A stretch of DNA of 64,000 nucleotides, from NCBI RefSeq assembly GCF_004345665.1, contig NZ_SLWR01000001.1:930001-994000 (forward strand). Direction: 5' to 3'. Position numbers and translations under genes: made by a program. This DNA comes from Kribbella antiqua. GTDB lineage: Bacteria; Actinomycetota; Actinomycetes; Propionibacteriales; Kribbellaceae. Position 1 is the first letter of the stretch. The number at the start of each line of letters is the position of its first letter. Below the pieces are notes generated by a model that was not told where the DNA came from, did not search any database, and worked only from the letters and a program-made list of their open reading frames with translations. This document shows, one piece after another, positions 1 to 64,000 of the stretch.

Positions 1-810
1 AAGGACGGCGAGTACACGGTCCGGATGCACGACATGCACGCGTGGCCGGAGCTGTACTTCCAGGGCGTCGGCTGGGTCCGCTTCGAGCCGACCCCGGCCG
101 CCCGCGTGGCCAGCACGCCGAACTGGACCGTCCCCTCGACCCCGGACCCGACCAACACGACGACGGCGCCGAGCACCGCGCCGACTACGCCGGGCCAGGG
201 CGAGGACCCGGGCATCGAGAAGCCGAACACCGACCGCAACACGCCGGAGAACAGCGGCGTCGCGATCGTTGACGGCGGCAACTGGTTCACCAACGGTGGC
301 GGCAAGACGATCGGCCTGGTCCTCGGGGTTCTGCTGCTGATCTGCATCCCCTGGCTGATCCGGTCGCTGACCCGCCGTCGCCGCTTCGCCCGTCCGCCGA
401 GCCGGGTCGCCGCCGAAGGGCTGTGGGCGGAGATCCGCGATACGTCGCGCGACCTCGGGCTGGACTGGTCCGATATCTCGACCCCACGCCAGGCCGGTGA
501 CTGGCTGCTGACGAAGCTGCCCGCGGAGACGCATCCCGCGGCGCTCCGGCTGGCGCGCGGCATCGAGAAGCTCCGGTACGCCGGGGCCGGGGATCTGACC
601 ATCGACCTGCGCGCCGACGCCGCCGCCGTACGCAAGTCACTGTGGACCCGGGCCCCTCAACTCCGCCGCTGGCGAGCCCGCCTGCTGCCACCGTCGTGGC
701 GCTGGTACCTCAACCGCGGCAGCACCGAAGCCTCAGACCTCCTGGACGAGTTCGACCTCCTCCTAGCCCGCCTGAGAGCCCTACTCCTCCGCCGCCGCCC
801 CGCCAACTAG
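1..810 (+). CDS. TgpA-type transglutaminase-like membrane protein, C-terminal part
   Basis: This reading frame is open from the first base, so the true start lies left of the window. The visible 269 residues begin inside the transglutaminase core: the HAWPELYF stretch near residues 13-20 carries the expected catalytic His, and FEPTP closes the fold. A Thr/Pro-rich linker follows, then one membrane segment around residues 105-121 (VLGVLLLICIPWLI) and a helical cytoplasmic tail rich in Arg and Leu, as in DUF3488/DUF4129 TgpA proteins. In actinomycetes this gene usually belongs to a MoxR-DUF58-TgpA set next to the division cluster, so those genes are expected just to the left. The substrate is unknown. 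The family call is firm; activity cannot be judged because the catalytic Cys is outside the window. Confidence 0.85.
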   Translation, partial: KDGEYTVRMHDMHAWPELYFQGVGWVRFEPTPAARVASTPNWTVPSTPDPTNTTTAPSTAPTTPGQGEDPGIEKPNTDRNTPENSGVAIVDGGNWFTNGGGKTIGLVLGVLLLICIPWLIRSLTRRRRFARPPSRVAAEGLWAEIRDTSRDLGLDWSDISTPRQAGDWLLTKLPAETHPAALRLARGIEKLRYAGAGDLTIDLRADAAAVRKSLWTRAPQLRRWRARLLPPSWRWYLNRGSTEASDLLDEFDLLLARLRALLLRRRPAN

Positions 811-821
811 CACGCCGACCA

Positions 822-847
822 CCCGGCCGCCCCCACAGGCGGCCGGG
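822..847. terminator. GC-rich hairpin between convergent genes
   Basis: A perfect 10-bp stem (CCCGGCCGCC / GGCGGCCGGG) with a six-base loop lies 11 bases after the transglutaminase stop. It has no T-tract, which is usual for actinomycete terminators. It probably serves the rightward gene. Confidence 0.6.
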
Positions 848-919
848 CCACTCCCAGTGCCCCCACGCCGACCGAGCTGGCCGCATGGGTACGTGTGTGA
901 GGGCGGGGAGAGAAACAAG

Positions 920-956
920 GAACCACACCCGCCCCGCCAGGGTGCGAGTGTGGTTC
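920..956. terminator. Second hairpin between convergent genes
   Basis: A perfect 9-bp stem (GAACCACAC / GTGTGGTTC) encloses a 19-base loop. It lies 33 bases beyond the stop of the leftward DUF3040 gene and is a likely terminator for it. Confidence 0.5.
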
Positions 957-989
957 GCTGGACGGTCGCGCGTCAGGCGCGCCGTACCG

Positions 990-1409
990 TCAGAGGTCTT
1001 CGTCCCGTCGGCGGCGCCAGCGGTCTTCCATCCGCTCCATGAAGCTGCCGGACGAGTCGTGCTTGGTCCGGTGCCGCTTGGTCGGCGGTGGCGGCGGCGG
1101 AATGTCGTCGGAATCCCCGGCGTTGCTGATCCGCTTCATGCTCAGCGCTGCGATGTAGAGACAGGCCACCATCATCACGAAGCCGATGACTCCGATGATG
1201 GTGTTGGGGATGATCGCGCCGGCCATCAGGACAACGATGCCCAGCACAAATCCAACGCCGGCAAGCACTGCCCGGCGCTTGTAGTACAAGCGCACATTGG
1301 TCCCTCGCATGGCGGAGACGAACTTGGGGTCTTCCGCAGCAAGGGCACGTTCGAGCTGCTCGAACTGGCGCTGCTCTTCTTCCGAGAGGGGCACCGTCGA
1401 TCCCTCCAT
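990..1409 (-). CDS. DUF3040 family small membrane protein
   Basis: This is a 139-residue protein with the family hallmark at its N-terminus, PLSEEEQRQFEQLERAL followed by EDPKF. Two adjacent membrane helices span roughly residues 47-66 and 69-90, and a Pro/Arg-rich acidic tail follows. The ATG at 1409 was chosen because the DUF3040 motif begins six residues later; the frame stays open upstream to 1595 but that extension looks non-coding. DUF3040 proteins are actinobacterial, have no assigned biochemical function, and commonly sit beside the division cluster between TgpA and a methyltransferase, exactly as here. It converges with the transglutaminase gene. Confidence 0.85.
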   Translation of the reverse strand: MEGSTVPLSEEEQRQFEQLERALAAEDPKFVSAMRGTNVRLYYKRRAVLAGVGFVLGIVVLMAGAIIPNTIIGVIGFVMMVACLYIAALSMKRISNAGDSDDIPPPPPPTKRHRTKHDSSGSFMERMEDRWRRRRDEDL

Positions 1410-1728
1410 GATGAGCGCGATCTCGATAGGCCGTCTCCAGTCTAGGCCGACCATGCCCCACACGAAACCCTGACCGCCTGTCCAGCGCGTCACGGTCCGG
1501 CAACTGCCCCGATTCTCGCCGCTCAAACCAGGCAAACCAGCGTGTCGCCCGCGCGCCCAGCCCTCACCAACCACCTCTGGGTCTTGTCCAACCACCCTCG
1601 GCCGACATCCTCAACCACCCAGGTCGCGCGTCACCAGCTCGTCACCCTGCGTCGCCCAGGCTCACCCCTTATCCACGCGCCGTCGAGTGGGCCGCGGTGT
1701 GACCGACGCCACGCCGTACGGACAAACG
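1410..1728. other. Intergenic stretch upstream of the DUF3040 gene
   Basis: No convincing gene is visible in these 319 bases. The segment carries the promoter region of the leftward DUF3040 gene; a weak TTTCGT-17-TAGACT pair can be drawn on the minus strand at about 1439-1467. Some actinomycetes carry a polymerase gene (dinB) at this position, but none is present here. Confidence 0.4.
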
Positions 1729-2481
1729 TCAGCGGGTGGCGAGGATGTGGAGCTGGGTGGCGATGGCGCGGAAGGCGGGGTGCTGGCTGGCAGCGCGCTC
1801 GAGTTCGGCCAGCGACTCGGCCGCACCAGGCTCGGAGTCGACGAAGGCCGACGGCACCAGGTCGGCGAACGTACGTACGCCGTGCACGGTGTGGACCATG
1901 AAGCCGGCATCGGCCAGCTGCGCCCGGATGCCGGACTCGTCGAACCGCCGCGGCATCGGATCCGACGCACCCCAGCGCCCGTCCGGGTCCTGCAAGGCGA
2001 CCCGCGCATCGTTCAGGTGACCGGCCAGCGCCCGCGCCAGGACGACCGCGTTGCGCTGGGCAACAAGCAGGCTCAGTACGCCGCCCTCACGCAGTACCGA
2101 ACCCATCGCGTGCAACGCCTGCACCGGATCGTCGACGACCTCGAGCACCCCATGGCACAGTACGGCGTCCGCACTCGACTCCCCCGCGAGACCGGGAAGC
2201 TCGGCGGCATCGCCCTGCACACCGCGAACCAACTCGCTCACACCCTCGTCACGCGCCCGCCGCTCCAGCGACGCCAGCGCGTCCGGACTCGGGTCGACGA
2301 CGGTCACCCGGTGCCCCTCCACCGCCAGCGGTACGGCGAACCCACCGGTGCCGCCGCCGAGGTCGACGATGTCCAACCCGGCTCCGGGATCGATCCGCGC
2401 CCGCGCCGCCAACGCGACCCGCAGAGCCTCGGCCACCAGCGCCGTCCGCACGGACCGCCGCCGCCGATCGACCATCGTCAT
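1729..2481 (-). CDS. Class I SAM-dependent methyltransferase
   Basis: This 250-residue protein has a Rossmann-type methyltransferase fold. Motif I is VDLGGGTGG at residues 39-47, followed by an acidic strand end (TVVDPSPDAL), a GDAAELP motif and a central CHGVLEVVDDP loop typical of the UbiE/Methyltransf_11 group. The ATG at 2481 is preceded by GGAGAGGG three bases upstream, with a second in-frame ATG two codons later. The gene is conserved in actinomycetes close to DUF3040 and SAV_6107 genes. The substrate cannot be predicted. Its 3' end lies 319 bases from DUF3040, so the two are probably transcribed separately. Confidence 0.85.
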   Translation of the reverse strand: MTMVDRRRRSVRTALVAEALRVALAARARIDPGAGLDIVDLGGGTGGFAVPLAVEGHRVTVVDPSPDALASLERRARDEGVSELVRGVQGDAAELPGLAGESSADAVLCHGVLEVVDDPVQALHAMGSVLREGGVLSLLVAQRNAVVLARALAGHLNDARVALQDPDGRWGASDPMPRRFDESGIRAQLADAGFMVHTVHGVRTFADLVPSAFVDSEPGAAESLAELERAASQHPAFRAIATQLHILATR

Positions 2482-2650
2482 AACCCTCTCCTAGCAACCC
2501 CGATGCACCAGCCCCACCTGCGCCACACCCTACTTCCCCGGCCATACCGGATTCCGTAAGAGGGTGTTAAGCCCCGGAGCTTGTGCACAGAAGGCCGGTC
2601 GCGCGATCGTCTGAAGAAAGGGGAGAAACACCGACCAGGGAGGGAACCCC

Positions 2651-3010
2651 ATGACCATCCACAGCAAATCCTTCGACGAGCCCGATGAGCGCCGTACGCC
2701 GGACAAGACGAGCGTCGACGTGGTCAAGCTGCCGGGCGCCAGCGTCGCCCGGATCACCTTCCAGCCCGGCTGGCGCTGGTCGGAGTGCATCCGCCCCGTC
2801 GTCGGCGGCGACTCCTGCCAGGTCCGGCACATCGGCACCATCCTCACCGGCGAGATGGAGGTCGTCCACGACGACGGCTCCAAGGCGCGGGTGGTCCCGG
2901 GCGTCGCCTACATCATCGAGCCGGGCCACGATGCCTGGGTCGTCGGAGACGAGCCGGTAGTCAGCCTGGAATTCGAGTCCCACGCAGCCGAGATCTACGC
3001 CAAGGGCTAG
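2651..3010 (+). CDS. Small cupin-domain protein
   Basis: A single-domain protein of 119 residues predicted to form one double-stranded beta barrel. The sequence alternates short strands and turns, with conserved cupin features such as HIGTILTGEMEVVHDDG and the C-terminal PGVAYIIEPGHDAWVVG. Metal ligands of the classical cupin motif are only partly present (His in VRHIG, His in GHDAW), so it may be a binding rather than a catalytic protein. An AGGGAGGG ribosome-binding site lies just upstream of the ATG. It converges on the ABC permease gene with a 4-base overlap of the 3' ends and has no operon partner. The ligand is unknown. Confidence 0.8.
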   Translation: MTIHSKSFDEPDERRTPDKTSVDVVKLPGASVARITFQPGWRWSECIRPVVGGDSCQVRHIGTILTGEMEVVHDDGSKARVVPGVAYIIEPGHDAWVVGDEPVVSLEFESHAAEIYAKG

Positions 3011-3858
3011 GAGCTCGCGCTCGCGTACGACCGCAACCCGCGCCGCCACAGCATCCGGACCAGCGTGACCGCGACCACCGACAGCGCGATCCCGCCGGCG
3101 ACCGGCGTCCAGCCGAGGTCGCCCGCGAGCGCCTGCACTGGGTACGTCGTCGCGAATGCCACCGGGAATGCGAACGTCAGGAACGCCCGCACCGGCACCG
3201 GGAAGAACACCAGCGGATACCGGCCCGCTTCGACCAGGTTGAGGTAGATGAACCCGATCGGGTTCACCGACTGCAGCCAGAACGCGAGGAACGACATCGC
3301 ACTCCACACAGTGGAAAGCAGCGCCAGCCCGCAGACCGCGAGTACGAAAGCCTGCAGAAGCTGCGGCACATTCGGGCTGGCACCCGACTGCACGAGGCCG
3401 ATCACCAGTACGGCGATGCCGCTGGCGACGTTGCTGAGCTCCGCGACGTTGATCCACCGCAGCGTCAGGTAGAGCTGGCTCGACACCGGCCGCAGCAGCA
3501 CGCCGTCCAACTCGCCCTCGGCGATGTACTCCGTCATCCGCTGCAAGTTGGGCGCGACGAAGGCCGCCATCAGGCCGGTGATGATCTGGTACGCCCCGAC
3601 GAGCGTGATCACCTCCGCTCGCGACCAGCCGTGCACCTCCTGGGTGAAGCCGAACAGCAGCAGGATCGGCACGATGCCGAGCCCGAGCTGGACCAGGCCC
3701 ACGAGCAACGTGGTGGCGAAGTGCGCGCGGTAATGCGTCTCGCGGACCACCGCCTGCAAGAGAAACCGCCGCCACAGCCGGAGGTGGCGCCACTGCTTGT
3801 GCAGCCAGTTCCGGTCGAGCGGCTGCCGATTGTCGGCGTACGTACGGATCTCACTCAT
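3007..3858 (-). CDS. ABC-2 type exporter permease, ABC2_membrane_6 (DUF990) family
   Basis: The 283-residue protein has six predicted membrane segments and matches the larger of the two permeases in DUF990-type export systems. A short cytoplasmic N-terminus rich in Trp, Arg and Leu (LRLWRRFLLQAVVRE) precedes the first helix, and the family-typical loop EYIAEGELDGVLLRPVSSQLYL follows helix 2. Its ATG overlaps the stop of the second permease in an ATGA arrangement, so the two are probably translationally coupled. Together with the downstream-encoded partner and the ATPase it should form a heterodimeric efflux channel. The cargo is not indicated by the neighbours. Confidence 0.85.
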   Translation of the reverse strand: MSEIRTYADNRQPLDRNWLHKQWRHLRLWRRFLLQAVVRETHYRAHFATTLLVGLVQLGLGIVPILLLFGFTQEVHGWSRAEVITLVGAYQIITGLMAAFVAPNLQRMTEYIAEGELDGVLLRPVSSQLYLTLRWINVAELSNVASGIAVLVIGLVQSGASPNVPQLLQAFVLAVCGLALLSTVWSAMSFLAFWLQSVNPIGFIYLNLVEAGRYPLVFFPVPVRAFLTFAFPVAFATTYPVQALAGDLGWTPVAGGIALSVVAVTLVRMLWRRGLRSYASASS

Positions 3859-4667
3859 GCGCCCACCGCCGAGTACGCCCGGATCCCGACCGCCCAGACG
3901 AGACGCGCGAGGATCCCGAACACGAACACGTACGCCGCCTGAATCCCCAAGCCCACCAGGAGTTCCTGGCCCGACAAGCCGCCGGCGACGATCTCTACCG
4001 GGAACGACACCGTGTACCTGAACGGCTGATTGTCGACGAAGCCGCGCGACCAGTCCGGCATCAGCGCGAGCGGCACGACCGCACCGGACAGGACACTCGC
4101 GATGAGCACCCGGGCCTGCGCCAGCGCGGTGACATCGTCCATCCAGAACGCGAGCGATGCGATCAGGATGTCGATGGTGAACACCAGGATCGCCCCGAGC
4201 ACGAGGCTGACCGCGAACACCGCCCAGCGGTCCGGGCCGGCCGGGAGGTTCATCGAGTCGCGGAAGATCCACCACAGCACGCCGATCATCGGCACCAGCG
4301 CGAACAGCTTCAGGAACTTCTCCGCCACGTTGTTGGCGACGAAGGTCAGCAGCAGCGACGCCGGACGTACCATCCAGCTGGAGAGTTTGCCGAGCCTGAT
4401 GTCGTTGGCCAGGAAGCCCGTCAACCACGACGACGTCGCCATCGTGACGAAGCTGAGCACCACGAAGTAGCTGGTGACGTACCGATCGTCGATCGGGAGT
4501 TGCGCGCCGTTCGCGATCGCGGTCCGCCAGATGAGCAGCGAGATGATCGGCACGCAGATGTTGGCCGCCATGAAGATGATCCACGCACCGCGATAGATGG
4601 ACTGCTGGACGATCTGCGCCGCGGTCATCCGGCGCAGCACCCGGAGGTTACGCACGACTGTGTCCAT
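3855..4667 (-). CDS. ABC-2 type exporter permease, second subunit
   Basis: This 270-residue protein with about six membrane helices is the companion permease of the preceding one. It shares the family pattern of a basic N-terminus followed by RGAWIIFMAANICVPIISLL, an extracellular loop, and the conserved ANDIRLGKLSSWMVRPAS segment that parallels GELDGVLLRPVS in the other subunit. Translation begins at the ATG at 4667, which overlaps the ATPase stop codon by one base (TGATG). Gene order ATPase, permease, permease with overlapping ends is diagnostic of this transporter class. Transport direction is predicted outward; the substrate is unknown. Confidence 0.85.
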   Translation of the reverse strand: MDTVVRNLRVLRRMTAAQIVQQSIYRGAWIIFMAANICVPIISLLIWRTAIANGAQLPIDDRYVTSYFVVLSFVTMATSSWLTGFLANDIRLGKLSSWMVRPASLLLTFVANNVAEKFLKLFALVPMIGVLWWIFRDSMNLPAGPDRWAVFAVSLVLGAILVFTIDILIASLAFWMDDVTALAQARVLIASVLSGAVVPLALMPDWSRGFVDNQPFRYTVSFPVEIVAGGLSGQELLVGLGIQAAYVFVFGILARLVWAVGIRAYSAVGA

Positions 4668-5692
4668 CACGCGTCCCCCAACGTACTGCGGCGCTGGAAG
4701 AGGTCGCGCATGATCTCTTCGATGTCGGCATCCGCCACGTCGAGGTCGACCAGCGGACCGATCCGCGTCAGCTGCTCGAGCACGTCGCCGGCCCGCTCGC
4801 GGTCCACCTCGAGCTTGATCGTCTGATCGGCGCTGTCGACCGCGGTCACGCCCTCGAGCTTGGCGAGGCGACCGCCGTCGACGTTCGTCGCGTACGTCGC
4901 CCGTACGAGCTTGCGTGGGCGAGCCGTGTGCACGAGCTGTTCCAGGCTTCCGTCGTACTGCAGGCGCCCGTGATCGATGATCATGACGCGCGAGCAGAGC
5001 GCCTCGATGTCGTCCATGTCGTGACTGGTGACGAGGATCGTGGTGCCGCGGAGCCTGTTGACCTCGGCAAGGAACGTCCGTACGCGCGCCTTCGCGACCA
5101 CGTCGAGGCCGATCGTCGGCTCGTCGAGGAACAGGATCTCCGGACCGTGGACGAGCGCCGCCATCAGCTCGAGTTTCATCCGCTCGCCGAGGGAGACCTT
5201 GCGCACCTGGACGTTCAGCAGGTCCTGGACCTCGAGCAGCTCGGCGAGCTCGGCGACGTTGCTTTCGAACTCCTTCGTCGTGAGGCCGTACATCTCCTTG
5301 TGCAGCAGGAGACTTTCCATCGCGGGGACGTCCCACCAGAGCATCGTCTTCTGCCCCATCACGAGCGCGATGCGCCGCAGATAGTCGTGTTTGCGATCCG
5401 ACGGGGTGAAGCCGAGGACCTCCAGCTCGCCGGACGTGACGTACAGGAGGCCGGAGAGCATCTTCAGCGTGGTGGTCTTGCCGGCGCCGTTCGGGCCGAG
5501 CAGGCCGACGACCTCGCCGCGATTGATGGTGAAGCTGATCTTGTCGACCGCGAGCCGGGTCTCGTAGGTACGCCGTACGAGGCTCCTGATCGCGCCGCCG
5601 AGACCGGCTTGCTGCTTGTGGAAGGTGTAGCTCTTGCTGAGGTCGTTCGCCGCGATCACCGGCGGCTGAAGGTCAATGAATGCGTGCGTCAC
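4667..5692 (-). CDS. ABC transporter ATP-binding protein
   Basis: A 341-residue ATPase that energises the two downstream permeases. Walker A is GPNGAGKTT near residues 66-74, the signature is the variant VSLGERMKLEL, Walker B is ILFLDEPTIGLD, and the switch His is in TSHDMDD. A C-terminal accessory region of about 90 residues resembles the regulatory tails of ABC-2 exporter ATPases (DUF4162-like). The GTG at 5692 was chosen because it gives the conserved N-terminal helix; no strong ribosome-binding site precedes it. The upstream DNA holds a 20-bp tandem repeat, described separately, which may contain the control region of this operon. Confidence 0.88.
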   Translation of the reverse strand: MTHAFIDLQPPVIAANDLSKSYTFHKQQAGLGGAIRSLVRRTYETRLAVDKISFTINRGEVVGLLGPNGAGKTTTLKMLSGLLYVTSGELEVLGFTPSDRKHDYLRRIALVMGQKTMLWWDVPAMESLLLHKEMYGLTTKEFESNVAELAELLEVQDLLNVQVRKVSLGERMKLELMAALVHGPEILFLDEPTIGLDVVAKARVRTFLAEVNRLRGTTILVTSHDMDDIEALCSRVMIIDHGRLQYDGSLEQLVHTARPRKLVRATYATNVDGGRLAKLEGVTAVDSADQTIKLEVDRERAGDVLEQLTRIGPLVDLDVADADIEEIMRDLFQRRSTLGDA

Positions 5693-5850
5693 GGATGAGC
5701 ACCGCTTTCGAGAGTCGGTTGTAAATCGGACCGGGCAGCGTCAGCGCAGAGCGCAATCTCCTCTGGTCCTTCCGACATACGGCTGCCAACAGAAACGCTA
5801 AGCCACCCCGAAAACCGCTGTCCACCAGGTTTCCCGCTCGGTTGCCGACC

Positions 5851-5920
5851 GGCTGGCACACCAACGCGAGACCTGACACACCAACACGGGGCCTGACACA
5901 CCAACGCGAGGGCTGGCACA
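5851..5920. repeat. 20-bp tandem repeat, about 3.5 copies
   Basis: Three units start at 5851, 5871 and 5891, with a partial fourth at 5911. They share the core CTGRCACACCAAC and differ at a few transition positions. The array lies about 160 bases upstream of the ABC operon start and just downstream of the YceH-fusion gene. Confidence 0.85.
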
Positions 5921-5936
5921 GGCAATAGCCTGTGCC
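5915..5936. terminator. Perfect 9-bp hairpin at the end of the repeat array
   Basis: GGCACAGGC and GCCTGTGCC are separated by AATA. The hairpin is 29 bases past the stop of the leftward YceH-fusion gene and overlaps the last repeat unit. There is no T-tract. Confidence 0.6.
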
Positions 5937-5964
5937 GACCCACAAGTTCCTGTGCCAGGCGGGC

Positions 5965-7176
5965 TCAGGAGGTGGTGCGGGCGACGACGTAGAGGCGTTG
6001 GGTGGTTTCTTGTCTGGCGGGGATGGGGCCGCGGAGGTACCACTCGATGTCGACGAGGCCGGCTGCCTCGACGACTCCGACAACGAAGGCGGGGTCGTGC
6101 AGCACGAAGTCGAGGTTGACTTCGTGGCCGAAGAGCTCGTCGCGGTGACGGACTTCGGTCCCGGCGTGCAGGGCGAGGACGAGCCAGCCGCCGGGATCGA
6201 GCGGGCGCACCAGCGCCGCGACCGCGTTGGGAAGCTCGGCGGCCGCTAGGTGAATCAGGGAGTACCACCCTAGGACCGCGGCCCACCCGGAGCTCGTGAG
6301 CGGTCGGCCCAGCCGCCGAAGGTCCCCGACCTCGAAGTTCCCGTCAGGGAAGCGCCGCCGCGCCTCGGCCACCATCTCGGGAGAGAGGTCGATCCCGGTG
6401 GCGTCAGCGCCGCCGGCGGCCAGGTAAGCGGTGACGTGTCCGGGACCTGAGCCGACCTCCACCACCGGCCGTCCGCCGGCGTGAGCGAGCACCCGATCCA
6501 GCAGCCAGGTCTCGAACGGCAGCCCGTCCAGCTCGTCCAGCAGCTGATCGGCGTACGCCGTGGCGACAGCGTCGTACGCCGAACGCACCCGAGCGTCACG
6601 CGCATCCGGCCCGTCGGCAATCACCACGTCCCGGTCGACCGTCTCGGCGGCGACCGGCGCGGCCTGCTCCGGCACCGGCCCGAGGAGGTGGATCCAGCGC
6701 CGGTCATGCTGACCGGGGCGACGTTCGAGCTCGCGCACCAGTGGCTCAGGCCGCGCCGCCATCTTGCGCAGGCAAGCCTCGACGTCGCCACGATCGGCGA
6801 ACGCATGCAGTCGCTCGGCGCGGGTCCGCAGCTCACCGGGCGACTGTGCGCCCCGAAGGAGGAGGACAGTCAGAAGCGCCCGCTCGTCAGGCTCGAGCCC
6901 GAGCCGCTCATCAAGGGTCTGGTGGTACTTCAGCGTCCGCTGGCCCGCGCCGGCCCACACGGTCCGCACCAACTCCCGCTCCTTGAGCGACCGCGCGATC
7001 CGCTCCACCGTCCCCTGGTCGTACTCGACCACGGGCTCCCGATTACTCGTCTGATTGCAGGCAGTCCGCAGCGCGTTGGCAGTCAACGGGTACGACGCCG
7101 GCACCGTCGTCTGCTTCTCCAGCAGACTCCCCAGCACCCGCTGATCCTCGGCGTCGAGAACAGGAAGATCGCTCAC
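5965..7176 (-). CDS. YceH (DUF480) winged-helix protein fused to a methyltransferase
   Basis: This 403-residue protein joins two recognisable modules. Residues 1 to about 170 are a complete YceH/DUF480 unit: LDAEDQRVLGSLLEKQ at the start, YPLTANALRTACNQTSNR, and a second winged helix with DERALLTVLLLRGAQSPGEL. Residues from about 195 onward form a class I methyltransferase with motif I VVEVGSGPGHVT and the acidic loop GIDLSPEMV. YceH is a small stand-alone protein in proteobacteria; fusion to a methyltransferase is a recurrent actinobacterial variant. Translation starts at the GTG at 7176. The function is not established; a DNA- or RNA-binding module guiding a methylation is a guess. The gene appears monocistronic. 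Confidence 0.85.
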   Translation of the reverse strand: MSDLPVLDAEDQRVLGSLLEKQTTVPASYPLTANALRTACNQTSNREPVVEYDQGTVERIARSLKERELVRTVWAGAGQRTLKYHQTLDERLGLEPDERALLTVLLLRGAQSPGELRTRAERLHAFADRGDVEACLRKMAARPEPLVRELERRPGQHDRRWIHLLGPVPEQAAPVAAETVDRDVVIADGPDARDARVRSAYDAVATAYADQLLDELDGLPFETWLLDRVLAHAGGRPVVEVGSGPGHVTAYLAAGGADATGIDLSPEMVAEARRRFPDGNFEVGDLRRLGRPLTSSGWAAVLGWYSLIHLAAAELPNAVAALVRPLDPGGWLVLALHAGTEVRHRDELFGHEVNLDFVLHDPAFVVGVVEAAGLVDIEWYLRGPIPARQETTQRLYVVARTTS

Positions 7177-7338
7177 AAGAAGACCCTAAAGCCCAACCCG
7201 ACCAAGCTAGCCGGGTTGGTAGGTTTCGGGTCGATCAGTTCGATGGGTTCGAAGCCGGCGCCGTTGCATCTCTCCGACTCATCCGCCATCCGATCGAAGT
7301 TTCCCGCGCCAGTCGAGTGGACCGGGTGGAGTGCTGGT

Positions 7339-7812
7339 TCAGCTGGCTTGCATCCAGGGTTGGGAGAGGACTGATTGGGGGTCGGTGGTGGCGGTGAGGA
7401 CCGGGGTGGTGGAGAGCCGGAGACTGGCTTCGACCTGGGTGTAGAAGGTTTCGACGGCGCGGATGAGGTCGTCGGCTTCGCGCGTGCTGACGGCGCGTTC
7501 GAGGCCGGCTTCGGCGGCGGCGCGCTGGGCGGCGCCGGCGGCGAAGAAGGTGGCCCATTCACCGAACTCGGGAGCGACCTCGGCGAGCAGGACCCAGGCG
7601 TTGCGCTGCACCCGGCGGCGCGGGCCCGAGCGAACCGGGCGAGCCCGAACGGCGAGGACCGCCGCCGCGACCCGGAGGGCTGCGATGTGAGCGCTCGAGT
7701 AACGGATCAGGTGATCGCTCGTCTCCACGGCTTCCGCGAGCGCGGCCCGCGCCCGGGAGAGCTCCCGGCTGGCCGCTCCGGCAGCCGCCGGCGACACCGG
7801 TGAAACTGTCAT
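7339..7812 (-). CDS. SAV_6107 family HEPN domain protein
   Basis: The 157-residue protein matches the SAV_6107 HEPN family: HLIRYSSAHIAALRVAAAVLA, then NAWVLLAEVAPEFGEWATFFAAGA, and the C-terminal READDLIRAVETFYTQVE. HEPN folds are all-helical and often bind nucleotides or act in RNA-targeting toxins, but the classical RX4-6H RNase motif is not evident here, so no nuclease activity is claimed. Its ATG overlaps the stop of the DUF6504 gene in an ATGA arrangement, which signals translational coupling. The pair probably shares the promoter region that carries a LexA box about 210 bases upstream of DUF6504. Confidence 0.88.
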   Translation of the reverse strand: MTVSPVSPAAAGAASRELSRARAALAEAVETSDHLIRYSSAHIAALRVAAAVLAVRARPVRSGPRRRVQRNAWVLLAEVAPEFGEWATFFAAGAAQRAAAEAGLERAVSTREADDLIRAVETFYTQVEASLRLSTTPVLTATTDPQSVLSQPWMQAS

Positions 7813-8186
7813 CGGTCCATCACCCTTTCCAGTTGCCAGCGACCGGAGTCCGGGTCGTGCGCGAGATCGAACAGCTCGCGCCGCCCCTGCCGGCCGCACC
7901 CCGCCTCCACCCGGTACACCGCGCGTCGTGGGCCCCAATCCGCATCCAGTACGCCGACCGCCGCGGGACTACCGCCGACAGCCGCGGCGTCCACGCCGAC
8001 TGGAGCAACGGCGGTGCTCAGGCCGCGGCCGATGGTGCCGCGTTCCCACCAGGCGGCGGTTTCGGTCCAGTGGGCCTGGACGGAGCAGACACGCCAGAGG
8101 CGTCCGCGCCACAGGAACTGGGCCGGGGTGTCGACGCCGTTCTCGACGTCCGTGCGTACCTCGACGGCCTCGTCGAACTCCCACAT
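7809..8186 (-). CDS. DUF6504 family protein
   Basis: A 125-residue protein whose core matches DUF6504: PAQFLWRGRLWRV near the start, HWTETAAWWE in the middle and RAVYRVEAG with DSGRWQLERVMD at the end. The ATG at 8186 is preceded by GGAGG at nine bases, which settles the start over the longer open frame to 8696. As I recall, DUF6504 genes often lie near actinobacterial error-prone polymerase genes; here no polymerase is adjacent, but the upstream region contains a perfect LexA-type palindrome. That supports a DNA-damage role, though the molecular function is unknown. It is the first gene of a two-gene operon with SAV_6107. Confidence 0.8.
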   Translation of the reverse strand: MWEFDEAVEVRTDVENGVDTPAQFLWRGRLWRVCSVQAHWTETAAWWERGTIGRGLSTAVAPVGVDAAAVGGSPAAVGVLDADWGPRRAVYRVEAGCGRQGRRELFDLAHDPDSGRWQLERVMDR

Positions 8187-8395
8187 GCTCCATCGCCTCC
8201 TGTGTACGAACTGCCCCTGATCGACGGCCCGGTCGGCGGTCCGGCGGGTGGACACGAGGTGGGGGTCGAGTTCCACCTCGGTGCCCGGCCCGCCGGAACC
8301 ACCGGTTTCCGATGCGGCCGCAACTCCACACCGGAGCCGTCCAGCTGTCCGGATCACCCCTGGCCGGCCTCCCGACGAAGCCGGGCCGGAGGTAA

Positions 8396-8411
8396 TCGAA
8401 CATCTGTTCGA
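8396..8411. promoter_or_regulatory. LexA (SOS) box
   Basis: The palindrome TCGAAC-ATCT-GTTCGA is a perfect match to the actinobacterial LexA operator TCGAAC-N4-GTTCGA. It lies in a 361-base divergent intergenic region, 210 bases from the DUF6504 start on the left and 137 bases from the DM13 start on the right. The rest of that region (8187-8547) shows no gene; no convincing core promoter could be assigned to either side. Confidence 0.8.
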
Positions 8412-8547
8412 ACACTCGAAGACTATCGCCGCCGGGTGGGAATCGTCAACGGGCCGTAAGCCCGGCGCGTCCCCACGTACGCCATCCGCCGCCCACACTG
8501 GTGTCAGGACAAGACCGGCGTGCGTCGTACAGGCGGAAGGGGAAGCG

Positions 8548-9114
8548 ATGCGGAAGCGTTGGCGGGCGGCACTGATCGCCGCGGCGGCTGGTGCCGTCGT
8601 GGTCCTGGCGGTCGCGTTGCCGCTCTTCCAGCCGTGGCGGCTCTTCACCGACAAAGTCGTCGACGAAGCGCTACCCAGCGCCGTTCCGATCTCCACGAAT
8701 TCATCGTCGACGACGCCACCGACAATTTCCGGAGCCCCGTCAAGTCACCGGCCAACGGCCCCGGAAATCCTCCTCACCGGGAAGCTGATCACGCACGAAC
8801 ACGAGACCTCCGGCACAGTCGCCGTACTGCGACTCCCGGACGGCTCCCGCATCCTCCGCCTGGAGAACCTCGACACCTCCGACGGCCCCGACCTCAAGGT
8901 CTGGCTCAGCGACGCCCCGGTGATCGTCGGCAAGAACGGCTGGCATGTGTTCGACGACGGTCGATACCGCAGCCTGGGAGGCCTGAAAGGCAATCACGGC
9001 AGCCAGAACTACCCGATCCCCAAAGAAGTGCGCCTCGACGACTTCCAAAGCGTCGCGATCTGGTGCGACCGCTTCAACGTGTCCTTCGGGGCAGCTGAGC
9101 TCAAATCCACGTGA
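8548..9114 (+). CDS. Membrane-anchored DM13-domain protein
   Basis: The 188-residue protein begins with a basic N-terminus and one membrane helix (residues 7-26), then a Ser/Thr/Pro-rich spacer, then a DM13 domain from about residue 70. Domain hallmarks are HEHETSGTVAVLRLPDGSRILRLENLDTSDGPDLKVWLSDAP and the IWCDRFNVSFG ending with a conserved Cys. DM13 is proposed to be an extracellular electron-transfer or redox-related module, so the domain should face outside. A purine-rich GGAAGGGGAAG element precedes the ATG. It is divergent from DUF6504 and could in principle also respond to the LexA box. Confidence 0.85.
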   Translation: MRKRWRAALIAAAAGAVVVLAVALPLFQPWRLFTDKVVDEALPSAVPISTNSSSTTPPTISGAPSSHRPTAPEILLTGKLITHEHETSGTVAVLRLPDGSRILRLENLDTSDGPDLKVWLSDAPVIVGKNGWHVFDDGRYRSLGGLKGNHGSQNYPIPKEVRLDDFQSVAIWCDRFNVSFGAAELKST

Positions 9115-9136
9115 CACGCCGCATAAGCTGCCGAGG

Positions 9137-9610
9137 GTGAGCAATCATCATCCCAACGTGCAACGGGTGGCCGACGCGCTCCAGGCGGCCGGGTCCACCG
9201 GTGAGATCGTGATCCTGGACGACGCGGTCCCGACTGCGGCGGCCGCGGCCGCCGAGCTGGGCTGCGAGGTCGGCGCGATCGCGAACAGCCTGATCTTCGA
9301 CGGCGACGGCGCCCCGGTACTGATCCTGACCTCCGGCGCCCACCGGGTCGACACCGCCAAGGTCGCCGCCGAGCTCGGCATCAGCAAGCTGCGCCGCGCC
9401 ACCCCGGAGTTCGTCAAGGAGCACACCGGCCAGTCGATCGGCGGCGTCGCCCCGGTCGGCCACCCGCACCCGGTCCCGACGTACGTCGACACCGCCCTCG
9501 AGCAGTACGACGTCATCTGGGCAGCCGCCGGCATCCCCCACTCGGTCTTCCCCACCACCTACGCCGAACTCCTCAAACTCACCAACGGCACCCCGACCAC
9601 CGTCAACTGA
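9137..9610 (+). CDS. YbaK/EbsC family aminoacyl-tRNA deacylase-like protein
   Basis: This 157-residue single-domain protein matches the YbaK/ProX editing fold: NSLIFDGDGAPVLILTSGAHRVD in the middle, then GQSIGGVAPVGHPHPVPTYVD, the conserved GGVAP.GHP loop. Related proteins hydrolyse mischarged aminoacyl-tRNAs such as Cys- or Ala-tRNA(Pro); which substrate applies here cannot be read from sequence. Translation starts at the GTG at 9137, 22 bases after the DM13 stop codon, so co-transcription is likely. A long hairpin follows the stop codon. Confidence 0.88.
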   Translation: MSNHHPNVQRVADALQAAGSTGEIVILDDAVPTAAAAAAELGCEVGAIANSLIFDGDGAPVLILTSGAHRVDTAKVAAELGISKLRRATPEFVKEHTGQSIGGVAPVGHPHPVPTYVDTALEQYDVIWAAAGIPHSVFPTTYAELLKLTNGTPTTVN

Positions 9611-9634
9611 TCAGCTCACCGACAGCAACAAGTA

Positions 9635-9673
9635 CGACGAAGCCGTCCAGCACCAGGCTGGACGGCTTCGTCG
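9635..9673. terminator. Bidirectional 17-bp hairpin terminator
   Basis: CGACGAAGCCGTCCAGC and its exact reverse complement are separated by ACCAG. It lies between the convergent YbaK and amidase genes, 24 bases after the YbaK stop, and probably ends transcription from both sides. Confidence 0.8.
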
Positions 9674-9684
9674 GTCGCAGGCAG

Positions 9685-9712
9685 TTCTAGAAGGCCGGTT
9701 CTAGAAGGCCGG
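9685..9712. repeat. 14-bp direct repeat duplicating the amidase gene tail
   Basis: TTCTAGAAGGCCGG occurs twice in tandem. On the minus strand this is the last codons and stop of the amidase gene, followed at once by a second copy of the same tail. Confidence 0.85.
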
Positions 9713-11617
9713 CTTCAGGTCTACGTCGGCTGCTCGGACGTAGGCCATGCGGTGGCCGAACCAGATCTGGTAGTAGCGGTCCGTGCCGAGGACCTGGACG
9801 TGGTCGGCCGGGGGTTCGGTGGCGAAGGTGACGGCTCGGTAGTAGTCCGTCTCGATCGACGCGTCACCCACCGGGTACGCCTGGCCGTCGCCGATCGTGT
9901 ACTGCAGCGGCGTGACGGTCTGGTACGGGATACCCGCCGGGTACGCCGACTGCTCCGGGTACGCACGCCCATACACCGGCGCCGACGTCTTGTCCGCCTT
10001 GAGCTTCACCACCAGACCCGGCTTGGCGAAGGCATCCGGTGCCGACGCCGGGCTCTTGAACCACGCCAGCGCTCCGAGGTACCAGACCCCGACCCAATCC
10101 CCTTGCACGTCCGCTACGACGTACTGCGAACCAGCCGCAGCTCGTGCACCGATGTCAGAGACCACAGTGGTGCTGTCGGTGCCGTCCGGGTGCAGGCCGA
10201 GGTCCTTGACCAGCGGAGCGGCGTCGTCAGGCGCCTGACGCAGGTAGACGAAGTTGGTGCCCTGGGGGGTGCAGGTGGTGCCGGCACCGGTGCAGTTGGT
10301 GATGACCTGGACGTTGTCGCTGAAGCCCGGCTTGATCGTCACGATCGAGCCCTTACGCACCGGGAAGACCGAGTGGCCGTAGATCGGTGCACCGAGCAGG
10401 TCGAAGTAGTGCTCCCAGTCCCAGTACGGTCCCGGGTCCCAGTGCATGCCGCGGACCGTGCTCGGGATGGTGCCCGGTACCTGGTCGTGGCCGATGATGT
10501 GGGCCCGGTCGAGCGGGATGTCGTTCTTGGCGGCCAGGTAGCGCACCAGCTTGGCCGAGTTGCGGTAGAGCGACTCGGTGTACCAGGTCGCACCAGTCGC
10601 GGCGAAGCCCTCGTGCTCGATGCCGATGCTGTGCATGTTCACGTACCAGTTGCCGGCGTGCCAGGCGACGTCGTTGGCCTTGACGTGCTGCCAGATGTGC
10701 CCGTCGGACGAGCGCATGGTGTACTGCCAGCTCACGTACGTCGGGTCCTGCACCAGGTTGAGCACACCCGGCCAGGTGCCCTCGGTGTCGTGAATGATGA
10801 TGTAGTCGATCTTGCCGGTCTTCGGCCGGTTCGCCAGGTCGTGGTTGCCGTAGTCACCGGCACCGAACTCCTCGTACGGCGCCGGCAGCCACTCACACCC
10901 CAGGGTCGGCGGGCACTCCACACCAGAGCTCGAAGCCTTGACGCCGGCCGGCAGCGCCAGCTTCGAGACCTGCGTCTTGTCCGGCGTGACGGCGACGGCC
11001 GGCATCACAACCTGCTGCCCGGTGTTCGTCGTACGGGCGGCACCCTGCGCCATGATCGAGTAAACGTCGTCGGCGAACTCCGCTGCGCCCACGCGGTCCG
11101 AAGCCTCCGCGTACGACGCCACTGCGCCGTACCAGGATGCGGGAGACGTCTCGGCACCAGCAGGAAGGCCAAGCGACCTCTGGTACGACGCCAGCAGTGC
11201 GGCACCACCGGCGATGTTCGCAGTGGGGTCATTGCGCAGGGCAACAGGATCGAGCCCGGTCAGGTCGGACGCCTTGTACAGCGTGCGCAGCGACGAGGCT
11301 TTGGCGATCTTGCGCTCACCGGACAGGTCGACCACCGTGGTGGGGTCGACAGCAGTGAGGTGCATCGGGCCGTAGCCGCCGTCCGTGCTGGACGCACCTT
11401 GATGGTCGTCCCAGCGGCTTTCGGCGTACGACACAGCCAGCAGCACGGACTCCGGTACGCCGTACTTCGCGGCAGCATCGCTGAAAGCCGATGCGACCGT
11501 GGCGGACGGCCCAGGGGTCGCCGCGACGGCAGGTGGGCCTCCGGACGACACGCCGGATACGGCCATGGGCAGCGCTACCGCCGCCAGTGCGGCGAGAATC
11601 TTCGGACGACGACGCAT
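9701..11617 (-). CDS. Secreted N-acetylmuramoyl-L-alanine amidase with an N-terminal lysozyme-like domain
   Basis: The 638-residue protein has a signal peptide (MRRRPK then a hydrophobic stretch to about residue 35). Residues about 45-190 resemble a lytic transglycosylase/lysozyme-like module (PESVLLAVSYAESRW, then GGYGPMHLT). A PGRP/Amidase_2 domain follows, with zinc-ligand regions YIIIHDTEGTW, SIGIEHEGF and HIIGHDQVPG plus HWDPGPYWDW. The C-terminal 200 residues look like SH3-type repeats that may bind the cell wall. It should cleave peptidoglycan outside the membrane. The ATG at 11617 has AGGAG seven bases upstream. Pairing of two putative wall-cutting domains in one polypeptide is notable; whether the first is active is uncertain, although a Glu is present. 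Confidence 0.9.
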   Translation of the reverse strand: MRRRPKILAALAAVALPMAVSGVSSGGPPAVAATPGPSATVASAFSDAAAKYGVPESVLLAVSYAESRWDDHQGASSTDGGYGPMHLTAVDPTTVVDLSGERKIAKASSLRTLYKASDLTGLDPVALRNDPTANIAGGAALLASYQRSLGLPAGAETSPASWYGAVASYAEASDRVGAAEFADDVYSIMAQGAARTTNTGQQVVMPAVAVTPDKTQVSKLALPAGVKASSSGVECPPTLGCEWLPAPYEEFGAGDYGNHDLANRPKTGKIDYIIIHDTEGTWPGVLNLVQDPTYVSWQYTMRSSDGHIWQHVKANDVAWHAGNWYVNMHSIGIEHEGFAATGATWYTESLYRNSAKLVRYLAAKNDIPLDRAHIIGHDQVPGTIPSTVRGMHWDPGPYWDWEHYFDLLGAPIYGHSVFPVRKGSIVTIKPGFSDNVQVITNCTGAGTTCTPQGTNFVYLRQAPDDAAPLVKDLGLHPDGTDSTTVVSDIGARAAAGSQYVVADVQGDWVGVWYLGALAWFKSPASAPDAFAKPGLVVKLKADKTSAPVYGRAYPEQSAYPAGIPYQTVTPLQYTIGDGQAYPVGDASIETDYYRAVTFATEPPADHVQVLGTDRYYQIWFGHRMAYVRAADVDLKPAF

Positions 11618-11643
11618 GTTGTTCTCCTGAACCCGACGAGGCG

Positions 11644-11668
11644 GATGCCGGTCACCAAGACTGGCATC
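11644..11668. promoter_or_regulatory. Dyad upstream of the amidase gene
   Basis: GATGCCGGTC and GACTGGCATC are inverted repeats with nine of ten positions matching and a 5-base spacer (ACCAA). The dyad begins 27 bases upstream of the amidase start and is a candidate operator. The regulator is unknown. Confidence 0.45.
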
Positions 11669-11763
11669 ACTCTGGGTCGAGTCGGCGCACATGTCAACGG
11701 CTAACCAAAACTCGCCATCATCGGTTCAATACTGACAGCAGCTGGGAACTGAGGAGCAGGACG

Positions 11764-12375
11764 ATGGAAGCGTTGCCGTTGGCGTTCACAACGGGCTGGG
11801 CGAGTGGCATCAACGCGTACGCCTGCGTGCTGATCCTGGGCCTGCTCGGCCGGTTCGCCGGTGCCGACGACGTACCCACCGCGTTGACCAGCAACGGCGT
11901 GTTGATCGCCGCTGGTGTCCTGTTCGCGTTCGAGTTCGTCGCCGACAAGATCCCGTACGTCGACTCCGCCTGGGACGCGATCTCGACCGTCATCCGGCCG
12001 ACCGTCGGCGCGATCGTCGCCGCCCTGCTGTCCGGCGAGGCGAGCACGCTGAACCAGGCCGTGATCGCGACCATCGGTGGCGTCGTCGCGCTGCTTTCAC
12101 ACGCGGTCAAGTCCAGCCTCCGGCTGGCGATCAACACCTCCCCCGAGCCGGTCACCAACATCGCCGCCTCGTCCGGTGAGGACATCGCGGTCGCCGGCGT
12201 GGTGTCGCTGGCCGCGTTCCACCCGGAGGTCGCGCTCATCATCGCCGCGGTCCTGCTGCTGCTCGGCCTGATCGGGGTGTACGTCGCCTTCCGGTTCATC
12301 CGGCGCGGCTACCAGCGGTTCAAGGCGTGGCGGGAGAAACGGACCGGCCCTGCGACCGGGAGCAGTGCCGTCTGA
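11764..12375 (+). CDS. DUF4126 family integral membrane protein
   Basis: The 203-residue protein has five to six predicted membrane helices and the family N-terminus LAFTTGWASGINAYACVLILGLLGR. A loop with PYVDSAWDAISTVIRPTVGA and the KSSLRLAINTSPEP segment between helices also match DUF4126. The function of the family is not known. A GAGGAGCAGG element precedes the ATG. Its stop overlaps the start of the downstream oxidoreductase by one base (TGATG), so the two are translated from one message. Confidence 0.85.
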   Translation: MEALPLAFTTGWASGINAYACVLILGLLGRFAGADDVPTALTSNGVLIAAGVLFAFEFVADKIPYVDSAWDAISTVIRPTVGAIVAALLSGEASTLNQAVIATIGGVVALLSHAVKSSLRLAINTSPEPVTNIAASSGEDIAVAGVVSLAAFHPEVALIIAAVLLLLGLIGVYVAFRFIRRGYQRFKAWREKRTGPATGSSAV

Positions 12376-13682
12376 TGGCTCGCGTAGTTGTCGTCGGGGC
12401 CGGTCTCGCCGGTCTCGCCAGTGCCGTCCGGCTGGCCAAGCTCGGCCACCAGGTCACCATCTGCGAACGCGACGGGCGCCTGGGCGGCGTGCTGGGCCGC
12501 GTGGAGGCAGACGGGTTCAGCTGGGACGCAGGAGCAGCAAGTACGACGCTGCCGGCCGCGCTGCGCGACCTGTTCCGGAAGAGCGGTCGCCCGATCGAGA
12601 GCCTGGTCCAGCTCGAGCCGGTGACCGAACCACGCCGGCACATGTTCGGAGACGGCTCGGTGCTCGACCTGCCCATTTCCGACCGCGGTGCGCAACTCGA
12701 AGCCTGGACAGACCTCGCCAGCGACACAGTGGCCAAGCAATGGACCGATCTGGTCGATGCCTACGGCGAGACGTGGCAGGTACTGCGCAAGACGTCGCTG
12801 GAGCCGCCGCTGCAGGACAAGCTGCCGTTGAGCGCCATACGAGCGCTCAAGCCCTGGCAGTCGCTGGAGCGGGTAGCCCAGCGCCAGCTGGACGACGAGC
12901 GCGCTCGCGCCGTACTGCGGTACTTCGCAGCGCAGGGCGGCTCGGAAGCCAAGCTCACACCCGGGTACGTCGGCGTCTGGTCATACCTGGAGCGCACCTT
13001 CGGCCGCTGGACCATAGAGGGCGGGTTCGGCGTACTCGCGGACGCGTTGGCGCAGCGGGCGAGCGAGCGGAAGGTCGATGTGCGCACTGGTGCCGAGGTG
13101 GTCGCTGTCACCACAACGCAGGGCGCTGTGACGGGTGTACGGCTGGCTGATGGGGCTGAGCTCCCAGCGGACATCGTGGTGAGCGACATCGACCCGCGTG
13201 ACCTCTTCGGGCAGCTGGTGGACGACCCGGCAGCCAAGAAGGTGCGCAAGCGAGCGCTGTCGACACACCAGGCCCAAGCGGCGTACGTCGTACATCTGGG
13301 GCTGCGGGAGCCAGTGCCGGTGCTGCCGTTCGAGACTGTCCTGCACGGTACGCCGACAGTCGTCGTACGGACGGGTGGTCAGGCACCGGCTGGGCACCAG
13401 GCGTGGTCGGTGCTCGTGCACGGCTACCCGACGGACGACGTACTGGACCTGCTGGTGGCGCGTGGGCTGCACGTCCGCGACAAGGTCGTGTCGCGGCAGA
13501 CCTCACAGTCCTGGTGGGCCGGGGTCGCGTGGGAGGGCTATCGCACGGCCCGGCGCCGGGCGGCCAACGTCTCGCCGGTGAAGGGCCTGTACTGCGTCGG
13601 TGCGGGCGCTCACCCGGGTTCCGGCGTACCTGCCACCACGCTGGGCGCCGCAATAGTGGCGGATGCCATCGGGAAAGCCTGA
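12375..13682 (+). CDS. CrtI-like NAD(P)/FAD-dependent oxidoreductase
   Basis: This 435-residue flavoprotein has the dinucleotide-binding motif VVVGAGLAGLASAVRLAKLGHQV at residues 4-26, the following ERDGRLGG motif and a C-terminal FAD-contact region YCVGAGAHPGSGVPATTLGA typical of phytoene desaturase-like enzymes. Such enzymes act on isoprenoid or other hydrophobic substrates. No phytoene synthase or cyclase is near, and the prenyl synthase gene 4 kb away is not in the same operon, so a carotenoid role is not supported by context. It is coupled to the DUF4126 membrane protein, which could suggest a membrane-associated substrate. Confidence 0.85.
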   Translation: MARVVVVGAGLAGLASAVRLAKLGHQVTICERDGRLGGVLGRVEADGFSWDAGAASTTLPAALRDLFRKSGRPIESLVQLEPVTEPRRHMFGDGSVLDLPISDRGAQLEAWTDLASDTVAKQWTDLVDAYGETWQVLRKTSLEPPLQDKLPLSAIRALKPWQSLERVAQRQLDDERARAVLRYFAAQGGSEAKLTPGYVGVWSYLERTFGRWTIEGGFGVLADALAQRASERKVDVRTGAEVVAVTTTQGAVTGVRLADGAELPADIVVSDIDPRDLFGQLVDDPAAKKVRKRALSTHQAQAAYVVHLGLREPVPVLPFETVLHGTPTVVVRTGGQAPAGHQAWSVLVHGYPTDDVLDLLVARGLHVRDKVVSRQTSQSWWAGVAWEGYRTARRRAANVSPVKGLYCVGAGAHPGSGVPATTLGAAIVADAIGKA

Positions 13683-13774
13683 GACCCGCTGGGGTCCAGG
13701 TTGCCGTCCCACGTAGGATTGATCGTTCATGTGTTCCATGTCGGGATAGGTGCCCGGCAGTAGAGAGGACCTCG

Positions 13775-15979
13775 GTGGATCAATCCCCCAAATCGGCCGA
13801 TCACGAGAATGTCGAGCGGGCTGAGCTGGCGGCCGAGCAGCAACACATCGACCGGGTCTACGACCGGGTCGCGGAGGCTGCCCGGTCGGCGTCCCGGATC
13901 GCGGTCGAAGGGCACCAACGCGGGCAGGCGCAGAACGTCGGCCGGGTCCGTGAGGAGGAGCAGACCGGTCTGTACGAGCGGGACGTGCTGGTGTTCGCCG
14001 CCGCCCGCCGGATCGCCGAGCTGGACGCCGAGCACGAGGGCCTGGTCTTCGGCCGGCTCGACTCCGACCACGGCGACGACACGGAGGCCGCGGCGAGCGC
14101 AGCCGACCTGGAGAAGCTGTACGTCGGCCGGATCGGTGTCCGGGACGCGGAGTACGAACCGCTGGTGATCGACTGGCGTGCCCCGGCCGCTGAGCCTTTC
14201 TACCGCGCCACCTCCACCGACCGGCTGAACGTCGTACGGCGGCGGGTGCTGCGGAACAAGGGACCGCGGATCGTCGGGCTCGAGGACGACCTGCTCGCGC
14301 CGGAGCGGGCACCCGAGGACCTCCCGGTGATGGGTGAGGGCGCGCTGATGGCGTCCCTGTCGCGGGCACGCGGTCACACGATGCGGGACATCGTCGCCAC
14401 CATCCAGGCCGAGCAGGACAAGGCGATCCGGGCGCCGGCCCGCGGTGTCACCGTCATCGGCGGTGGACCCGGCACTGGCAAGACAGTGGTCGCGCTGCAC
14501 CGCGCGGCGTACCTGCTCTACAGCGACCGCCGGCGGTTCGAGCGCGGCGGCGTACTGGTCGTCGGGCCGTCCGCTGCCTTCATGGCCTACATCGAGCGCG
14601 TCCTGCCGAGCCTTGGCGAGAACACCGTGTCGCTGAAGGCGGTCGGCGAGCTGGTGGACGGCGTCAAGGCCACCGCGGTCGACGAAGCCGACGTAGCCGC
14701 GATCAAGGGCTCACTGCGGATGCGCGGCGTACTGTCGCGTGCTGCCCGCGACCGCGTGCCCACCGCCCCCAGCACTTTGCGGATCTTCGTCGGCGGCGCC
14801 ACCGTCGAGCTGGACGCCAACCAGCTGGACAACGTACGACGGAACGCGCTGCGGCGGACGGCACGCAACAGAGCGGCTGCCGAAGCCCGCAAGGGTCTGG
14901 TCGCTGCGCTGTGGCAGCGGTTCCCCGACGACCTGCGCAACGGCGTCTACGGAGACCGTGAAGCCTTCGGCGACCAGGTGACCGAGACACCTGCGTTCAG
15001 GACATTCTTCAGCCAGTGGTGGCCGGTGCTGACCCCAGAGTCCGTACTGCGCTGGCTCGGTGACCCACGCCGGTTGCAGCGGTGGGCCCGCAACGACCTG
15101 ACTCCGACAGAGATTGATGCGCTCGCCAACGCGATCCGCAGTACAGACGAGTTCACCATTGCAGACGTAGCCCTGCTGGACGAGCTGAGCACGTTGCTGG
15201 GACGCGCACCGGTCGCGGAGACCAAGGACGAAGAGTTCGACTGGCTGGAGGGCCTGTCGGACGGGGTCAACGAAGTGCTCACCACATCTGAGCGCCGGGC
15301 CCGGGCTGTGGCTGCCAGAGAGGCCGAGGAGCCGGAGGAGTACGCGCACGTCCTGGTGGACGAGGCGCAGGACCTCTCCCCCATGCAGTGGCGGATGGTG
15401 ACTCGGCGCGGCCCGCAGGCGAGCTGGACGATCGTCGGCGACCCCGCGCAGAGCTCGTGGCCCGACCCGGACGAGGCCCGTGCGGCGATGGACTCGATGC
15501 TGTCGCACCTGCAGCGGCACTCGTTCCGGCTGTCGACCAACTACCGGAACTCGGCCGAGATCTACCAGTTCGCCGGAGAGGTGATCCGCCGGACTCTGCC
15601 CGACGCCGATCTGCCCGACGCAGTACGTCGTACTGGCGTGGAACCGGAGCACCGAGTCTTCGACGACGGCAAGGTCTCCGAAGCCGCCGGTGACGCGGCC
15701 GCGGAGCTGCTCCAGCTGGTCGAGGGCACGGTCGGCGTGATCGTGCCGCCGAAGCTACGGCCCGGGATCGACGCGGTCCTCGGCGAGCTCGGCGACCCCC
15801 GCGTGGTCGCGGTCAGCCCCCTGGAGTCGAAGGGTCTCGAGTACGACGCTGTCGTCGTGGTCGAGCCGGACCGCATCGTCAGCGATACCCTCGGCGGCGT
15901 ACGAGCCCTGTACGTCGTCCTGACCCGGGCAACTCAGCGACTGGTCACCGTCAACAGCACCACCCACTGGCTGCCTTAA
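13775..15979 (+). CDS. HelD-type UvrD/Rep-family helicase-like protein
   Basis: The 734-residue protein has the HelD architecture: an N-terminal coiled-coil arm (AAEQQHIDRVYDRV and on), Walker A GGGPGTGKTVVALHRAAYLL, Walker B in HVLVDEAQDLSPMQW, the GDPAQSSWP motif, and SPLESKGLEYDAVVVVEP with YVVLTRATQ at the end. HelD proteins bind RNA polymerase and recycle stalled complexes; some actinobacterial homologues give rifampicin tolerance. No rifampicin-associated element is seen in the 92 bases upstream. Translation starts at the GTG at 13775 with GAGAGGAC ahead of it. The gene is likely monocistronic and converges with sixA. Confidence 0.9.
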   Translation: MDQSPKSADHENVERAELAAEQQHIDRVYDRVAEAARSASRIAVEGHQRGQAQNVGRVREEEQTGLYERDVLVFAAARRIAELDAEHEGLVFGRLDSDHGDDTEAAASAADLEKLYVGRIGVRDAEYEPLVIDWRAPAAEPFYRATSTDRLNVVRRRVLRNKGPRIVGLEDDLLAPERAPEDLPVMGEGALMASLSRARGHTMRDIVATIQAEQDKAIRAPARGVTVIGGGPGTGKTVVALHRAAYLLYSDRRRFERGGVLVVGPSAAFMAYIERVLPSLGENTVSLKAVGELVDGVKATAVDEADVAAIKGSLRMRGVLSRAARDRVPTAPSTLRIFVGGATVELDANQLDNVRRNALRRTARNRAAAEARKGLVAALWQRFPDDLRNGVYGDREAFGDQVTETPAFRTFFSQWWPVLTPESVLRWLGDPRRLQRWARNDLTPTEIDALANAIRSTDEFTIADVALLDELSTLLGRAPVAETKDEEFDWLEGLSDGVNEVLTTSERRARAVAAREAEEPEEYAHVLVDEAQDLSPMQWRMVTRRGPQASWTIVGDPAQSSWPDPDEARAAMDSMLSHLQRHSFRLSTNYRNSAEIYQFAGEVIRRTLPDADLPDAVRRTGVEPEHRVFDDGKVSEAAGDAAAELLQLVEGTVGVIVPPKLRPGIDAVLGELGDPRVVAVSPLESKGLEYDAVVVVEPDRIVSDTLGGVRALYVVLTRATQRLVTVNSTTHWLP

Positions 15980-15994
15980 AAGTATGTAGAGCCG

Positions 15995-16525
15995 CTAGCC
16001 GCGAGGGACGACGAACGAGATCAGGTCGGCGTCGTCCGGGCCGAGGTCGGACCAGCGGCAGCTCAGGTGGAGGACGGCGAGGCCGGAGGTCGGGTATTTC
16101 TGGCTGAGTTCGACCCGCTCCGGGCTGGTGCCGTCGAGGGCGAGCTCGTCGGCGAGCCACGGTACGCCGGGGCCGTGGCCGACCAGGATCACAGTGCGGG
16201 CCTCGGTCGGCGCCTCGTGGATGACGTCGAGGAGCTCATCGGCGTCGGCGTTGTAGATGCGCCGGTCGTACCAGACGTCGGTCGCGGCCGCCCCGGCCTC
16301 GGCGGCGAACCGCCAGGTCTCGCGGGTGCGCTGCGACGGTGAGCACAGGACCAGGTCCGCGTCGATGCCCTGGGCAACGAGATAGCGGCCGGCCGCGGCG
16401 GCGTCGGCCCGGCCGCGGTCGGCGAGCGGGCGCTCGAAGTCGGGCATCGACTCGTCCTGCACCGCCTTCGAGTGCCGGAGCAGGACGAGCGTACGGTCGA
16501 TCAAAAGGTCCGACGGATCAGCCAC
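15995..16525 (-). CDS. sixA: SixA-like histidine phosphatase
   Basis: A 176-residue member of the histidine phosphatase branch. The catalytic motif is LLRHSKA near residue 15 (RHS replacing the classical RHG, as in SixA), with RPLADRGRADA, then CSPSQRTRETW, and the second catalytic His in VGHGPGVPWLADEL. Related enzymes dephosphorylate phosphohistidine or small phosphate esters; the partner here is unknown. The GTG at 16525 is the likely start. The gene lies downstream of metF in the same direction; the intervening 73 bases are filled by repeats of the metF 3' end. Confidence 0.87.
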   Translation of the reverse strand: MADPSDLLIDRTLVLLRHSKAVQDESMPDFERPLADRGRADAAAAGRYLVAQGIDADLVLCSPSQRTRETWRFAAEAGAAATDVWYDRRIYNADADELLDVIHEAPTEARTVILVGHGPGVPWLADELALDGTSPERVELSQKYPTSGLAVLHLSCRWSDLGPDDADLISFVVPRG

Positions 16526-16536
16526 CGAGTCAGGAT

Positions 16537-16619
16537 ACGACGGCGGACCGGGTCACGGGACGACGGCAGACCGGGTCACTGGACGACGGCCGACTGGGTC
16601 AGGAGACGACGGCCGACTG
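16537..16619. repeat. 23-bp tandem repeat made from the metF 3' end, about 3.6 copies
   Basis: Full units occupy 16537-16559, 16560-16582 and 16583-16605, with a partial copy to 16619 inside the metF coding sequence. On the minus strand each unit contains CCGTCGT and a TGA stop. Copies further from metF are more diverged. Confidence 0.9.
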
Positions 16620-17516
16620 GAGGTTGAGGTAGACCTGACGGGTCGCGGTGGACCTGTTCAGGGTGATGAAGTGGATGCCCGGCGCGCCGCCCGCCAGCAG
16701 GCGCTCGCACAGCTCGGTCGCGATCTCGATGCCGACCGCCCGGACCGCGCCGGGGTCGTCCTCGACCGCGAGCAGCCGGTCGGTGACCGCGGCCGGCAGC
16801 GCCATCCCGGTCAGCTCCGCCATCCGCTGGATCTGCTTGATGTTGGTGACCGGCATGATGCCCGGCAGCACCGGGATGTCGCAGCCCAGCTGGCCCGCCC
16901 GCTCGACCAGCCGGAAGTAGTCGTCCGCGCCGAAGAACATCTGGGTGATCGCGTAGTCCGCACCGGCGGCCGCCTTGGCGGCGAGCACCTGCGCATCGGC
17001 CTCCAGCGACGCCGCCTCCGGATGCTTGTCCGGGAACGCCGCGACCCCGACGCAGAAGTCGCCGAGCGAGCGGATCAGCTCGACCAGCTCGACCGCGTGG
17101 TTGAGCCCGTCGGGGTGCGCGACCCACGGCTGGTTCGGGCCCCCCGGCGGGTCGCCGCGCAGCGCCAGCATGTTCCGTACGCCCGCTCCGGCGTACGCAC
17201 CGATCACCGAGCGCAACTCGTCCCGCGAGTGCGCGACACAGGTGAGGTGGCCGAGCGGTGTGAGCGAGGTGTCCTGCGCCACCCGCTCGGTGACCCGGAT
17301 CGTGCCGTCCCGGGTGGTGCCGCCGGCGCCGTACGTGATCGAGACGAAGGTGGGCCGGAGCTGCTCGATCTCGCGGATCGATCGCCACAGCACCTCCTCG
17401 GCCTCCGGCGTCTTCGGTGGGAAGAATTCGAACGAGAAGGAGCGGCCACCGGTCGCCAGCAGATCGCGGATCGTGGGCGTACCGCCGGAAAGCGTCGAAG
17501 GAAGACCGTGGGCCAT
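16599..17516 (-). CDS. metF: Methylenetetrahydrofolate reductase
   Basis: The 305-residue TIM-barrel flavoprotein reduces 5,10-methylene-THF to 5-methyl-THF for methionine synthesis. Key segments are SFEFFPPKTPEAEEVLW at residues 27-43 (with the catalytic Glu), FVSITYGAGGTTRDGT, NMLALRGDPPGG and the C-terminal GIHFITLNRS. Length is normal for bacterial MetF. The ATG at 17516 lies only 57 bases from the divergent prenyl synthase start, so the two promoters overlap. The last six codons and the stop are repeated in tandem immediately downstream, a feature reported separately. sixA follows in the same direction. Confidence 0.95.
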   Translation of the reverse strand: MAHGLPSTLSGGTPTIRDLLATGGRSFSFEFFPPKTPEAEEVLWRSIREIEQLRPTFVSITYGAGGTTRDGTIRVTERVAQDTSLTPLGHLTCVAHSRDELRSVIGAYAGAGVRNMLALRGDPPGGPNQPWVAHPDGLNHAVELVELIRSLGDFCVGVAAFPDKHPEAASLEADAQVLAAKAAAGADYAITQMFFGADDYFRLVERAGQLGCDIPVLPGIMPVTNIKQIQRMAELTGMALPAAVTDRLLAVEDDPGAVRAVGIEIATELCERLLAGGAPGIHFITLNRSTATRQVYLNLQSAVVS

Positions 17517-17573
17517 GGCGATAGGTTACCCGGGCCGTCGGTGCACGCGCGCCCACCGGTTACGCTCCGAGGC

Positions 17574-18644
17574 GTGTATGGCGACGTGGACATCCCGGCC
17601 GAGGTACAGCGGGCGCTGACCGGCTTCCTGGATCTGCAGCAACAGCGACTCGAGGCGATCGGGCCGGAGCTGGCCGAGCAGGTGCAGGCCGCGCGGGACG
17701 CGACCAGCGGCGGCAAGCGACTGCGGCCTTCCTTCTGCTATTGGGGTTTCCGGGCCGCCGGCGGTGATCCGGCACAGCCGATCCTGAAGGCCGCGGCCAG
17801 CCTGGAGATGCTGCACGTCAGCGCGCTGGTACACGACGACGTGATGGATTCCTCCGACGTACGACGGGGTGCACCGGCCGCGCATCGGCGCTTCGAGGCC
17901 CTGCAGCGAGCCCGGTCGCAGACTTCCGGGGTCGGCGGCGATGCGGAGCGCTTCGGCATCGGAGCGGCCATCCTGCTCGGCGATCTGTGCCTGATCTGGG
18001 CAGACGAGATGCTGCACACGTCGGGCTTCGACGCTGCCGCGCTGGCCCGCGCGGCAAGGTTCTTCGACGCCGTACGAGTCGAGGTGACGGCCGGGCAGTA
18101 CTTGGACCTGGTCGCCCAGGCCAGCGGCGAGTCGGACATGGATCAGGCCTTGCGGGTCCTGCGGTACAAGTCGGCGACGTACACGGTCGAGCGGCCACTG
18201 CACGTCGGGGCGGCGCTGGGTGGTGGGGATCAGCGTCTGATCGAGGCGTTGTCGGCGTACGGACTGCCTTTGGGTGAGGCGTTCCAGTTGCGCGACGACC
18301 TGCTCGGGGTGTTCGGCGACCCGGCGCTGACCGGGAAGCCGGCGGGTGACGATCTGCGTGAAGGCAAGCGGACGGTGCTGATCGCGTACGCCGTCGACCA
18401 CGCATCGGAGGTGCAGCTGGCCGAGTTCGACCGGCTGTTCGGGCGGCCCGATCTGGATGACGACGAGATCCAGTTGTTGCGCGAGATCCTGCAGGACTCA
18501 CGCGCCGTACAGGCCTGCGAGGACCTGATCACCGACCGCACCGAGGACGCCCTGGCCGCCCTCGACCGCGCTCCCCTGGCTGATGGCACGGCCCGCAAGG
18601 CTCTGGCGGATCTGGCGATCGCGGCGACGTCTCGCCAGCTCTAA
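17574..18644 (+). CDS. Polyprenyl (geranylgeranyl-type) diphosphate synthase
   Basis: This 356-residue trans-prenyltransferase condenses isopentenyl diphosphate with allylic diphosphates. The first Asp-rich motif is HDDVMDSSDVRRG near residues 86-98 and the second is RDDLLGVFGD, with GGKRLRP upstream for substrate binding. Residues before the first Asp-rich motif (ASLEMLHVSALV) do not allow a confident chain-length call, though GGPP is common for this position in actinomycetes. The GTG at 17574 was chosen because the conserved N-terminus begins shortly after it. The gene diverges from metF and overlaps the convergent HTH gene by four bases at the 3' end. Confidence 0.9.
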   Translation: MYGDVDIPAEVQRALTGFLDLQQQRLEAIGPELAEQVQAARDATSGGKRLRPSFCYWGFRAAGGDPAQPILKAAASLEMLHVSALVHDDVMDSSDVRRGAPAAHRRFEALQRARSQTSGVGGDAERFGIGAAILLGDLCLIWADEMLHTSGFDAAALARAARFFDAVRVEVTAGQYLDLVAQASGESDMDQALRVLRYKSATYTVERPLHVGAALGGGDQRLIEALSAYGLPLGEAFQLRDDLLGVFGDPALTGKPAGDDLREGKRTVLIAYAVDHASEVQLAEFDRLFGRPDLDDDEIQLLREILQDSRAVQACEDLITDRTEDALAALDRAPLADGTARKALADLAIAATSRQL

Positions 18645-19060
18645 GGCGACGTCATCAGGTTGATCAGCCGGAGCAGCTCAGCCGTCGGCGCCAGATCGCC
18701 GAGGATGATCACCTTCAGTACGGCGCGATCCTCGTCGTACACGGTCTCGACCCGGAGCCGGCCGACGCCGCTCTGATTGAGCGAACCGATCACGTGCGTG
18801 CTGATCCGGTCCGCGCCGGCCCGGTCGATCGCGTCGATGTGCACGATGCTCGACGCCTCCACGTTCCGGGCCGTCTCGTCCACCTCGAGCGCGGCCGCGC
18901 TGGTGCCGGTGAATGCCTCCAGGTCCTCGCGGGCGATCCGGTACTGCTTGCCGATCCGGACCGCCTTCAGCCGGCCGTCGCGCACGTAGTTCCGGATCGT
19001 GCGGACATGCAGACCGAGCCGGTTCGCCACCTGCTCGACCGAGTACAGCTCCTGAGGCAT
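18641..19060 (-). CDS. Excisionase/BldC-like helix-turn-helix regulator
   Basis: The 139-residue protein carries a MerR-type winged-helix DNA-binding domain at its N-terminus: LYSVEQVANRLGLHVRTIRNYVRDGRLKAVRIGKQYRI over residues 5-42. The C-terminal half (VHIDAIDRAGADRISTHVIGSL on) is a small alpha/beta domain with no named family that I recognise. The gene is divergent from DUF4180 across 76 bases that contain an AT-rich dyad, so it probably regulates itself and its neighbour. It converges with the prenyl synthase gene. Confidence 0.82.
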   Translation of the reverse strand: MPQELYSVEQVANRLGLHVRTIRNYVRDGRLKAVRIGKQYRIAREDLEAFTGTSAAALEVDETARNVEASSIVHIDAIDRAGADRISTHVIGSLNQSGVGRLRVETVYDEDRAVLKVIILGDLAPTAELLRLINLMTSP

Positions 19061-19082
19061 GCCACCTAGACTACGTGCGATT

Positions 19083-19124
19083 CCTTAGAATTCCCTATAA
19101 ATCGCCAGATAGGGATATTTAAGG
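19083..19124. promoter_or_regulatory. AT-rich 16-bp dyad between the HTH and DUF4180 genes
   Basis: The arms (19083-19098 and 19109-19124) match at 13 of 16 positions, including CCTTA at the outer ends and CCCTAT/ATAGGG at the inner ends, with a 10-base spacer. It is the most AT-rich spot between two divergent genes, one of which encodes an HTH protein. Confidence 0.6.
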
Positions 19125-19136
19125 TAGTTTTGGTGC

Positions 19137-19487
19137 ATGAACGTTGAAGGGGTGCGGGTGTACGTGAGTGACGCCCGCGTGCAGGACGACGGCGATGCCG
19201 TGCAGCTCATCGCGGACGCGCACTACGGGCACCAGGCCGAGTGGGTCGCGGTCGACGCCGAGCAGCTGGGGGACGATTTCTTCGAGCTGCGGACCGGGCG
19301 CGCGGGTGCGATCGCGCAGAAGTTTGTCAACTACCGGATGGGGCTGGCCGTGGTGGGTGACATCGCGGAGAAGCTGGCGGGCAGCAAGCCGCTGCGCGAC
19401 TGGGTACGGGAGAGTAACCGGGGACGGTCGCTGTGGTTCGTCACCGACCTGGACGCGCTGGCCGAGCGGCTACAGGACCGGCAGTGA
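19137..19487 (+). CDS. DUF4180 family protein
   Basis: A 116-residue protein that matches DUF4180, with KFVNYRMGLAVVGDIAEKL, then SKPLRDWVRESNRGRSLWFVTDLDALAERL at the C-terminus. The family is of unknown function and is often found beside transcription regulators. Here it is divergent from a MerR-type HTH gene with a dyad between them, which supports a regulated unit. The ATG lies 12 bases past the dyad, leaving no room for a ribosome-binding site, so a leaderless or very short transcript is likely. The 3' end overlaps the convergent barstar gene by 18 bases. Confidence 0.82.
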   Translation: MNVEGVRVYVSDARVQDDGDAVQLIADAHYGHQAEWVAVDAEQLGDDFFELRTGRAGAIAQKFVNYRMGLAVVGDIAEKLAGSKPLRDWVRESNRGRSLWFVTDLDALAERLQDRQ

Positions 19488-19904
19488 GCTGAGCAGGTCC
19501 GGCGTATCGGCCTCGCTGCGTTCACGGATGAGGACGCGGAGCTGGCCGGAGTTGGTGGTGTCCTCGGCGAGGATCTGCAGCGCCACGTCGACGGTGTCGT
19601 GGTCGTGATCGAGCAGGTGGTGCAGCCCTTCCCAGAGGACGATTTCGGGCTCACCGGTGGAGCGGTCGCTCAGCGAGTCGGCCAGCGCGTCCCAGTTGCG
19701 CCCGAACCAGCGCGGCAGGTCGAAGGCGGTCGCACACAGGTCCAGGAAGCCGGTCTTGTCGTGGATCTCTGTGGTGTCGAGCAGAACGAAGTCCCAGCCG
19801 GCGTCGGCGACATCACGTCGTACGTCGTCCGGAGTCAGGTCCGACTGCCAGCGGTAGACGCCGGGGCGCAGGCCCTCGGTCAGCAGCGTGGGCAGGTCAG
19901 TCAT
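19470..19904 (-). CDS. Barstar-family ribonuclease inhibitor
   Basis: The 144-residue protein contains the barstar fold: strand DFVLLDTTEIHDKTGFLDLCATAFDLPRWFGRNWDALADSL, which holds the inhibitory helix, followed by a C-terminal segment ending in RVLIRE. Barstars bind the active site of barnase-type RNases in the cytoplasm. Directly upstream, overlapping by eight bases, is a barnase-type RNase gene, so this is the cognate immunity protein. The ATG at 19904 was chosen over the longer open frame because the upstream part overlaps the RNase C-terminus. It is the last gene of a thiE-RNase-barstar operon. Confidence 0.9.
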   Translation of the reverse strand: MTDLPTLLTEGLRPGVYRWQSDLTPDDVRRDVADAGWDFVLLDTTEIHDKTGFLDLCATAFDLPRWFGRNWDALADSLSDRSTGEPEIVLWEGLHHLLDHDHDTVDVALQILAEDTTNSGQLRVLIRERSEADTPDLLSSLPVL

Positions 19905-20322
19905 CCGTCGCACCCCCGTCCGCCGCGATCCGGCGGAACGACTTGTAGTGATCGTCAGTGTAGTAACGCTCGCCATTCTTGCCGGTCACGATCCGCCGGG
20001 CGCCGCGATTGCTCTCGCCCGGCGTCTTCACGGTGTACTCGTGGTAGTACCCGCGGTCCTGCTTCGGCAGGATCTTCTCGAAGTTGCCGAACACCACACC
20101 GTCCCGGCTGTACGGGAACGGACCACCCTGATCGATCAGCTTCAGCGTCTGCTGCGCCTCACTCGGCAGGTCAGCCACCGCCACGATCGTGAGGCCGCTC
20201 TCCGGATCAGTACTGTTCGGCTTGGCCGCGCTGCATCCGAACAGCGAGGCCGCCAGCGTGATCACCAGCATCGCGATCACGACTGCTGCGATGATCCGCG
20301 CGGCCTTCGGGTTGTTGATCAC
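19897..20322 (-). CDS. Barnase/RNase Sa-type ribonuclease with an N-terminal export signal
   Basis: This 141-residue protein has a hydrophobic N-terminal segment (residues 9-29) ending in LFGCSAAK, a possible lipobox. The rest is a microbial ribonuclease (N1/T1/Sa) domain: [18 protein letters not shown], then YHEYTV with the catalytic Glu, RGARRIV with the catalytic Arg, and YTDDHYKSF with the catalytic His. The enzyme cleaves RNA, probably after export, as a toxin or nutrient-scavenging RNase. The GTG at 20322 overlaps the thiE stop (GTGA), so expression is coupled to thiE. The adjacent barstar should protect the producer. Confidence 0.88.
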
Positions 20323-20966
20323 CCAGCACCCCGCAGCCGCCTACTGAACTCAGCCGCTGCGGCCGCCGGGTCATCCGCCTCAGTGATAGCCCGTACGACG
20401 ACCACGCGGGTGGCTCCGGCTTCGACGACCTGGTCCAGCCGCTCGAGGTCGATGCCACCGATGGCGAACCACGGCTTCGACTGCGGCCGGCTGGCGGCGT
20501 ACGAGACGAGCTCGAGGCCCGCAGCCTGGCGGCCCGGCTTGGTGGGCGTCTCCCAGGTCGGACCGACGCAGAAGTAGTCGGAGCCCTGCTCTGTGACTGC
20601 TGCGTTCACCTGGCTGAACGTGTGCGTGGAGCGGCCGATGATCGGCATTGGGCCGGTGATAGCCCGTGCTGCGTGCACTGGCAGGTCCCGCTGGCCCAGG
20701 TGCAGTACGTCGGCTCCCGCGACGAACGCGATGTCCGCACGGTCGTTGACCGCCAGCAGCTTGCCGTGCCGCTTGCAGGCGTCCGCGAACACCTCCAGCG
20801 CCGCCAGCTCGTCCGCGGCCTCCATCTCCTTCTGCCGCAGCTGCACGATGTCCACGCCACCGCCCAGAGCAGCATCCAGCAACTGCTCGAGGTCGCCCTG
20901 CTTCTCCCTTGCATCAGTGCATAGATACAGACGGGCGTCTTCCAGCTGCTCGGTGTGCTCAGTCAC
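20319..20966 (-). CDS. thiE: Thiamine-phosphate synthase
   Basis: A 215-residue TIM-barrel enzyme that joins HMP diphosphate and thiazole phosphate to make thiamine phosphate. Diagnostic motifs are [22 protein letters not shown] near residues 37-48, [33 protein letters not shown], and [15 protein letters not shown]. The GTG at 20966 begins 42 bases from the divergent thiO start. No riboswitch fits into that space. The RNase gene is fused in translation to its stop codon. Confidence 0.93.
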
Positions 20967-21008
20967 ACCGCCAAGCCTGCCATGCTTCGCTGGACGTAGG
21001 CTGACGGC

Positions 21009-22157
21009 ATGCCTGAGCACACGTCCGATGTGGTGGTGGTCGGCGCCGGGCTGATCGGTCTTTCGATTGCCTGGCGGCTGGCTGCAGACGGTATCCAGGT
21101 GACGGTATGCGACCCGACCCCTGGCACCCAGACCTCCGCGGTCGCAGCCGGCATGCTCGCCCCGGTCACTGAGGTCGAGTACGGCGAAGACGACCTGCTC
21201 GCCCTCAACCTCGCCAGTGTCGCCGCGTGGCCCTCCTTCGCAGCAGAGCTGGAGGAACTCACCGGAGTGCCCGCCGGCCTCCACCAGACCGGGACGCTGT
21301 CAGTCGCGTACGACGTCGACGACGCGGCCGCCCTCCGTCGCCTCGCCGACTACCAGCGCCGTCTCGGCTTGGAAGTCGAGGTGCTGTCCGGTCGCGACGC
21401 CCGCAAACGCGAACCGCTCCTCGCCACAGGCGTCTCCGGAGGTGTCTGGGTTCCCGGCGACCACTCCGTCGACAACAGGCAGGCAGTGACCGCACTCCTC
21501 CGCGCTGTGGAGCTGTCCAAGGTCACCCTGATCCGCCAGCGCGTCTCCCGCATCCTCACCTCCGGTACGACGGCTGTCGGCGTACAACTGGAGAACGGGG
21601 ACACGGTGCGGGCTGCGCACGTAGTTGGTGCAGCAGGGCCGTGGTCTGGGCAGTTGGAGGGCGTGCCGCAGGAGCTGCGGCCGCCTGTGCGTCCTGTGAA
21701 GGGTGAGGTGCTTCGGCTGCGTGTGCCCGAGGCTTACCGGCCGGCGTTGCAGCACACGGTGCGGGCGACTGCGCGAGGCTTCTCCGTCTACCTCGTACCA
21801 CGGCCGGGTGGTGAGCTTGTCGTGGGCGCCACCAGCTCGGAGCTCGGCTACGACACCAGAGTGCTTGCAGGTGGCGTGTTCACGCTGTTGCGGGACGCGC
21901 GGACCGTACTGCCGATTACCGACGAGCTGGAGCTGGTCGAGTCGATCGCCGGGTTGCGGCCGGCCACGCCGGACAACGCGCCGATCCTCGGACCGTCCGG
22001 GCTCGAAGGGTTGCTTTGGGCAACTGGTCACTATCGCAACGGCGTGCTGCTCACACCGATCACCGCGCGGATCATCGCCGACACCATCCGGACCGGCGTC
22101 GTACCGGAGCTCGGAGTTCCCTTCCTGGGCAGCAGGTTCGCCCATTCCACTCTGTAG
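21009..22157 (+). CDS. thiO: Glycine oxidase ThiO
   Basis: The 382-residue FAD enzyme oxidises glycine to the imine used for the thiamine thiazole ring. Evidence is the N-terminal [24 protein letters not shown], the DAO-type motif [10 protein letters not shown] near residues 41-50, and the C-terminal [19 protein letters not shown] with [14 protein letters not shown]. The family usually lies in front of thiS and thiG; here the next gene is a cell-wall hydrolase and neither thiS nor thiG is visible. It is divergent from thiE with a 42-base gap. Confidence 0.92.
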
Positions 22158-22189
22158 TACATCGGTTGCCGTCAGCAATCAATGCTTGT

Positions 22190-22209
22190 GAACTACATGC
22201 CTGTAGTTC
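22190..22209. terminator. Perfect 8-bp hairpin after thiO
   Basis: GAACTACA and TGTAGTTC flank TGCC, 33 bases past the thiO stop. The following DNA is AT-rich but has no T-run. It may end thiO transcription or be an operator for the LysM gene. Confidence 0.45.
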
Positions 22210-22220
22210 AGCCTTAAATT

Positions 22221-22246
22221 GTAAACATTGAGTTACAGGCGTAACA
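22221..22246. promoter_or_regulatory. MtrA-like repeats upstream of the LysM hydrolase gene
   Basis: GTAAAC-ATTGA-GTTACA is a direct repeat with 11-base periodicity, and GTAACA follows three bases later. The pattern resembles MtrA response-regulator sites, which are known upstream of actinobacterial cell-wall hydrolase genes. The match is imperfect. Confidence 0.4.
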
Positions 22247-22323
22247 AGCACCCCATAAGCCCCTGTTGTCACATCCGTATCTGCACTTACGGTCAAAAGA
22301 CGTTCACACGGGGAGATGAATCG

Positions 22324-23301
22324 ATGGATGACGCCTGCACCTCCAGTCGACGCCGGACCGTAGTACGGGTTCTGACCGGACTCGCCGTACCGGTTCTGAC
22401 CGCCGCCGTCATCACGGCCGGCTCGCCTGGCTTCGGCCAGTACAAGGTGAAGAACGGCGACACGCTGAGCCGGATCGCGACCCAGTACGGCACCACCGTG
22501 CGGAATCTGGTCGCGCTGAACAACCTGCCCGGCAACGGCAACACGATCTATGCCGGCGAGACGCTGAAGGTCCCAGGCGGCAAGCAGACGACCAAGCGCT
22601 CCCAGCTCGGCCGGGTTACCTACATCGTCAAAAAGGGCGACACGATCTCCAAGATCGCCAAGCGCTTCAAGTGCTCACAGGCGAACCTGCTGGCGGCGAA
22701 CGGGCTCCGTGCCACCGACCATATCTACGCCGGCAAGCCGCTGCAGGTGCCGGTCAAGCTCCACCCGAAGCCCAAGCCGAAGCCGAAGGCGCCGGCCAAG
22801 AAGAACAACAGCTTCGCCGGCCGCACCTACCCCGACCACGTCGTCGCCAAGGCGGACCAGAACCGCGCGATCCTGAAGAGCCGCAAGCTGCCTACCCGTG
22901 CACAAATGCGCAACCTCATCATCGCCACCTCCAAGCATTACGGCGTCGACCCGGAGCTGGCCCTCGCGGTGAGCTGGCAGGAGTCCGGCTGGAAGCAGCG
23001 GGTGGTCTCCCCCGCCAACGCGGTCGGTGCGATGCAGGTGATCCCGTCGACCGGCCGGTTCGCCTCCAGCGTCGTCGGACGCGATCTGGATCTGCTGAAG
23101 CCACGGGACAACGTCACCGCCGGTGTGGTGCTGCTGGACCGGCTCACCAGCGCCGCCGAGCTCCAGACCGCTGTAGCGGGCTACTACCAGGGCCTGGGCG
23201 GTGTGAAGCGCAACGGGATGTACCCGGACACCAAGCTCTACGTGAAGAACATACTGCGGATCAAGGCGCAGCTGGAGCGTGGCTGGAGCCCGCTCAAGTG
23301 A
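22324..23301 (+). CDS. Secreted LysM/lytic transglycosylase protein
   Basis: The 325-residue protein has a signal peptide (to about residue 35), two LysM peptidoglycan-binding repeats ([18 protein letters not shown] and [17 protein letters not shown]), a Lys/Pro-rich hinge, and a C-terminal SLT domain. The domain shows the catalytic Glu in [17 protein letters not shown], then [12 protein letters not shown] and [11 protein letters not shown]. It should cleave glycan strands in the wall. The ATG at 22324 is preceded by GGGGAG; an upstream in-frame ATG at 22228 gives an implausible N-terminus. A hairpin at 23303-23330 ends the gene. Upstream repeats suggest MtrA control. Confidence 0.9.
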
Positions 23302-23302
23302 G

Positions 23303-23330
23303 CAGGCCTCACCGACTGCGGTGAGCCTGG
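23303..23330 (+). terminator. Hairpin after the LysM gene
   Basis: CTCACCG and CGGTGAG flank ACTG within a longer CAGG...CCTG pairing, beginning one base past the stop. It has no T-tract. Confidence 0.6.
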
Positions 23331-23397
23331 CGCGGTCGCACTGAGCCCTTATCTACACTCTCAGTGCAGGACGGCTTCGAGAGGCGGCTCACCGCAA

Positions 23398-25344
23398 GTG
23401 ACGGACGACGTGGACACGCAGGTCAGCGACCGCCTCGTCGGGCGAGTGCTCGACGGACGGTACCGCGTGGGCGCACGCGTCGCCAAGGGCGGCATGGCCA
23501 CTGTCTACAAGGCCCTCGACATGCGGCTGGACCGCGTCGTCGCACTCAAGGTGATGCACGACGGGCTCGGCGACGACGCCCAGTTCGCCCGCCGGTTCGT
23601 GGCCGAGGCCCGGGCCGCCGCGCGGCTCTCGCACCCGAACGTGGTGGCCGTCTTCGACCAGGGCGACGACAACGGCACGCTGTTCCTGGCGATGGAGTAC
23701 GTGCCCGGCCGCACGCTGCGGGACGTGATCCGGCAGCAGGCGCCGCTCTCCCCCGCCCGGGCGCTGGATCTGCTGGCGCCGATCCTGTCCGCGCTCTCCG
23801 CGGCCCACGACGCTGGCATCGTCCACCGCGACATCAAGCCGGAGAACGTGCTCATCTCCGACAACGGCGCGGTGAAGGTCGCGGACTTCGGTCTGGCCCG
23901 GGCGGTCAGTGCGACCGGCAACACCGCGACCCAGGGTCTGCTGATGGGCACGGTGTCCTACCTGGCGCCTGAGCTGGTCACCGACGGCAGTGCGGACGCC
24001 CGGTCGGACGTGTACTCGTCCGGCATCCTCCTGTACGAGATGCTGACCGGGAACAAGCCACACTCCGGTGACACCCCGATCCAGGTCGCCTACGCACACG
24101 TGCATGCCGACGTACCGGCGCCGTCGCTGGAGCAGCCGACGATCCCGCCGTACGTCGATGCACTCGTGCAGCGCGCGACCGCTCGGGACCGGGACCTGCG
24201 GCCGGCGGATGCGCGGGTGCTGAGCCGGCAGGTCCACCGGGTGCGCAGTGCGCTCGAGGAGGGGCTGCCGGACGACCCGGAGCTCACTGGCGACTTGACC
24301 GTTCCGATCCAGCAGATCCGCCAGGACAGCGGGTACGACGACGGCTATACGCGCGGTGACCCGGAAGACGCCGTGCTGCGTCACGACACGATCGTCGTAC
24401 CGGTGGAACACGGGCGCCCGACCGGTGCACCGGCGACGCGGGTGCAGGCGCCACCCCAGCGTAGGGGCCGCGGGCTGGTCGCGCTGATCCTCGTCCTGGC
24501 TGCTGCCATCGGCGTCGGTACGGCGGCCTGGTACTACGGCATCCACCGCTACACCACCACGCCGAGCCTGGTGAAGATGGTGCCGGCGGACGCAACGGCG
24601 GAGGCTGAGAAGGCCGGGCTGCGGACCAACCTGGCCAACCAGGACTTCTCCGAGGACGTGCCGAAGGGGCAGGTCATGGCGACCGACCCTTCTGCGGGAG
24701 ACCGGATCCGGAAGAACGGTGAGATCAATCTGACCGTTTCCAAGGGCCCTGAGCGCTATCGGGTGCCGCAACTGGCCGGTCTGGAACTCGAGGCCGCCAA
24801 GCGGGCGCTGGACTCGATCAAGCTGATCACCGGCCAGATCAACGAGCAGTACAGCGAGACCGTGCCGGCTGGGCGGGTGATCGCGTTCAGCCCGAAGTTC
24901 GACGCAGTTGTGAAGCCCGGTACGGCGGTCAACTTCGCCGTCAGCAAGGGAAAGAAGCCGATCGCGGTCCCGGACGTGACCGGCAAGACCTACCGCCAGG
25001 CACGCGAGGCCCTGCGTAATCTCGGCTTCGTGGTCGGCCGCACGGACCAGTACGACGAGAAGATCGCCGAGGGCAAGGTGATCAGCCAGACCCCCAACAC
25101 CGGCACGTTGTTCGCCAAGGACAAGGTGCAGCTGGTGGTGTCGAAGGGCCCGGCGCTGCGTGAGGTCCCGAACGTGAAACGCAAGACCCTCGACGAGGCC
25201 CAGCAGATCCTCACCGAAGCAGGCTTCAAGGTGCGGGTCGAGAAGGCGCCGTTCAACCTCGGCCTCAACATCGTCGCGGCCCAGAACCCGGGGTCCGGCA
25301 AGATGGCCCAGCCCGGCACCACGGTCGTCGTCACCGTGCTCTGA
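23398..25344 (+). CDS. PASTA-domain serine/threonine protein kinase
   Basis: A 648-residue PknB/StkP-type transmembrane kinase. The glycine loop is VAKGGMATVY at 28-37, catalytic Lys51, HRDIKPEN at 143-150 and DFG at 163-165. A single membrane helix spans about 358-381. Four PASTA repeats of roughly 65 residues fill the outside portion and end at the C-terminus. Such kinases sense muropeptides or lipid II and control wall synthesis and division. The GTG at 23398 begins the conserved N-terminus. It follows the LysM hydrolase, consistent with wall homeostasis, but the hairpin at 23303-23330 suggests its own promoter. Confidence 0.94.
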   Translation: MTDDVDTQVSDRLVGRVLDGRYRVGARVAKGGMATVYKALDMRLDRVVALKVMHDGLGDDAQFARRFVAEARAAARLSHPNVVAVFDQGDDNGTLFLAMEYVPGRTLRDVIRQQAPLSPARALDLLAPILSALSAAHDAGIVHRDIKPENVLISDNGAVKVADFGLARAVSATGNTATQGLLMGTVSYLAPELVTDGSADARSDVYSSGILLYEMLTGNKPHSGDTPIQVAYAHVHADVPAPSLEQPTIPPYVDALVQRATARDRDLRPADARVLSRQVHRVRSALEEGLPDDPELTGDLTVPIQQIRQDSGYDDGYTRGDPEDAVLRHDTIVVPVEHGRPTGAPATRVQAPPQRRGRGLVALILVLAAAIGVGTAAWYYGIHRYTTTPSLVKMVPADATAEAEKAGLRTNLANQDFSEDVPKGQVMATDPSAGDRIRKNGEINLTVSKGPERYRVPQLAGLELEAAKRALDSIKLITGQINEQYSETVPAGRVIAFSPKFDAVVKPGTAVNFAVSKGKKPIAVPDVTGKTYRQAREALRNLGFVVGRTDQYDEKIAEGKVISQTPNTGTLFAKDKVQLVVSKGPALREVPNVKRKTLDEAQQILTEAGFKVRVEKAPFNLGLNIVAAQNPGSGKMAQPGTTVVVTVL

Positions 25345-25383
25345 TTTTGTCCGCAGGACAAGGCTTCTGGTTAGCTGTGCCGC

Positions 25384-26265
25384 GTGAATCACCCGCGCCT
25401 TGCCGTCGTTGCCCTGCTCGCGGTCGCGGCGGCATGGGGATCCACGTTCTTCCTGACCAAGGACCTGCTCACCAGGATGGATGTCGCCGACTACCTGGCG
25501 TTGCGATTCCTGATCGCCTCGGTCGCGCTCGTCCTGGTCCACCCGCCGGCCATCGCCCGGCTGAGCCGGCTCGACCGCGGCCGGGCCGTTGCCCTCGGCA
25601 TCACCTACGGCATCGCCCAGCTCCTGCAGACCGAAGGCCTGCGGCACACCGCCGCGAGCGTTTCCGGCTTCGTCACCGGCATGTACGTCGTCTTCACGCC
25701 ACTGCTGGCCGCGGTCATCCTCCGGCACAAGATCGGCCGCTGGGCCTGGGTGGCTGTGATCCTCGCCACCGTCGGCCTCGGCGTACTCTCCCTGCGCGGC
25801 GTCAGCATGGGTCCGGGAGAACTTCTCACCCTCGCCTCGGCGGGCCTGTACGCGTTGCACATCATCGGCCTCGGCGCCTGGTCGACCTCGGCCAACGCGT
25901 TCGGCCTCTCGTCGTTGCAGATGATCACCATCACGGCGGTCTGCGCGATCGGCGCGATCCCCGGCGGCTTCTCGATACCGGGCACCGGCGGCGACTGGGT
26001 CAGCGTTTTCTACATGGCACTGGTCTCGGGCGCGCTCGCCCTGATCGTGCAGACCTGGGCACAGGCGCATCTCACCCCGACCCGGGCGGCGATCGCGATG
26101 ACGATGGAGCCGGTGTTCGCGTCGGCGTTCGCCGTACTGTTCGGCTCCGAGAGCGTGACGTGGCGGATGCTGGTGGGTGGGGCGCTGGTGCTGTCCGCGA
26201 TGTATCTGGTCGAACTGGCGCCGCGGCGTAAGTTCGAGGCCGAGGTCCAGCACCTCGCACAGTAG
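25384..26265 (+). CDS. EamA/DMT-family transporter
   Basis: The 293-residue protein has ten predicted membrane helices arranged as two EamA repeats. Family features include LAVAAAWGSTFFLTKDLL at the start, a long conserved segment ending in TASVSGFVTGMYVVFTPLLAAVIL, and LTPTRAAIAMTMEPVFASAFAVLFGSE in the second repeat. Drug/metabolite transporters of this type export amino acids, nucleosides or metabolites; no substrate can be assigned. Translation begins at the GTG at 25384, 39 bases after the kinase stop. The GH15-like gene follows 12 bases on and probably shares the message. Confidence 0.87.
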   Translation: MNHPRLAVVALLAVAAAWGSTFFLTKDLLTRMDVADYLALRFLIASVALVLVHPPAIARLSRLDRGRAVALGITYGIAQLLQTEGLRHTAASVSGFVTGMYVVFTPLLAAVILRHKIGRWAWVAVILATVGLGVLSLRGVSMGPGELLTLASAGLYALHIIGLGAWSTSANAFGLSSLQMITITAVCAIGAIPGGFSIPGTGGDWVSVFYMALVSGALALIVQTWAQAHLTPTRAAIAMTMEPVFASAFAVLFGSESVTWRMLVGGALVLSAMYLVELAPRRKFEAEVQHLAQ

Positions 26266-26277
26266 GAGGGTCGGCAG

Positions 26278-27447
26278 ATGCGGGACGACAGCGCACGGCG
26301 GGTCCGGCGGTTCCCGGCCGTCGTGATCGCCGTCCTGCTGGCGGTTCTGGCGGCCGGTACGGCGAACAACCTGGCCCGCAACCCGCAGCCGCTGCTCGTT
26401 GCCCCCGGCAATGTCTCACGCGGGGACGACCTGGCCGGGCAAGCGGTCCTGGACCTCGACGCGTTGACTCTCCCGAACGGCGCGACGCTGGCCGGCCCGG
26501 ACGGCCCGTGGCGATTCGTCTGGCCGCGCGACGCGTCCTTCGTCGCTGCGGCGCGCTGCTCTCTCGGTCAATTCGACGAAGCCGGCCGCGTGCTGGATTT
26601 CCTCAACAAAATAAGGCCTTCCAGCGGTCGATGGGAAGCACGCTATTCGTCCGACGGTTTGCTGGTTCGGGACGGACGCGAGCCGCAGCTGGACGGATCC
26701 GGATGGGTGCTCTGGGCAACCTGGTTCTGCCATGCGGGGAGCAGATACTGGGAAATGGTCCGCGAATCCGCCGACCAGATCGTTGCCGAACTCGGGCCCA
26801 ACGGTCTCCCGGCACGATCACCCGACTATTGGGAACGGCCGGAACGTGTGGTGACGTTGGGCACCATCGCTCCCCTGCTGACCGGTCTGCGAGCTGCCGT
26901 CGCGATCGCTCATGACCTCGATCGTCCGGCCGAGGCCGCACGATGGCAGGACGCGCTGAACAAGTTGTCCTCAGCAACGGATCGGTCGTTCGGCCCGGAC
27001 TTTCCGCGGACGCCGGCGCGTGCGGTGAGCTTCCTCGAACCAGGGCTCGAGCCGATCGGCCTGGGTGGCGGCGCCGATGCGATCGTCACGGTTCTCGGCC
27101 CGCCCTTTGCTCCGCCCCGCGACGACGTCGACCACGCGATCGACAACGCTCGCGCCGCCCTGACCCAGCCGAACGGCGGTGTCACCCCCGGCGAGGACTG
27201 GCGCACCGACGGCGTCTCCTGGACCCCACAAACCGCCCTCTTCGCCCTCAGCGCCGCCGCCCGCGGCGACCGCGCCACCGCCTCCAGCCTCCTCACCTGG
27301 CTGAACCACTACCGCACCAGCACCGGCGCCCTCCCCGAAAAGGTCAACCGCGACCTCCAACCCGCCGGCGAAGCCCCCCTCGCCTGGACCTCAGCCCTGG
27401 TCATCCTCACCCACGCCGCCCTCCAAACCCCCCTCCCCATCCCCTGA
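26278..27447 (+). CDS. Membrane-anchored glycoside hydrolase family 15-like protein
   Basis: This 389-residue protein starts with a signal anchor (residues 10-28) followed by a six-hairpin glycosidase fold. GH15 features are FVWPRDASFVAAARC near residues 80-94, the GWVLWATWF segment, and the C-terminal TSTGALPEKVNRDLQPAGEAPLAWTSALVILT. These correspond to glucoamylase/glucodextranase-like enzymes acting on alpha-glucans. At about 360 mature residues it is shorter than classical glucoamylases, so the catalytic pair should be checked. It lies 12 bases after the transporter and converges with the GH172 gene. Confidence 0.75.
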   Translation: MRDDSARRVRRFPAVVIAVLLAVLAAGTANNLARNPQPLLVAPGNVSRGDDLAGQAVLDLDALTLPNGATLAGPDGPWRFVWPRDASFVAAARCSLGQFDEAGRVLDFLNKIRPSSGRWEARYSSDGLLVRDGREPQLDGSGWVLWATWFCHAGSRYWEMVRESADQIVAELGPNGLPARSPDYWERPERVVTLGTIAPLLTGLRAAVAIAHDLDRPAEAARWQDALNKLSSATDRSFGPDFPRTPARAVSFLEPGLEPIGLGGGADAIVTVLGPPFAPPRDDVDHAIDNARAALTQPNGGVTPGEDWRTDGVSWTPQTALFALSAAARGDRATASSLLTWLNHYRTSTGALPEKVNRDLQPAGEAPLAWTSALVILTHAALQTPLPIP

Positions 27448-27511
27448 CCCGACCTCCCGCCGAGTGAAGCCACCGTGCGAGCCTCAGCGGATGTGGAGTG
27501 GCCGGAGTGGG

Positions 27512-28579
<1,068 letters not shown>

Positions 28580-28631
28580 ACCCGCGACCCTAGGTCTCCC
28601 CTGGTCGACAAGAAATCGATTGCCCGCCACC

Positions 28632-28661
28632 TGGACTCTAATATGCCTCTTTGGTTATATT
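28632..28661 (+). promoter_or_regulatory. Probable leaderless promoter of the short SRPBCC gene
   Basis: TGGACT and TATATT are spaced by 18 bases. The -10 element ends six bases before the GTG at 28668, which predicts a leaderless mRNA. The surrounding AATAT...ATATT symmetry could also hold a regulator. Confidence 0.45.
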
Positions 28662-28667
28662 GACGGC

Positions 28668-29018
28668 GTGGACAGTCGACGTGGGACGGTTTTCGGGACC
28701 GAGGACGACGAGCAGCGGCGCCGCTACGGCATGACCGACGACCCCTCTGGCGCGCCGAACGGCCGGATTCTGCGCAACGAAGCGCCGTACGTGCTCGAGT
28801 ACGAGTGGGCCGGCGAGATCCTGACCTGGGAAATCACCAGTACGGCGGAAGGCAGCCGGCTCGTCTTCACCAACGTACTCACCGACCCCGACGCCGCCGG
28901 ACCTGCAGCCGCAGGCTGGGAAGCCGGCCTGGAGGTCGTCGAGGCCCAACTCGCCGGCCAGCCGATCACCTGGAACCCCCTGGACCGAGCCGAAGAACTT
29001 GCTACCCGTGGCAGCTAG
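28668..29018 (+). CDS. Short SRPBCC/AHSA1-like protein
   Basis: A 116-residue protein matching the second half of the AHSA1/SRPBCC fold: APYVLEYEWAGEILTWEITSTAEGSRLVFTNVL, then a helix with GWEAGLEVVEAQLAGQPITW. The usual N-terminal helix-strand segment of about 40 residues, which normally includes a Trp-containing 'ALTDP..W' motif, is absent and replaced by an unrelated stretch. It may be a 5'-truncated copy or a divergent small family member. The GTG at 28668 fits a leaderless start. The ligand is unknown. Its TAG stop overlaps the convergent gene's stop within CTAG. Confidence 0.6.
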   Translation: MDSRRGTVFGTEDDEQRRRYGMTDDPSGAPNGRILRNEAPYVLEYEWAGEILTWEITSTAEGSRLVFTNVLTDPDAAGPAAAGWEAGLEVVEAQLAGQPITWNPLDRAEELATRGS

Positions 29019-29530
29019 CAGGCGCGGACTTTGGCTTCTTGGCCGGTGAAGGAGACGCAGGCCCACGGGCGGCCTTGGGCGGGGTTGGCGCGGACGATCA
29101 GCGGGAAGGCGTCGGCGCCGCGGACTTCGGATGTGCCTCTGGAACCGACTGCACCGCCTCGGGCTTCGGCGGCGGCTTTGACGTCCTGGACGGTGACGGC
29201 ACTGCGGGCGTCATGCGCGGCCGCGTTCTTGGCATCGGTGGCGACAGCGAGGGCGAAGTCGATCTCCGGCGGCGTCGCCCAGGTGGTCGAGCTGACCGGG
29301 AAGACCACGCCGAACATCAACAGGCCGACCGCGGTGATGATCTGACGGAACCGGCGGCTCTGGTCAGCGGCGAGCAGCGCGGCGCAGCACAACGCAAGAA
29401 GCAGGGTGATCCCACGCACAACCCAGTGCCGATCAAGCCGGCTGTCGACCGCCAGCGCGGAGACCACCGCAACCACGACGCAGACAAGGGCACCGAGCAG
29501 CGCCCGCATCCGGGGAGACACAGATTGCAT
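29015..29530 (-). CDS. Hypothetical membrane protein
   Basis: I do not recognise this family. The 171-residue protein has three predicted membrane helices in its first half (around 8-27, 36-55 and 64-83), followed by an outward or cytoplasmic domain of about 85 residues with one Cys in the middle (PWACVSF) and one at the very end. The ATG at 29530 gives a normal N-terminus with a positive charge before the first helix. It is divergent from the alpha/beta hydrolase across 71 bases. No function is proposed. Confidence 0.65.
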   Translation of the reverse strand: MQSVSPRMRALLGALVCVVVAVVSALAVDSRLDRHWVVRGITLLLALCCAALLAADQSRRFRQIITAVGLLMFGVVFPVSSTTWATPPEIDFALAVATDAKNAAAHDARSAVTVQDVKAAAEARGGAVGSRGTSEVRGADAFPLIVRANPAQGRPWACVSFTGQEAKVRAC

Positions 29531-29553
29531 GCCGCAGACGATAGACGCAGAGA

Positions 29554-29593
29554 CGCAATCCGCTGTTGGGCGCGCGCGGGATTGCGCTATTGT
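29554..29593 (+). promoter_or_regulatory. Leaderless promoter with 8-bp dyad before the hydrolase gene
   Basis: CGCAATCC (29554-29561) and GGATTGCG (29579-29586) form a perfect dyad. A TTGGGC-16-TATTGT pair overlaps it, and the -10 ends eight bases before the ATG, predicting a leaderless mRNA under repressor control. Confidence 0.4.
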
Positions 29594-29601
29594 CCGCAAC
29601 C

Positions 29602-30381
29602 ATGTTCGGCGTACGAGGCAGGACGGCCCATCTGGCGTGGTACCGGACCGATGAGGCGGCGGCCGAGGTCGCCTTCCTGCACGGCTTCTCCGACTCTGCG
29701 CAGTGCTGGGAACCACTGCTCGGCGCGATGCCCGGGATTCGGGCGCTCGCGATCGATGCGCGCGGGCACGGCGAGTCCGGGCTTCCAGAGGAACCTCTCC
29801 GCTACACCGCGCAGCGCGACGATGCCGCCCTCGTGCTGTCGAGCCAGCCCCGTGACGGCGGGGTGGTCGTGGTCGGCCACTCGATGGGCGCGATGTCGGC
29901 CGCCTACCTGGCCGCGTCGAGGCCCGACCTGGTCCGTGCGGTGGTGCTGGAGGACCCGCCGACTGGAGCTCCGACTGGCGACCAACAGGACCGATCCTGG
30001 TCCCAACCGGGTTGGCTCGAGGATCTCCGGGCACTCGATCTGCCGTCACGGATGGCAGCGGGCCGATCCGAGGACCCCGGCTGGCCCGACGACGAGCTCG
30101 AGCCCTGGGCCGTGTCGAAGGCGCAACTCGACCCACATCTGTTCGATCTGCCGTTTCAGGACGCGGCCCCGCTGACCGACCTGCTGGCAGAGATAACGTG
30201 CCCGGTACTGCTGATCCATGGCGACACCGAACGCGGCTCGCTGATCTCCGCCGAGTACGCGGAGCGCTGCGCCCAAGCGGCGGCCGGCGAGTTCCGCGCC
30301 GTACACATCGCCGGCGCGGGCCATTCGGTCCGCCGAGACAACCGCCCGCAGTACATCGCGGAACTCACCACGTTCCTCTGA
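29602..30381 (+). CDS. Alpha/beta hydrolase
   Basis: A 259-residue alpha/beta hydrolase with the nucleophile elbow VVGHSMGAMSAAYL (Ser within GHSMG), an oxyanion region FLHGFSDSAQCWEPLL, the acidic residue in LLIHGDTERGSL and the catalytic His in GAGHSVRRDNRPQYI. It resembles esterases or haloalkane-dehalogenase-like enzymes of unknown substrate. No signal peptide is present. It begins at the ATG at 29602, predicted to be at the 5' end of the mRNA, and converges with prs. Confidence 0.85.
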   Translation: MFGVRGRTAHLAWYRTDEAAAEVAFLHGFSDSAQCWEPLLGAMPGIRALAIDARGHGESGLPEEPLRYTAQRDDAALVLSSQPRDGGVVVVGHSMGAMSAAYLAASRPDLVRAVVLEDPPTGAPTGDQQDRSWSQPGWLEDLRALDLPSRMAAGRSEDPGWPDDELEPWAVSKAQLDPHLFDLPFQDAAPLTDLLAEITCPVLLIHGDTERGSLISAEYAERCAQAAAGEFRAVHIAGAGHSVRRDNRPQYIAELTTFL

Positions 30382-30417
30382 GCGTCTGTCAGCACGCGTG
30401 GGTCGGTCCCAGTACAA

Positions 30418-31395
30418 CTAGAACGGGAGTTTGGGTTGGGGTGGGGCGTGGGTGGGGTCTACGCCGTCGAAGAGGCTGCTGACTGATTCGCCGCCGTGGA
30501 TGCGCTTGATGGCTTCGGCGAAGAGGGTGGAGACGGAGCTGACCTGGAGTTCGGGGAAGCCGGGCGGGCGTGGGACTGTGTCGGTGCTGATGACCTCGGT
30601 GACGGACGGGTGTGAGCGGAGTCGCTCGACGGCTCGGCCGGCGAACAGGCCGTGGGTGCAGGCGACGGCGGCTTGCACGCAGCCGCGCTCCTTGAGGCGG
30701 TCGAGCAGTTCGATGATCGAGCCGCCGGTGGCGATCTCGTCGTCGAGGATGATCGCTCGTCGGCCGGCCACGTCGCCGACGATGGCGTCGATCACCACGC
30801 GGTCGTCGGCCAGCCGCTGCTTGCTGCCGGCCGCGACCGGAAGACCGAGCAGCCGGGCGAACTGCGTCGCGGTCTTCGCGTTGCCGAGGTCGGGGCTGAC
30901 CACGACCGTGTCGGCGAGATCCTTGCCGCGGAAGTGGTCCGCGAGTACGCCGATCGCGGTCAGATGGTCGACCGGGACGGAGAAGAAGCCGTGCACCTGC
31001 GGGGCGTGCAGCGCCATGGTCAGCACCCGGTCGACGCCCGCCGCGACCAGCAGATCCGCGACCAGGCGACCGCCGATCGAGATACGAGAGGCGTCCTTCT
31101 TGTCGGAACGGGCGTACGCGTAGTGCGGCATCACCGCGGTGATCTGCTGCGCCGAAGCGCCGCGGGCGGCGTCGATCATCAGCAGCAGCTCCATCAGGTG
31201 CTCCTGCGTCGGCGGCACCAGCGGCTGCACGATGTAAACGTCCCGCTGCCGGCAGTTCACCTGCAACTGAACCTGCAGACAGTCGTTGCTGAAACGATGG
31301 ATCTCGACCGGTGAGAGCGGTACGCCGAGATCGGCGCAAATCTTCTCCGCCAAACCAGTGTGGGCACTCCCGCTGAACACGACGATCTCTCGCAC
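30418..31395 (-). CDS. prs: Ribose-phosphate pyrophosphokinase
   Basis: The 325-residue enzyme makes PRPP from ribose 5-phosphate and ATP for nucleotide, His and Trp synthesis. Evidence is the N-terminal IVVFSGSAHTGLAEKI, the RQRDVYIVQPLVPPTQEHLMELLLMIDAARGASA segment, MPHYAYARSDKK, ALHAPQVHGFFSVPVDHLT and the PRPP loop IILDDEIATGGSI. GTG at 31395 has GGGGAG nine bases upstream. Some catalytic-loop positions differ from the housekeeping enzyme (for example PHYAYARSDKKDASRISIGG), so it may be a second copy. It is not in an operon with the neighbouring aldolase gene (124-base gap). Confidence 0.9.
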   Translation of the reverse strand: MREIVVFSGSAHTGLAEKICADLGVPLSPVEIHRFSNDCLQVQLQVNCRQRDVYIVQPLVPPTQEHLMELLLMIDAARGASAQQITAVMPHYAYARSDKKDASRISIGGRLVADLLVAAGVDRVLTMALHAPQVHGFFSVPVDHLTAIGVLADHFRGKDLADTVVVSPDLGNAKTATQFARLLGLPVAAGSKQRLADDRVVIDAIVGDVAGRRAIILDDEIATGGSIIELLDRLKERGCVQAAVACTHGLFAGRAVERLRSHPSVTEVISTDTVPRPPGFPELQVSSVSTLFAEAIKRIHGGESVSSLFDGVDPTHAPPQPKLPF

Positions 31396-31519
31396 GGCTC
31401 TCCCCGAAACACAACGACCCGACAGCTGCACCTTATCTCGCCGGCCTCGGTCCCCTGACGGCGACCGAGGACAGAGACAGGCTCGAAACACGCCGCCCGA
31501 CTGGTGAGTGGCGGCCGCT

Positions 31520-32545
31520 TTAGTGAGTCAGGAGTCGGGCAAGGGTTTCGGCTGCGGTGCGGCAGTCGGTGGGTGAGGCGTCGAGGTGGGTTACTACGCG
31601 GAGTTGGGTGGCTCCTACGCCGCCGACGAGGACGCCGGCGGCGCGGGCGGCCTCGACGACCTCAGCGACGGACTTGCCGGTGGCCGACAGGTCCGCGACG
31701 ACGATGTTCGTGTCGACCTGGTCGGGCTTCACTGACCCGGGCGCGGCGTCGGCCAGTACGTCGGCGATCAGCCGGGCGTTGGCGTGGTCTTCGGCCAGGC
31801 GCTCGATGTTGTGCTCGAGCGCGTAGAGACCTGCAGCTGCCAGTACGCCGGCCTGCCGCCAGCCCGCGCCGAGACGCTTCCGCCAGACCCGCGCCTCGCG
31901 GATCAGCTCAGTCGACCCGACCAGCACCGAACCCACCGGCGCACCCAAGCCCTTCGACAGGCACACGCTCGCGGCCGCCGCGCGGGAAGCGTAGGCGGCG
32001 ACGGGCCGACCGGTGGCGACCGAGGCGTTCCACAGTCGGGCGCCGTCCAGGTGGAGCGGGAGGCCGCGGGCGTCCAGTTCGTCCGCCAGAGCGTCGTACG
32101 ACCGCTGGATCGCGCCGCCGCCGAAGTTGTGGGTGTTCTCGACCGAGACGGCCGCCGTCTGCACGAAGTACGGGCCGAGGTCCGGCGCGATCAATGCACG
32201 GATCTGCTCCAGGTCGATCTGGCCGGCCGGGGCGCTCCACGTGCGCGATGTGACTCCGCTCGCGGCCGCGTGTGCGCCGAGCTCGGCCCGGGCGATGTGC
32301 GCGTTGGCCTCGCAGAGCACCTCGCCGCCAGGAGCCACGAGCGCCCGTACGCCGAGGATATTCGCGAGCGAACCGGTCACGGTGAAGAGCCCGGCCTCGT
32401 GCCCGAGCAGGGCCGCGACCCGCTCCTCCAGCGCGTTGACCGTCGGGTCTTCGCCGTACACGTCGTCCCCGACCGGAGCTGACGTCATCGCCGCCAGCAT
32501 CCCGGCCGACGGCCGCGTGACGGTGTCCGACCTGAGGTCGATCAT
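31520..32545 (-). CDS. Low-specificity L-threonine aldolase family PLP enzyme
   Basis: The 341-residue fold-type I PLP enzyme matches the beta-eliminating lyase/threonine aldolase family: IDLRSDTVTRPSAGML at the start, the GDDVYGEDPTVNALE motif, HLDGARLWNA and the PLP lysine in CLSKGLGAPVGSVL. These enzymes split L-threonine or L-allo-threonine to glycine and acetaldehyde. It ends 124 bases from prs, and its start lies 34 bases after the DAHP synthase stop, so it may be co-transcribed with that gene. Confidence 0.9.
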   Translation of the reverse strand: MIDLRSDTVTRPSAGMLAAMTSAPVGDDVYGEDPTVNALEERVAALLGHEAGLFTVTGSLANILGVRALVAPGGEVLCEANAHIARAELGAHAAASGVTSRTWSAPAGQIDLEQIRALIAPDLGPYFVQTAAVSVENTHNFGGGAIQRSYDALADELDARGLPLHLDGARLWNASVATGRPVAAYASRAAAASVCLSKGLGAPVGSVLVGSTELIREARVWRKRLGAGWRQAGVLAAAGLYALEHNIERLAEDHANARLIADVLADAAPGSVKPDQVDTNIVVADLSATGKSVAEVVEAARAAGVLVGGVGATQLRVVTHLDASPTDCRTAAETLARLLTH

Positions 32546-32579
32546 GCCGCGCCCCGGTTCATGCCGCGCCGTACCCAGA

Positions 32580-33953
32580 TCATGCCTTGGCGCCGCGGAG
32601 GCGCTCGGCGACCAGGAAGGCGAGCTCGAGCGACTGGTGCCGGTTGAGCCGCGGGTCGCAGGCGGTCTCGTAGCGGTTGACCAGGTCCTCCGCGACCAGT
32701 TCCTCGCCGCCGCCGAGGCACTCGGTGACGTCGTCGCCGGTGAGCTCGATGTGCATGCCGCCCGGCCAGGTCCCGACCTGCTCGTGCGCGTCGAAGAAGC
32801 CCTGCACCTCGTGCATGACGTCCTCGAAGTTGCGCGTCTTGTACCCGTTCGGCGTCTCGAAGGTGTTGCCGTGCATCGGGTCGCACACCCACGCGATCGG
32901 CGAGCCGTGGTCGCGGACAGCCTCCAGCAGCGGCGGCAGCGCCTCGCGGATCTTGCCCGCGCCCATCCGGGTGATGAAGGTCAGCCGGCCCTCGATGCCC
33001 TTCGGGTTGAGCTTGTCGATCAGCGCGCGGATGTACTCCGGGGTCGTGGTCGGCCCGATCTTCACCCCGAGCGGGTTGGTCAGCGATGCGAGGAACTCGA
33101 CGTGCGCGCCGTCCAGCTGCCGGGTCCGCTCCCCCACCCAGAGCAGGTGGCCGGAGACGTCGTACGGCTGCTCGGTGCGCGAGTCGATCCGGGTCAGGGC
33201 GTGCTCGTACTCCAGGATCAGCGCCTCGTGCGACGCGTAGAAGTCGACCGTCCTGAACTCGTCCGAGGTGGCGCCGCAGGCCCGCATGAAGGCGAGCGCG
33301 CGCTCGATCTCGGTGGCCAGCTGCTCGTACTCCTGCCCCACCGGCGACGACTTCACGAAGTCGGTGTTCCAGGCGTGCACCTGGTGCAGGTCGGCGTACC
33401 CACCGGTGGTGAACGCGCGGGTCAGGTTCAGCGTCGCGGCGGCCGCGTTGTAGACGCCGCGCAGGCGCTGCGGGTCCGGGATCCGCGCCTCGGGAGTGAA
33501 GTCCAGCCCGTTCACCGCGTCACCCCGGTACGACGGCAGCGTCACACCGTCGCGCGTCTCCTCGCCGGAGCTCCGCGGCTTCGCGTACTGCCCGGCGATC
33601 CGGCCCACCTTCACCACCGGCACACTCGCGGCGTACTGGAGTACGACGGCCATCTGCAGCAGCACCCGCAGCTTCGCCCGGATGTTCTCCGCGGTCACCC
33701 CGCCGAACGTCTCGGCGCAGTCGCCGCCCTGCAGGATGAACGCCTCACCGCGCGCGACCGCCCCGATCTTCGCGGTCAGGTCGTCGCACTCACCGGCGAA
33801 CACCAGCGGCGGCAGCGTCCGCAGCTCGGAGATCACCTGGTCCAGCGCACCGGAATCCGGCCACTCCGGCTGCTGCAGCGGCTTCAGCGCCCGCAACTCC
33901 TCCAAGCTCGGCACACCCGGCACTTCCCCCGCACTCAACGTCGCGAATTGCAT
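32580..33953 (-). CDS. Class II 3-deoxy-7-phosphoheptulonate (DAHP) synthase
   Basis: The 457-residue enzyme commits PEP and erythrose 4-phosphate to the shikimate pathway. It is the plant-like type II form used by actinobacteria: PPLVFAGECDDL, FILQGGDCAETF near residues 73-84, KVGRIAGQYAKPRSS, YRGDAVNG, SHEALILEYE, and CDPMHGNTFE with GGMHIELTG at the end. Translation starts at the ATG at 33953. A 14-bp hairpin at 34011-34066 lies upstream. No short leader peptide rich in aromatic codons is evident, so transcription attenuation is not supported. The aldolase gene follows closely. Confidence 0.95.
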   Translation of the reverse strand: MQFATLSAGEVPGVPSLEELRALKPLQQPEWPDSGALDQVISELRTLPPLVFAGECDDLTAKIGAVARGEAFILQGGDCAETFGGVTAENIRAKLRVLLQMAVVLQYAASVPVVKVGRIAGQYAKPRSSGEETRDGVTLPSYRGDAVNGLDFTPEARIPDPQRLRGVYNAAAATLNLTRAFTTGGYADLHQVHAWNTDFVKSSPVGQEYEQLATEIERALAFMRACGATSDEFRTVDFYASHEALILEYEHALTRIDSRTEQPYDVSGHLLWVGERTRQLDGAHVEFLASLTNPLGVKIGPTTTPEYIRALIDKLNPKGIEGRLTFITRMGAGKIREALPPLLEAVRDHGSPIAWVCDPMHGNTFETPNGYKTRNFEDVMHEVQGFFDAHEQVGTWPGGMHIELTGDDVTECLGGGEELVAEDLVNRYETACDPRLNRHQSLELAFLVAERLRGAKA

Positions 33954-34010
33954 GGCCCAACTCTAGGCCAGGCCCCCACCCGGCCCCTCCACCGTCTCAC
34001 CCGCCCGCCC

Positions 34011-34066
34011 GCCGGGTTGGGGAGTTTCGTACCCCGAAAACGCGCCACAAATCTCCCCAACCCGGC
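34011..34066. repeat. Long hairpin, left flank of the DUF559 gene
   Basis: GCCGGGTTGGGGAG and its exact complement CTCCCCAACCCGGC enclose a 28-base loop. The minus-strand copy of the motif extends through TTGGGGAGATT, the same 11 bases found in the right-flank hairpin. It sits in the divergent promoter region of the DAHP synthase and DUF559 genes. Confidence 0.75.
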
Positions 34067-34152
34067 CTGTCCACAGGGCATGAAGAGGGACGGGATCGGG
34101 GGGTGGGCTGGTGCATGTTCTGTGGCGACGGATCGGTGGACGGGAGGAATGT

Positions 34153-35112
34153 GTGGCAGGACGGGGCGAAGAGTTTGTGGACGTGCGCAGGCGGCAGGCG
34201 GGCGCGTTCACCAGGACTCAGGCGCTCGCGCATGGGATTACGGACGAGGTCCTGCAACGACGCTGCAGGGCGCGGCAGATACAACGTGTGTACGGCGGCG
34301 TGTATGTCGACTTCACCGGGCCGCTGCCGTGGGAGACGAAGGTGTGGGCCGCTTGGCTGGCTTACGGGCCGGAAGCCGCTCTCACCGGTCAAACGGCTTT
34401 GCGGTGGTACGGCGTGGATGGCGAGTGGCGATCCGATGTCATCTATCTGGCCGTACCCCATGTGCGCCGCGTCGGGCGTCGTACGGGAATTGCTGTCACA
34501 CGACATCGGGATCTGCCGGCCCAGCTCCACGGGTTTCGTGAACCGCCGATTGTTCGGCTTGAAGTCGCGCTACTGATGAGCGCGAGCTCGGCTGTGGACG
34601 TCTCACGGCGGGCTGCCGTCGTACTCGACGCCTGCCGCCAACGCCGTACTACTCCCGAACGTCTGCTCACCGAACTCGACTCGCTCACCAACTTGCCCGC
34701 GCGCCGGGAGCTTCGGCGGATCCTGCTGGACGCGGCGGACGGCGTGCAGTCGTTCCTCGAACAGGTCTACGTCCGGCGAGTCGAGCGCCGGCACGGCCTG
34801 CCGTCCGCCAGTCGCCAGGTCCGGGTCGAGTCAGGCCAACGGCACGTCATCTACCGGGACAACGAATACCTGCCTTACGGACTCGTCGTCGAACTCGACG
34901 GGCGGGCCGGCCACTCCGACTCGTTGTCGCAATGGCGCGACATGAGTCGTGACAACGCGGCCGCACTCGGCGGCAAACTGACTCTGCGGTTCGGCTACCA
35001 ACTGGTCAGCCAGCCATGTGTGGCCGCAGCACAGGTGGCTGCTGCCCTGCGTCTCCGAGGCTGGTCCGGCCACCCCCACGCCTGCTCCGCCACATGTGCG
35101 GTCGCTGTCTAG
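34153..35112 (+). CDS. AbiEi-like/DUF559 domain protein
   Basis: The 319-residue protein joins an N-terminal winged-helix region similar to AbiEi antitoxins (RRRQAGAFTRTQALAHGITDEVLQRRCRARQIQRVYGGVYV) to a C-terminal DUF559, PD-(D/E)XK-like domain (YGLVVELDGRAGHSDSLSQWRDMSRDNAAALGGKLTLRFGYQLV). The Asp-Gly and following His suggest a nuclease-type core. Such genes are numerous and variable in actinomycetes and have no established role. The GTG at 34153 has GGAGG seven bases upstream. No AbiEii toxin partner is adjacent. The gene is bracketed by two related hairpins, suggesting a mobile or inserted unit. Confidence 0.8.
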   Translation: MAGRGEEFVDVRRRQAGAFTRTQALAHGITDEVLQRRCRARQIQRVYGGVYVDFTGPLPWETKVWAAWLAYGPEAALTGQTALRWYGVDGEWRSDVIYLAVPHVRRVGRRTGIAVTRHRDLPAQLHGFREPPIVRLEVALLMSASSAVDVSRRAAVVLDACRQRRTTPERLLTELDSLTNLPARRELRRILLDAADGVQSFLEQVYVRRVERRHGLPSASRQVRVESGQRHVIYRDNEYLPYGLVVELDGRAGHSDSLSQWRDMSRDNAAALGGKLTLRFGYQLVSQPCVAAAQVAAALRLRGWSGHPHACSATCAVAV

Positions 35113-35115
35113 CCA

Positions 35116-35166
35116 GGCTTGGGGAGATTCCTGCCGTGTTATAGCCCCCAGGATTCTCCCCGACCG
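35116..35166. repeat. Long hairpin, right flank of the DUF559 gene
   Basis: GGCTTGGGGAGATTCCTG pairs with CAGGATTCTCCCCGACCG at 15 of 18 positions over a 15-base loop. It begins four bases after the DUF559 stop and could also act as a terminator between convergent genes. Confidence 0.75.
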
Positions 35167-35173
35167 GGCGGAA

Positions 35174-35566
35174 TCAGGTGATCGAGCTGAGGTCGGGCGG
35201 TACGTCGACGGCGTGCTCACGTAACACCGACAGCGGAATGGTGTCGAGGGTGCGGGCGTGGGTGGACGCGAGTACGACGGGGGCCGGGGCGCCGTCGTGG
35301 TAGGCCTGGAGCCAGCGGATGGCGACGACGCACCAGCGATCGCCTGGCTTCAGGCCGGGGAACTGGAGCTCCGGGCGGGGGGTGACGAGGTCGTTGCCGA
35401 CTGACTGCTGGTGGGTCAGGAACTCCGCGGTCATCACCGCGCAGACCGTGTGGCTGCCGAGGTCCTCCGGGCCGCTTGTGCAGCAGCCGTCGCGGTAGAA
35501 GCCGGTGACCGGGTCGGTGCCGCACTCCTCCAGCGGTTCGCCGAGCACGTTCAGGTCGCTGTCCAT
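35174..35566 (-). CDS. DUF2237 family protein
   Basis: A 130-residue protein of the DUF2237 family, recognised by NVLGEPLEECGTDPVTGFYRDGCCTSGPEDLGSHTVCAVMTAEFL, then SVGNDLVTPRPE, FPGLKPGDRWCVVAIRWLQAY and LASTHARTLD. Several conserved Cys residues (in EECG, GCC, HTVC) suggest metal binding. The family has no experimentally assigned function that I know. Translation starts at the ATG at 35566. The plsC gene lies 35 bases upstream in the same direction, so both may be co-transcribed. The right-flank hairpin of the DUF559 gene follows the stop. Confidence 0.88.
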   Translation of the reverse strand: MDSDLNVLGEPLEECGTDPVTGFYRDGCCTSGPEDLGSHTVCAVMTAEFLTHQQSVGNDLVTPRPELQFPGLKPGDRWCVVAIRWLQAYHDGAPAPVVLASTHARTLDTIPLSVLREHAVDVPPDLSSIT

Positions 35567-35601
35567 GCGGACATCCTCACCCGGCCGCACCGGGAAAAGA
35601 C

Positions 35602-36366
35602 TCAGCTCGCCTTGGTGTCGCCCAGGCGGAGGTGCTCGTCGACGGACTCGCCGGCCTTGATCAGCTCCTTGGCCTTGTCGGCGTACATGTCGACGTACTC
35701 CTGGCCGGACAGCTCCATCAGCGCGTACATGATCTCGTCGGTGACGGACCGCAGCACGAACCGGTCCCGCTCCATGCCCTCGTAGCGGGAGAAGTCCAGC
35801 GGCTTGCCGAAGGCGACGCCCGGGCGGATCAGCCGCGGCAGCCGGCGGCCCTTCTCGCGGTGCCACCAGTTCGGCCAGAGCGTGCCCGGCGGCTGCAGCT
35901 TCTCGGTGTCGATCATCGCGACCGGGATGACCGGGACGCCGGCCACGATCGCCATCCGGGCGACGCCGGTCTTGCCCTTGTAGAGCCGGCCGTCGGGCGA
36001 GCGGGTGCCCTCGGGGTAGATCCCGAACAGCTCGCCCTTCTTCAGGATGTCCAGGCCGGTGTTGAGCGCGGCCAGCGAGGCGCGGCCGCCGGACCGGTCG
36101 ATCGGGATCTGGCCGACGGACCGGAAGAACGTGGCGATCAGCTTCCCCTTCAGGCCGGGCGCGGTGAAGTACTCCGACTTGGCCGGGAAGACGATCTGCC
36201 GCGGTACGGCGACCGGCAGGAAGATCGAGTCGCAGAACGCGAGGTGGTTGCTGACCAGCAGCGCCGGCCCGGTGTCGGGGATGTGCTCCAGCCCGCTGAC
36301 CTTGGGACGGAAGAGCAGCTTCACCAACGGTCCGACGAAGAACCGTCTGAGGAACAGATACAGCAT
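35602..36366 (-). CDS. 1-acyl-sn-glycerol-3-phosphate acyltransferase
   Basis: A 254-residue PlsC-family membrane-associated acyltransferase that makes phosphatidic acid. Motif I is the HX4D site in VSNHLAFCDSIFLP, motif II near FFRSVGQIPIDRSGG, motif III is YPEGTRSPDGRLYKG, and motif IV is VPVIPVAMI. A basic hydrophobic N-terminus (LYLFLRRFFVGPLVKLLF) should anchor it. The ATG at 36366 has GGAGG at eight bases; an in-frame upstream ATG is unlikely. It is divergent from a lipase-like gene across 268 bases, where I see no gene or clear operator. Confidence 0.9.
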   Translation of the reverse strand: MLYLFLRRFFVGPLVKLLFRPKVSGLEHIPDTGPALLVSNHLAFCDSIFLPVAVPRQIVFPAKSEYFTAPGLKGKLIATFFRSVGQIPIDRSGGRASLAALNTGLDILKKGELFGIYPEGTRSPDGRLYKGKTGVARMAIVAGVPVIPVAMIDTEKLQPPGTLWPNWWHREKGRRLPRLIRPGVAFGKPLDFSRYEGMERDRFVLRSVTDEIMYALMELSGQEYVDMYADKAKELIKAGESVDEHLRLGDTKAS

Positions 36367-36634
36367 CGTCTTGCCTCCGTCACTCGTCGGCCACGTCCGA
36401 CCCTTGTCAGCACCCACTCACCAGGCACCAGTGTCCGCCGGTTGCGGCGGTAACGACAGCTCTGGCGCCCACCGTCGGCAGGACACTACGTTCCAGCTTC
36501 CCCCTCAGGCAATGTCACCGCCAGGAATGCGGGTGTTGCTCATCGTGTTGTCACCTGGATGCAGACTGGATGAAGCCCAGATGCGACCATTGGTGCCTGT
36601 CTTTGGTGAGGATCCGATCGGCGAGGAGTCGACC

Positions 36635-37399
36635 GTGCCAGTGCAAGGCCATGCGGAGGAGTTCCGCAGTCCCGGGACCGGGGAGAACGCCGCCGTCGGG
36701 GTCTTGCTGAGCCACGGCTTCACCGGTTCGCCGAAGTCGATGCGCCCGTTCGGCGAGCATCTGGCCGCCGAGGGGTACGGCGTCGCCGTACCGCGGTTGC
36801 CCGGGCACGGGACCAGCTGGCAGGAGATGAACAAGACCACCTGGCCGGAGTGGTACGCCGTACTGGACAACGAGCTGGAGCGGTTGCGCAAGGAGCACGA
36901 CAAGGTGTTCGTCGCCGGGCTGTCGATGGGCGGCTGCCTGACGCTGCGGCTGGCCGAGGAGCACGGGACGGACATTTCCGGTCTGGTCCTGATCAATCCG
37001 TCGGTGCGGACCGACGACAAGCGGTCGGTGCTGCTGCCGGTGCTGTCACGGGTGGTGCCGTCGTTCCCGGGCATCTCGAACGACATCAAGAAGCCTGGTG
37101 TCGACGAGGGCGCGTACGACCGGATGCCGCTGAAGGCGCTGTTCTCGCTGTCGCAGCTGTGGAAGGTCACCCGGGAGGATCTGGCGAAGGTGACGCAGCC
37201 GGTGCTGTTGTTCCGCAGTACTGTCGATCACGTGGTGGAGCCGAGCTCGGGGCTGACCGTACTGGCCTCGATCTCGTCCCGCGACGTTACCGAGACCCTG
37301 CTCGAGGACAGCTATCACGTGGCAACTCTGGACAACGACGCACCGCGCATCTTCGCGGACTCCGCAGCCTTCATCCGACGGGTCGCGGCCGATGCGTGA
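36635..37399 (+). CDS. Carboxylesterase/monoacylglycerol lipase-type hydrolase
   Basis: This 254-residue alpha/beta hydrolase has the oxyanion loop LLSHGFTGSPKSM, the nucleophile elbow VAGLSMGGCLTLRLAEEHG, an Asp in FRSTVDHVVEP and the catalytic His in DSYHVATLDND. It resembles the Est30 carboxylesterase and bacterial monoacylglycerol lipases, which handle short-chain or glycerol esters. The GTG at 36635 has GAGGAG nine bases upstream. A lipid role fits the divergent plsC gene. The next gene starts eight bases before its stop. Confidence 0.88.
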   Translation: MPVQGHAEEFRSPGTGENAAVGVLLSHGFTGSPKSMRPFGEHLAAEGYGVAVPRLPGHGTSWQEMNKTTWPEWYAVLDNELERLRKEHDKVFVAGLSMGGCLTLRLAEEHGTDISGLVLINPSVRTDDKRSVLLPVLSRVVPSFPGISNDIKKPGVDEGAYDRMPLKALFSLSQLWKVTREDLAKVTQPVLLFRSTVDHVVEPSSGLTVLASISSRDVTETLLEDSYHVATLDNDAPRIFADSAAFIRRVAADA

Positions 37400-38210
37400 C
37401 AACGGACTCACCGCCGCGGCCTATACGTCGCTCGGCGGCATCGACCCGCTCGTCGCCGAACCAGTCCTCACCGCCCTCGCCGACGCCGGCATCGCGGCGT
37501 ACTGCAAGAAGCCAGAGGACGAGGCCGTCGAGGCGGTCGCCGAGGCCGAGGCGGAGACGTCGGCCGAGCAAACGGGTGACGAGCCCACCGAGAGTTCACC
37601 CGAGGCGACCCCGGCCGAGCAGGCGGCGAAGCCCGAGACCGCGCCGGCCAAGGCAGAAGCGCGGGCTCGGATCGCGACCGGGTTCGAAGAGATCTTTGTG
37701 GACAGCGACGCCGTGGAGCGTGCTCGGCCGGTGATCGATCGGAGTACCGAGGATGCCGAGTGGCAGTCGTTGGTCGAGCAGTTCAACGCTCCGTCGGCGC
37801 CCGGCCACGACGGCGGCGACACCCCGGTGCCGCGGTGGCCGGTCAGTGAGGACGTCGACGACAAGTACGAACCGCTGATCGACGTACCGGCCGGGCTGAT
37901 CATCGACGACACGGACGATGAGGAAGAGCCGGAGAAGCCGCCGAAGAAGCGTGCCGACGACCCACACGACCACTTCGTGCCGCCGGAACCACCGCGCGGC
38001 CCCCGGCTGGACTGGATCAGCCGGATCGCCTGGCTCGGACTGATCGGCGGCCCGCTGCTGCTGATCGCCGCAGCCGTCCTCGACTTCGGCACTGGCCGGA
38101 TCACCACCATCGCCGTGGCCGGCTTCATTGGCGGCTTCCTCACCCTCGTCATCCGGATGAAGGACCGCCTTCCCCCGGAAGACACGCCAGACGACGGCGC
38201 GGTGGTATAG
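37392..38210 (+). CDS. Hypothetical acidic protein with two C-terminal membrane helices
   Basis: I do not recognise a named family. The 272-residue protein begins with DNGLTAAAYTSLGGIDPLVAEPVLTALADAGIAAYC, a segment that looks like a small folded motif. A long low-complexity Ala/Glu/Pro-rich and Asp-rich region follows (residues 45-190). The end has two membrane helices (about 215-233 and 239-255). The gene overlaps the esterase by eight bases, so translation is probably coupled. It resembles actinobacterial proteins of unknown function near DAHP synthase genes, but this is from gene order alone. Confidence 0.72.
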   Translation: MRDNGLTAAAYTSLGGIDPLVAEPVLTALADAGIAAYCKKPEDEAVEAVAEAEAETSAEQTGDEPTESSPEATPAEQAAKPETAPAKAEARARIATGFEEIFVDSDAVERARPVIDRSTEDAEWQSLVEQFNAPSAPGHDGGDTPVPRWPVSEDVDDKYEPLIDVPAGLIIDDTDDEEEPEKPPKKRADDPHDHFVPPEPPRGPRLDWISRIAWLGLIGGPLLLIAAAVLDFGTGRITTIAVAGFIGGFLTLVIRMKDRLPPEDTPDDGAVV

Positions 38211-38256
38211 CGTTCGGATCGTCGGACAATCCGACGAACGCCGAGGGAGGTAGTCC

Positions 38257-39486
38257 GTGCAGGTCACCGAGACCGTCGAGATCACCGGCCATCTGATGGA
38301 CTCCGGGCTGCTGTCCCGTGTCCTGGACGACATCCGCGGGTACGGCGGCGAGTACACGCTGGACAAGTTCGACCTCGGCTACGACAAGGACGACCCGTCG
38401 ACCGTCCGGATGACAGTGGGTGCGGAGGACGAGGAATCGCTGCAGCGGCTGCTGATGCGGATCCAGACCAAGGGCGCGAACCTGGTCGACCCCGGTACGC
38501 CGGAGATCACCGAGGTGTCCCAGGACGGCGTGTTCCCGGACGGGTTCTACTCGACCACGAACCTCCCGACGAGTGTCCGCCTCGGCGGCCGCTGGGTCGC
38601 CGTACAGAATCCGGAGATGGACTGCGGCCTGCTGGTCGAGGGCGAGACCGTGCGGACGATCCCGATGTCCGACGTGAAGATCGGGATGCGGATCATCACC
38701 AGCGCGCAGGGCGTGAAGGTCACGCCGCCGATCGTCGCGCACACCGAGGAGTCCTTCGGCTTCATGGAGTCGGAGGTGTCGAGCGAGAAGCCGCAGCGGG
38801 TGCTGGTCAAACAGGTCGCGGACGGCATGCGCGAGGCGAAGGCGAACGGGCTGAAGGTGCTCTGGGTCGGCGGCCCGGGCATCGTCCACACCGGCGCCGC
38901 GCCGGCCATGGTCGCGCTGGTCGAGGCCGGTTTCGTCGACGTCCTCTTCGCCGGCAACGCCCTGGCCACCCACGACATCGAGTCGTCCCTTTACGGTACG
39001 TCGCTGGGCGTCGACCTGGCCCGCGGTCGCGGAGTCGAGCACGGGCACGAGCACCACATCCGGGCGATCAACACGATCCGCAAGGCCGGGTCGATCGCGG
39101 CGGCGGTGGAGCAGGGCGTGCTCACCTCGGGGGTGATGCACTCGCTGGTCAAGAACGGGAAGACGTTCGTGCTGGTGGGTTCGGTCCGCGACGACGGGCC
39201 GCTGCCTGACGTCTATACCGACGTACTCGAAGGCCAGCGGGCGATGCGGGCGGAGCTGACCGGTGTCGGCTACTGCCTGATGGCGGCGACCATGCTGCAC
39301 TCGGTTGCCACCGGCAACATCCTGCCGTCCTCGATCCCGCTGACCTGTGTCGACATCAACCCTGCCACGGTGACCAAGCTGGCCGACCGCGGTTCGTCCC
39401 AGGCCCGCGGAATCGTCACCGACGTCGGGCTCTTCATCGAGCACCTGGCCCGCGAACTCTCCCCGTCGTACGCGGAAACCAAGTAG
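38257..39486 (+). CDS. LOR/SDH bifunctional-type protein, archaeal-type ornithine cyclodeaminase candidate
   Basis: The 409-residue protein matches the TIGR00300 (LOR/SDH conserved domain) family. Segments are VEITGHLMDSGLLSRVLDDI, a Cys motif in NPEMDCGLLVEG, a nucleotide-binding region LWVGGPGIVHTGAAPAMVALV, and FAGNALATHDIESSLYGTSLG with GVEHGHEHHIRAIN. Homologues in methanogens and the C-terminal half of cyanobacterial AgrE/ArgZ convert ornithine to proline and ammonia. That function is plausible but unproven here. The GTG at 38257 has GAGGGAGG ahead of it. Its stop abuts the convergent VOC gene with no gap. Confidence 0.8.
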   Translation: MQVTETVEITGHLMDSGLLSRVLDDIRGYGGEYTLDKFDLGYDKDDPSTVRMTVGAEDEESLQRLLMRIQTKGANLVDPGTPEITEVSQDGVFPDGFYSTTNLPTSVRLGGRWVAVQNPEMDCGLLVEGETVRTIPMSDVKIGMRIITSAQGVKVTPPIVAHTEESFGFMESEVSSEKPQRVLVKQVADGMREAKANGLKVLWVGGPGIVHTGAAPAMVALVEAGFVDVLFAGNALATHDIESSLYGTSLGVDLARGRGVEHGHEHHIRAINTIRKAGSIAAAVEQGVLTSGVMHSLVKNGKTFVLVGSVRDDGPLPDVYTDVLEGQRAMRAELTGVGYCLMAATMLHSVATGNILPSSIPLTCVDINPATVTKLADRGSSQARGIVTDVGLFIEHLARELSPSYAETK

Positions 39487-39876
39487 CTACTCGTTCATCT
39501 GGGCGAGCTGGATCAGGTTGCCGCAAGTGTCGTCCAGTACGGCGGTGGTCACCGGGCCCATCGCCGTCGGCGCCTGGGTGAAGCGCACGCCGAGCTCGGT
39601 CAGGCGCTCGTACTCCTTCGCCACATCGTCGACGGCGAACGAGGTGAACGGGATGCCGTCGCGAACGAGCGCCTCCTTGAACGGCTTGACGGCGGGGTGC
39701 TCGCTGGGCTCGAGGACCAACTCGACGCCGTCCGGCTCGTCGGGCGAGACGACGGTCAGCCAACTGGCCTCGCCGAGCGGGATGTCGTTCTTCTTCTGGA
39801 AGCCGAGCACCTCGGTGTAGAAGCGCAGCGCCTTGGCCTGGTCGTCGACCATGACGCTGGTCAGGTTGATTCTCAT
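39487..39876 (-). CDS. VOC (glyoxalase/dioxygenase) superfamily protein
   Basis: A 129-residue two-module VOC protein (MRINLTSVMVDDQAKALRFYTEVLGF... PDGVELVLEP... DDTCGNLIQLAQ). The final Gly-Asn-Leu-Ile segment is the typical strand that holds the second metal-ligand position; the metal ligands themselves are not obvious, so it may be a binding or resistance protein. GGGAGG precedes the ATG at 39876, which overlaps the ArsR stop codon (ATGA). The two form a regulator-effector operon. The ligand is unknown. Confidence 0.85.
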   Translation of the reverse strand: MRINLTSVMVDDQAKALRFYTEVLGFQKKNDIPLGEASWLTVVSPDEPDGVELVLEPSEHPAVKPFKEALVRDGIPFTSFAVDDVAKEYERLTELGVRFTQAPTAMGPVTTAVLDDTCGNLIQLAQMNE

Positions 39877-40166
39877 TCGGATTCCCTCCCGGATCGTGGT
39901 TTGAGCCACCGCTCGACGATGGGCTCGAGCGGTGCGGTGTTGAGGTGATGGAACTTGTACCGGCCCTCGCGCCGCGTCTCGACCAGCCCGACGTCCTCGA
40001 GTACGTCGAGATGCTGCGAGATCGCCTGGCGCGAGGACGCGAGCTGGTACTTCATCGCCAGCCGCGCGCAGATCTCGAACAACGTCTGCCCGTCCCGCTC
40101 GGTCAACTCGTCCAGAATCTTCCGCCGGGTCGGGTCGGCGAGCGCCTTGAACACATCACCACCCAC
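39873..40166 (-). CDS. ArsR-family transcriptional regulator
   Basis: The 97-residue winged-helix repressor shows VFKALADPTRRKILDELTERDGQTLFEICARL, then SSRQAISQHLDVLEDVGLVETRREGRYKFHHL, a classical ArsR/SmtB helix-turn-helix and wing. No Cys-based metal site is visible, so it may sense an organic compound. GTG at 40166 sits seven bases from a -10 element, predicting a leaderless mRNA; the frame also extends upstream to 40202 but that would run over the promoter. The gene and VOC are overlapping. A palindrome within the promoter spacer is the likely autorepression site. Confidence 0.87.
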   Translation of the reverse strand: MGGDVFKALADPTRRKILDELTERDGQTLFEICARLAMKYQLASSRQAISQHLDVLEDVGLVETRREGRYKFHHLNTAPLEPIVERWLKPRSGRESE

Positions 40167-40172
40167 ACCTCG

Positions 40173-40202
40173 ACAATAGGCAAGTGGACACTTGCATGTC
40201 AA
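40173..40202 (-). promoter_or_regulatory. ArsR-VOC promoter with embedded operator
   Basis: On the minus strand TTGACA (40202-40197) and TATTGT (40178-40173) are separated by 18 bases. The spacer holds the dyad CAAGTG-TC-CACTTG (40194-40181). The -10 ends six bases before the GTG, so the mRNA should be leaderless. Confidence 0.7.
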
Positions 40203-40259
40203 TCCGGACTGTGCCGCTTGTTACAGCCTTTCCGGCGCTGGGCGGTGTTGGATGTGGCT

Positions 40260-41009
40260 ATGACGGAACTCGTGCATCTGGTCGCGGACAACGGCGTGGC
40301 GACCATCACCCTCGACTCGCCGCACAACAAGAACGCGCTCTCGCAGCAGCTCACCGGTGAACTGCTGTCGCGGCTGGAAAGCGCGGGCGCGGATGACGCC
40401 GTACGGGTGATCGTGATCCGGTCGGCGCTGGATGTGTTCTGCTCGGGCGCCGACCTGTCCGAGGCGACGACCGTCGGGATGGGTGTCGGGGCGCAGCGGA
40501 TGGTCGACGTCCAGCGCGCGATCGTCGCCAATCCCAAGCCCGTCGTCGCCCGTGTCGCCGGGCCGGTGCGCGCCGGCGGGATCGGGATCGTCGCGGCGGC
40601 CGACATCAGCATCGCGGCGGCGGATTCCACCTTCGCGCTCACCGAGGTGCGGCTGGGTCTGGCGGCGGCGACCATCTCGCTGACGGTCCTCCCCCGGCTC
40701 ACCGACCGGGCCGCGGCCTACACCTTCCTCACCGGCAACGGGTTCGACGGGTTGGAGGCGGCGCGCCTTGGCCTGATCACCCTCGCCGTCCCCGGCTACG
40801 ACCTCGACAACGCGGTCGACACCGTCCTCGAGTCGCTGCTGAAGGGCGTTCCCCAGGGCCTGCGCGAAACCAAGAAGCTCCTCAACCGGGAGCTCCTCGC
40901 TGATATCGATGCCCGAGGCAAGGACCTGGCCGAGCTGTCGGCCGGCCTCTTCGGCTCCCCCGCCGCGCAGGAAGCCATGCTCGCGTTCCTCAACCGCCGC
41001 AAGGGGTAA
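40260..41009 (+). CDS. Enoyl-CoA hydratase/isomerase family protein
   Basis: A 249-residue crotonase-fold protein: ATITLDSPHNKNALSQQL, the oxyanion-hole region FCSGADLSEA, then PVVARVAGPVRAGGIGIVAAADISIAA and FALTEVRLGLAAATIS. The Glu of TEVRLGL occupies one of the catalytic positions, whereas the other glutamate site in GPVRAGGIGI lacks an acid, so hydratase activity is uncertain. It probably acts on an acyl-CoA. It is divergent from arsR. The ATG at 40260 was chosen; a GTG two codons earlier is possible. Confidence 0.85.
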   Translation: MTELVHLVADNGVATITLDSPHNKNALSQQLTGELLSRLESAGADDAVRVIVIRSALDVFCSGADLSEATTVGMGVGAQRMVDVQRAIVANPKPVVARVAGPVRAGGIGIVAAADISIAAADSTFALTEVRLGLAAATISLTVLPRLTDRAAAYTFLTGNGFDGLEAARLGLITLAVPGYDLDNAVDTVLESLLKGVPQGLRETKKLLNRELLADIDARGKDLAELSAGLFGSPAAQEAMLAFLNRRKG

Positions 41010-41049
41010 TTCGTTTGCCGGTCCGCGGACCCGCTGGTGGACTGGCGGC

Positions 41050-41772
41050 ATGATCACCGATGGACAGCGGGCACAGTTCCGGGAGCAGGGGTACGTCGTC
41101 GTCCCCGGCGTACTGACGGATGAGCAGATCGCGGCGGGACGTCGTACTGTCGCGGAGCTGCTGGAACACGAACCAGCACCCGGCGTCGGGTTCCACTTTC
41201 TCTGGCCGCGGTTCGACGGCTCGCATCCGCTGCTCGAGCTGTATCGCGCCGCGGGCATCGGAGAGCTGGCCGGGCAGCTTGTCCTTGGCGACCTTGAGGA
41301 ACCGGACTTCGCCCAGGTCGCGACGACGATCCCGCCGTGGTCGCATCGCCCCGGTGGACCGCATGTCGACGGGATCACGCCGATGGCTCCGGACGGTCGG
41401 CCAGGAACGTTCACCGTGCTCGCCGGGCTGTGGTTGACCAGCCAGGACGAACTCGACCACGGCAACCTCTACGTCTGGCCCGGCACTCATCTCCGCCTCG
41501 GCGCCTACCTCGCAGAGCACGGCGCCGACGCCCTCGCCCGCGTCGACGAGATGAACCCCGGGCCCTACCCGAAGGTCGATCTCGGCTCCTCTGTCCAGGT
41601 CACCGGTCCGGCCGGCAGCGTGCTCTTCGCGCACTACCTCCTCGGCCACAACATGGGCGGCCACACCGGCACCGAGCGCCGCGAAACCCTTTACTACCGC
41701 CTCCACGCCAACGGCCACCGGGACCGCTGGCGTGAGGTGGTCACCAACCCCTTGCTGGAGTTCAGGAACTGA
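41050..41772 (+). CDS. Phytanoyl-CoA dioxygenase family (PhyH) oxygenase
   Basis: The 240-residue Fe(II)/2-oxoglutarate-type oxygenase has EQGYVVVPGVLTDEQIAAGRR at its start, the metal-binding HXD in GGPHVDGI near residue 100, the GLWLTSQDELDHGNLYVWPGTH segment, and a distal His in FAHYLLGHNMGGHTG with an Arg for 2-oxoglutarate in TERRETLYYR. The substrate is unknown. It starts at the ATG at 41050, 40 bases after the enoyl-CoA hydratase. The 3' end overlaps the convergent nuclease-fold gene by 11 bases. Confidence 0.85.
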   Translation: MITDGQRAQFREQGYVVVPGVLTDEQIAAGRRTVAELLEHEPAPGVGFHFLWPRFDGSHPLLELYRAAGIGELAGQLVLGDLEEPDFAQVATTIPPWSHRPGGPHVDGITPMAPDGRPGTFTVLAGLWLTSQDELDHGNLYVWPGTHLRLGAYLAEHGADALARVDEMNPGPYPKVDLGSSVQVTGPAGSVLFAHYLLGHNMGGHTGTERRETLYYRLHANGHRDRWREVVTNPLLEFRN

Positions 41773-42454
41773 GCTCGATCAGCATCGGGAGATGGTCCGA
41801 GGCGGCGGCCAGGTCTTCTTTGGTGGCTGTGATGGCGAGGATACGGCCCGCGAGGCCGGGTGAGAGGTGGGCGCCGTCGATGCGCTTGTGGGGGTTGGCG
41901 GAGCTGAAGGTGAAGCCGGCGTCGGCGCCGAGGTCGGTGAGGCCTTCCTCGGCGAGCCGCTTCCAGATCGGACCGTCGGGTTCTTCGTTGAGGTCCCCGA
42001 CCAGGAGGTACGGCGTACCGAAGGAACGGCAGCCCCGGAGGACTTGCTCGAGCTCATGCTGACGACCGCGGATGTGCAGGCCGAGGTGACAGACGACCAA
42101 GGCCAGCTCGAACGATCCCAGCGTGACGCGCCCGCCGACCGCACCGCCCGGGAGCTGAGTCGCGATCAGCCGCAGCCGGCGCCGCAGGAACGGACGCCAG
42201 ATCCGCCGCTGCAACGGGTTCATGATCTCGATGCCCTCGGCAACGAGAATCGCGTTCCGGGCGGACGCGGCGACGTAGTGCATCCCGAAAGTCGAAGCCA
42301 TCGCACGCCGCTTCCGCTGCGTCCCCCACCAGGTCGGCGCCTCCTGCACCAACATCACGTCCGGCGCACACGCCCGTACGACCCGAGCCAGCGCCGCCCG
42401 GTCATCACCCCACCGGTGCACGTTGTACGACAGCACCCGGAGGGTCGGACTCAT
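41762..42454 (-). CDS. Endonuclease/exonuclease/phosphatase family protein
   Basis: A 230-residue EEP-fold protein: LRVLSYNVHRWGDDRAAL, the catalytic Glu in DVMLVQEAPTWW, VVCHLGLHIRGRQHEL, LLVGDLNEEPDGPIW and the terminal ASDHLPMLIEL. The Asn-His-Asp-His pattern is complete. Members cleave DNA, lipids or phosphoesters; no signal peptide is visible. The start at 42454 overlaps the stop of the first ROK kinase (ATGA), so it is the last gene of the SRPBCC-ArsA-DUF5304-ROK operon or a sub-operon. Confidence 0.87.
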   Translation of the reverse strand: MSPTLRVLSYNVHRWGDDRAALARVVRACAPDVMLVQEAPTWWGTQRKRRAMASTFGMHYVAASARNAILVAEGIEIMNPLQRRIWRPFLRRRLRLIATQLPGGAVGGRVTLGSFELALVVCHLGLHIRGRQHELEQVLRGCRSFGTPYLLVGDLNEEPDGPIWKRLAEEGLTDLGADAGFTFSSANPHKRIDGAHLSPGLAGRILAITATKEDLAAASDHLPMLIELSS

Positions 42455-43581
42455 AGGTCGTGGTTCTCAGCGTGCATCGGGTCCGGCGACGCCGTACGCA
42501 TGCCCGTACGACGGCTGGCCGACTTGCGGGCGGCTCGTTGCTCGAGGCGGTTGGTCCGGTTGCGGGCAGCTGCGGTCTTGGCCGTGACCGCGGTCGTCTT
42601 GACCCGGACGCGACGCAACCACGTCGCCTCCTCCCGGGCCAGATCGGCAGCACCGACGAGACCAGCTTCCGGACCCAGTACGGCGCGAACGATCCGCGCC
42701 TCGGGCCGGAAACCGCGACCGGTCAACGTCCGCTTGAAGGCCTCCCGCGCCGGCGCCAGCAACAGCTCGCCGGCGTCCGACACACCGCCACCGATGACGA
42801 AGGTGCCGGGGTCGAGCGCAGCGGCCAGATTGGCGAGACCGATGCCTAGCCAGCGACCGACGTCCTCGAGCAGCTCGACCGCGACCGGATCGCCGTCCTT
42901 CGCCAGCTCCGTCACCATCGGCCCATTGATCTTGCGCGGATCACCACCCGCCGCGCGCAGCAGGTTGTGCGCCACCGGCGAACCGGACAGCGCCAGCTCC
43001 CGCGCCTCCCGGGTCAGCGCGTTGCCCGAGGCGTACTGCTCCCAGCATCCACGGTTGCCGCACTCGCAGCGATGCCCGCCAGGCACGACCTGCATGTGCC
43101 CGAACTCGCCCGCGATGCCGAACTTCCCGCGCTGCAACGCGCCGTCGTTGAGGATCGCCCCGCCGATGCCGGTCCCGAGCGTCACACAGACAAGATGGCT
43201 CTCGCCCTGCCCGCCGCCGAAGCGCCACTCCGACCACGCGGCCGCGTTCGCGTCGTTCTCGACCACGACCGGCAGGCCGAGCCGGCGCTCGACCGCGTCC
43301 CGCAGCGGCTCGTGCCGCCAGGCGAGGTGCGGAGCGAACAGCACCGACGACCGCGTCCCGTCGACGAACCCGGCTGCACCGATGCCGACGGCAATCACGT
43401 CGTGCCGGGACTCCAGGTCGCGGACCGTCTCCGCGATCGCGTCCTCGGTCTCCTTCGGGTCCTTCGTCGGCGTGTCCCGGCGCAACCGGTCCAGGATGTT
43501 GCCCTCCGGGTCGACCACCCCGGCGGCGACCTTGGTCCCGCCGATGTCGATCCCGATCGTCAAAGCCTGCGTCAGAGCCAC
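42451..43581 (-). CDS. ROK-family glucokinase-like protein with a basic C-terminal tail
   Basis: A 376-residue ROK sugar kinase: phosphate motif TIGIDIGGTKVAAGVV at residues 8-23, VVVENDANAAAW with catalytic Asp, VTLGTGIGGAI, the zinc motif HRCECGNRGCWEQYASG, and FVIGGGVSDAGE. It resembles actinobacterial glucokinase, phosphorylating glucose at C6. The C-terminal 60 residues form a basic, Arg/Ala/Thr-rich extension with Arg-Lys clusters not found in its neighbour or in typical glucokinases. A close paralogue lies 85 bases upstream. The gene is coupled to the EEP gene. Confidence 0.88.
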   Translation of the reverse strand: MALTQALTIGIDIGGTKVAAGVVDPEGNILDRLRRDTPTKDPKETEDAIAETVRDLESRHDVIAVGIGAAGFVDGTRSSVLFAPHLAWRHEPLRDAVERRLGLPVVVENDANAAAWSEWRFGGGQGESHLVCVTLGTGIGGAILNDGALQRGKFGIAGEFGHMQVVPGGHRCECGNRGCWEQYASGNALTREARELALSGSPVAHNLLRAAGGDPRKINGPMVTELAKDGDPVAVELLEDVGRWLGIGLANLAAALDPGTFVIGGGVSDAGELLLAPAREAFKRTLTGRGFRPEARIVRAVLGPEAGLVGAADLAREEATWLRRVRVKTTAVTAKTAAARNRTNRLEQRAARKSASRRTGMRTASPDPMHAENHDL

Positions 43582-43666
43582 TGCACGACCCTCCTCGCCG
43601 TACCCCCAGCCCCCGCCGGACTACATCCAGTATCCCGCTTGGCCGGACCGACTGCGGGAAGGCGCC

Positions 43667-44632
43667 TCACTGAGGCTGCCCCGCGGCGGGGCGGCGGGCC
43701 AGGTCGGCGGCGCCGATGATGCCGGCGTCGTTGCCCAGCTCGGCCAGGCCGAAGGTGGGGTGCGGCCGGTTCGCCTTGGCCGGGAGGTTCTTCTCGAACG
43801 CGACCTGGGCCGACTTCACCAGCAGGTCCTTCGCCGCGCTCACCCCTCCGCCGATCACGATCGTGCTCGGGTCGAACAGCGTCGCGATACTCGCCAGGCC
43901 TTCGCCCAGCCAGCGCCCGAGGTCGTCCAGCAGCTCGACCGCGCATGGGTCGCCGGCAGCGGCCGCCTGGGTGATCATCGGCCCGGTCAGCTCGGCCGGG
44001 TCCGTGATCCCGCACACACCCAGCATCTGCGCGGCCGCGAGCGAGCCGGACTCCGCGAGCGCGCGCCCTTCCCGCACCAGCGCCGTACCGGACGCGTACT
44101 GCTCCCAGCACCCGCGCGCCCCACAACCACACCGATGCCCGCCAGGTACGACGCGCATGTGCCCGATCTCCGCCGCGACACCATGGGCACCACGCAGCAA
44201 CTCGCCGCCGATCACGATCCCGCCGCCGATTCCGGTGCCGACCGTGACGCAGACCATGTGCTCGACGTCCTTCGCCGCACCGAAGGCGAACTCACCCCAG
44301 GCCGCTGCGTTGGCGTCGTTCTCCACCACGACCGGGATCTTCAGCGTCTCCGCCACCCGGGCGCCGAGCGGCTCGTCCCGCCAAGCCAGGTTCGGCGCGA
44401 ACAGCACCGTCGATCGGTCCGACGAGACGAACCCGGCGGCGCCGATCCCGACTGCCTCCACGTCGTGCCCGGCGATCAGCTCGGCCGCCGCGTCGCAGAT
44501 CGCCGCCGCGGTCTGGTCGACCGAGTCGGCCGGGGTGTCGCGATGCGTCCGGGCGCCGATCGCACCGTCCAGGCCGACGACGCCGGCCGCGATCTTGGTC
44601 CCGCCGACATCGATGCCGATGGTCAGTCCCAT
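43667..44632 (-). CDS. ROK-family glucokinase
   Basis: The 321-residue protein is a standard-length ROK glucokinase: TIGIDVGGTKIAAGVV at residues 4-19, VVVENDANAAAWGE, VTVGTGIGGGI, HRCGCGARGCWEQYASG with three zinc Cys residues, and IVIGGGVSAAKDLL. It is more like the conserved glkA position in Streptomyces (beside DUF5304 and ArsA genes) than the downstream copy. It overlaps the DUF5304 gene by ten bases. A gene duplication is the likely source of the pair. Confidence 0.92.
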   Translation of the reverse strand: MGLTIGIDVGGTKIAAGVVGLDGAIGARTHRDTPADSVDQTAAAICDAAAELIAGHDVEAVGIGAAGFVSSDRSTVLFAPNLAWRDEPLGARVAETLKIPVVVENDANAAAWGEFAFGAAKDVEHMVCVTVGTGIGGGIVIGGELLRGAHGVAAEIGHMRVVPGGHRCGCGARGCWEQYASGTALVREGRALAESGSLAAAQMLGVCGITDPAELTGPMITQAAAAGDPCAVELLDDLGRWLGEGLASIATLFDPSTIVIGGGVSAAKDLLVKSAQVAFEKNLPAKANRPHPTFGLAELGNDAGIIGAADLARRPAAGQPQ

Positions 44633-45021
44633 GGTTCGGGGTCCTCACTCACGTCGATCCGGTCCACCCGGGACCGGCTCGGCTGTTCCTCCGCCTGGTC
44701 GGAACGCGACGCTGCGTCCTCCCGCGCCTGCCGGGCAGCCTCCGCGGCCGCCTCCAGCAACGATCTCACCGATCCGAGCACGTGTGCCGCCGCCGTCGAC
44801 AGCTGCTCGATCGTCTCCGGGCTGGTGTTGCGCACCTTGTGGATCAGCTGACACACCGGACACCACTGACAGTCCGGTCCCAGCTTGTGTTCATGCTCCG
44901 GTACGGCGTCCTCGGACTCGCCGGGCGGCGTCGTACCTCTGGTGGTGTCGGCGGCGTGCTGGAGGACGGCGAACAGCTTGGCGGCCTCCTCGGCGACGGA
45001 ACCGACTGGCTCCTTGCTCAC
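44623..45021 (-). CDS. DUF5304 family protein
   Basis: The 132-residue, mostly acidic protein holds the DUF5304 core EEAAKLFAVLQHAADT and DCQWCPVCQLIHKVRNTSPETIEQLSTAAAHVLGSVRSLLEAA, with a CX2CX2C zinc-type motif near residues 50-56. The rest is predicted helical and disordered. The GTG at 45021 overlaps the ArsA stop (GTGA). Its function is unknown, but the position between ArsA and glucokinase is conserved in actinomycetes. Confidence 0.87.
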   Translation of the reverse strand: MSKEPVGSVAEEAAKLFAVLQHAADTTRGTTPPGESEDAVPEHEHKLGPDCQWCPVCQLIHKVRNTSPETIEQLSTAAAHVLGSVRSLLEAAAEAARQAREDAASRSDQAEEQPSRSRVDRIDVSEDPEPWD

Positions 45022-46337
45022 CGACCAGCCTCCCCCGCCGCCTCGTACTGCTGCCGCAGCTGCTCGTGGTACTCAGCCGTCAGCCCCTGCGCAAGCTCCT
45101 GCGCCGACTCCAACGGCCCACTCCCACTCGGTACGTCGGGGACGACAGGACGAGCCAGATCACGCGGCGCGAACCGCACCTGCAGCCGCCCGTCATCCAA
45201 CCGCGCACCGGCGACCACTCCACGCGCCAGAGCAGCCGGCAGCGGCAGCACCCGTCGATACGACCCGACCGTGATGATCAGCTCGTCACCGTGTCGCGCC
45301 AGCTCCAGCTCATCAGCAGATGCCAGCGGCAACGGCATCGTCAGCGTGTACGTGCGGCCATCGGTGTCGATGTGCCGATCCACCCACAGCGACGTCTCGT
45401 CCGTCGCCCGCGCGAAGGGGTCGTCCCCTCCATACATCTCCACCGCGAACGCGGCCAGCTCCTCCACGCCCACCGGCTCACAGACGCGGTACGGCGACTC
45501 CCAGATCGGCAGCGGGCGGAACGAGTCCGCGACCTCCTCGAGGATCCCGCGCTGCGCAGCGACCCACTGGCGCCGCCACGTGTCAGCACCCGCCGCTGGG
45601 AACACCCGGTTCGCCACTACGCCGTCCACGCGGTAGCCGTACAGCGACAGCCGCGTCAGCGACCGCCGCGCCTCGGCCACGACAACGGCCTCAGGCGTCA
45701 GCACCAGCCGCACCGACGCGTCCGGCCCGGCCAGCAACGTGCGGATGTCCGACAGGTCGCTCTGCAGCCGCCGGAGCGCGTCGAAAACAGTGTCGTCAGG
45801 CATCGGGATGCTCGACCCGCGGCTGAGGAACGGCCGGAACGTCCGCATCACCTTGCGCTCGGCGTTGAAGATGCGATCCATGTACCAGTTGAGCGCCTCG
45901 GGCAGCGCGAGCAGCCGCAGCGTCTCCGCGGTCGGCGCGCAGTCCACCACGATCACGTCCCAGCGCCCGGACCGGACATGGTCGCGTACTTCGAGCAGCG
46001 CGAGTACTTCCTCAGCGCCCGGCAGCACGGTCAGCTCCTCGGCCTCGATCGGGTCGACCCCGACCATGTGCAGCACCGACCGCAGGTACGACTGGATGTC
46101 ACCCCAGGACCGCTCGAACCGGCGCTGCGCGTCGATCTGCTGGACGAACAGCAGGTCGTCGATCTCCGTCGGCTCACCGCCCACCTCGGAGTCGAACGCG
46201 TCCGACAGCGAATGCGCGGCGTCCGTCGACAGCACCAGCGTGCGCAGGCCGCGCAGCGCGGCGAGCGTGGCGGTGCCCGCGGCGGAGGTCGTCTTCCCTA
46301 CGCCGCCCTTACCTGTGTAAAGCAGAACCCGAGTCAC
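45018..46337 (-). CDS. ArsA-family ATPase
   Basis: The 439-residue P-loop ATPase starts with LLYTGKGGVGKTTSAAGTATLAA (deviant Walker A at 9-17), with LVLSTDAAHSLSDAF as switch I and VIVVDCAPTAETLRLL as Walker B region. Family members load tail-anchored proteins or metalloids; no Cys-based metalloid site is evident. The C-terminal part (about residues 325-439) is an HSP20-like domain (WVDRHIDTDGRTYTLTMPLPLASADELELARHGDELIITVGSYRRVLPLP) typical of actinobacterial ArsA-like proteins. The GTG at 46337 overlaps the SRPBCC stop. Confidence 0.9.
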   Translation of the reverse strand: MTRVLLYTGKGGVGKTTSAAGTATLAALRGLRTLVLSTDAAHSLSDAFDSEVGGEPTEIDDLLFVQQIDAQRRFERSWGDIQSYLRSVLHMVGVDPIEAEELTVLPGAEEVLALLEVRDHVRSGRWDVIVVDCAPTAETLRLLALPEALNWYMDRIFNAERKVMRTFRPFLSRGSSIPMPDDTVFDALRRLQSDLSDIRTLLAGPDASVRLVLTPEAVVVAEARRSLTRLSLYGYRVDGVVANRVFPAAGADTWRRQWVAAQRGILEEVADSFRPLPIWESPYRVCEPVGVEELAAFAVEMYGGDDPFARATDETSLWVDRHIDTDGRTYTLTMPLPLASADELELARHGDELIITVGSYRRVLPLPAALARGVVAGARLDDGRLQVRFAPRDLARPVVPDVPSGSGPLESAQELAQGLTAEYHEQLRQQYEAAGEAGR

Positions 46338-47224
46338 TGGCTCAGGGACTCGACGCGCTTCTTGAGCCCCTTCAGGGCCGTTTCGATGATGACCTTCTCC
46401 GCTTTGCGCTTGAGCATCCCGATCATCGGGATCGCCACGTCCACGGCCAGCCGGTACGTCACCTCAGTCCCCTCCGCACCCAGGTCACGCAAGACATAGG
46501 CGCCGTCCATCCCCTTCACCATCTTGGCCTCGACCAGCGTCCAGGTCACCTCGTTGCGGGACCAGACGTAGTCCAGCGTGTACTGGTCCGAGATCGCGCC
46601 GGCGTCGACCTTGAACCGGACCTGCTTCGGCCGGCCCGCCTCGTCGGTGGACAGCACCTCGGTCTCCCGCATCGAGTCGGCCCACTCCGGGTACGCCGCG
46701 AAGTCCGCGATCACCGCCATGATCTCTTTGGGGGTCGCGTTCACCACGATGGTCGAGGTGGTCTGTTCCGCCATCGATTCACCTCTTAGCTGCCGGGACG
46801 GGTCGTGCCGGACCGTGAGGTCCTCACCGGAGACTATCGCGGGATGGGATCCGGTACGGCGCTCGCCCGCGGCGCGGCCCGCCTCGACCTCGTCCTTGAA
46901 CCGCCACAGGTGGTCCCGGTACTGCGCGACATAGCTCTCCTTCAGCCTGGCGAGCGCCCGGCCGCGAACCGGTTTGGTCGGGTCCACTCGCAAATACCAG
47001 TGCACGACCACTCCATCGCGGACCTGCTCGAGCCACCATTCCGCCGTACCGACGGCCGCGCCGGTGACGGCCCAGCGGACGCCCTCGAGACCGCGGCGCT
47101 CGGACGGCGTCAGTGTCAGGTCGGGCCACCACTCGCGCCACAGGGTGTCCGAACCGAGTCGCTCAGCGACGTAGGCTGGATCCGCGACGACCAGGTCGTC
47201 GCAGCTGATGTCGAGCGTGGGCAT
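46334..47224 (-). CDS. Two SRPBCC domains in one reading frame
   Basis: An uninterrupted 296-residue frame encodes two SRPBCC lipid-binding folds. Residues 1-118 resemble a polyketide-cyclase-like domain (ERLGSDTLWREWWPDLTLTPSERRGLEGVRW... VHWYLRVDPTKP). Residues 119-150 are a polar linker. Residues 151-296 are the second domain, MAEQTTSTIVVNATPKEIMAVIADFAAYPEWADSM to the end. In other actinomycetes these are separate adjacent genes. An AGAGGTG element lies just before the second ATG at 46774, so both a fusion and a separate short protein (46334-46774) may be made. It is the first gene of the ArsA operon and divergent from fadD. Confidence 0.8.
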   Translation of the reverse strand: MPTLDISCDDLVVADPAYVAERLGSDTLWREWWPDLTLTPSERRGLEGVRWAVTGAAVGTAEWWLEQVRDGVVVHWYLRVDPTKPVRGRALARLKESYVAQYRDHLWRFKDEVEAGRAAGERRTGSHPAIVSGEDLTVRHDPSRQLRGESMAEQTTSTIVVNATPKEIMAVIADFAAYPEWADSMRETEVLSTDEAGRPKQVRFKVDAGAISDQYTLDYVWSRNEVTWTLVEAKMVKGMDGAYVLRDLGAEGTEVTYRLAVDVAIPMIGMLKRKAEKVIIETALKGLKKRVESLSQ

Positions 47225-47322
47225 GACTAGTTCCTTGGGTCACATAAACCTGGCTACTTCCGGGTAGGTGACTGTAGCGTGCGCCGGAAGTCGACAATTC
47301 GGGACCGACTGAGGAGACGCGG

Positions 47323-49110
47323 ATGCGTGAGTACACCGTTCCTGCCGTGACAGAGCCCGCCACCGGGAGTCTGAGCGACCCTGTCTGGGCGAACGCGTCC
47401 TCTCATCCTGACACTGCCGTGTTCAGCCGCCGCGCAACCGGCGGCTGGCTCGACGTCTCCGCGGCCGAGTTCGCCCGCCAGGTGACCGGGGTCGCGAAGG
47501 GCCTGATCGCGGCCGGTGTGAAGCACGGCGACCGGGTCGCCCTGCTCAGCGCGACCCGGTACGAGTGGACCCTGATCGACTACGCGATCTGGAGCATTGG
47601 CGCGGTCACCGTGCCGATCTACGAGACGTCGTCGGCGTCGCAGGTGCAGTGGATTCTGACCGACTCCGAAGCGGTCGTCGCGATCGTCGAGAACGCCGCT
47701 CACGGCGCCGTGGTCGAGGCGGCCCGGAACGAGGCCCCGTCGCTGCAGGAGGTCTGGCAGATCGAGGCTGGTGCGGTCGAGGAGCTGACCGTGCTCGGCC
47801 AGCAGGTGACCGACGCCGAGTTCGACAAGCGCCGTACGGCGGTAGTCCCGAACGACGTGGCGACCCTGATCTACACCTCCGGTACGACTGGCCGGCCCAA
47901 GGGCTGCCGGATCTCCCACGCGAACTTCATCGACGAACTCGGCCCGGCGGTGAAGATCCTGGACGAACTGTTCGACACCACCGGCGCGAGCACGCTGCTG
48001 TTCCTGCCACTCGCGCACGTGTTCGCCCGGATCATCCAGGTCGGCTGTGTGATGAAGATGGTCAAGGTCGGCCACAGCGCCGACGTGAAGAACCTGGTCG
48101 CCGACCTCGGCGAGTTCAAGCCGACGTTCATCCTGAGCGTGCCGCGGGTGTTCGAGAAGGTGTTCAACTCCGCCAGCCAGAAGGCGCACTCGGAGGGCAA
48201 GGGCAAGATCTTCGACGCCGCCGCCGAGACCGCGATCGCGTACTCGCAGGCTTTGGACAAGGGCGGCCCCGGCTGGGGCCTGAAGGCGAAGCACGCCGTG
48301 TTCGACCGCCTGGTCTACGCCAAGCTGCGCGCCGTCCTCGGCGGCAAGGTGCAGTACGCCGTCTCCGGCGGCGCCCCGCTCGGCGACCGGCTCGGCCACT
48401 TCTTCCGCGGCATCGGCGTACCGGTGCTGGAGGGCTACGGCCTGACCGAGACCACCGCCGCGGTCGCGGTGAACCTGCCCGGCGACATCCGCATCGGCAC
48501 CGTGGGCCGGCCGCTTCCTGGTGTGACGGTCGGTGTCGCGGACGACGGCGAGCTGCTGTTCAAGGGCGGCCAGGTGATGCAGGGCTACTGGAAGAACGAC
48601 GAGGCCACCGCGGCGGCGATCGACGCCGACGGCTGGTTCCACACCGGCGACCTGGGCGAGTTCGACGTCGACGGGTTCATCAAGATCACCGGCCGGAAGA
48701 AGGAGATCCTGGTGACGGCCGGCGGCAAGAACGTCGCCCCGACCGTGCTGGAGGACCAGATCCGGCTGCACCCGCTGGTCAGCCAGTGCATGGTAGTCGG
48801 CGACGGCAAGCCCTTCATCGCCGCCCTCGTCACCATCGACCCGGAGACGATCGTCCCGTGGGCCACGCAGCGCGACAAGCCCACCGACGTCGCGTCCCTG
48901 GTCGACGACCCGGACCTGATCGCCGAGGTCCAGAAGGCCGTCGACGAGGCCAACGCGAGCGTCTCCAAGGCCGAGGGCATCAAGAAGTTCTCCATCCTCC
49001 CCACCGACTGGACCCAGGAGAACGGCGAACTCTCGCTGAAGCTCTCCCTGCGCCGCCACGTCGTGATGAAGAACCACGAGGCCGACGTCGAGGCCCTCTA
49101 CGCGAAGTGA
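47323..49110 (+). CDS. Long-chain fatty acid-CoA ligase (AMP-binding)
   Basis: The 595-residue adenylate-forming enzyme resembles FadD15-type ligases. Motifs are the phosphate loop LIYTSGTTGRPKGC, AVSGGAPLGDRLGHFFRGIGVPVLEGYGLTETTAAVAVN, DGWFHTGDLGEFDVDGFIKITGRKKEILVTAGGKNVAP, and a C-terminal Lys. It activates fatty acids to acyl-CoA. Translation starts at the ATG at 47323. The 98 bases between it and the SRPBCC start hold divergent promoters. The link to SRPBCC lipid-binding genes is conserved in actinobacteria. Confidence 0.92.
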   Translation: MREYTVPAVTEPATGSLSDPVWANASSHPDTAVFSRRATGGWLDVSAAEFARQVTGVAKGLIAAGVKHGDRVALLSATRYEWTLIDYAIWSIGAVTVPIYETSSASQVQWILTDSEAVVAIVENAAHGAVVEAARNEAPSLQEVWQIEAGAVEELTVLGQQVTDAEFDKRRTAVVPNDVATLIYTSGTTGRPKGCRISHANFIDELGPAVKILDELFDTTGASTLLFLPLAHVFARIIQVGCVMKMVKVGHSADVKNLVADLGEFKPTFILSVPRVFEKVFNSASQKAHSEGKGKIFDAAAETAIAYSQALDKGGPGWGLKAKHAVFDRLVYAKLRAVLGGKVQYAVSGGAPLGDRLGHFFRGIGVPVLEGYGLTETTAAVAVNLPGDIRIGTVGRPLPGVTVGVADDGELLFKGGQVMQGYWKNDEATAAAIDADGWFHTGDLGEFDVDGFIKITGRKKEILVTAGGKNVAPTVLEDQIRLHPLVSQCMVVGDGKPFIAALVTIDPETIVPWATQRDKPTDVASLVDDPDLIAEVQKAVDEANASVSKAEGIKKFSILPTDWTQENGELSLKLSLRRHVVMKNHEADVEALYAK

Positions 49111-49177
49111 GCACCAGACCAGCGGGTGCGGAGGTCTAGCCCGGCCCGGGGTTCTGGTTTAGCCTCGGCTCAGGCAG

Positions 49178-49309
49178 GCACCGCGGGGGTGCCGGCCGGT
49201 ACGCCGGTACCCGGGGGGGTTCGGTCACAGGACTGAAGGGTCTGCTGCGGCACTTTGCCGTCGGCCCGACGTCCCACGTCTGCCTCCTTCGGTGACGGCG
49301 TCATCCGCC
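49178..49309 (+). ncRNA. Structured leader upstream of the subtilisin gene (candidate)
   Basis: Several complementary pairs are packed in this leader. A closing helix ACTGAAGG (49232-49239) with CCTTCGGT (49286-49293, one G-U) encloses CGGCA-CTT-TGCCG (49248-49260) and GACGT-CCC-ACGTC (49268-49280), a three-way junction. The same ACTGAA can instead pair with TTCGGTC at 49220-49226 around an ACAG loop. GGCG-TCATC-CGCC (49297-49309) lies just before the ribosome-binding site. It does not match an RNA family I know. Confidence 0.4.
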
Positions 49310-49327
49310 ATCACAGGAGGCCCGCGC

Positions 49328-52300
49328 ATGAGGTCACCGATCCATCGACGTACCACCCGACGCACCGCCATAGCCGGCTTGTCCGCCGGTCTGCTGGTCG
49401 CCACACTGCCCGCGCTGAACGCGGTGGCGGCCGACCCGGCCCCCACCCCGCCGAACGGCGGGACCTGGACCGCGAAACCGCTGACAGTCGCCAGTACGGT
49501 CAACGGCGCGAAGTCGCCCAGCGGTCAGCTCGCCAAGAGCGACCCGGCGCTCGTCAACAGCACCTCGGCCAAGCAGGTCCGGGTCGTCGTCAAACTCGAC
49601 TACGACTCGCTGGCCGCGTACCGCGGCGGACTCAAGGGACTGCCCGGCACCAGCCCACAGGTGACCGGCAAGCGCCTCGACCCGAAGAGCGCGAACGCGA
49701 CCAAGTACCTCAAGCACGTGACGGCGATGGAAGACAAGTTCCTTGCCGCGCTGCGGGACAAGGTCCCCAGCGCGACCGCCGGCCAGAAGCTGCGCACCGT
49801 GTACGGCGGTGTCGCACTGAGCGTGCAGGCGAACAAAGCACGCGACCTGCTGAAGCTGCCCGGTGTGGCCGCCGTCCAGCAGGACAACCCGCAGCAGCTG
49901 CTCACCGACTCCAGCGGCGCCTTCATCGGTGCCCCGACGATTTACAACCAGCTCGGTGGTTCCGCCAACTCGGGCAAGGGCGTGATCGTTGGCGTCCTGG
50001 ACACCGGCGCGTGGGCGGAGCACCCGTCCTTCGCCGACCCGGGCGGACTGCCCGCACCACCGCCGACCGCGGACGGCACGCCGCGCGAATGCGACTTCGG
50101 TGACAACCCGCTGACGCCGGCGAACGACCCGTTCAACTGCCAGAACAAGCTGATCGGCGGCCGGGCGTTCCTCGACACCTACAACGCGGTCATCGGCGGC
50201 GAGGTCTACCCCGACTCGGCGCGTGACTCGAACGGTCACGGCACGCACACTGCCTCGACCTCGGCGGGCGGAGCGGTCGCTCACGCCAACCCGCTGGGCA
50301 TCGACCGTGGTGCGATCCTCGGTATCGCCCCGGCGGCGGCTGTGTCGGTGTACAAGGTCTGCGGCGCCCAAGGGTGCTTCCCGAGCGACTCTGTCGCCGC
50401 AGTCGCACGAGCGATCCTCGACGGCGTCCGGGTGATCAACTTCTCGATCTCCGGCGGCAGCGACCCCTACAGCGACCCGGTCGAGCTCGCCTTCCTGGAC
50501 GCCTACGCGGCCGGCGTGTTCGTCTCCGCCTCGGCTGGCAATTCCGGTCCGGGCGCGAACACCACCGATCACCGCGGCCCCTGGGTCACCACGGTCGCGG
50601 CCTCGACGCAGAGCCGTACCTTCCGCTCGACGGTCAGCCTGTCCGGTGACGGCGCGACCGCGACGGTCTCGGGCGCGTCGATCACGACGGGCCTCGGTAC
50701 GCCGGCACCGGTCGTGCTCGCGTCCGCTCCGCCGTACAACGACGCGCTGTGCACCACGCCTGCTCCGCCGGGAATCTTCACCGGCAAGATCGTTGCCTGC
50801 GAGCGGGGCCCGGGCCGCGTGCTCAAGGGCTTCAACGTCAAGCAGGGCGGAGCCGTCGGCATGCTCCTGTACAACTCCGTGCCGTTCGACGTGTTCACCG
50901 ACAACCACTGGCTGCCGACCGTGGCCCTCGAGAAGCCCGACGCCGACACCCTGCTGGCGTTCCTCGCGGCTCACCCGGCCAGCACCACCGCGTCGTTCAC
51001 GCAGGGCACCAAGACCACCTGGCAGGGCGACGTGATGACGTATTTCTCGTCGCGTGGACCCGGTGGTGACTTCCTCAAGCCCGATGTCACCGCGCCCGGC
51101 CTGCACATCATGGCCGGAGCCACGCCGACACCGGAGTCCCCGGCCGAGGGTCCGCCCGGGAACCTCTACCAGGTGATCGCCGGCACCTCGATGTCGTCTC
51201 CGCACGTGGCCGGCTCCGCCGCACTCGTCCTCGCCCTGCACCCGTCGTGGACGCCGGGCCAGGTCAAGTCCGCGCTGGAGACGACGGGCAAGACAACGGT
51301 CAAGAAGCCGGACAGGGTCACCCAGGCCGACCCGTTCGACTACGGCGGCGGCCGCATCGATCTCACCAAGGCCGGTGACCCCGGTCTGACCCTGGACGAG
51401 ACCGCGGCGAACTACGCGGCCTCGGCCGCCGATCCGCTGAGCCGGATCGACCTCAACCTGCCGTCGGTGAACGCACCGACCATGCCGGGCCTGATCACGG
51501 CCACGCGGACTGTCAAGAACGTCACCAACCAGACGCTCAGCTTCACCACCGGCGGTACGACCGTCAACGGGGCGAACATCACCGTGCTGCCGGGAGCGTT
51601 CTCGGTCAAGCCCGGCCAGACGCAGAAGCTGACGATCGCGATCACGGCACCCGACCTGCCCGACGGCCAGTACTTCGGCCAGGTCAACCTCAAGCAGGTC
51701 GGCGGCGGCAGCCGGGCCCTGCATCTGCCGGTGGCGTTCTTCCGCCAGGAGGGCATCGTGCCGGTCGACCAGACCTGTACGCCGTCCACCATCGCGCGCA
51801 ACACCGGCCAGTCGATCTGCACCGTCAAGGTACAGAACAACAGCCTGCAGACCACGGATGTGACCGCGGTCAGCACGCTGAGCTCGCAACTGCGGCTCAA
51901 CAGCGTCACGGGTGCGACCCAGGTCAGCAACCAGGTCGCGACCAAGACCGCGACGCTGGCCGGGCGCCAGCCCGACAAGCCGGTCATCGCGCCGGGTGAC
52001 ACGCCGGCGGGTTACATCCCGCTGGACGCGTTCGGCGTAGCGCCCACCCCGATCGGGGACGAACAGGCACTGAACTTCAACGTGCCGTCATTCCAGTACG
52101 CCGGGCAGACCTACAACCGGATCGGTGTGACCTCCGACGGATACTCGGTCGTCGGCGGCACGAGCTCGAATGACGACATCCAGTTCATCCCGCAGAACCT
52201 GCCCGATCCGGCCCGTCCGAACAACGTGCTCGCGTCCTTCTGGACCGACCTGGACGGCACCGGTGCACCAGGTATCTTCGCGACCACTCTGACCGATGGC

Positions 52301-52684
52301 GTGTCCACCTGGATCGTCATCGAGTGGCGGGTGAACCTGTTCGGCACGACCAGCACGAAGGTGTTCCAGCAGTGGATCGGCGTCAACGGCACCGAGGACA
52401 TCACCTACGCCTACGATCCGGGCAACCTTCCCGGTGACCCGGGCCCGGCCTACGGCCTGACTGTCGGTGCGGAGAACTTCGAGGGCTCGGCCGGCAGCCA
52501 GATCGCCGGTCCGCCCACCCAGGACTACCGCATCACGAGTACGCCGGGAGCCCCCGGCGGTTCGATGACGTACTCGATGAACATCAGGGGTGTGCAGCTC
52601 GGCACCGGAACGGTCACGACCGAGGTCTCGACGCCACTCGTCAAGGGCATCACGATCGAGGTCGACAAGATCATCGTCAACTGA
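49328..52684 (+). CDS. Secreted S8 (subtilisin-like) serine peptidase
   Basis: The 1118-residue protein has a Tat/Sec-type signal (MRSPIHRRTTRRTAIAGL then a hydrophobic core), an I9-like propeptide (residues about 75-200), and a subtilase domain with Asp in GVLDTGAW (about 223), His in NGHGTHTAS (about 303) and Ser in GTSMSSPHVAG (about 621). Asn in SASAGNSGPG supports the oxyanion hole. A PA domain is inserted (LASAPPYNDALCTTP to AAHPASTTASF). Fn3-like and beta-rich C-terminal regions follow. It degrades proteins outside the cell. AGGAGG lies eight bases before the ATG, downstream of a structured leader. Confidence 0.93.
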   Translation: MRSPIHRRTTRRTAIAGLSAGLLVATLPALNAVAADPAPTPPNGGTWTAKPLTVASTVNGAKSPSGQLAKSDPALVNSTSAKQVRVVVKLDYDSLAAYRGGLKGLPGTSPQVTGKRLDPKSANATKYLKHVTAMEDKFLAALRDKVPSATAGQKLRTVYGGVALSVQANKARDLLKLPGVAAVQQDNPQQLLTDSSGAFIGAPTIYNQLGGSANSGKGVIVGVLDTGAWAEHPSFADPGGLPAPPPTADGTPRECDFGDNPLTPANDPFNCQNKLIGGRAFLDTYNAVIGGEVYPDSARDSNGHGTHTASTSAGGAVAHANPLGIDRGAILGIAPAAAVSVYKVCGAQGCFPSDSVAAVARAILDGVRVINFSISGGSDPYSDPVELAFLDAYAAGVFVSASAGNSGPGANTTDHRGPWVTTVAASTQSRTFRSTVSLSGDGATATVSGASITTGLGTPAPVVLASAPPYNDALCTTPAPPGIFTGKIVACERGPGRVLKGFNVKQGGAVGMLLYNSVPFDVFTDNHWLPTVALEKPDADTLLAFLAAHPASTTASFTQGTKTTWQGDVMTYFSSRGPGGDFLKPDVTAPGLHIMAGATPTPESPAEGPPGNLYQVIAGTSMSSPHVAGSAALVLALHPSWTPGQVKSALETTGKTTVKKPDRVTQADPFDYGGGRIDLTKAGDPGLTLDETAANYAASAADPLSRIDLNLPSVNAPTMPGLITATRTVKNVTNQTLSFTTGGTTVNGANITVLPGAFSVKPGQTQKLTIAITAPDLPDGQYFGQVNLKQVGGGSRALHLPVAFFRQEGIVPVDQTCTPSTIARNTGQSICTVKVQNNSLQTTDVTAVSTLSSQLRLNSVTGATQVSNQVATKTATLAGRQPDKPVIAPGDTPAGYIPLDAFGVAPTPIGDEQALNFNVPSFQYAGQTYNRIGVTSDGYSVVGGTSSNDDIQFIPQNLPDPARPNNVLASFWTDLDGTGAPGIFATTLTDGVSTWIVIEWRVNLFGTTSTKVFQQWIGVNGTEDITYAYDPGNLPGDPGPAYGLTVGAENFEGSAGSQIAGPPTQDYRITSTPGAPGGSMTYSMNIRGVQLGTGTVTTEVSTPLVKGITIEVDKIIVN

Positions 52685-52702
52685 CCTGATCGGCACCGAT
52701 CA

Positions 52703-52736
52703 CTCCGGGCCGGATCCCGTCGGATCCGGCCCGGAG
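52703..52736 (+). terminator. Strong hairpin after the subtilisin gene
   Basis: CTCCGGGCCGGATCC and its exact complement form a 15-bp stem with a CGTC tetraloop, 18 bases past the stop codon. No T-tract. Confidence 0.8.
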
Positions 52737-52827
52737 CCCGAGTGCCCGACGTCCCCGGCGTCTTCGCCTGGCCGCACCTCGTGGATGCCTCCGTCGGCTG
52801 AGAGGCTTGGCGGTCCAGAATGCTGGG

Positions 52828-53499
52828 GTGAACAAGGTTCCGAAGGTTGCAGCGCCCAGCGTGCGTCATATCCGGCGCTGGCCGGCTTCGCTGGCGGTCG
52901 TCGCAGTACTGGTGCTGCAACTGATCGTGCCGACCGAGATCGCAGCCTTGCCGCGGTGGATCATGCCCGCACTCGGTACGGCGTTGCTGCTGCCGCTGGT
53001 GTGGACGAACCCCTTCAAGCTGCAGCGGGACGAGCCGTGGCTGCGGTGGGTCGAACTGGTGCTGCTCGCCGTCCTGGTGCTCGTCAACGCGCTCTACCTG
53101 ACCGGTCTGATTTTCTACCTCGGCTCAGGTGAAGCGAACGACGGGATGATCCTGGTCAAGGCCGCGCTGCTGATCTGGGTGACGAACGTGGTCGCGTTCG
53201 CGGTCTGGTACTGGGAGGTCGACCGCGGCGGCCCGTTCGCCCGGGCGCCCGAGCACGAGCGCGAGGTGGAGCGAGCGGATCTACTCTTCCCGCAGATGAC
53301 GGTCGACCTACCCGGCTGGGAACGCTGGCTCCCCGGCTTCACCGACTACCTCTTCGTCGCCTTCACCGCAGCCACCGCCTTCAGCCCCACCGACACCATG
53401 CCCCTCACCGCCCGGGTCAAGGCCCTCATGACCATCCAGTCAGCAATCTCATTGCTGACAATCGCCGTCGTCGCCGCCCGAGCCGTCAACGTCCTCTGA
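52828..53499 (+). CDS. Hypothetical integral membrane protein (DUF1345-like)
   Basis: The 223-residue protein has about five membrane helices. A short loop near the end, PGFTDYLFVAFTAATAFSPTDTMPLTARVKALM, resembles the pore-like region of ion channels and DUF1345 proteins. The last helix ends in AVVAARAVNVL. The GTG at 52828 was chosen, since a CAGAAT-like -10 lies seven bases upstream (possible leaderless start); a TTG at 52807 is an alternative. It is flanked by the subtilisin terminator and a TGCCCT/AGGGCA hairpin at 53501-53527. Function is unknown. Confidence 0.72.
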   Translation: MNKVPKVAAPSVRHIRRWPASLAVVAVLVLQLIVPTEIAALPRWIMPALGTALLLPLVWTNPFKLQRDEPWLRWVELVLLAVLVLVNALYLTGLIFYLGSGEANDGMILVKAALLIWVTNVVAFAVWYWEVDRGGPFARAPEHEREVERADLLFPQMTVDLPGWERWLPGFTDYLFVAFTAATAFSPTDTMPLTARVKALMTIQSAISLLTIAVVAARAVNVL

Positions 53500-53567
53500 G
53501 TGCCCTTCGGCGGTCGTGCCTAGGGCAAAATCACTATCGACATGGATGTAATGGGCGTGAGAGTGTT

Positions 53568-54554
53568 ATGCCCATGTACAGCAGCAAGTCGGCGGGGCTC
53601 GCGTTCGCGGTGTTCTCCGCGGTGACGTTCGGTGGTTCCGGGCCGTTCGCGAAGGCGCTGATCGGGGCTGGTTTCTCCCCCGAACAGGCCGCCTGGCTGC
53701 GGATCCTCGGTGCCGCCGCGCTGCTCATTCCGCTCGTACTGATCTTCCGCGGTGCTGCCGGACTGCGTGCCGCGCGGGCGTCCTGGCGGGCGCTGGTGCT
53801 CTACGGGCTGACCGGGATCGCCGGCTGCCAGACGCTCTTCTTCATCGCGGCCAGCCGGCTGCCGGTGGGTGTCGCGTTGATGCTGGAGTTCTCCGGACCG
53901 GTGCTGGTGGTCGTGTGGCTGAAGTTCGGCCAGAAGATCGCCGTACCGCGGTCGGCCGCGATCGGCGTCGGGATCGCGCTCGTCGGTCTCGCGACCGTGG
54001 TGGAGATCTGGTCCGGTCTCAAGCTCGACCTGGTCGGCCTGATCGCGGGTCTCGGCGCGGCCGCGTGCCAGGCGACGTACTTCATCTTGATCGACAAACT
54101 GACCGGTGCCGCGGATCCGCTGGTGATGACCGCTGCCGGGAGCGTGGTCGGCGCGGTGGCGCTGACGTTCATCTCCGCGCCGTGGGGCATCCCCTGGCAC
54201 GCACTTGTCGACACCATCGCGATCGGCGACCGGTCCGCGCCGGGCTGGGTGCTGGCCGGCTGGCTGATTGTCGTCAGTACGGTTGTCGCCTACCTCGCCG
54301 GCGCCGCCGCCGTGCAGCGGCTGTCGGCCGCGGTCGGTGGAGCCGTCGCGTACGTCGAGGTCGTTGCCGCCAGCATCTTCGCCTGGGTCCTCCTGAACGA
54401 GACCCTCCGCACCAACCAGATCATCGGCGGCGCCATCGTCCTCCTCGGCGCCTTCGTAGCCCAGTCGTCAGTCGGCAAAGTCTCTCCATCGGAGATCCCC
54501 GACTCCGACACCTCGAACCCCCGCACCACAGACCTCGACCCCGCCGGCGTCTGA
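53568..54554 (+). CDS. EamA/DMT-family transporter
   Basis: A 328-residue protein with ten membrane helices and two EamA repeats: LAFAVFSAVTFGGSGPFAKALI at the start, LPVGVALMLEFSGPVLVVVWL, and RLSAAVGGAVAYVEVVAASIFAWVLLNETL near the end. A charged 40-residue tail follows. It is related to the first EamA gene in the window (25384-26265) only at family level. Substrates could be amino acids or toxic metabolites. The gene converges with the AlaRS-like gene 41 bases away. The ATG at 53568 is followed by a second in-frame ATG two codons later. Confidence 0.86.
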   Translation: MPMYSSKSAGLAFAVFSAVTFGGSGPFAKALIGAGFSPEQAAWLRILGAAALLIPLVLIFRGAAGLRAARASWRALVLYGLTGIAGCQTLFFIAASRLPVGVALMLEFSGPVLVVVWLKFGQKIAVPRSAAIGVGIALVGLATVVEIWSGLKLDLVGLIAGLGAAACQATYFILIDKLTGAADPLVMTAAGSVVGAVALTFISAPWGIPWHALVDTIAIGDRSAPGWVLAGWLIVVSTVVAYLAGAAAVQRLSAAVGGAVAYVEVVAASIFAWVLLNETLRTNQIIGGAIVLLGAFVAQSSVGKVSPSEIPDSDTSNPRTTDLDPAGV

Positions 54555-54595
54555 GCCCGAACCCCATGCCGCCGGCCGAGGCCGAGGTCGTCGTA

Positions 54596-55747
54596 CTAGA
54601 TGAGGGTGTCGACGAGCTCGCGGGGCAGGCCGTGGGTTTCGTGCAGGTAGGTGTAATCGGTGTCGTCGAGGGTTTTGTGGAAGCGTTCGTGGCTGAGGAC
54701 TTTGCGGCCGCGGTCGAGGAGGTTGCTGAACCGGATCTCCTCGTCGATCAGGATCCGGCGCACCAGCGTGACGAGCTCGCCCTGGTGGAAGTGGTTCAGG
54801 GTGTGCTCGAACAGTTCCATCGGCAGGTCGGACAGCGTGCGGCTGTCGTCGTCGCGCCACAGGATTGTCAGCACTCGGCGGATCAGCCGGCGCAGCACGT
54901 AGCCGCGGCCGGTGTTCGACGGGTGCACGCCGTCGCCGACGATCACGATGCTGGAGCGCAGGTGGTCGATCACGATCCGCTGGGACTGCTCGTCCAGCCG
55001 CCACATCGACGGAATGATCCGCATCCACGGCTCGAACAGCGACGTCTCGTACACCGAGTCCTTGCCCTCGAGCAGCATGGTGAGTCGCTCGAGGCCGAGG
55101 CCGGTGTCGATGTTCTGCTGCTGCAGCGGTTCGAGCGACCCGTCGTCGAGCCGGCGGTAGCGCATCATCACGTGGTTCCACACCTCGACCCAGCGCTTGT
55201 CGGTGCTCGGCGTACCCTCCGGGTCGCCGTCGCCGGTCCAGACGAAGATCTCCGAGTCCGGGCCGCACGGACCGGTCGGGCCGTTCGACCACCAGTTGTC
55301 CTCGGTGGTCAGCTCGATCGGCACGCCCAGCTCCTGCCACGTCCGCAGCGACTCCTGATCCAGCGGCACCTGGTCCCCGCCGCCGTACACGGTCACGTAG
55401 AGCCGCCCGGGATCGATGCCGAAGCCGTCGCGGATCAGCTCGAAGCCCCAGCGCAGTGTCTGGCTGCTGCCGTAGTCGCCGAGCGACCACGAGCCGAGCA
55501 TCTCGAACACGGTCAGGTGGGTCGAATCCCCCACCTCGTCGAGGTCGGTGGTTCGCAGACATCGCTGGATGCCCACGAGCCTGCGGCCCAGCGGATGGGG
55601 TTCTCCTTCCAGGTACGGCGTGAGCGGATGCATGCCGGAGGTCGTGAAGAGCACCGGATCACCGAGCCGCGGGATGAGCGTGGAACCTGTGGTCGGAACG
55701 TGCTCACGGTCGAGGAAGAAGTCGATGAAGGTCCTGCTGATGTTCAT
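54596..55747 (-). CDS. Shortened alanyl-tRNA synthetase-like protein
   Basis: This 383-residue protein matches only the aminoacylation core and the start of the tRNA-recognition region of AlaRS (about 875 residues in full-length enzymes). Class II motifs are intact: LFTTSGMHPLTPYLEG, the QRCLRTTDLDEVG segment, FEMLGSWSLGDY, DNWWSNGPTGPCGPDSEIF, WNHVMMRYRR and NIDTGLGLERLTMLLEG. The editing and C-Ala domains are absent. It could be a second synthetase that is resistant to an inhibitor, an Ala-adenylating enzyme, or a tRNA-dependent modifier. A leader peptide with four terminal alanines and a terminator lie upstream, suggesting control by charged tRNA-Ala. It ends next to the convergent EamA gene. 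Confidence 0.88.
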   Translation of the reverse strand: MNISRTFIDFFLDREHVPTTGSTLIPRLGDPVLFTTSGMHPLTPYLEGEPHPLGRRLVGIQRCLRTTDLDEVGDSTHLTVFEMLGSWSLGDYGSSQTLRWGFELIRDGFGIDPGRLYVTVYGGGDQVPLDQESLRTWQELGVPIELTTEDNWWSNGPTGPCGPDSEIFVWTGDGDPEGTPSTDKRWVEVWNHVMMRYRRLDDGSLEPLQQQNIDTGLGLERLTMLLEGKDSVYETSLFEPWMRIIPSMWRLDEQSQRIVIDHLRSSIVIVGDGVHPSNTGRGYVLRRLIRRVLTILWRDDDSRTLSDLPMELFEHTLNHFHQGELVTLVRRILIDEEIRFSNLLDRGRKVLSHERFHKTLDDTDYTYLHETHGLPRELVDTLI

Positions 55748-55796
55748 GGTTCTGGTCCTGTCTTTCAGATGACCGGAACCAGACCACCGGGATCGG

Positions 55797-55833
55797 AAAC
55801 AACAAAACCGGCGAACCGTTTCCGGTCGCCGGT
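55797..55833 (-). terminator. Intrinsic terminator (attenuator) upstream of the AlaRS-like gene
   Basis: An 11-bp stem with one bulged T carries a GAAA tetraloop (ACCGGCGACCG then GAAA then CGGTTCGCCGGT) and a TTTTGTTGTTT tail. It lies between the leader peptide stop and the start at 55747. A U-tract is unusual for this genome. Alternative pairings can break it: GACCGGAA in the stem matches TTCCGGTC downstream, and an upstream segment in the leader peptide can pair with GGCGACCGG. Confidence 0.75.
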
Positions 55834-55849
55834 GGAGGTTTCGAAGATG

Positions 55850-55915
55850 TCAGGCCGCGGCAGCCGGAGAGCGATGAGCTCGTACGGCTGCGGTAAGTCG
55901 GGACATCTGATGCAT
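55850..55915 (-). CDS. Alanine-rich leader peptide (candidate)
   Basis: A short ATG-to-TGA frame of 21 residues contains seven alanines, the last four consecutive (codons GCT GCC GCG GCC) just before the TGA. It begins about eight bases after a TACGCT -10 candidate and so may be leaderless; a TGGACA lies 19 bases upstream of that -10. The frame ends 16 bases before an intrinsic terminator. This is the arrangement of an attenuator that reads tRNA-Ala charging to control the AlaRS-like gene. Translation is inferred from position and composition only. Confidence 0.6.
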   Translation of the reverse strand: MHQMSRLTAAVRAHRSPAAAA

Positions 55916-55973
55916 GTCGGCCAGCGTACACGAACAGCTACGCCCCCTGTCCAGCCTGTTCCCAGCCAGCCGC

Positions 55974-57092
55974 TCAGACGTCGAGGAGTTCGCGGAGTAC
56001 GGCGCCGGCATGGGACCACGTCCAGTTTTGCTCGACCCAGGCCCGGCCCGCCTCGCCCAGCTCCCGGGCGCGCGCGGGGTTTGTCAGCAATCCGGCGATC
56101 CGAACGCCGACAGCCACCGGGTTGTACGGGTCGACCAGGTAGCCGGTCTCGCCGTGCCGGACCGTGTCCTCAGCTCCACCGGAGTCGCCGACCACAACCG
56201 GCTTGCCCACCGCCGCCGCCTCGAGCGTGACGATCCCGAGTGCCTCCGGCTCGAGCCCGAAGCGCCGTGTCCGGCACGGCATCGCGAAAACGTCGGCCGC
56301 GTCGACGTACGGCGGAATGTCCGCCCACGGCACCGGACCGGTGAACACCACCGACGACCGGACCCCAACCGCGGAAGCCAACCCTTCCAGCCGCTCACGA
56401 TCCGGCCCGCCGCCAACCAGCAGCAGCATCGCCGACGGCACCGCCGCCAGCACGCGAGGCCAAGCACGGATCAGCGTGTCCTGCCCCTTCCGCGGCACCA
56501 GCCGAGACACGCAGGCGACGACCGGAACGCCTTCCAGTCCCAGGCCTTTACGGACCTGTTCTCCCCCACACCCCGGGTGGAAGCGCAGATTGTCGACACC
56601 CGGAGCCAGCCGCCGCATCCGTCGTACGGCGGCCGGCGACAACGCCGGCGCGATCTGCTCCGCGCACCACGACGACACCGTCGTCATCGTGTCAGCCGCG
56701 TCGCCGATCCGCCGCAGCGCCTGCCGGGCACCGGGCACACCCGCCCACCACGTCTCGTGTCCATGCGTCATCGCGACGATCCGCCGCGCCCCCGCGCGCC
56801 GCAACGCCGGCCCCATCAGCCCGAGCGGCGCGGCCGCCCCGAACAGCACCCGATCCGCGTCGTGCTCCCGCATCAGCCGTACGGCGTGCTTCGTCACCCG
56901 CGGCGTCGGCAGCAAGACCGTCGTACGCTCACGAACCACCCGGAACGGCAGCTCGGAGTCGTACGACGTGTCGCCGGGTGACGACGACGTCAGTACGACG
57001 ACATCCGGCAACTCGTCGCACAGCGAACGTACGAACGTCTCGATCCCGCCCTGCCGCGGCGGGAAGTCGTTGGTGACGACGAGAACGGTCAT
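55974..57092 (-). CDS. Glycosyltransferase family 4, PimB-like
   Basis: The 372-residue GT-B enzyme has the N-terminal motif VVTNDFPPRQGGIETFV at residues 4-20, the middle VSRLVPRKGQDTLIRAWPRV, and a C-terminal EPEALGIVTLEAAAVGKPVVVGDSGGAEDTV with the EX7E pair. It resembles actinobacterial alpha-(1-6)-phosphatidylinositol monomannoside mannosyltransferase PimB, using GDP-mannose at the membrane. The ATG at 57092 overlaps the M48 gene's stop by four bases. The stop at 55974 lies within the promoter region of the AlaRS-like gene's leader, and I see no terminator between them. Confidence 0.87.
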   Translation of the reverse strand: MTVLVVTNDFPPRQGGIETFVRSLCDELPDVVVLTSSSPGDTSYDSELPFRVVRERTTVLLPTPRVTKHAVRLMREHDADRVLFGAAAPLGLMGPALRRAGARRIVAMTHGHETWWAGVPGARQALRRIGDAADTMTTVSSWCAEQIAPALSPAAVRRMRRLAPGVDNLRFHPGCGGEQVRKGLGLEGVPVVACVSRLVPRKGQDTLIRAWPRVLAAVPSAMLLLVGGGPDRERLEGLASAVGVRSSVVFTGPVPWADIPPYVDAADVFAMPCRTRRFGLEPEALGIVTLEAAAVGKPVVVGDSGGAEDTVRHGETGYLVDPYNPVAVGVRIAGLLTNPARARELGEAGRAWVEQNWTWSHAGAVLRELLDV

Positions 57093-58324
57093 CGCTGCGC
57101 CAACGGCGGCACCGTCGTCCCATGCCCTGCCGCCCACGCCCGGCCCATCGCTATCCGCTCCGGCGCGGTCGGGTGGCTGGCGAACATCCAGTACCGCCAG
57201 CGCCGCGGGTTCAGGCCGGAGATGTTCGTCACGGCCAGATCGTGCTGCATGGCAACAAAGTCTTGCGGATCGTTCGTCAGCCGGAGCGAGTGGTAGTCGG
57301 CCCGGGCCTCGATCCGCCGGCTGACCAGGTTTTGCACCGGCGACGCCAGCGTCGAACCCAAAGCGATCAGTGCCAGCAGCAACGCGGTCCGGCGCGGATC
57401 CGACATCCGTGCCCCAAGCAACAACCTCAGCAACACCACGCCAAGTGCTGCACCGAGCACACCGATCAGCGTGCCGTGCAGTACGTCGTCCTCAGCCGCA
57501 TGACCGAGTTCGTGCGCGACGACCAGCCGGACCTGCGCGGGCGGCGCATCCTTGAGCAATGTGTCGTAAACGACCAGCCGCCGCGTCGAACCGAAGCCGG
57601 AAACGTATGCATTCAAGGCAGTTGTGCGCTTCGACGCATCCGCCACGAGCACATCCTTGACCGGTACGCCGTCGTTCGCGGCGAGCTTCATGAAATCATT
57701 GCGCTGCGCACCCGCAGGCATCGAGGTGAACGAGTTGAATCGCGGCTCCACCAGCACCGGGTACGCGAACGACACCCCGAGCACGAGCAACGCAGCAGCG
57801 ATTGCCGCCGGCAACCACCACCAGGTCCGCCAGCGTTTCGCCAACCCGATAAGAACAACGGCGATCACCGCGAGCGCAAGGGACATCAGCAACCAGTTGA
57901 CGGCACGGTCGCGAGTCCACAACCCCCAGCCCTGCACCGACAGCCCGTACTTCCGGCTGACCCGCTCCGCCATGATGTCCGTCAGCAGCGTGACGACGCT
58001 GGTCAGCAGCCCGAGACCAGCCACCAGCACCGGTACAGCGACATACCACCGACGGATGCGGATCTCGTCGTACAGACGGCGGCCGAGCGCACTGAGGCCA
58101 ATCACAAGCGGGACCAGCACAGACAACACCCAGGAGGTCGTTGACCACGGCAACAGCTCGTGCCGGAACGCGTTCTGCCGGGCGATCTCCGCGGCCGAGA
58201 AGTCCAGCGCCGCATCAGGCTTGGGCAGATCGATCAGATGCCACGGTGTGGTGGTGACGATGACCACGACCACGGCCGCGGCAAGGACGAGCCCAGTCAG
58301 ACGCGGCGCGACCGCCTCAGACAC
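57089..58324 (-). CDS. M48 (Ste24/HtpX-like) membrane metallopeptidase
   Basis: The 411-residue protein has the zinc motif VVAHELGHAAEDDVLHG near residue 280 and the third ligand Glu in SRRIEARADYHSLRL. It has around six membrane helices, as in CAAX prenyl protease type I and HtpX. It should cleave membrane or lipidated proteins. Translation probably starts at the GTG at 58324 with AGAGG eight bases upstream; a TTG two codons earlier is also possible. It overlaps the preceding peptidase gene by eight bases and the next by four. Confidence 0.88.
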   Translation of the reverse strand: MSEAVAPRLTGLVLAAAVVVVIVTTTPWHLIDLPKPDAALDFSAAEIARQNAFRHELLPWSTTSWVLSVLVPLVIGLSALGRRLYDEIRIRRWYVAVPVLVAGLGLLTSVVTLLTDIMAERVSRKYGLSVQGWGLWTRDRAVNWLLMSLALAVIAVVLIGLAKRWRTWWWLPAAIAAALLVLGVSFAYPVLVEPRFNSFTSMPAGAQRNDFMKLAANDGVPVKDVLVADASKRTTALNAYVSGFGSTRRLVVYDTLLKDAPPAQVRLVVAHELGHAAEDDVLHGTLIGVLGAALGVVLLRLLLGARMSDPRRTALLLALIALGSTLASPVQNLVSRRIEARADYHSLRLTNDPQDFVAMQHDLAVTNISGLNPRRWRYWMFASHPTAPERIAMGRAWAAGHGTTVPPLAQR

Positions 58325-59780
58325 CGGCAAGCCTCTTGAGGTACTTCTGCCACTCGACGACGAACTCCTGCTCGGTCATGCCGAGCACCGTCCTGAACGC
58401 ATCGGCCAATCCGGTCGGACTCTTCGACAGATGCACGGTCCGGTAGAACTTCACCAACTTGCTCTGCCCCTCCCGCTCGCTGATCAGCCGGCACGCGAGC
58501 CACGCCGACTCGTAGGCCTGGGGCAGCTCCGTCGACGAGGCAGCGAACGCTTCCGGAGTCGGCAGCGTGGACGGCACCTTGCCGGCCCGGATCGCCTTGA
58601 ACAGCTCCTTCGCCGCCGACTCGTCCTGCACAGGTACGGCGGTGAACGCGACGTAGTCGGCGAATCCCTCGGCCAGCCACAACGGTACCGGCGAGGCGGT
58701 AGCGGTCGACGCGACGTGCGTCGTCTCGTGCGTCAGCACGATCCGGCGGCCCTGCCTGCCGAGCTCGTCGAACAGCTTCGGATTGGCCACGATCCGCACC
58801 GGCGCACCGGCCTGCGGGGTATCCAGCTCGGCCATCGTGACGGCGGCGATCTGGGTGTAGGTGTTCGGCTGCGCGCCGAGGACGTACTCCATCTGGGCCT
58901 GCGTGGCGGGCAGGTAGACGACCACCTTCCGCCGCCAGTTGTCGCCCCAGACGTCACTGACCGAGTCGACGGCACGGTCGGTCACGCTGACATAGCTCTC
59001 CGCGTCGGCTTCACCATCGAGGCTGATCACCAGGCTGTGATCGCCCTTGGCCACATCGATCGCGCCGAGCATCCAGATCGGCCGGCGCTGACCGGCCACG
59101 AAGCGCTCGGAGAACGAGGCCGCGTACGTCGTACCGTCGCGGGTGACGAACGTGACCGGAATCGTCTCGCGGGCGGGCTTCGCGTCGTACCCCTTGAGTT
59201 GCCAGGAGACCTCGACCTGGGCGAGCCAGGATGCGGTGCCGCCGAGCTCGGTCTGGCGGTCCGGGGTGAGCGCGGCGGGGTCGTCGCTGACGTAGCGGAG
59301 CTGGAACGTGGCGAGCGGGAGCTTGCCGAGATTGGCGAAGATCGTACGAGCGCTCACCCGGAAGGCGGAGGCCTTCGGGTCGATGGTGGCGAGGAAGCCG
59401 GACCGGCTATCGTCGTCGACCGCGGTCGCCATCTTCTGCAGCACCGCCTCGCCGGCAGCAGCACGCCGTACTCCCTCGGCGGCCTCATCTGGGGTGGTGG
59501 AGGTCTGCGGGGTCTGCCCAGTGATCACCGGAGCGTTCGGGTCGGCCGGGGCGTCCGCGATCTGACGGAGACCGGCGTACGCTGCGCCGGCGACCAGGCA
59601 GACGGCCAAGCCCAGGGCGACCTTCCGCACGATCGGGCCGAACGGTGGAAGGCTAGGGCTCCCAGGCGGCGGCTCCGGCTTGTCTTCGGTGGGTGGAACC
59701 ACCGGGAGCGGCACTGTGTCGCCCTGTTCGTCGATCACCTCGGCCCCTCGCTGCTCACCTGCCCCAGTCAGGCGGGACAC
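58317..59780 (-). CDS. Membrane-anchored gluzincin-type (peptidase MA-like) protein
   Basis: The 487-residue protein has a Pro-rich cytoplasmic N-terminus, one membrane helix (residues about 52-72) and a large extracellular region. An HEXXH zinc motif appears as VLTHETTHVAS and is followed by LWLAEGFADYVAF, with the third ligand Glu, as in the peptidase MA/M1-like group. The N-terminal extracellular half may form an NTF2-like or beta domain. GTG at 59780 has GGAGGAGG upstream. With M48 and PimB-like genes it forms an operon, so envelope maintenance is a reasonable guess. Confidence 0.85.
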   Translation of the reverse strand: MSRLTGAGEQRGAEVIDEQGDTVPLPVVPPTEDKPEPPPGSPSLPPFGPIVRKVALGLAVCLVAGAAYAGLRQIADAPADPNAPVITGQTPQTSTTPDEAAEGVRRAAAGEAVLQKMATAVDDDSRSGFLATIDPKASAFRVSARTIFANLGKLPLATFQLRYVSDDPAALTPDRQTELGGTASWLAQVEVSWQLKGYDAKPARETIPVTFVTRDGTTYAASFSERFVAGQRRPIWMLGAIDVAKGDHSLVISLDGEADAESYVSVTDRAVDSVSDVWGDNWRRKVVVYLPATQAQMEYVLGAQPNTYTQIAAVTMAELDTPQAGAPVRIVANPKLFDELGRQGRRIVLTHETTHVASTATASPVPLWLAEGFADYVAFTAVPVQDESAAKELFKAIRAGKVPSTLPTPEAFAASSTELPQAYESAWLACRLISEREGQSKLVKFYRTVHLSKSPTGLADAFRTVLGMTEQEFVVEWQKYLKRLAGV

Positions 59781-59825
59781 TACGTGCCTCCTCCGACAGT
59801 AGAGCACCTGGATGGTGAAACGACT

Positions 59826-59853
59826 CGGCTCCGGGGGACGTCCCCCGGAGCCG
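59826..59853 (-). terminator. Strong hairpin after the NlpC/P60 gene
   Basis: CGGCTCCGGGGGA pairs with TCCCCCGGAGCCG over a 2-base loop (13 bp). It lies 22 bases after the NlpC/P60 stop and before the peptidase operon. Confidence 0.8.
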
Positions 59854-59875
59854 TTGAGTATGTCAAGGGTGAGGC

Positions 59876-60922
59876 TCAGCCCGGACGGACGGCGCCGTTG
59901 TACGGCATCAGGTCGATCGGGTCGGTCTTCACCGGCTTGCCCGGGCGGCTCGCGTGCACGATCCGGCCGTTGCCGATGTACATGGCAACGTGGCTGGTGG
60001 GCGAGTAGTAGAAGACCAGATCACCCGGCATCAACTGACTCTTGCTGACCGGGCGGCCTTCGCTCTGCTGCGCCTTCGAGGAGTGCGGCAGCGAGACGCC
60101 CGCCTTGCCCCAGGCGTACATCATCAGGCCGGAGCAGTCGAAGGAGTCAGGACCGTCGGCGCCCCACACGTAGGGATCGCCGAGCTGGGCCATCGCCACC
60201 TGGACCGCGATCCCGGCGCGGCCGCTGACCGGAACCGGCAGGTCCATCCGGTCGCCGTCACGGCTCGGGCGCGAGTCCCGGGCCTCCTCGGCTTCCTTCT
60301 CGTTCTCCGCCTGGATCCGGGCCCGCTCCGCGTCGCTGAGCTTGTCGAGCACCTTCTCGGCGGCGTCCAGGTTGGTCTGGATCTGCTGCTTCAGTGCGTT
60401 CTGCTTGGCCTGCACGCTCTGCAGCGCGGCCAGCTCGGTCTGCTCGCTGGCCTGCAGGTCGGTGAGCTTGCCCTGGGCATCCTGGTACCGGCGGAGCGCC
60501 GAGTTCTGCTGACCGGCGAAGGCCTGCGCGGTCGAGGCCTGGCTGAGGAACTGGTCGGGGTTCGACGAGAGCAGTAACTGGGCCGTCGTCGTCATCCCGG
60601 AAGTCTGGTACCCGGCGACCGCGAGGGATCCGATCTGCCGCTTCACCGCGTCCACCTGGGTCTGCTGCTTGGCGATACCGGCCTGCAACGCCTTCACCCG
60701 GGCGCTGGCGGCGCTGATCTGCCCGCGCAGGTCGTTGGCCGACTCACCGGCCTCCTCGGCCTTGTGCTGCAGGGCGGCGACCTGCGCCTTCGCCTGCTCC
60801 AGGGTGGGCTTCGGATCCGCGTCCGCGCCGGTCTGGATGAAGAACACGCCCGCAGCGACTGCGGTGCTGGTGATGGCGGCGAGGGCGATTCCCTTGGTGC
60901 GGTTGATGCGTCCGGTGGACAC
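59876..60922 (-). CDS. Secreted NlpC/P60 endopeptidase (RipA-like)
   Basis: The 348-residue protein has a signal peptide, then a long coiled coil (residues about 35-205, LEQAKAQVAALQHKAEEAGESANDL...), an acidic hinge, and a C-terminal NlpC/P60 domain. Catalytic residues are Cys in DSFDCSGLMMYAWG, His in SPTSHVAMYIGNG and the third polar residue in IVHASRPGK. It cuts peptide stems of peptidoglycan (D-Glu/meso-DAP bond) and is typical of RipA-type division hydrolases. GTG at 60922 was chosen to place the signal at the start. An MtrA-like direct repeat lies 156 bases upstream. Confidence 0.9.
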   Translation of the reverse strand: MSTGRINRTKGIALAAITSTAVAAGVFFIQTGADADPKPTLEQAKAQVAALQHKAEEAGESANDLRGQISAASARVKALQAGIAKQQTQVDAVKRQIGSLAVAGYQTSGMTTTAQLLLSSNPDQFLSQASTAQAFAGQQNSALRRYQDAQGKLTDLQASEQTELAALQSVQAKQNALKQQIQTNLDAAEKVLDKLSDAERARIQAENEKEAEEARDSRPSRDGDRMDLPVPVSGRAGIAVQVAMAQLGDPYVWGADGPDSFDCSGLMMYAWGKAGVSLPHSSKAQQSEGRPVSKSQLMPGDLVFYYSPTSHVAMYIGNGRIVHASRPGKPVKTDPIDLMPYNGAVRPG

Positions 60923-61396
60923 AGCCCGGTCGGTCCCTTCCTCTGCTCGCGCCGTCCCCATCGACCGTTCCGGCCACAGCTGAATCAACCGCTGCGGGCC
61001 TGGCGGGTCGCCCTTCGGCTTGTGCTGCCCGGCCGGTCTGATCAACCGGCACCCTGAGGCAACGAGAGGTAACAGTAGTGACCGTTTCGTGACCAGTGCA
61101 ATTCGCCCCTCCGGTTTGATCCAAACTTAACGTCGGATCTCTCCTCCCCAACGGCCGTTTCGCCTGTCCTGTCAGGGATCCGGCAGCACCGTTCATCTCG
61201 ACACTACTGACCCCGCGACCAGGGGCTATCGCCCTGTGTGAGGATATGGTCGCTCCTTCGGTGAACCAGCGGGGGATGTGACGTGACTGACATCGGCGAA
61301 AAGTACGGGCGCTCCGGCAACAACCCGGGCTGGCTCGGCGATCCGCGCGAACCCGAACTGCATGCCGCGGTGGAGGAACTCGACGACGCGCGATTC
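60923..61396. other. Intergenic region between the NlpC/P60 gene and the small CxxC gene
   Basis: I see no gene supported in these 474 bases. It holds the promoter region of the NlpC/P60 gene: an MtrA-like repeat at 61078-61094 and a GTTTG-ATC-CAAAC dyad at 61114-61126. A rightward open frame begins at 61284 but runs antisense across the small CxxC gene and is not credible throughout. I found no match to the c-di-AMP riboswitch often seen before such hydrolases. Confidence 0.4.
61078..61094. promoter_or_regulatory. MtrA-like direct repeat upstream of the NlpC/P60 gene
   Basis: GTGACC-GTTTC-GTGACC is a perfect direct repeat with 11-base periodicity; GTAACA lies four bases left of it (61069-61074). 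It fits the repeated hexamer layout reported for MtrA sites. Confidence 0.5.
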
Positions 61397-61630
61397 TCAG
61401 CCGGTCCGCTCCGACAGGTCCTCGGCACCTGGCTCGATGCTGTTGACAGCGTGCACCAGGCGCAGTGGTGGGACAAGGCCGGACTCGGCCAGGGCGTCCA
61501 GTGCAGCCTTTTCGTCGTCGTCGATCCGGAGCGTGCCGGAACGCTCCGCAGAGAAGCCGAGCACCACGGTGACCACGCAGTCCTGGCAACCCGGACCCTT
61601 CATCACACAAGCGTCGCAGTCGATCAGCAC
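61397..61630 (-). CDS. Small conserved CxxC protein
   Basis: A 77-residue protein with four cysteines in two CX2C pairs near residues 5, 8, 15 and 18 (DCDACVMKGPGCQDC), likely a zinc knuckle. The middle is a short strand-rich region and the end AALDALAESGLVPPLRLVHAV is conserved in actinobacterial homologues I recall beside NlpC genes. GTG at 61630 has GGAGG five bases upstream, which fixes the start. Function is unknown. The strand opposite contains an open frame judged to be a shadow. Confidence 0.7.
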   Translation of the reverse strand: MLIDCDACVMKGPGCQDCVVTVVLGFSAERSGTLRIDDDEKAALDALAESGLVPPLRLVHAVNSIEPGAEDLSERTG

Positions 61631-61754
61631 AACGTCCTCCAAAGTGGGGAAGCACCCGGACTTGCATCCGGCTGAGAAGGACGCTAGAGACCCCCGCCGA
61701 CAATTTCCGTACGACGCCACCCCGAGCCCTGCGCGTGACGTCGTACGGAACGGT

Positions 61755-63062
61755 TCAGGAGCGGGCGATCCGGCTGATCAGGCTGGTCGCCGACAGCGAG
61801 CGGGCGCCGAGGGTGATGATGCTCTCGGCAACTTCGCGGTCGGTGGAGACGACGACGATCGGGCGGCCGGGCGGTTCGGCGCGGACCAGTTGCCGGATCA
61901 CCTCATCGGCGATCACTCCGGGCGGGCTGAAGCGCACCCGGACCCCGCGCGGCGGATTCAGTTGCACCGGGCCCGAAAGCTCCGCGCCGTCGAAGACGAC
62001 CGTGACCTCGATCCGGCGCTGCGCGACCAAGGCGCCCAGCGCCGTCACCAGCCGCTGTCGTTGGGAGTGCAGCGGCGAATTCGGCCAGGCGGTCTTGGTC
62101 ACGTTGTAGCCGTCGATGATCAGATGCACCTGCGGCAGGGACAACAGTTCGTCGAACAACGCCGGGTCGTCGTCGGGCGCCGTACGCCCGTGTGGTGCGG
62201 CTTCCGGCTCGGTCCCCGCGACGGTGTCGGCCGGCCGGAGGTCTCCCCCGGGCGGCAGCGCCAGCTCACGACGGAGCCCGCTCGCTGCCTCGAGCACCGT
62301 GTCCAGCAGCAGCCTGGTGCGGGTCGAGGCGAGCTCGCGTTCCTGTCCCGCCGTCCGGCGAGCGGCGTGTTCGATCGCTTCGAGTTCGGTGATGCGGGCC
62401 CGGAGTTTGCGCAGCTCACGGTCCACTTCGTTACGCGCCGCCTCGACCCGCTCATCGGCGGTCGCGGCCTCGATAGTGCGTTGTTCGAGCTCGCTCTGCA
62501 GGCCGCTGATTCGCTGCCGGGCGTCGTTGAGCTTTCGCCGGAGCGTGACGTTCTCGGCCTTGAGTTCGTTGACCTGTTCGCGGAGCCGTTCGCGGACCTG
62601 ACGGGTCTCGGTCCGGGCCTGATCGAGCTGGTCGGAGAGCCTGCTGACGGCTTCCTCGTCGGCGCGCGGCGTCTCGACCGGGACCTGGGCGGCCGCGGCG
62701 ACGTGCTCCTCCCAGTTGTCCGGGCGCAGCAGGTAGGCCAGGGCCGCGACCTCGACCGGATCCGCGGTGGGCACCGGCACGCCTTCGGCGACGGCGTCCC
62801 CGAGCGCCGGGTGCTCACGCCGTACCTGGAACGCCGCCATCCGGCGGAAGTGTTCGTCGGTCTCCAGGATCGGCCCGAGCACGGACGCCGAGAGCTTCGC
62901 GCGTTTGGCCGGTGCGAAACTGGCGAACCGCCGCAACGGCGGCGGGATGTCGGTCGCGGACAGCTGGCCGAGAGCCTGCGCGGCGAGGGTGAGAACCCGT
63001 TGCCGGACCGGTTCGGGCAAAGTCGTAGCGGCGGAGCTCGCGGCGGTGCCTGCCTCAGTCAC
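61755..63062 (-). CDS. NYN-domain (YacP-like) protein with a long coiled coil
   Basis: The 435-residue protein has an N-terminal helical region of about 130 residues (LPEPVRQRVLTLAAQALGQL; RRFASFAPAKRAKLSASVLGPIL), a coiled coil around residues 150-245 rich in Arg and Glu, and a C-terminal NYN domain starting at LIIDGYNVTKTAW. The Asp in IIDGYNV, the Asp in VVFDGAE and Asp in VVSTDREVAE form the PIN-like acidic site. It may be an RNA-processing endonuclease or binding protein. GTG at 63062 was chosen as the first start with a plausible N-terminus. It is divergent from the DEDDh gene. Confidence 0.85.
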   Translation of the reverse strand: MTEAGTAASSAATTLPEPVRQRVLTLAAQALGQLSATDIPPPLRRFASFAPAKRAKLSASVLGPILETDEHFRRMAAFQVRREHPALGDAVAEGVPVPTADPVEVAALAYLLRPDNWEEHVAAAAQVPVETPRADEEAVSRLSDQLDQARTETRQVRERLREQVNELKAENVTLRRKLNDARQRISGLQSELEQRTIEAATADERVEAARNEVDRELRKLRARITELEAIEHAARRTAGQERELASTRTRLLLDTVLEAASGLRRELALPPGGDLRPADTVAGTEPEAAPHGRTAPDDDPALFDELLSLPQVHLIIDGYNVTKTAWPNSPLHSQRQRLVTALGALVAQRRIEVTVVFDGAELSGPVQLNPPRGVRVRFSPPGVIADEVIRQLVRAEPPGRPIVVVSTDREVAESIITLGARSLSATSLISRIARS

Positions 63063-63245
63063 CGGTCCGCAGTCCGGCCGGAACGACGGTCTGGCATGGA
63101 GCGCTCGGCCAGTGACGCAGACCACAGCAAGCGGGCTGATGGCCCGGATTCGCGGTAGTCGCCTGTGTACGCATACAGAGAGACTAGTCGACCGGGCTGC
63201 GTGTCAGCGCAGGAATTGTCGGTGGGGCCTTTTAGCGTCGTTGCC

Positions 63246-64000
63246 ATGACCAGCCCGGCTCCGGATCTGCTGACGCCGATTCGCGGCGTCCAGCCGAGTT
63301 TCGACGACCTCGGTACGCCGCTGCGCGACGTCACGTTCTGCGTCGTCGACCTGGAGACGACCGGCAAGCCGCCGGGTGAGGGCGGCATCACCGAGATCGG
63401 CGCGGTGAAGGTGCGCGCCGGTGAGGTGATCGGCGAGTTCCAGACCTTGGTCAACCCGTCCGATCCGATCCCGCCGTTCATCGCCGTGCTGACCGGCATC
63501 ACGAACCTGATGGTTGCCTCGTCACCCCGGATCGAGTCGGTGCTGCCGGCCTTCCTGGAGTTCGCCCAGGGGTGCGTGATGGTGGCGCACAACGCGCCGT
63601 TCGACATGGGATTCCTGAAGCACGACAGCTTGGTGCACGGGTATGACTGGCCCGACTTCGCGGTCGTCGACACCGCTCTGCTGGCTCGCCGGGTGATCAC
63701 TCCGGACGAGGCGCCGAACTGCAAGCTCGGCACGCTGGCCAAGGTGTTCCGCGCCACCACGACGCCGAACCACCGGGCCTTGTCGGACGCTCGTGCGACA
63801 GTCGACGTACTGCATGGGCTGTTCGAACGCGTCGGATCGCTCGGTGTGCAGACGCTGGAGGATCTGCAGACGTTCTCGTCCCGGGTCGCGCCGGCCGTGC
63901 GGGCGAAGCGGCACCTGGCCGAAACGTTGCCCCATGCACCGGGTGTGTATCTGTTCACCGACGACCGCGGCGAGGTGCTGTACGTCGGCAAGTCGAAGGA
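63246..64000 (+). CDS. DEDDh exonuclease fused to a GIY-YIG (UvrC/Cho-like) domain, 3' truncated
   Basis: The gene runs off the right edge. The visible 251 residues begin with the exonuclease core: VVDLETTGKPPGEGGITEIGA (Asp and Glu), AHNAPFDMGFL (Asp) and HRALSDARATVDVL (His and Asp), a complete DEDDh site as in DnaQ. From about residue 230, LPHAPGVYLFTDDRGEVLYVGKSK starts a GIY-YIG nuclease as in UvrC/Cho. This fusion is a known actinobacterial DNA-repair-type protein. Translation starts at the ATG at 63246. It is divergent from the NYN gene. The rest lies outside the window. Confidence 0.9.
   Translation, partial: MTSPAPDLLTPIRGVQPSFDDLGTPLRDVTFCVVDLETTGKPPGEGGITEIGAVKVRAGEVIGEFQTLVNPSDPIPPFIAVLTGITNLMVASSPRIESVLPAFLEFAQGCVMVAHNAPFDMGFLKHDSLVHGYDWPDFAVVDTALLARRVITPDEAPNCKLGTLAKVFRATTTPNHRALSDARATVDVLHGLFERVGSLGVQTLEDLQTFSSRVAPAVRAKRHLAETLPHAPGVYLFTDDRGEVLYVGKSK

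Follow-up and report, generated by a model that had tools for sequence, protein, structure and literature searches.

A predicted alanine attenuator before an alanine-free mini alanyl-tRNA synthetase gene in an actinobacterial genome

Vecchione and Sello are said to have described, in 2010, the ribosome-mediated attenuation of an auxiliary tryptophanyl-tRNA synthetase (TrpRS) in Streptomyces, an enzyme that is reportedly full length and gives resistance to indolmycin. That system resembles the locus studied here in that a leader peptide containing cognate codons precedes a second, stress-induced aminoacyl-tRNA synthetase gene, and differs from it in that the amino acid is tryptophan and not alanine; by analogy, it offers a precedent for the switch logic that we propose. 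To our knowledge, no inhibitor is known for the gene reported here, which encodes a short alanyl-tRNA synthetase (mini-AlaRS). The trp, leuS and trpS attenuators of Actinobacteria also combine a leader ORF of cognate codons with competing antiterminator and terminator helices, and the survey that lists them contains no alanine attenuator, the words 'alanine' and 'alanyl' being absent from its text (PMC1262725).

For alanine, the relevant locus is alaL-alaS of S. lividans TK24 (SLIV_01313-SLIV_01315), where alaL was detected by RNA-seq in 2021 and was called previously undescribed (PMC8079986). The available text gives only the peptide and its RNA-seq position and names the gene alaS; the mini-enzyme, a three-helix switch, conservation and alanine depletion are not described in it. 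We found that the 22-aa alaL peptide (MNVIGRNIFATARATSSPVAAA) was identical to the leaders before the short AlaRS genes of two of our loci (L077 and L091), with a homologous position and an Ala-rich make-up in both alaL and the leaders of this study. In the window, too, the short AlaRS gene, which falls in the same clade, directly follows an alaL-like leader. The leader type is already known as alaL, and the statement of the original prediction that no such attenuator had been described for an AlaRS paralogue has to be withdrawn, since the 2021 paper had placed alaL upstream of a gene annotated as alaS; what is new here is a zero-alanine mini-AlaRS behind a predicted alanine attenuator. Unlike in alaL-alaS and its Streptomyces relatives, the hairpin in leaders of the window's genus is followed by a real U-tail, and no WblC box is present in the promoters.

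Regarding the enzyme, Tupanvirus TuAlaRS is a natural AlaRS that, like the family described here, has no editing and C-Ala domains, and Tupanvirus was thought to be alone in having a working mini-AlaRS (PMC10036535). TuAlaRS comprises 461 aa and no longer has the N and D for reading G3:U70 (PMC10036535), whereas the family here is bacterial and Ala-depleted, measures ~383-400 aa and has retained the Asn, with Asp or Glu in most members at the other position. Regarding composition, biosynthetic enzymes that are required when the cell is starved of an amino acid are known to avoid that same amino acid (PMC4209129). That cognate bias is statistical and concerns biosynthetic enzymes, whereas we observed a complete absence in a synthetase of a normally Ala-rich family. 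We found no report in the searchable open literature that joins leader, mini-AlaRS and cognate avoidance, or that notes the Ala-free sequence.

The window is a stretch of 64,000 nucleotides from an actinobacterial genome of 8.1 Mb. On its minus strand we located a leader peptide ORF (MHQMSRLTAAVRAHRSPAAAA; 55915-55850), a terminator hairpin, a U-rich tail and the short AlaRS gene, all at the positions given in the original prediction. The leader ORF has 21 codons plus TGA and reads ATG CAT CAG ATG TCC CGA CTT ACC GCA GCC GTA CGA GCT CAT CGC TCT, followed by CCG GCT GCC GCG GCC TGA. An Ala-rich leader ORF preceded the short AlaRS gene at 171 out of 172 loci (36 same-genus genomes and many Streptomycetaceae), although some of these loci are the same genome fetched twice and the independent observations are fewer than 171. 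The only locus without a leader (L145) lies on a contig that begins 195 nt before the gene. The 171 loci comprised 151 distinct leader sequences of 20-24 codons, with TGA as the stop in all of them, and this conservation excludes an occurrence by chance. The 5' part of the leaders was variable and indels came only in whole codons, a pattern which suggests that the ORF is translated.

The short AlaRS was present in all 36 other genomes of the genus (84-94% identity, and one at 64%), while the other families of the order had only full-length AlaRS (36-45% identity). It was also present in 66 out of 296 Streptomyces genomes, in Kitasatospora and Streptacidiphilus, and in three further families that were found via the leader. 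A covariance model of the leader gave a single real match in its own genome (112 bits), with the next one at 22 bits; control of several genes by this leader was thus rejected, as all other matches of at most ~25 bits are background. Among 395 genomes of the class, the same model gave 12 strong matches, all of them before a mini-AlaRS gene and three in other families, so that leader and gene are linked one to one. At one locus of another family (L213, genome G1048), the mini-AlaRS was nested in the clade of the window's genus, which suggests that leader and gene may have been transferred horizontally together. The 64% protein of the genus (L037, genome G029) is a divergent mini-AlaRS whose gene has another leader (MRTWVRVAAAGAFAPSADQT) and a terminator that is very stable. 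In a related family, genomes carried two full-length AlaRS genes that fall in distinct clades (L226 and L227 of G050).

The leader RNA contains three segments, all on the minus strand, that compete for pairing. Segment 1 (GCAGCCGTACGAGC; 55878..55891) corresponds to leader nt 25-38 (codons 9-13) and pairs with segment 2. Segment 2 (CCGGCTGCC; 55859..55867, nt 49-57) pairs with either segment 1 or segment 3, and segment 3 (GGCGACCGG; 55822..55830, nt 86-94) is both the 3' arm of the antiterminator and the 5' arm of the terminator; the leader stop lies between them at nt 64-66. Helix 1:2 (GCAGCCG..GAGC / GCTC..CGGCTGC; 55891-55860, -17.7 kcal/mol) represents the protector arm; neither this strong helix nor the lack of alanine in the synthetase had been noticed in the original prediction. 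The 2:3 duplex joins 55867-55859 to 55830-55822 with one C.A mismatch and one G.U pair, exactly as had been proposed. The conserved intrinsic terminator hairpin (segments 3:4; 55807..55833, minus strand) consists of the stem ACCGGCGACCG-GAAA-CGGTTCGCCGGT and is directly followed on its 3' side by the U-rich tail TTTGTTGTTT (55797..55806, minus strand). The original prediction had described an 11-bp stem with a GAAA loop, and we obtained 11 pairs with one bulge at ~-19.9 kcal/mol. A simple terminator consensus scan overlooked this hairpin (55833-55807), probably because of the bulge. The leader RNA can thus form the mutually exclusive helices of a classical attenuator, namely 1:2 as protector, 2:3 as antiterminator and 3:4 as terminator. 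An Rfam search of the region returned only chance matches below the gathering scores, and no match to a T-box was obtained within 54400-57200 at E up to 5.

Comparison of the homologous leaders supported these helices. RNAalifold recovered 1:2 and 3:4 de novo from 30 diverse leaders, and 94.7% of the cells of these two helices were paired, versus 23-52% when the partners were slid; helix 2:3 was paired in 95.9%, versus 11-47% in the slid controls. Four pairs of helices 1:2 and 3:4 had changed on both sides, and two pairs of 1:2 showed compensatory changes. One position of segments 1, 2 and 3 changed in concert: the window's genus has G/C/A, the main Streptomyces clade (S1) A/U/A and the third clade (S3) G/C/G. 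The G/C/A state results in the C.A mismatch in the antiterminator of the window's genus. This mismatch is present in every same-genus leader and counts against the attenuator reading. Since most positions never vary, the evidence from covariation comes from a small number of pairs and of independent events. Segment 3 (GGCGACCGG) was invariant in 25 out of 25 distinct same-genus cores and in 39 out of 39 S1 cores, while in S3 it reads GGCGGCCGG and segment 2 compensates for it. The 9-nt 2:3 duplex reached -11.8 kcal/mol in the window's genus, versus -16.3 and -18.2 kcal/mol in the Streptomyces clades. When segment 1 was masked and the RNA ended after segment 3, the window leader folded into 2:3 (-13.0 kcal/mol), as did the leaders of the Streptomyces clades (-16.4 and -20.1 kcal/mol). 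The 12 nt after the hairpin contained 7-9 T in same-genus leaders and a mean of ~3.4 in the Streptomyces clades. In L038, L077, L177 and other Streptomyces leaders, the hairpin was kept without a U-tail and the promoter had gained a WblC box; termination may differ in these hairpins.

We then consider where a ribosome would have to stall. Given the usual ribosome footprint, a ribosome with its A site at codon 9 or 10 would cover segment 1 and free segment 2, and a ribosome at the last four Ala codons or at the stop would cover segment 2 and free segment 3. This geometry points to GCA GCC (Ala9 Ala10; 55886..55891, minus strand), inside segment 1, as the predicted control codons, together with codon 8, which is Ala in 29 out of 36 same-genus leaders and Thr in the window. 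It agrees with the stall site at the earlier Ala codons that was originally predicted. Residue counts by position placed an Ala at -13 in 34 of the 36 same-genus leaders, 109 of 115 S1 leaders and all 19 S3 leaders. In the main Streptomyces clade, one upstream Ala codon is replaced by Thr, so the Ala identity is not strict, which counts against the reading. The terminal GCT GCC GCG GCC run, which had been named first, was ruled out as the sensor: it overlaps segment 2, which a stall there would mask, and it is not conserved, being interrupted by Asp in S3 and often by Val in S1, and absent in G029. The proposed alignment of leaders across homologues thus bore out the terminator and the upstream Ala codons and not the run of four.

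Upstream of the leader, we identified a -10 box (TACGCT; 55923..55928, minus strand) 7 nt before the ATG and, as read from the sequence, a -35-like hexamer (TGGACA; 55948..55953, minus strand) at a spacer of 19 nt. In almost every same-genus or Streptomyces leader, a TANNNT motif began 12-13 nt ahead of the ATG. GGACA was the majority at the -35 stretch of the 36 same-genus leaders, although these nucleotides often also belong to the end of the gene upstream; a sigma-70 consensus scan found no promoter in the region. The -10 spacing predicts a leaderless transcript that starts at the leader ATG and argues, as far as a predicted start can, against a transcription start downstream of 55850. Several leader peptides of S. 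lividans are likewise reported to be encoded by leaderless transcripts (PMC8079986). The upstream gene, which encodes a glycosyltransferase on the same strand, ends ~60 nt before the leader, and this proximity would suit a hairpin that is a mere terminator of that gene, with the leader ORF and the pairings incidental. We find this explanation hardly credible, as the unit is kept beside differing upstream sequences in same-genus and Streptomyces genomes, travels with the mini-AlaRS gene, and has its own -10 box and conserved ORF.

The mini-AlaRS gene (54596..55747, minus strand) was assigned by Pfam, NCBIfam and PDB matches and contains no GCN codon among its 383 codons, while ~46 Ala would be expected. 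In a sample of 158 genes of at least 250 codons, drawn from this genome (the window and a further 400 kb, 464 kb in all), the mean Ala content was 12.0% and the next lowest protein had 6.9%; the binomial chance of zero Ala in 383 residues at 12% is ~6e-22. The resident full-length AlaRS has 26 Ala in the matching region of 408 residues. Among the same-genus orthologues, 25 out of 30 complete proteins had no Ala and none had more than two, and zero Ala was also found in the G029 mini-AlaRS and in a distant protein (G806). Clade S3 proteins had 0-10 Ala, and those of the main Streptomyces clade ~8 (2.2%, versus 13% in a sample from one Streptomyces genome), so that the depletion there is incomplete, which counts against the reading. 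Columns that are Ala in 15-20 out of 20 full-length AlaRS (residues 37, 97, 133, 260 and 292) are here Ser, Thr, Ile or Val. Ser and Thr were not reduced (14.9%, versus 5.9 + 6.6% in the genome sample), and the pattern looks like selection against alanine itself. With zero Ala codons, the gene could be translated without Ala-tRNA, the condition that the leader should sense, and the alanine-free synthetase lends independent support to tRNA-Ala charging as the sensed signal.

We consider it likely that the leader is a ribosome-mediated transcription attenuator that senses tRNA-Ala charging and controls an emergency mini-AlaRS. Transcription would begin at the leader ATG. When Ala-tRNA is plentiful, the ribosome would reach the TGA and cover segment 2, so that 3:4 pairs and transcription stops; if the leader is not translated, 1:2 would pair and termination would follow as well. 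When Ala-tRNA is scarce, the ribosome would stall at Ala codons 9-10 and mask segment 1, the free segment 2 would capture segment 3, and the RNA polymerase would read into the synthetase gene. The mRNA without Ala codons would be translatable during the absence of Ala-tRNA, and the emergency AlaRS would bring charging back while the main enzyme is blocked or falls short. The benefit would be largest when charging, and not the supply of alanine, is limiting, for example after inhibition of, or damage to, the main AlaRS. With somewhat less assurance, we favour the near-total Ala purge and the Ala-codon attenuator as a two-part emergency restart, possibly protecting against an AlaRS inhibitor, in the manner of the attenuated TrpRS and indolmycin. 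The attenuation by tRNA-Ala charging that had been proposed from this stretch has thus gained a conserved leader, a conserved terminator, compensatory antiterminator pairing and a predicted transcription start, and direct sensing of tRNA-Ala by the leader is what we infer from them.

The main rival is that the leader senses translation-blocking antibiotics, with ribosomes halted by phenicol-like drugs on the Ala-rich leader causing read-through, the Ala-free mRNA escaping the same drugs and the gene belonging to the WblC/WhiB7 response, a reading that we consider improbable. It draws on S. coelicolor alaS2 (SCO7600), which depends on WblC and tetracycline (PMC7157823); SCO7600 is probably an orthologue of the mini-AlaRS gene, of the same family, and presumably identical with SLIV_01315. 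Moreover, a WblC box (GAAAWY) was found at -44 to -47 in 40 out of 98 S1 and 15 out of 19 S3 Streptomyces promoters. Ribosome stalling by chloramphenicol and linezolid is strongest when the penultimate residue is Ala, followed by Ser or Thr (PMC8987054), and the leaders consist of 47-57% A+S+T. Against this, GAAAWY, which is expected 3 nt upstream of the -35, was absent in 35 out of 36 same-genus promoters, the single occurrence being off the expected position, and the stall-favouring Ser and Thr are not depleted in the synthetase. In addition, the amino acid that has been purged is exactly the one used by the encoded enzyme family, which would be a coincidence if the leader were a drug sensor. 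In Streptomyces, the promoter may respond to WblC and the leader to Ala-tRNA, so that both inputs are combined.

The mini-AlaRS protein comprises the catalytic domain and the start of the tRNA-recognition domain. The Pfam AlaRS domain was matched from position 2 to 403 of 552, in agreement with the predicted 383-residue AlaRS-like gene without editing and C-Ala domains, and the protein aligned with solved AlaRS catalytic fragments (PDB sequences) up to about E. coli residue 408. Of the catalytic motifs of class II AlaRS, motifs 2 and 3 are retained. Asn278 occupies the position of E. coli N303 and Glu370 that of D400, two residues with roles in reading G3:U70 (PMC10036535); the D400 position is Asp in most of the Streptomyces sequences examined. 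We found that 17 mini proteins grouped in a single clade (100/100 support) apart from full-length AlaRS, that of the resident alaS among them; the idea that the mini-AlaRS gene is a truncated copy of this alaS was thus rejected. The AlphaFold model had modest confidence (pLDDT 69), and its best Foldseek matches were AlaRS fragments. Given this confidence, an end only ~15 residues past the Asp position that reads G3:U70, and the Glu at this position in the window, catalysis is only inferred.

These same features would also suit a different product, in which the attenuator stands and the protein forms alanyl-adenylate or transfers alanine to some other RNA or a carrier, such as tmRNA in ribosome rescue. 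The mini-AlaRS is without the C-Ala domain, the source of most of the tRNA affinity of E. coli AlaRS, and the E. coli fragment N461 binds tRNA poorly (PMC10036535). The genes activated by WblC include smpB and arfB (PMC7157823). However, motifs 2 and 3 and the Asn are kept, the D400 position is mostly Asp in Streptomyces, and the Tupanvirus mini-AlaRS charges tRNA-Ala without C-Ala (PMC10036535). The Ala-free sequence is best explained by a role during the absence of Ala-tRNA, and we regard such an alternative product as unlikely, with an emergency tRNA-Ala charger as the preferred reading.

Restoring tRNA charging is a catch-22, since the rescue enzyme itself needs translation; switch and enzyme together seem to offer a way out, as the leader asks for alanine and the gene needs none. 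With an emergency charger of this kind, cognate avoidance would reach beyond biosynthetic enzymes and occur, in an extreme form, in a synthetase, and bacteria would have a natural mini-AlaRS of fewer than 400 residues. Such an enzyme would also give a function to an alaS paralogue known only as tetracycline- and WblC-dependent, and would hint that soil actinomycetes meet a condition or natural product by which Ala-tRNA is depleted.

Finally, we observed a conserved TTCCGGTC element between the terminator and the gene, both in the window (55765-55785, minus strand) and in related genomes. RNAalifold gave no hairpin for the same-genus leaders, and a second switch acting through this element at the Shine-Dalgarno site was rejected. 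The element is complementary to GACCGGAA in the loop region of the terminator, and it is possible that it represents a further layer of control.
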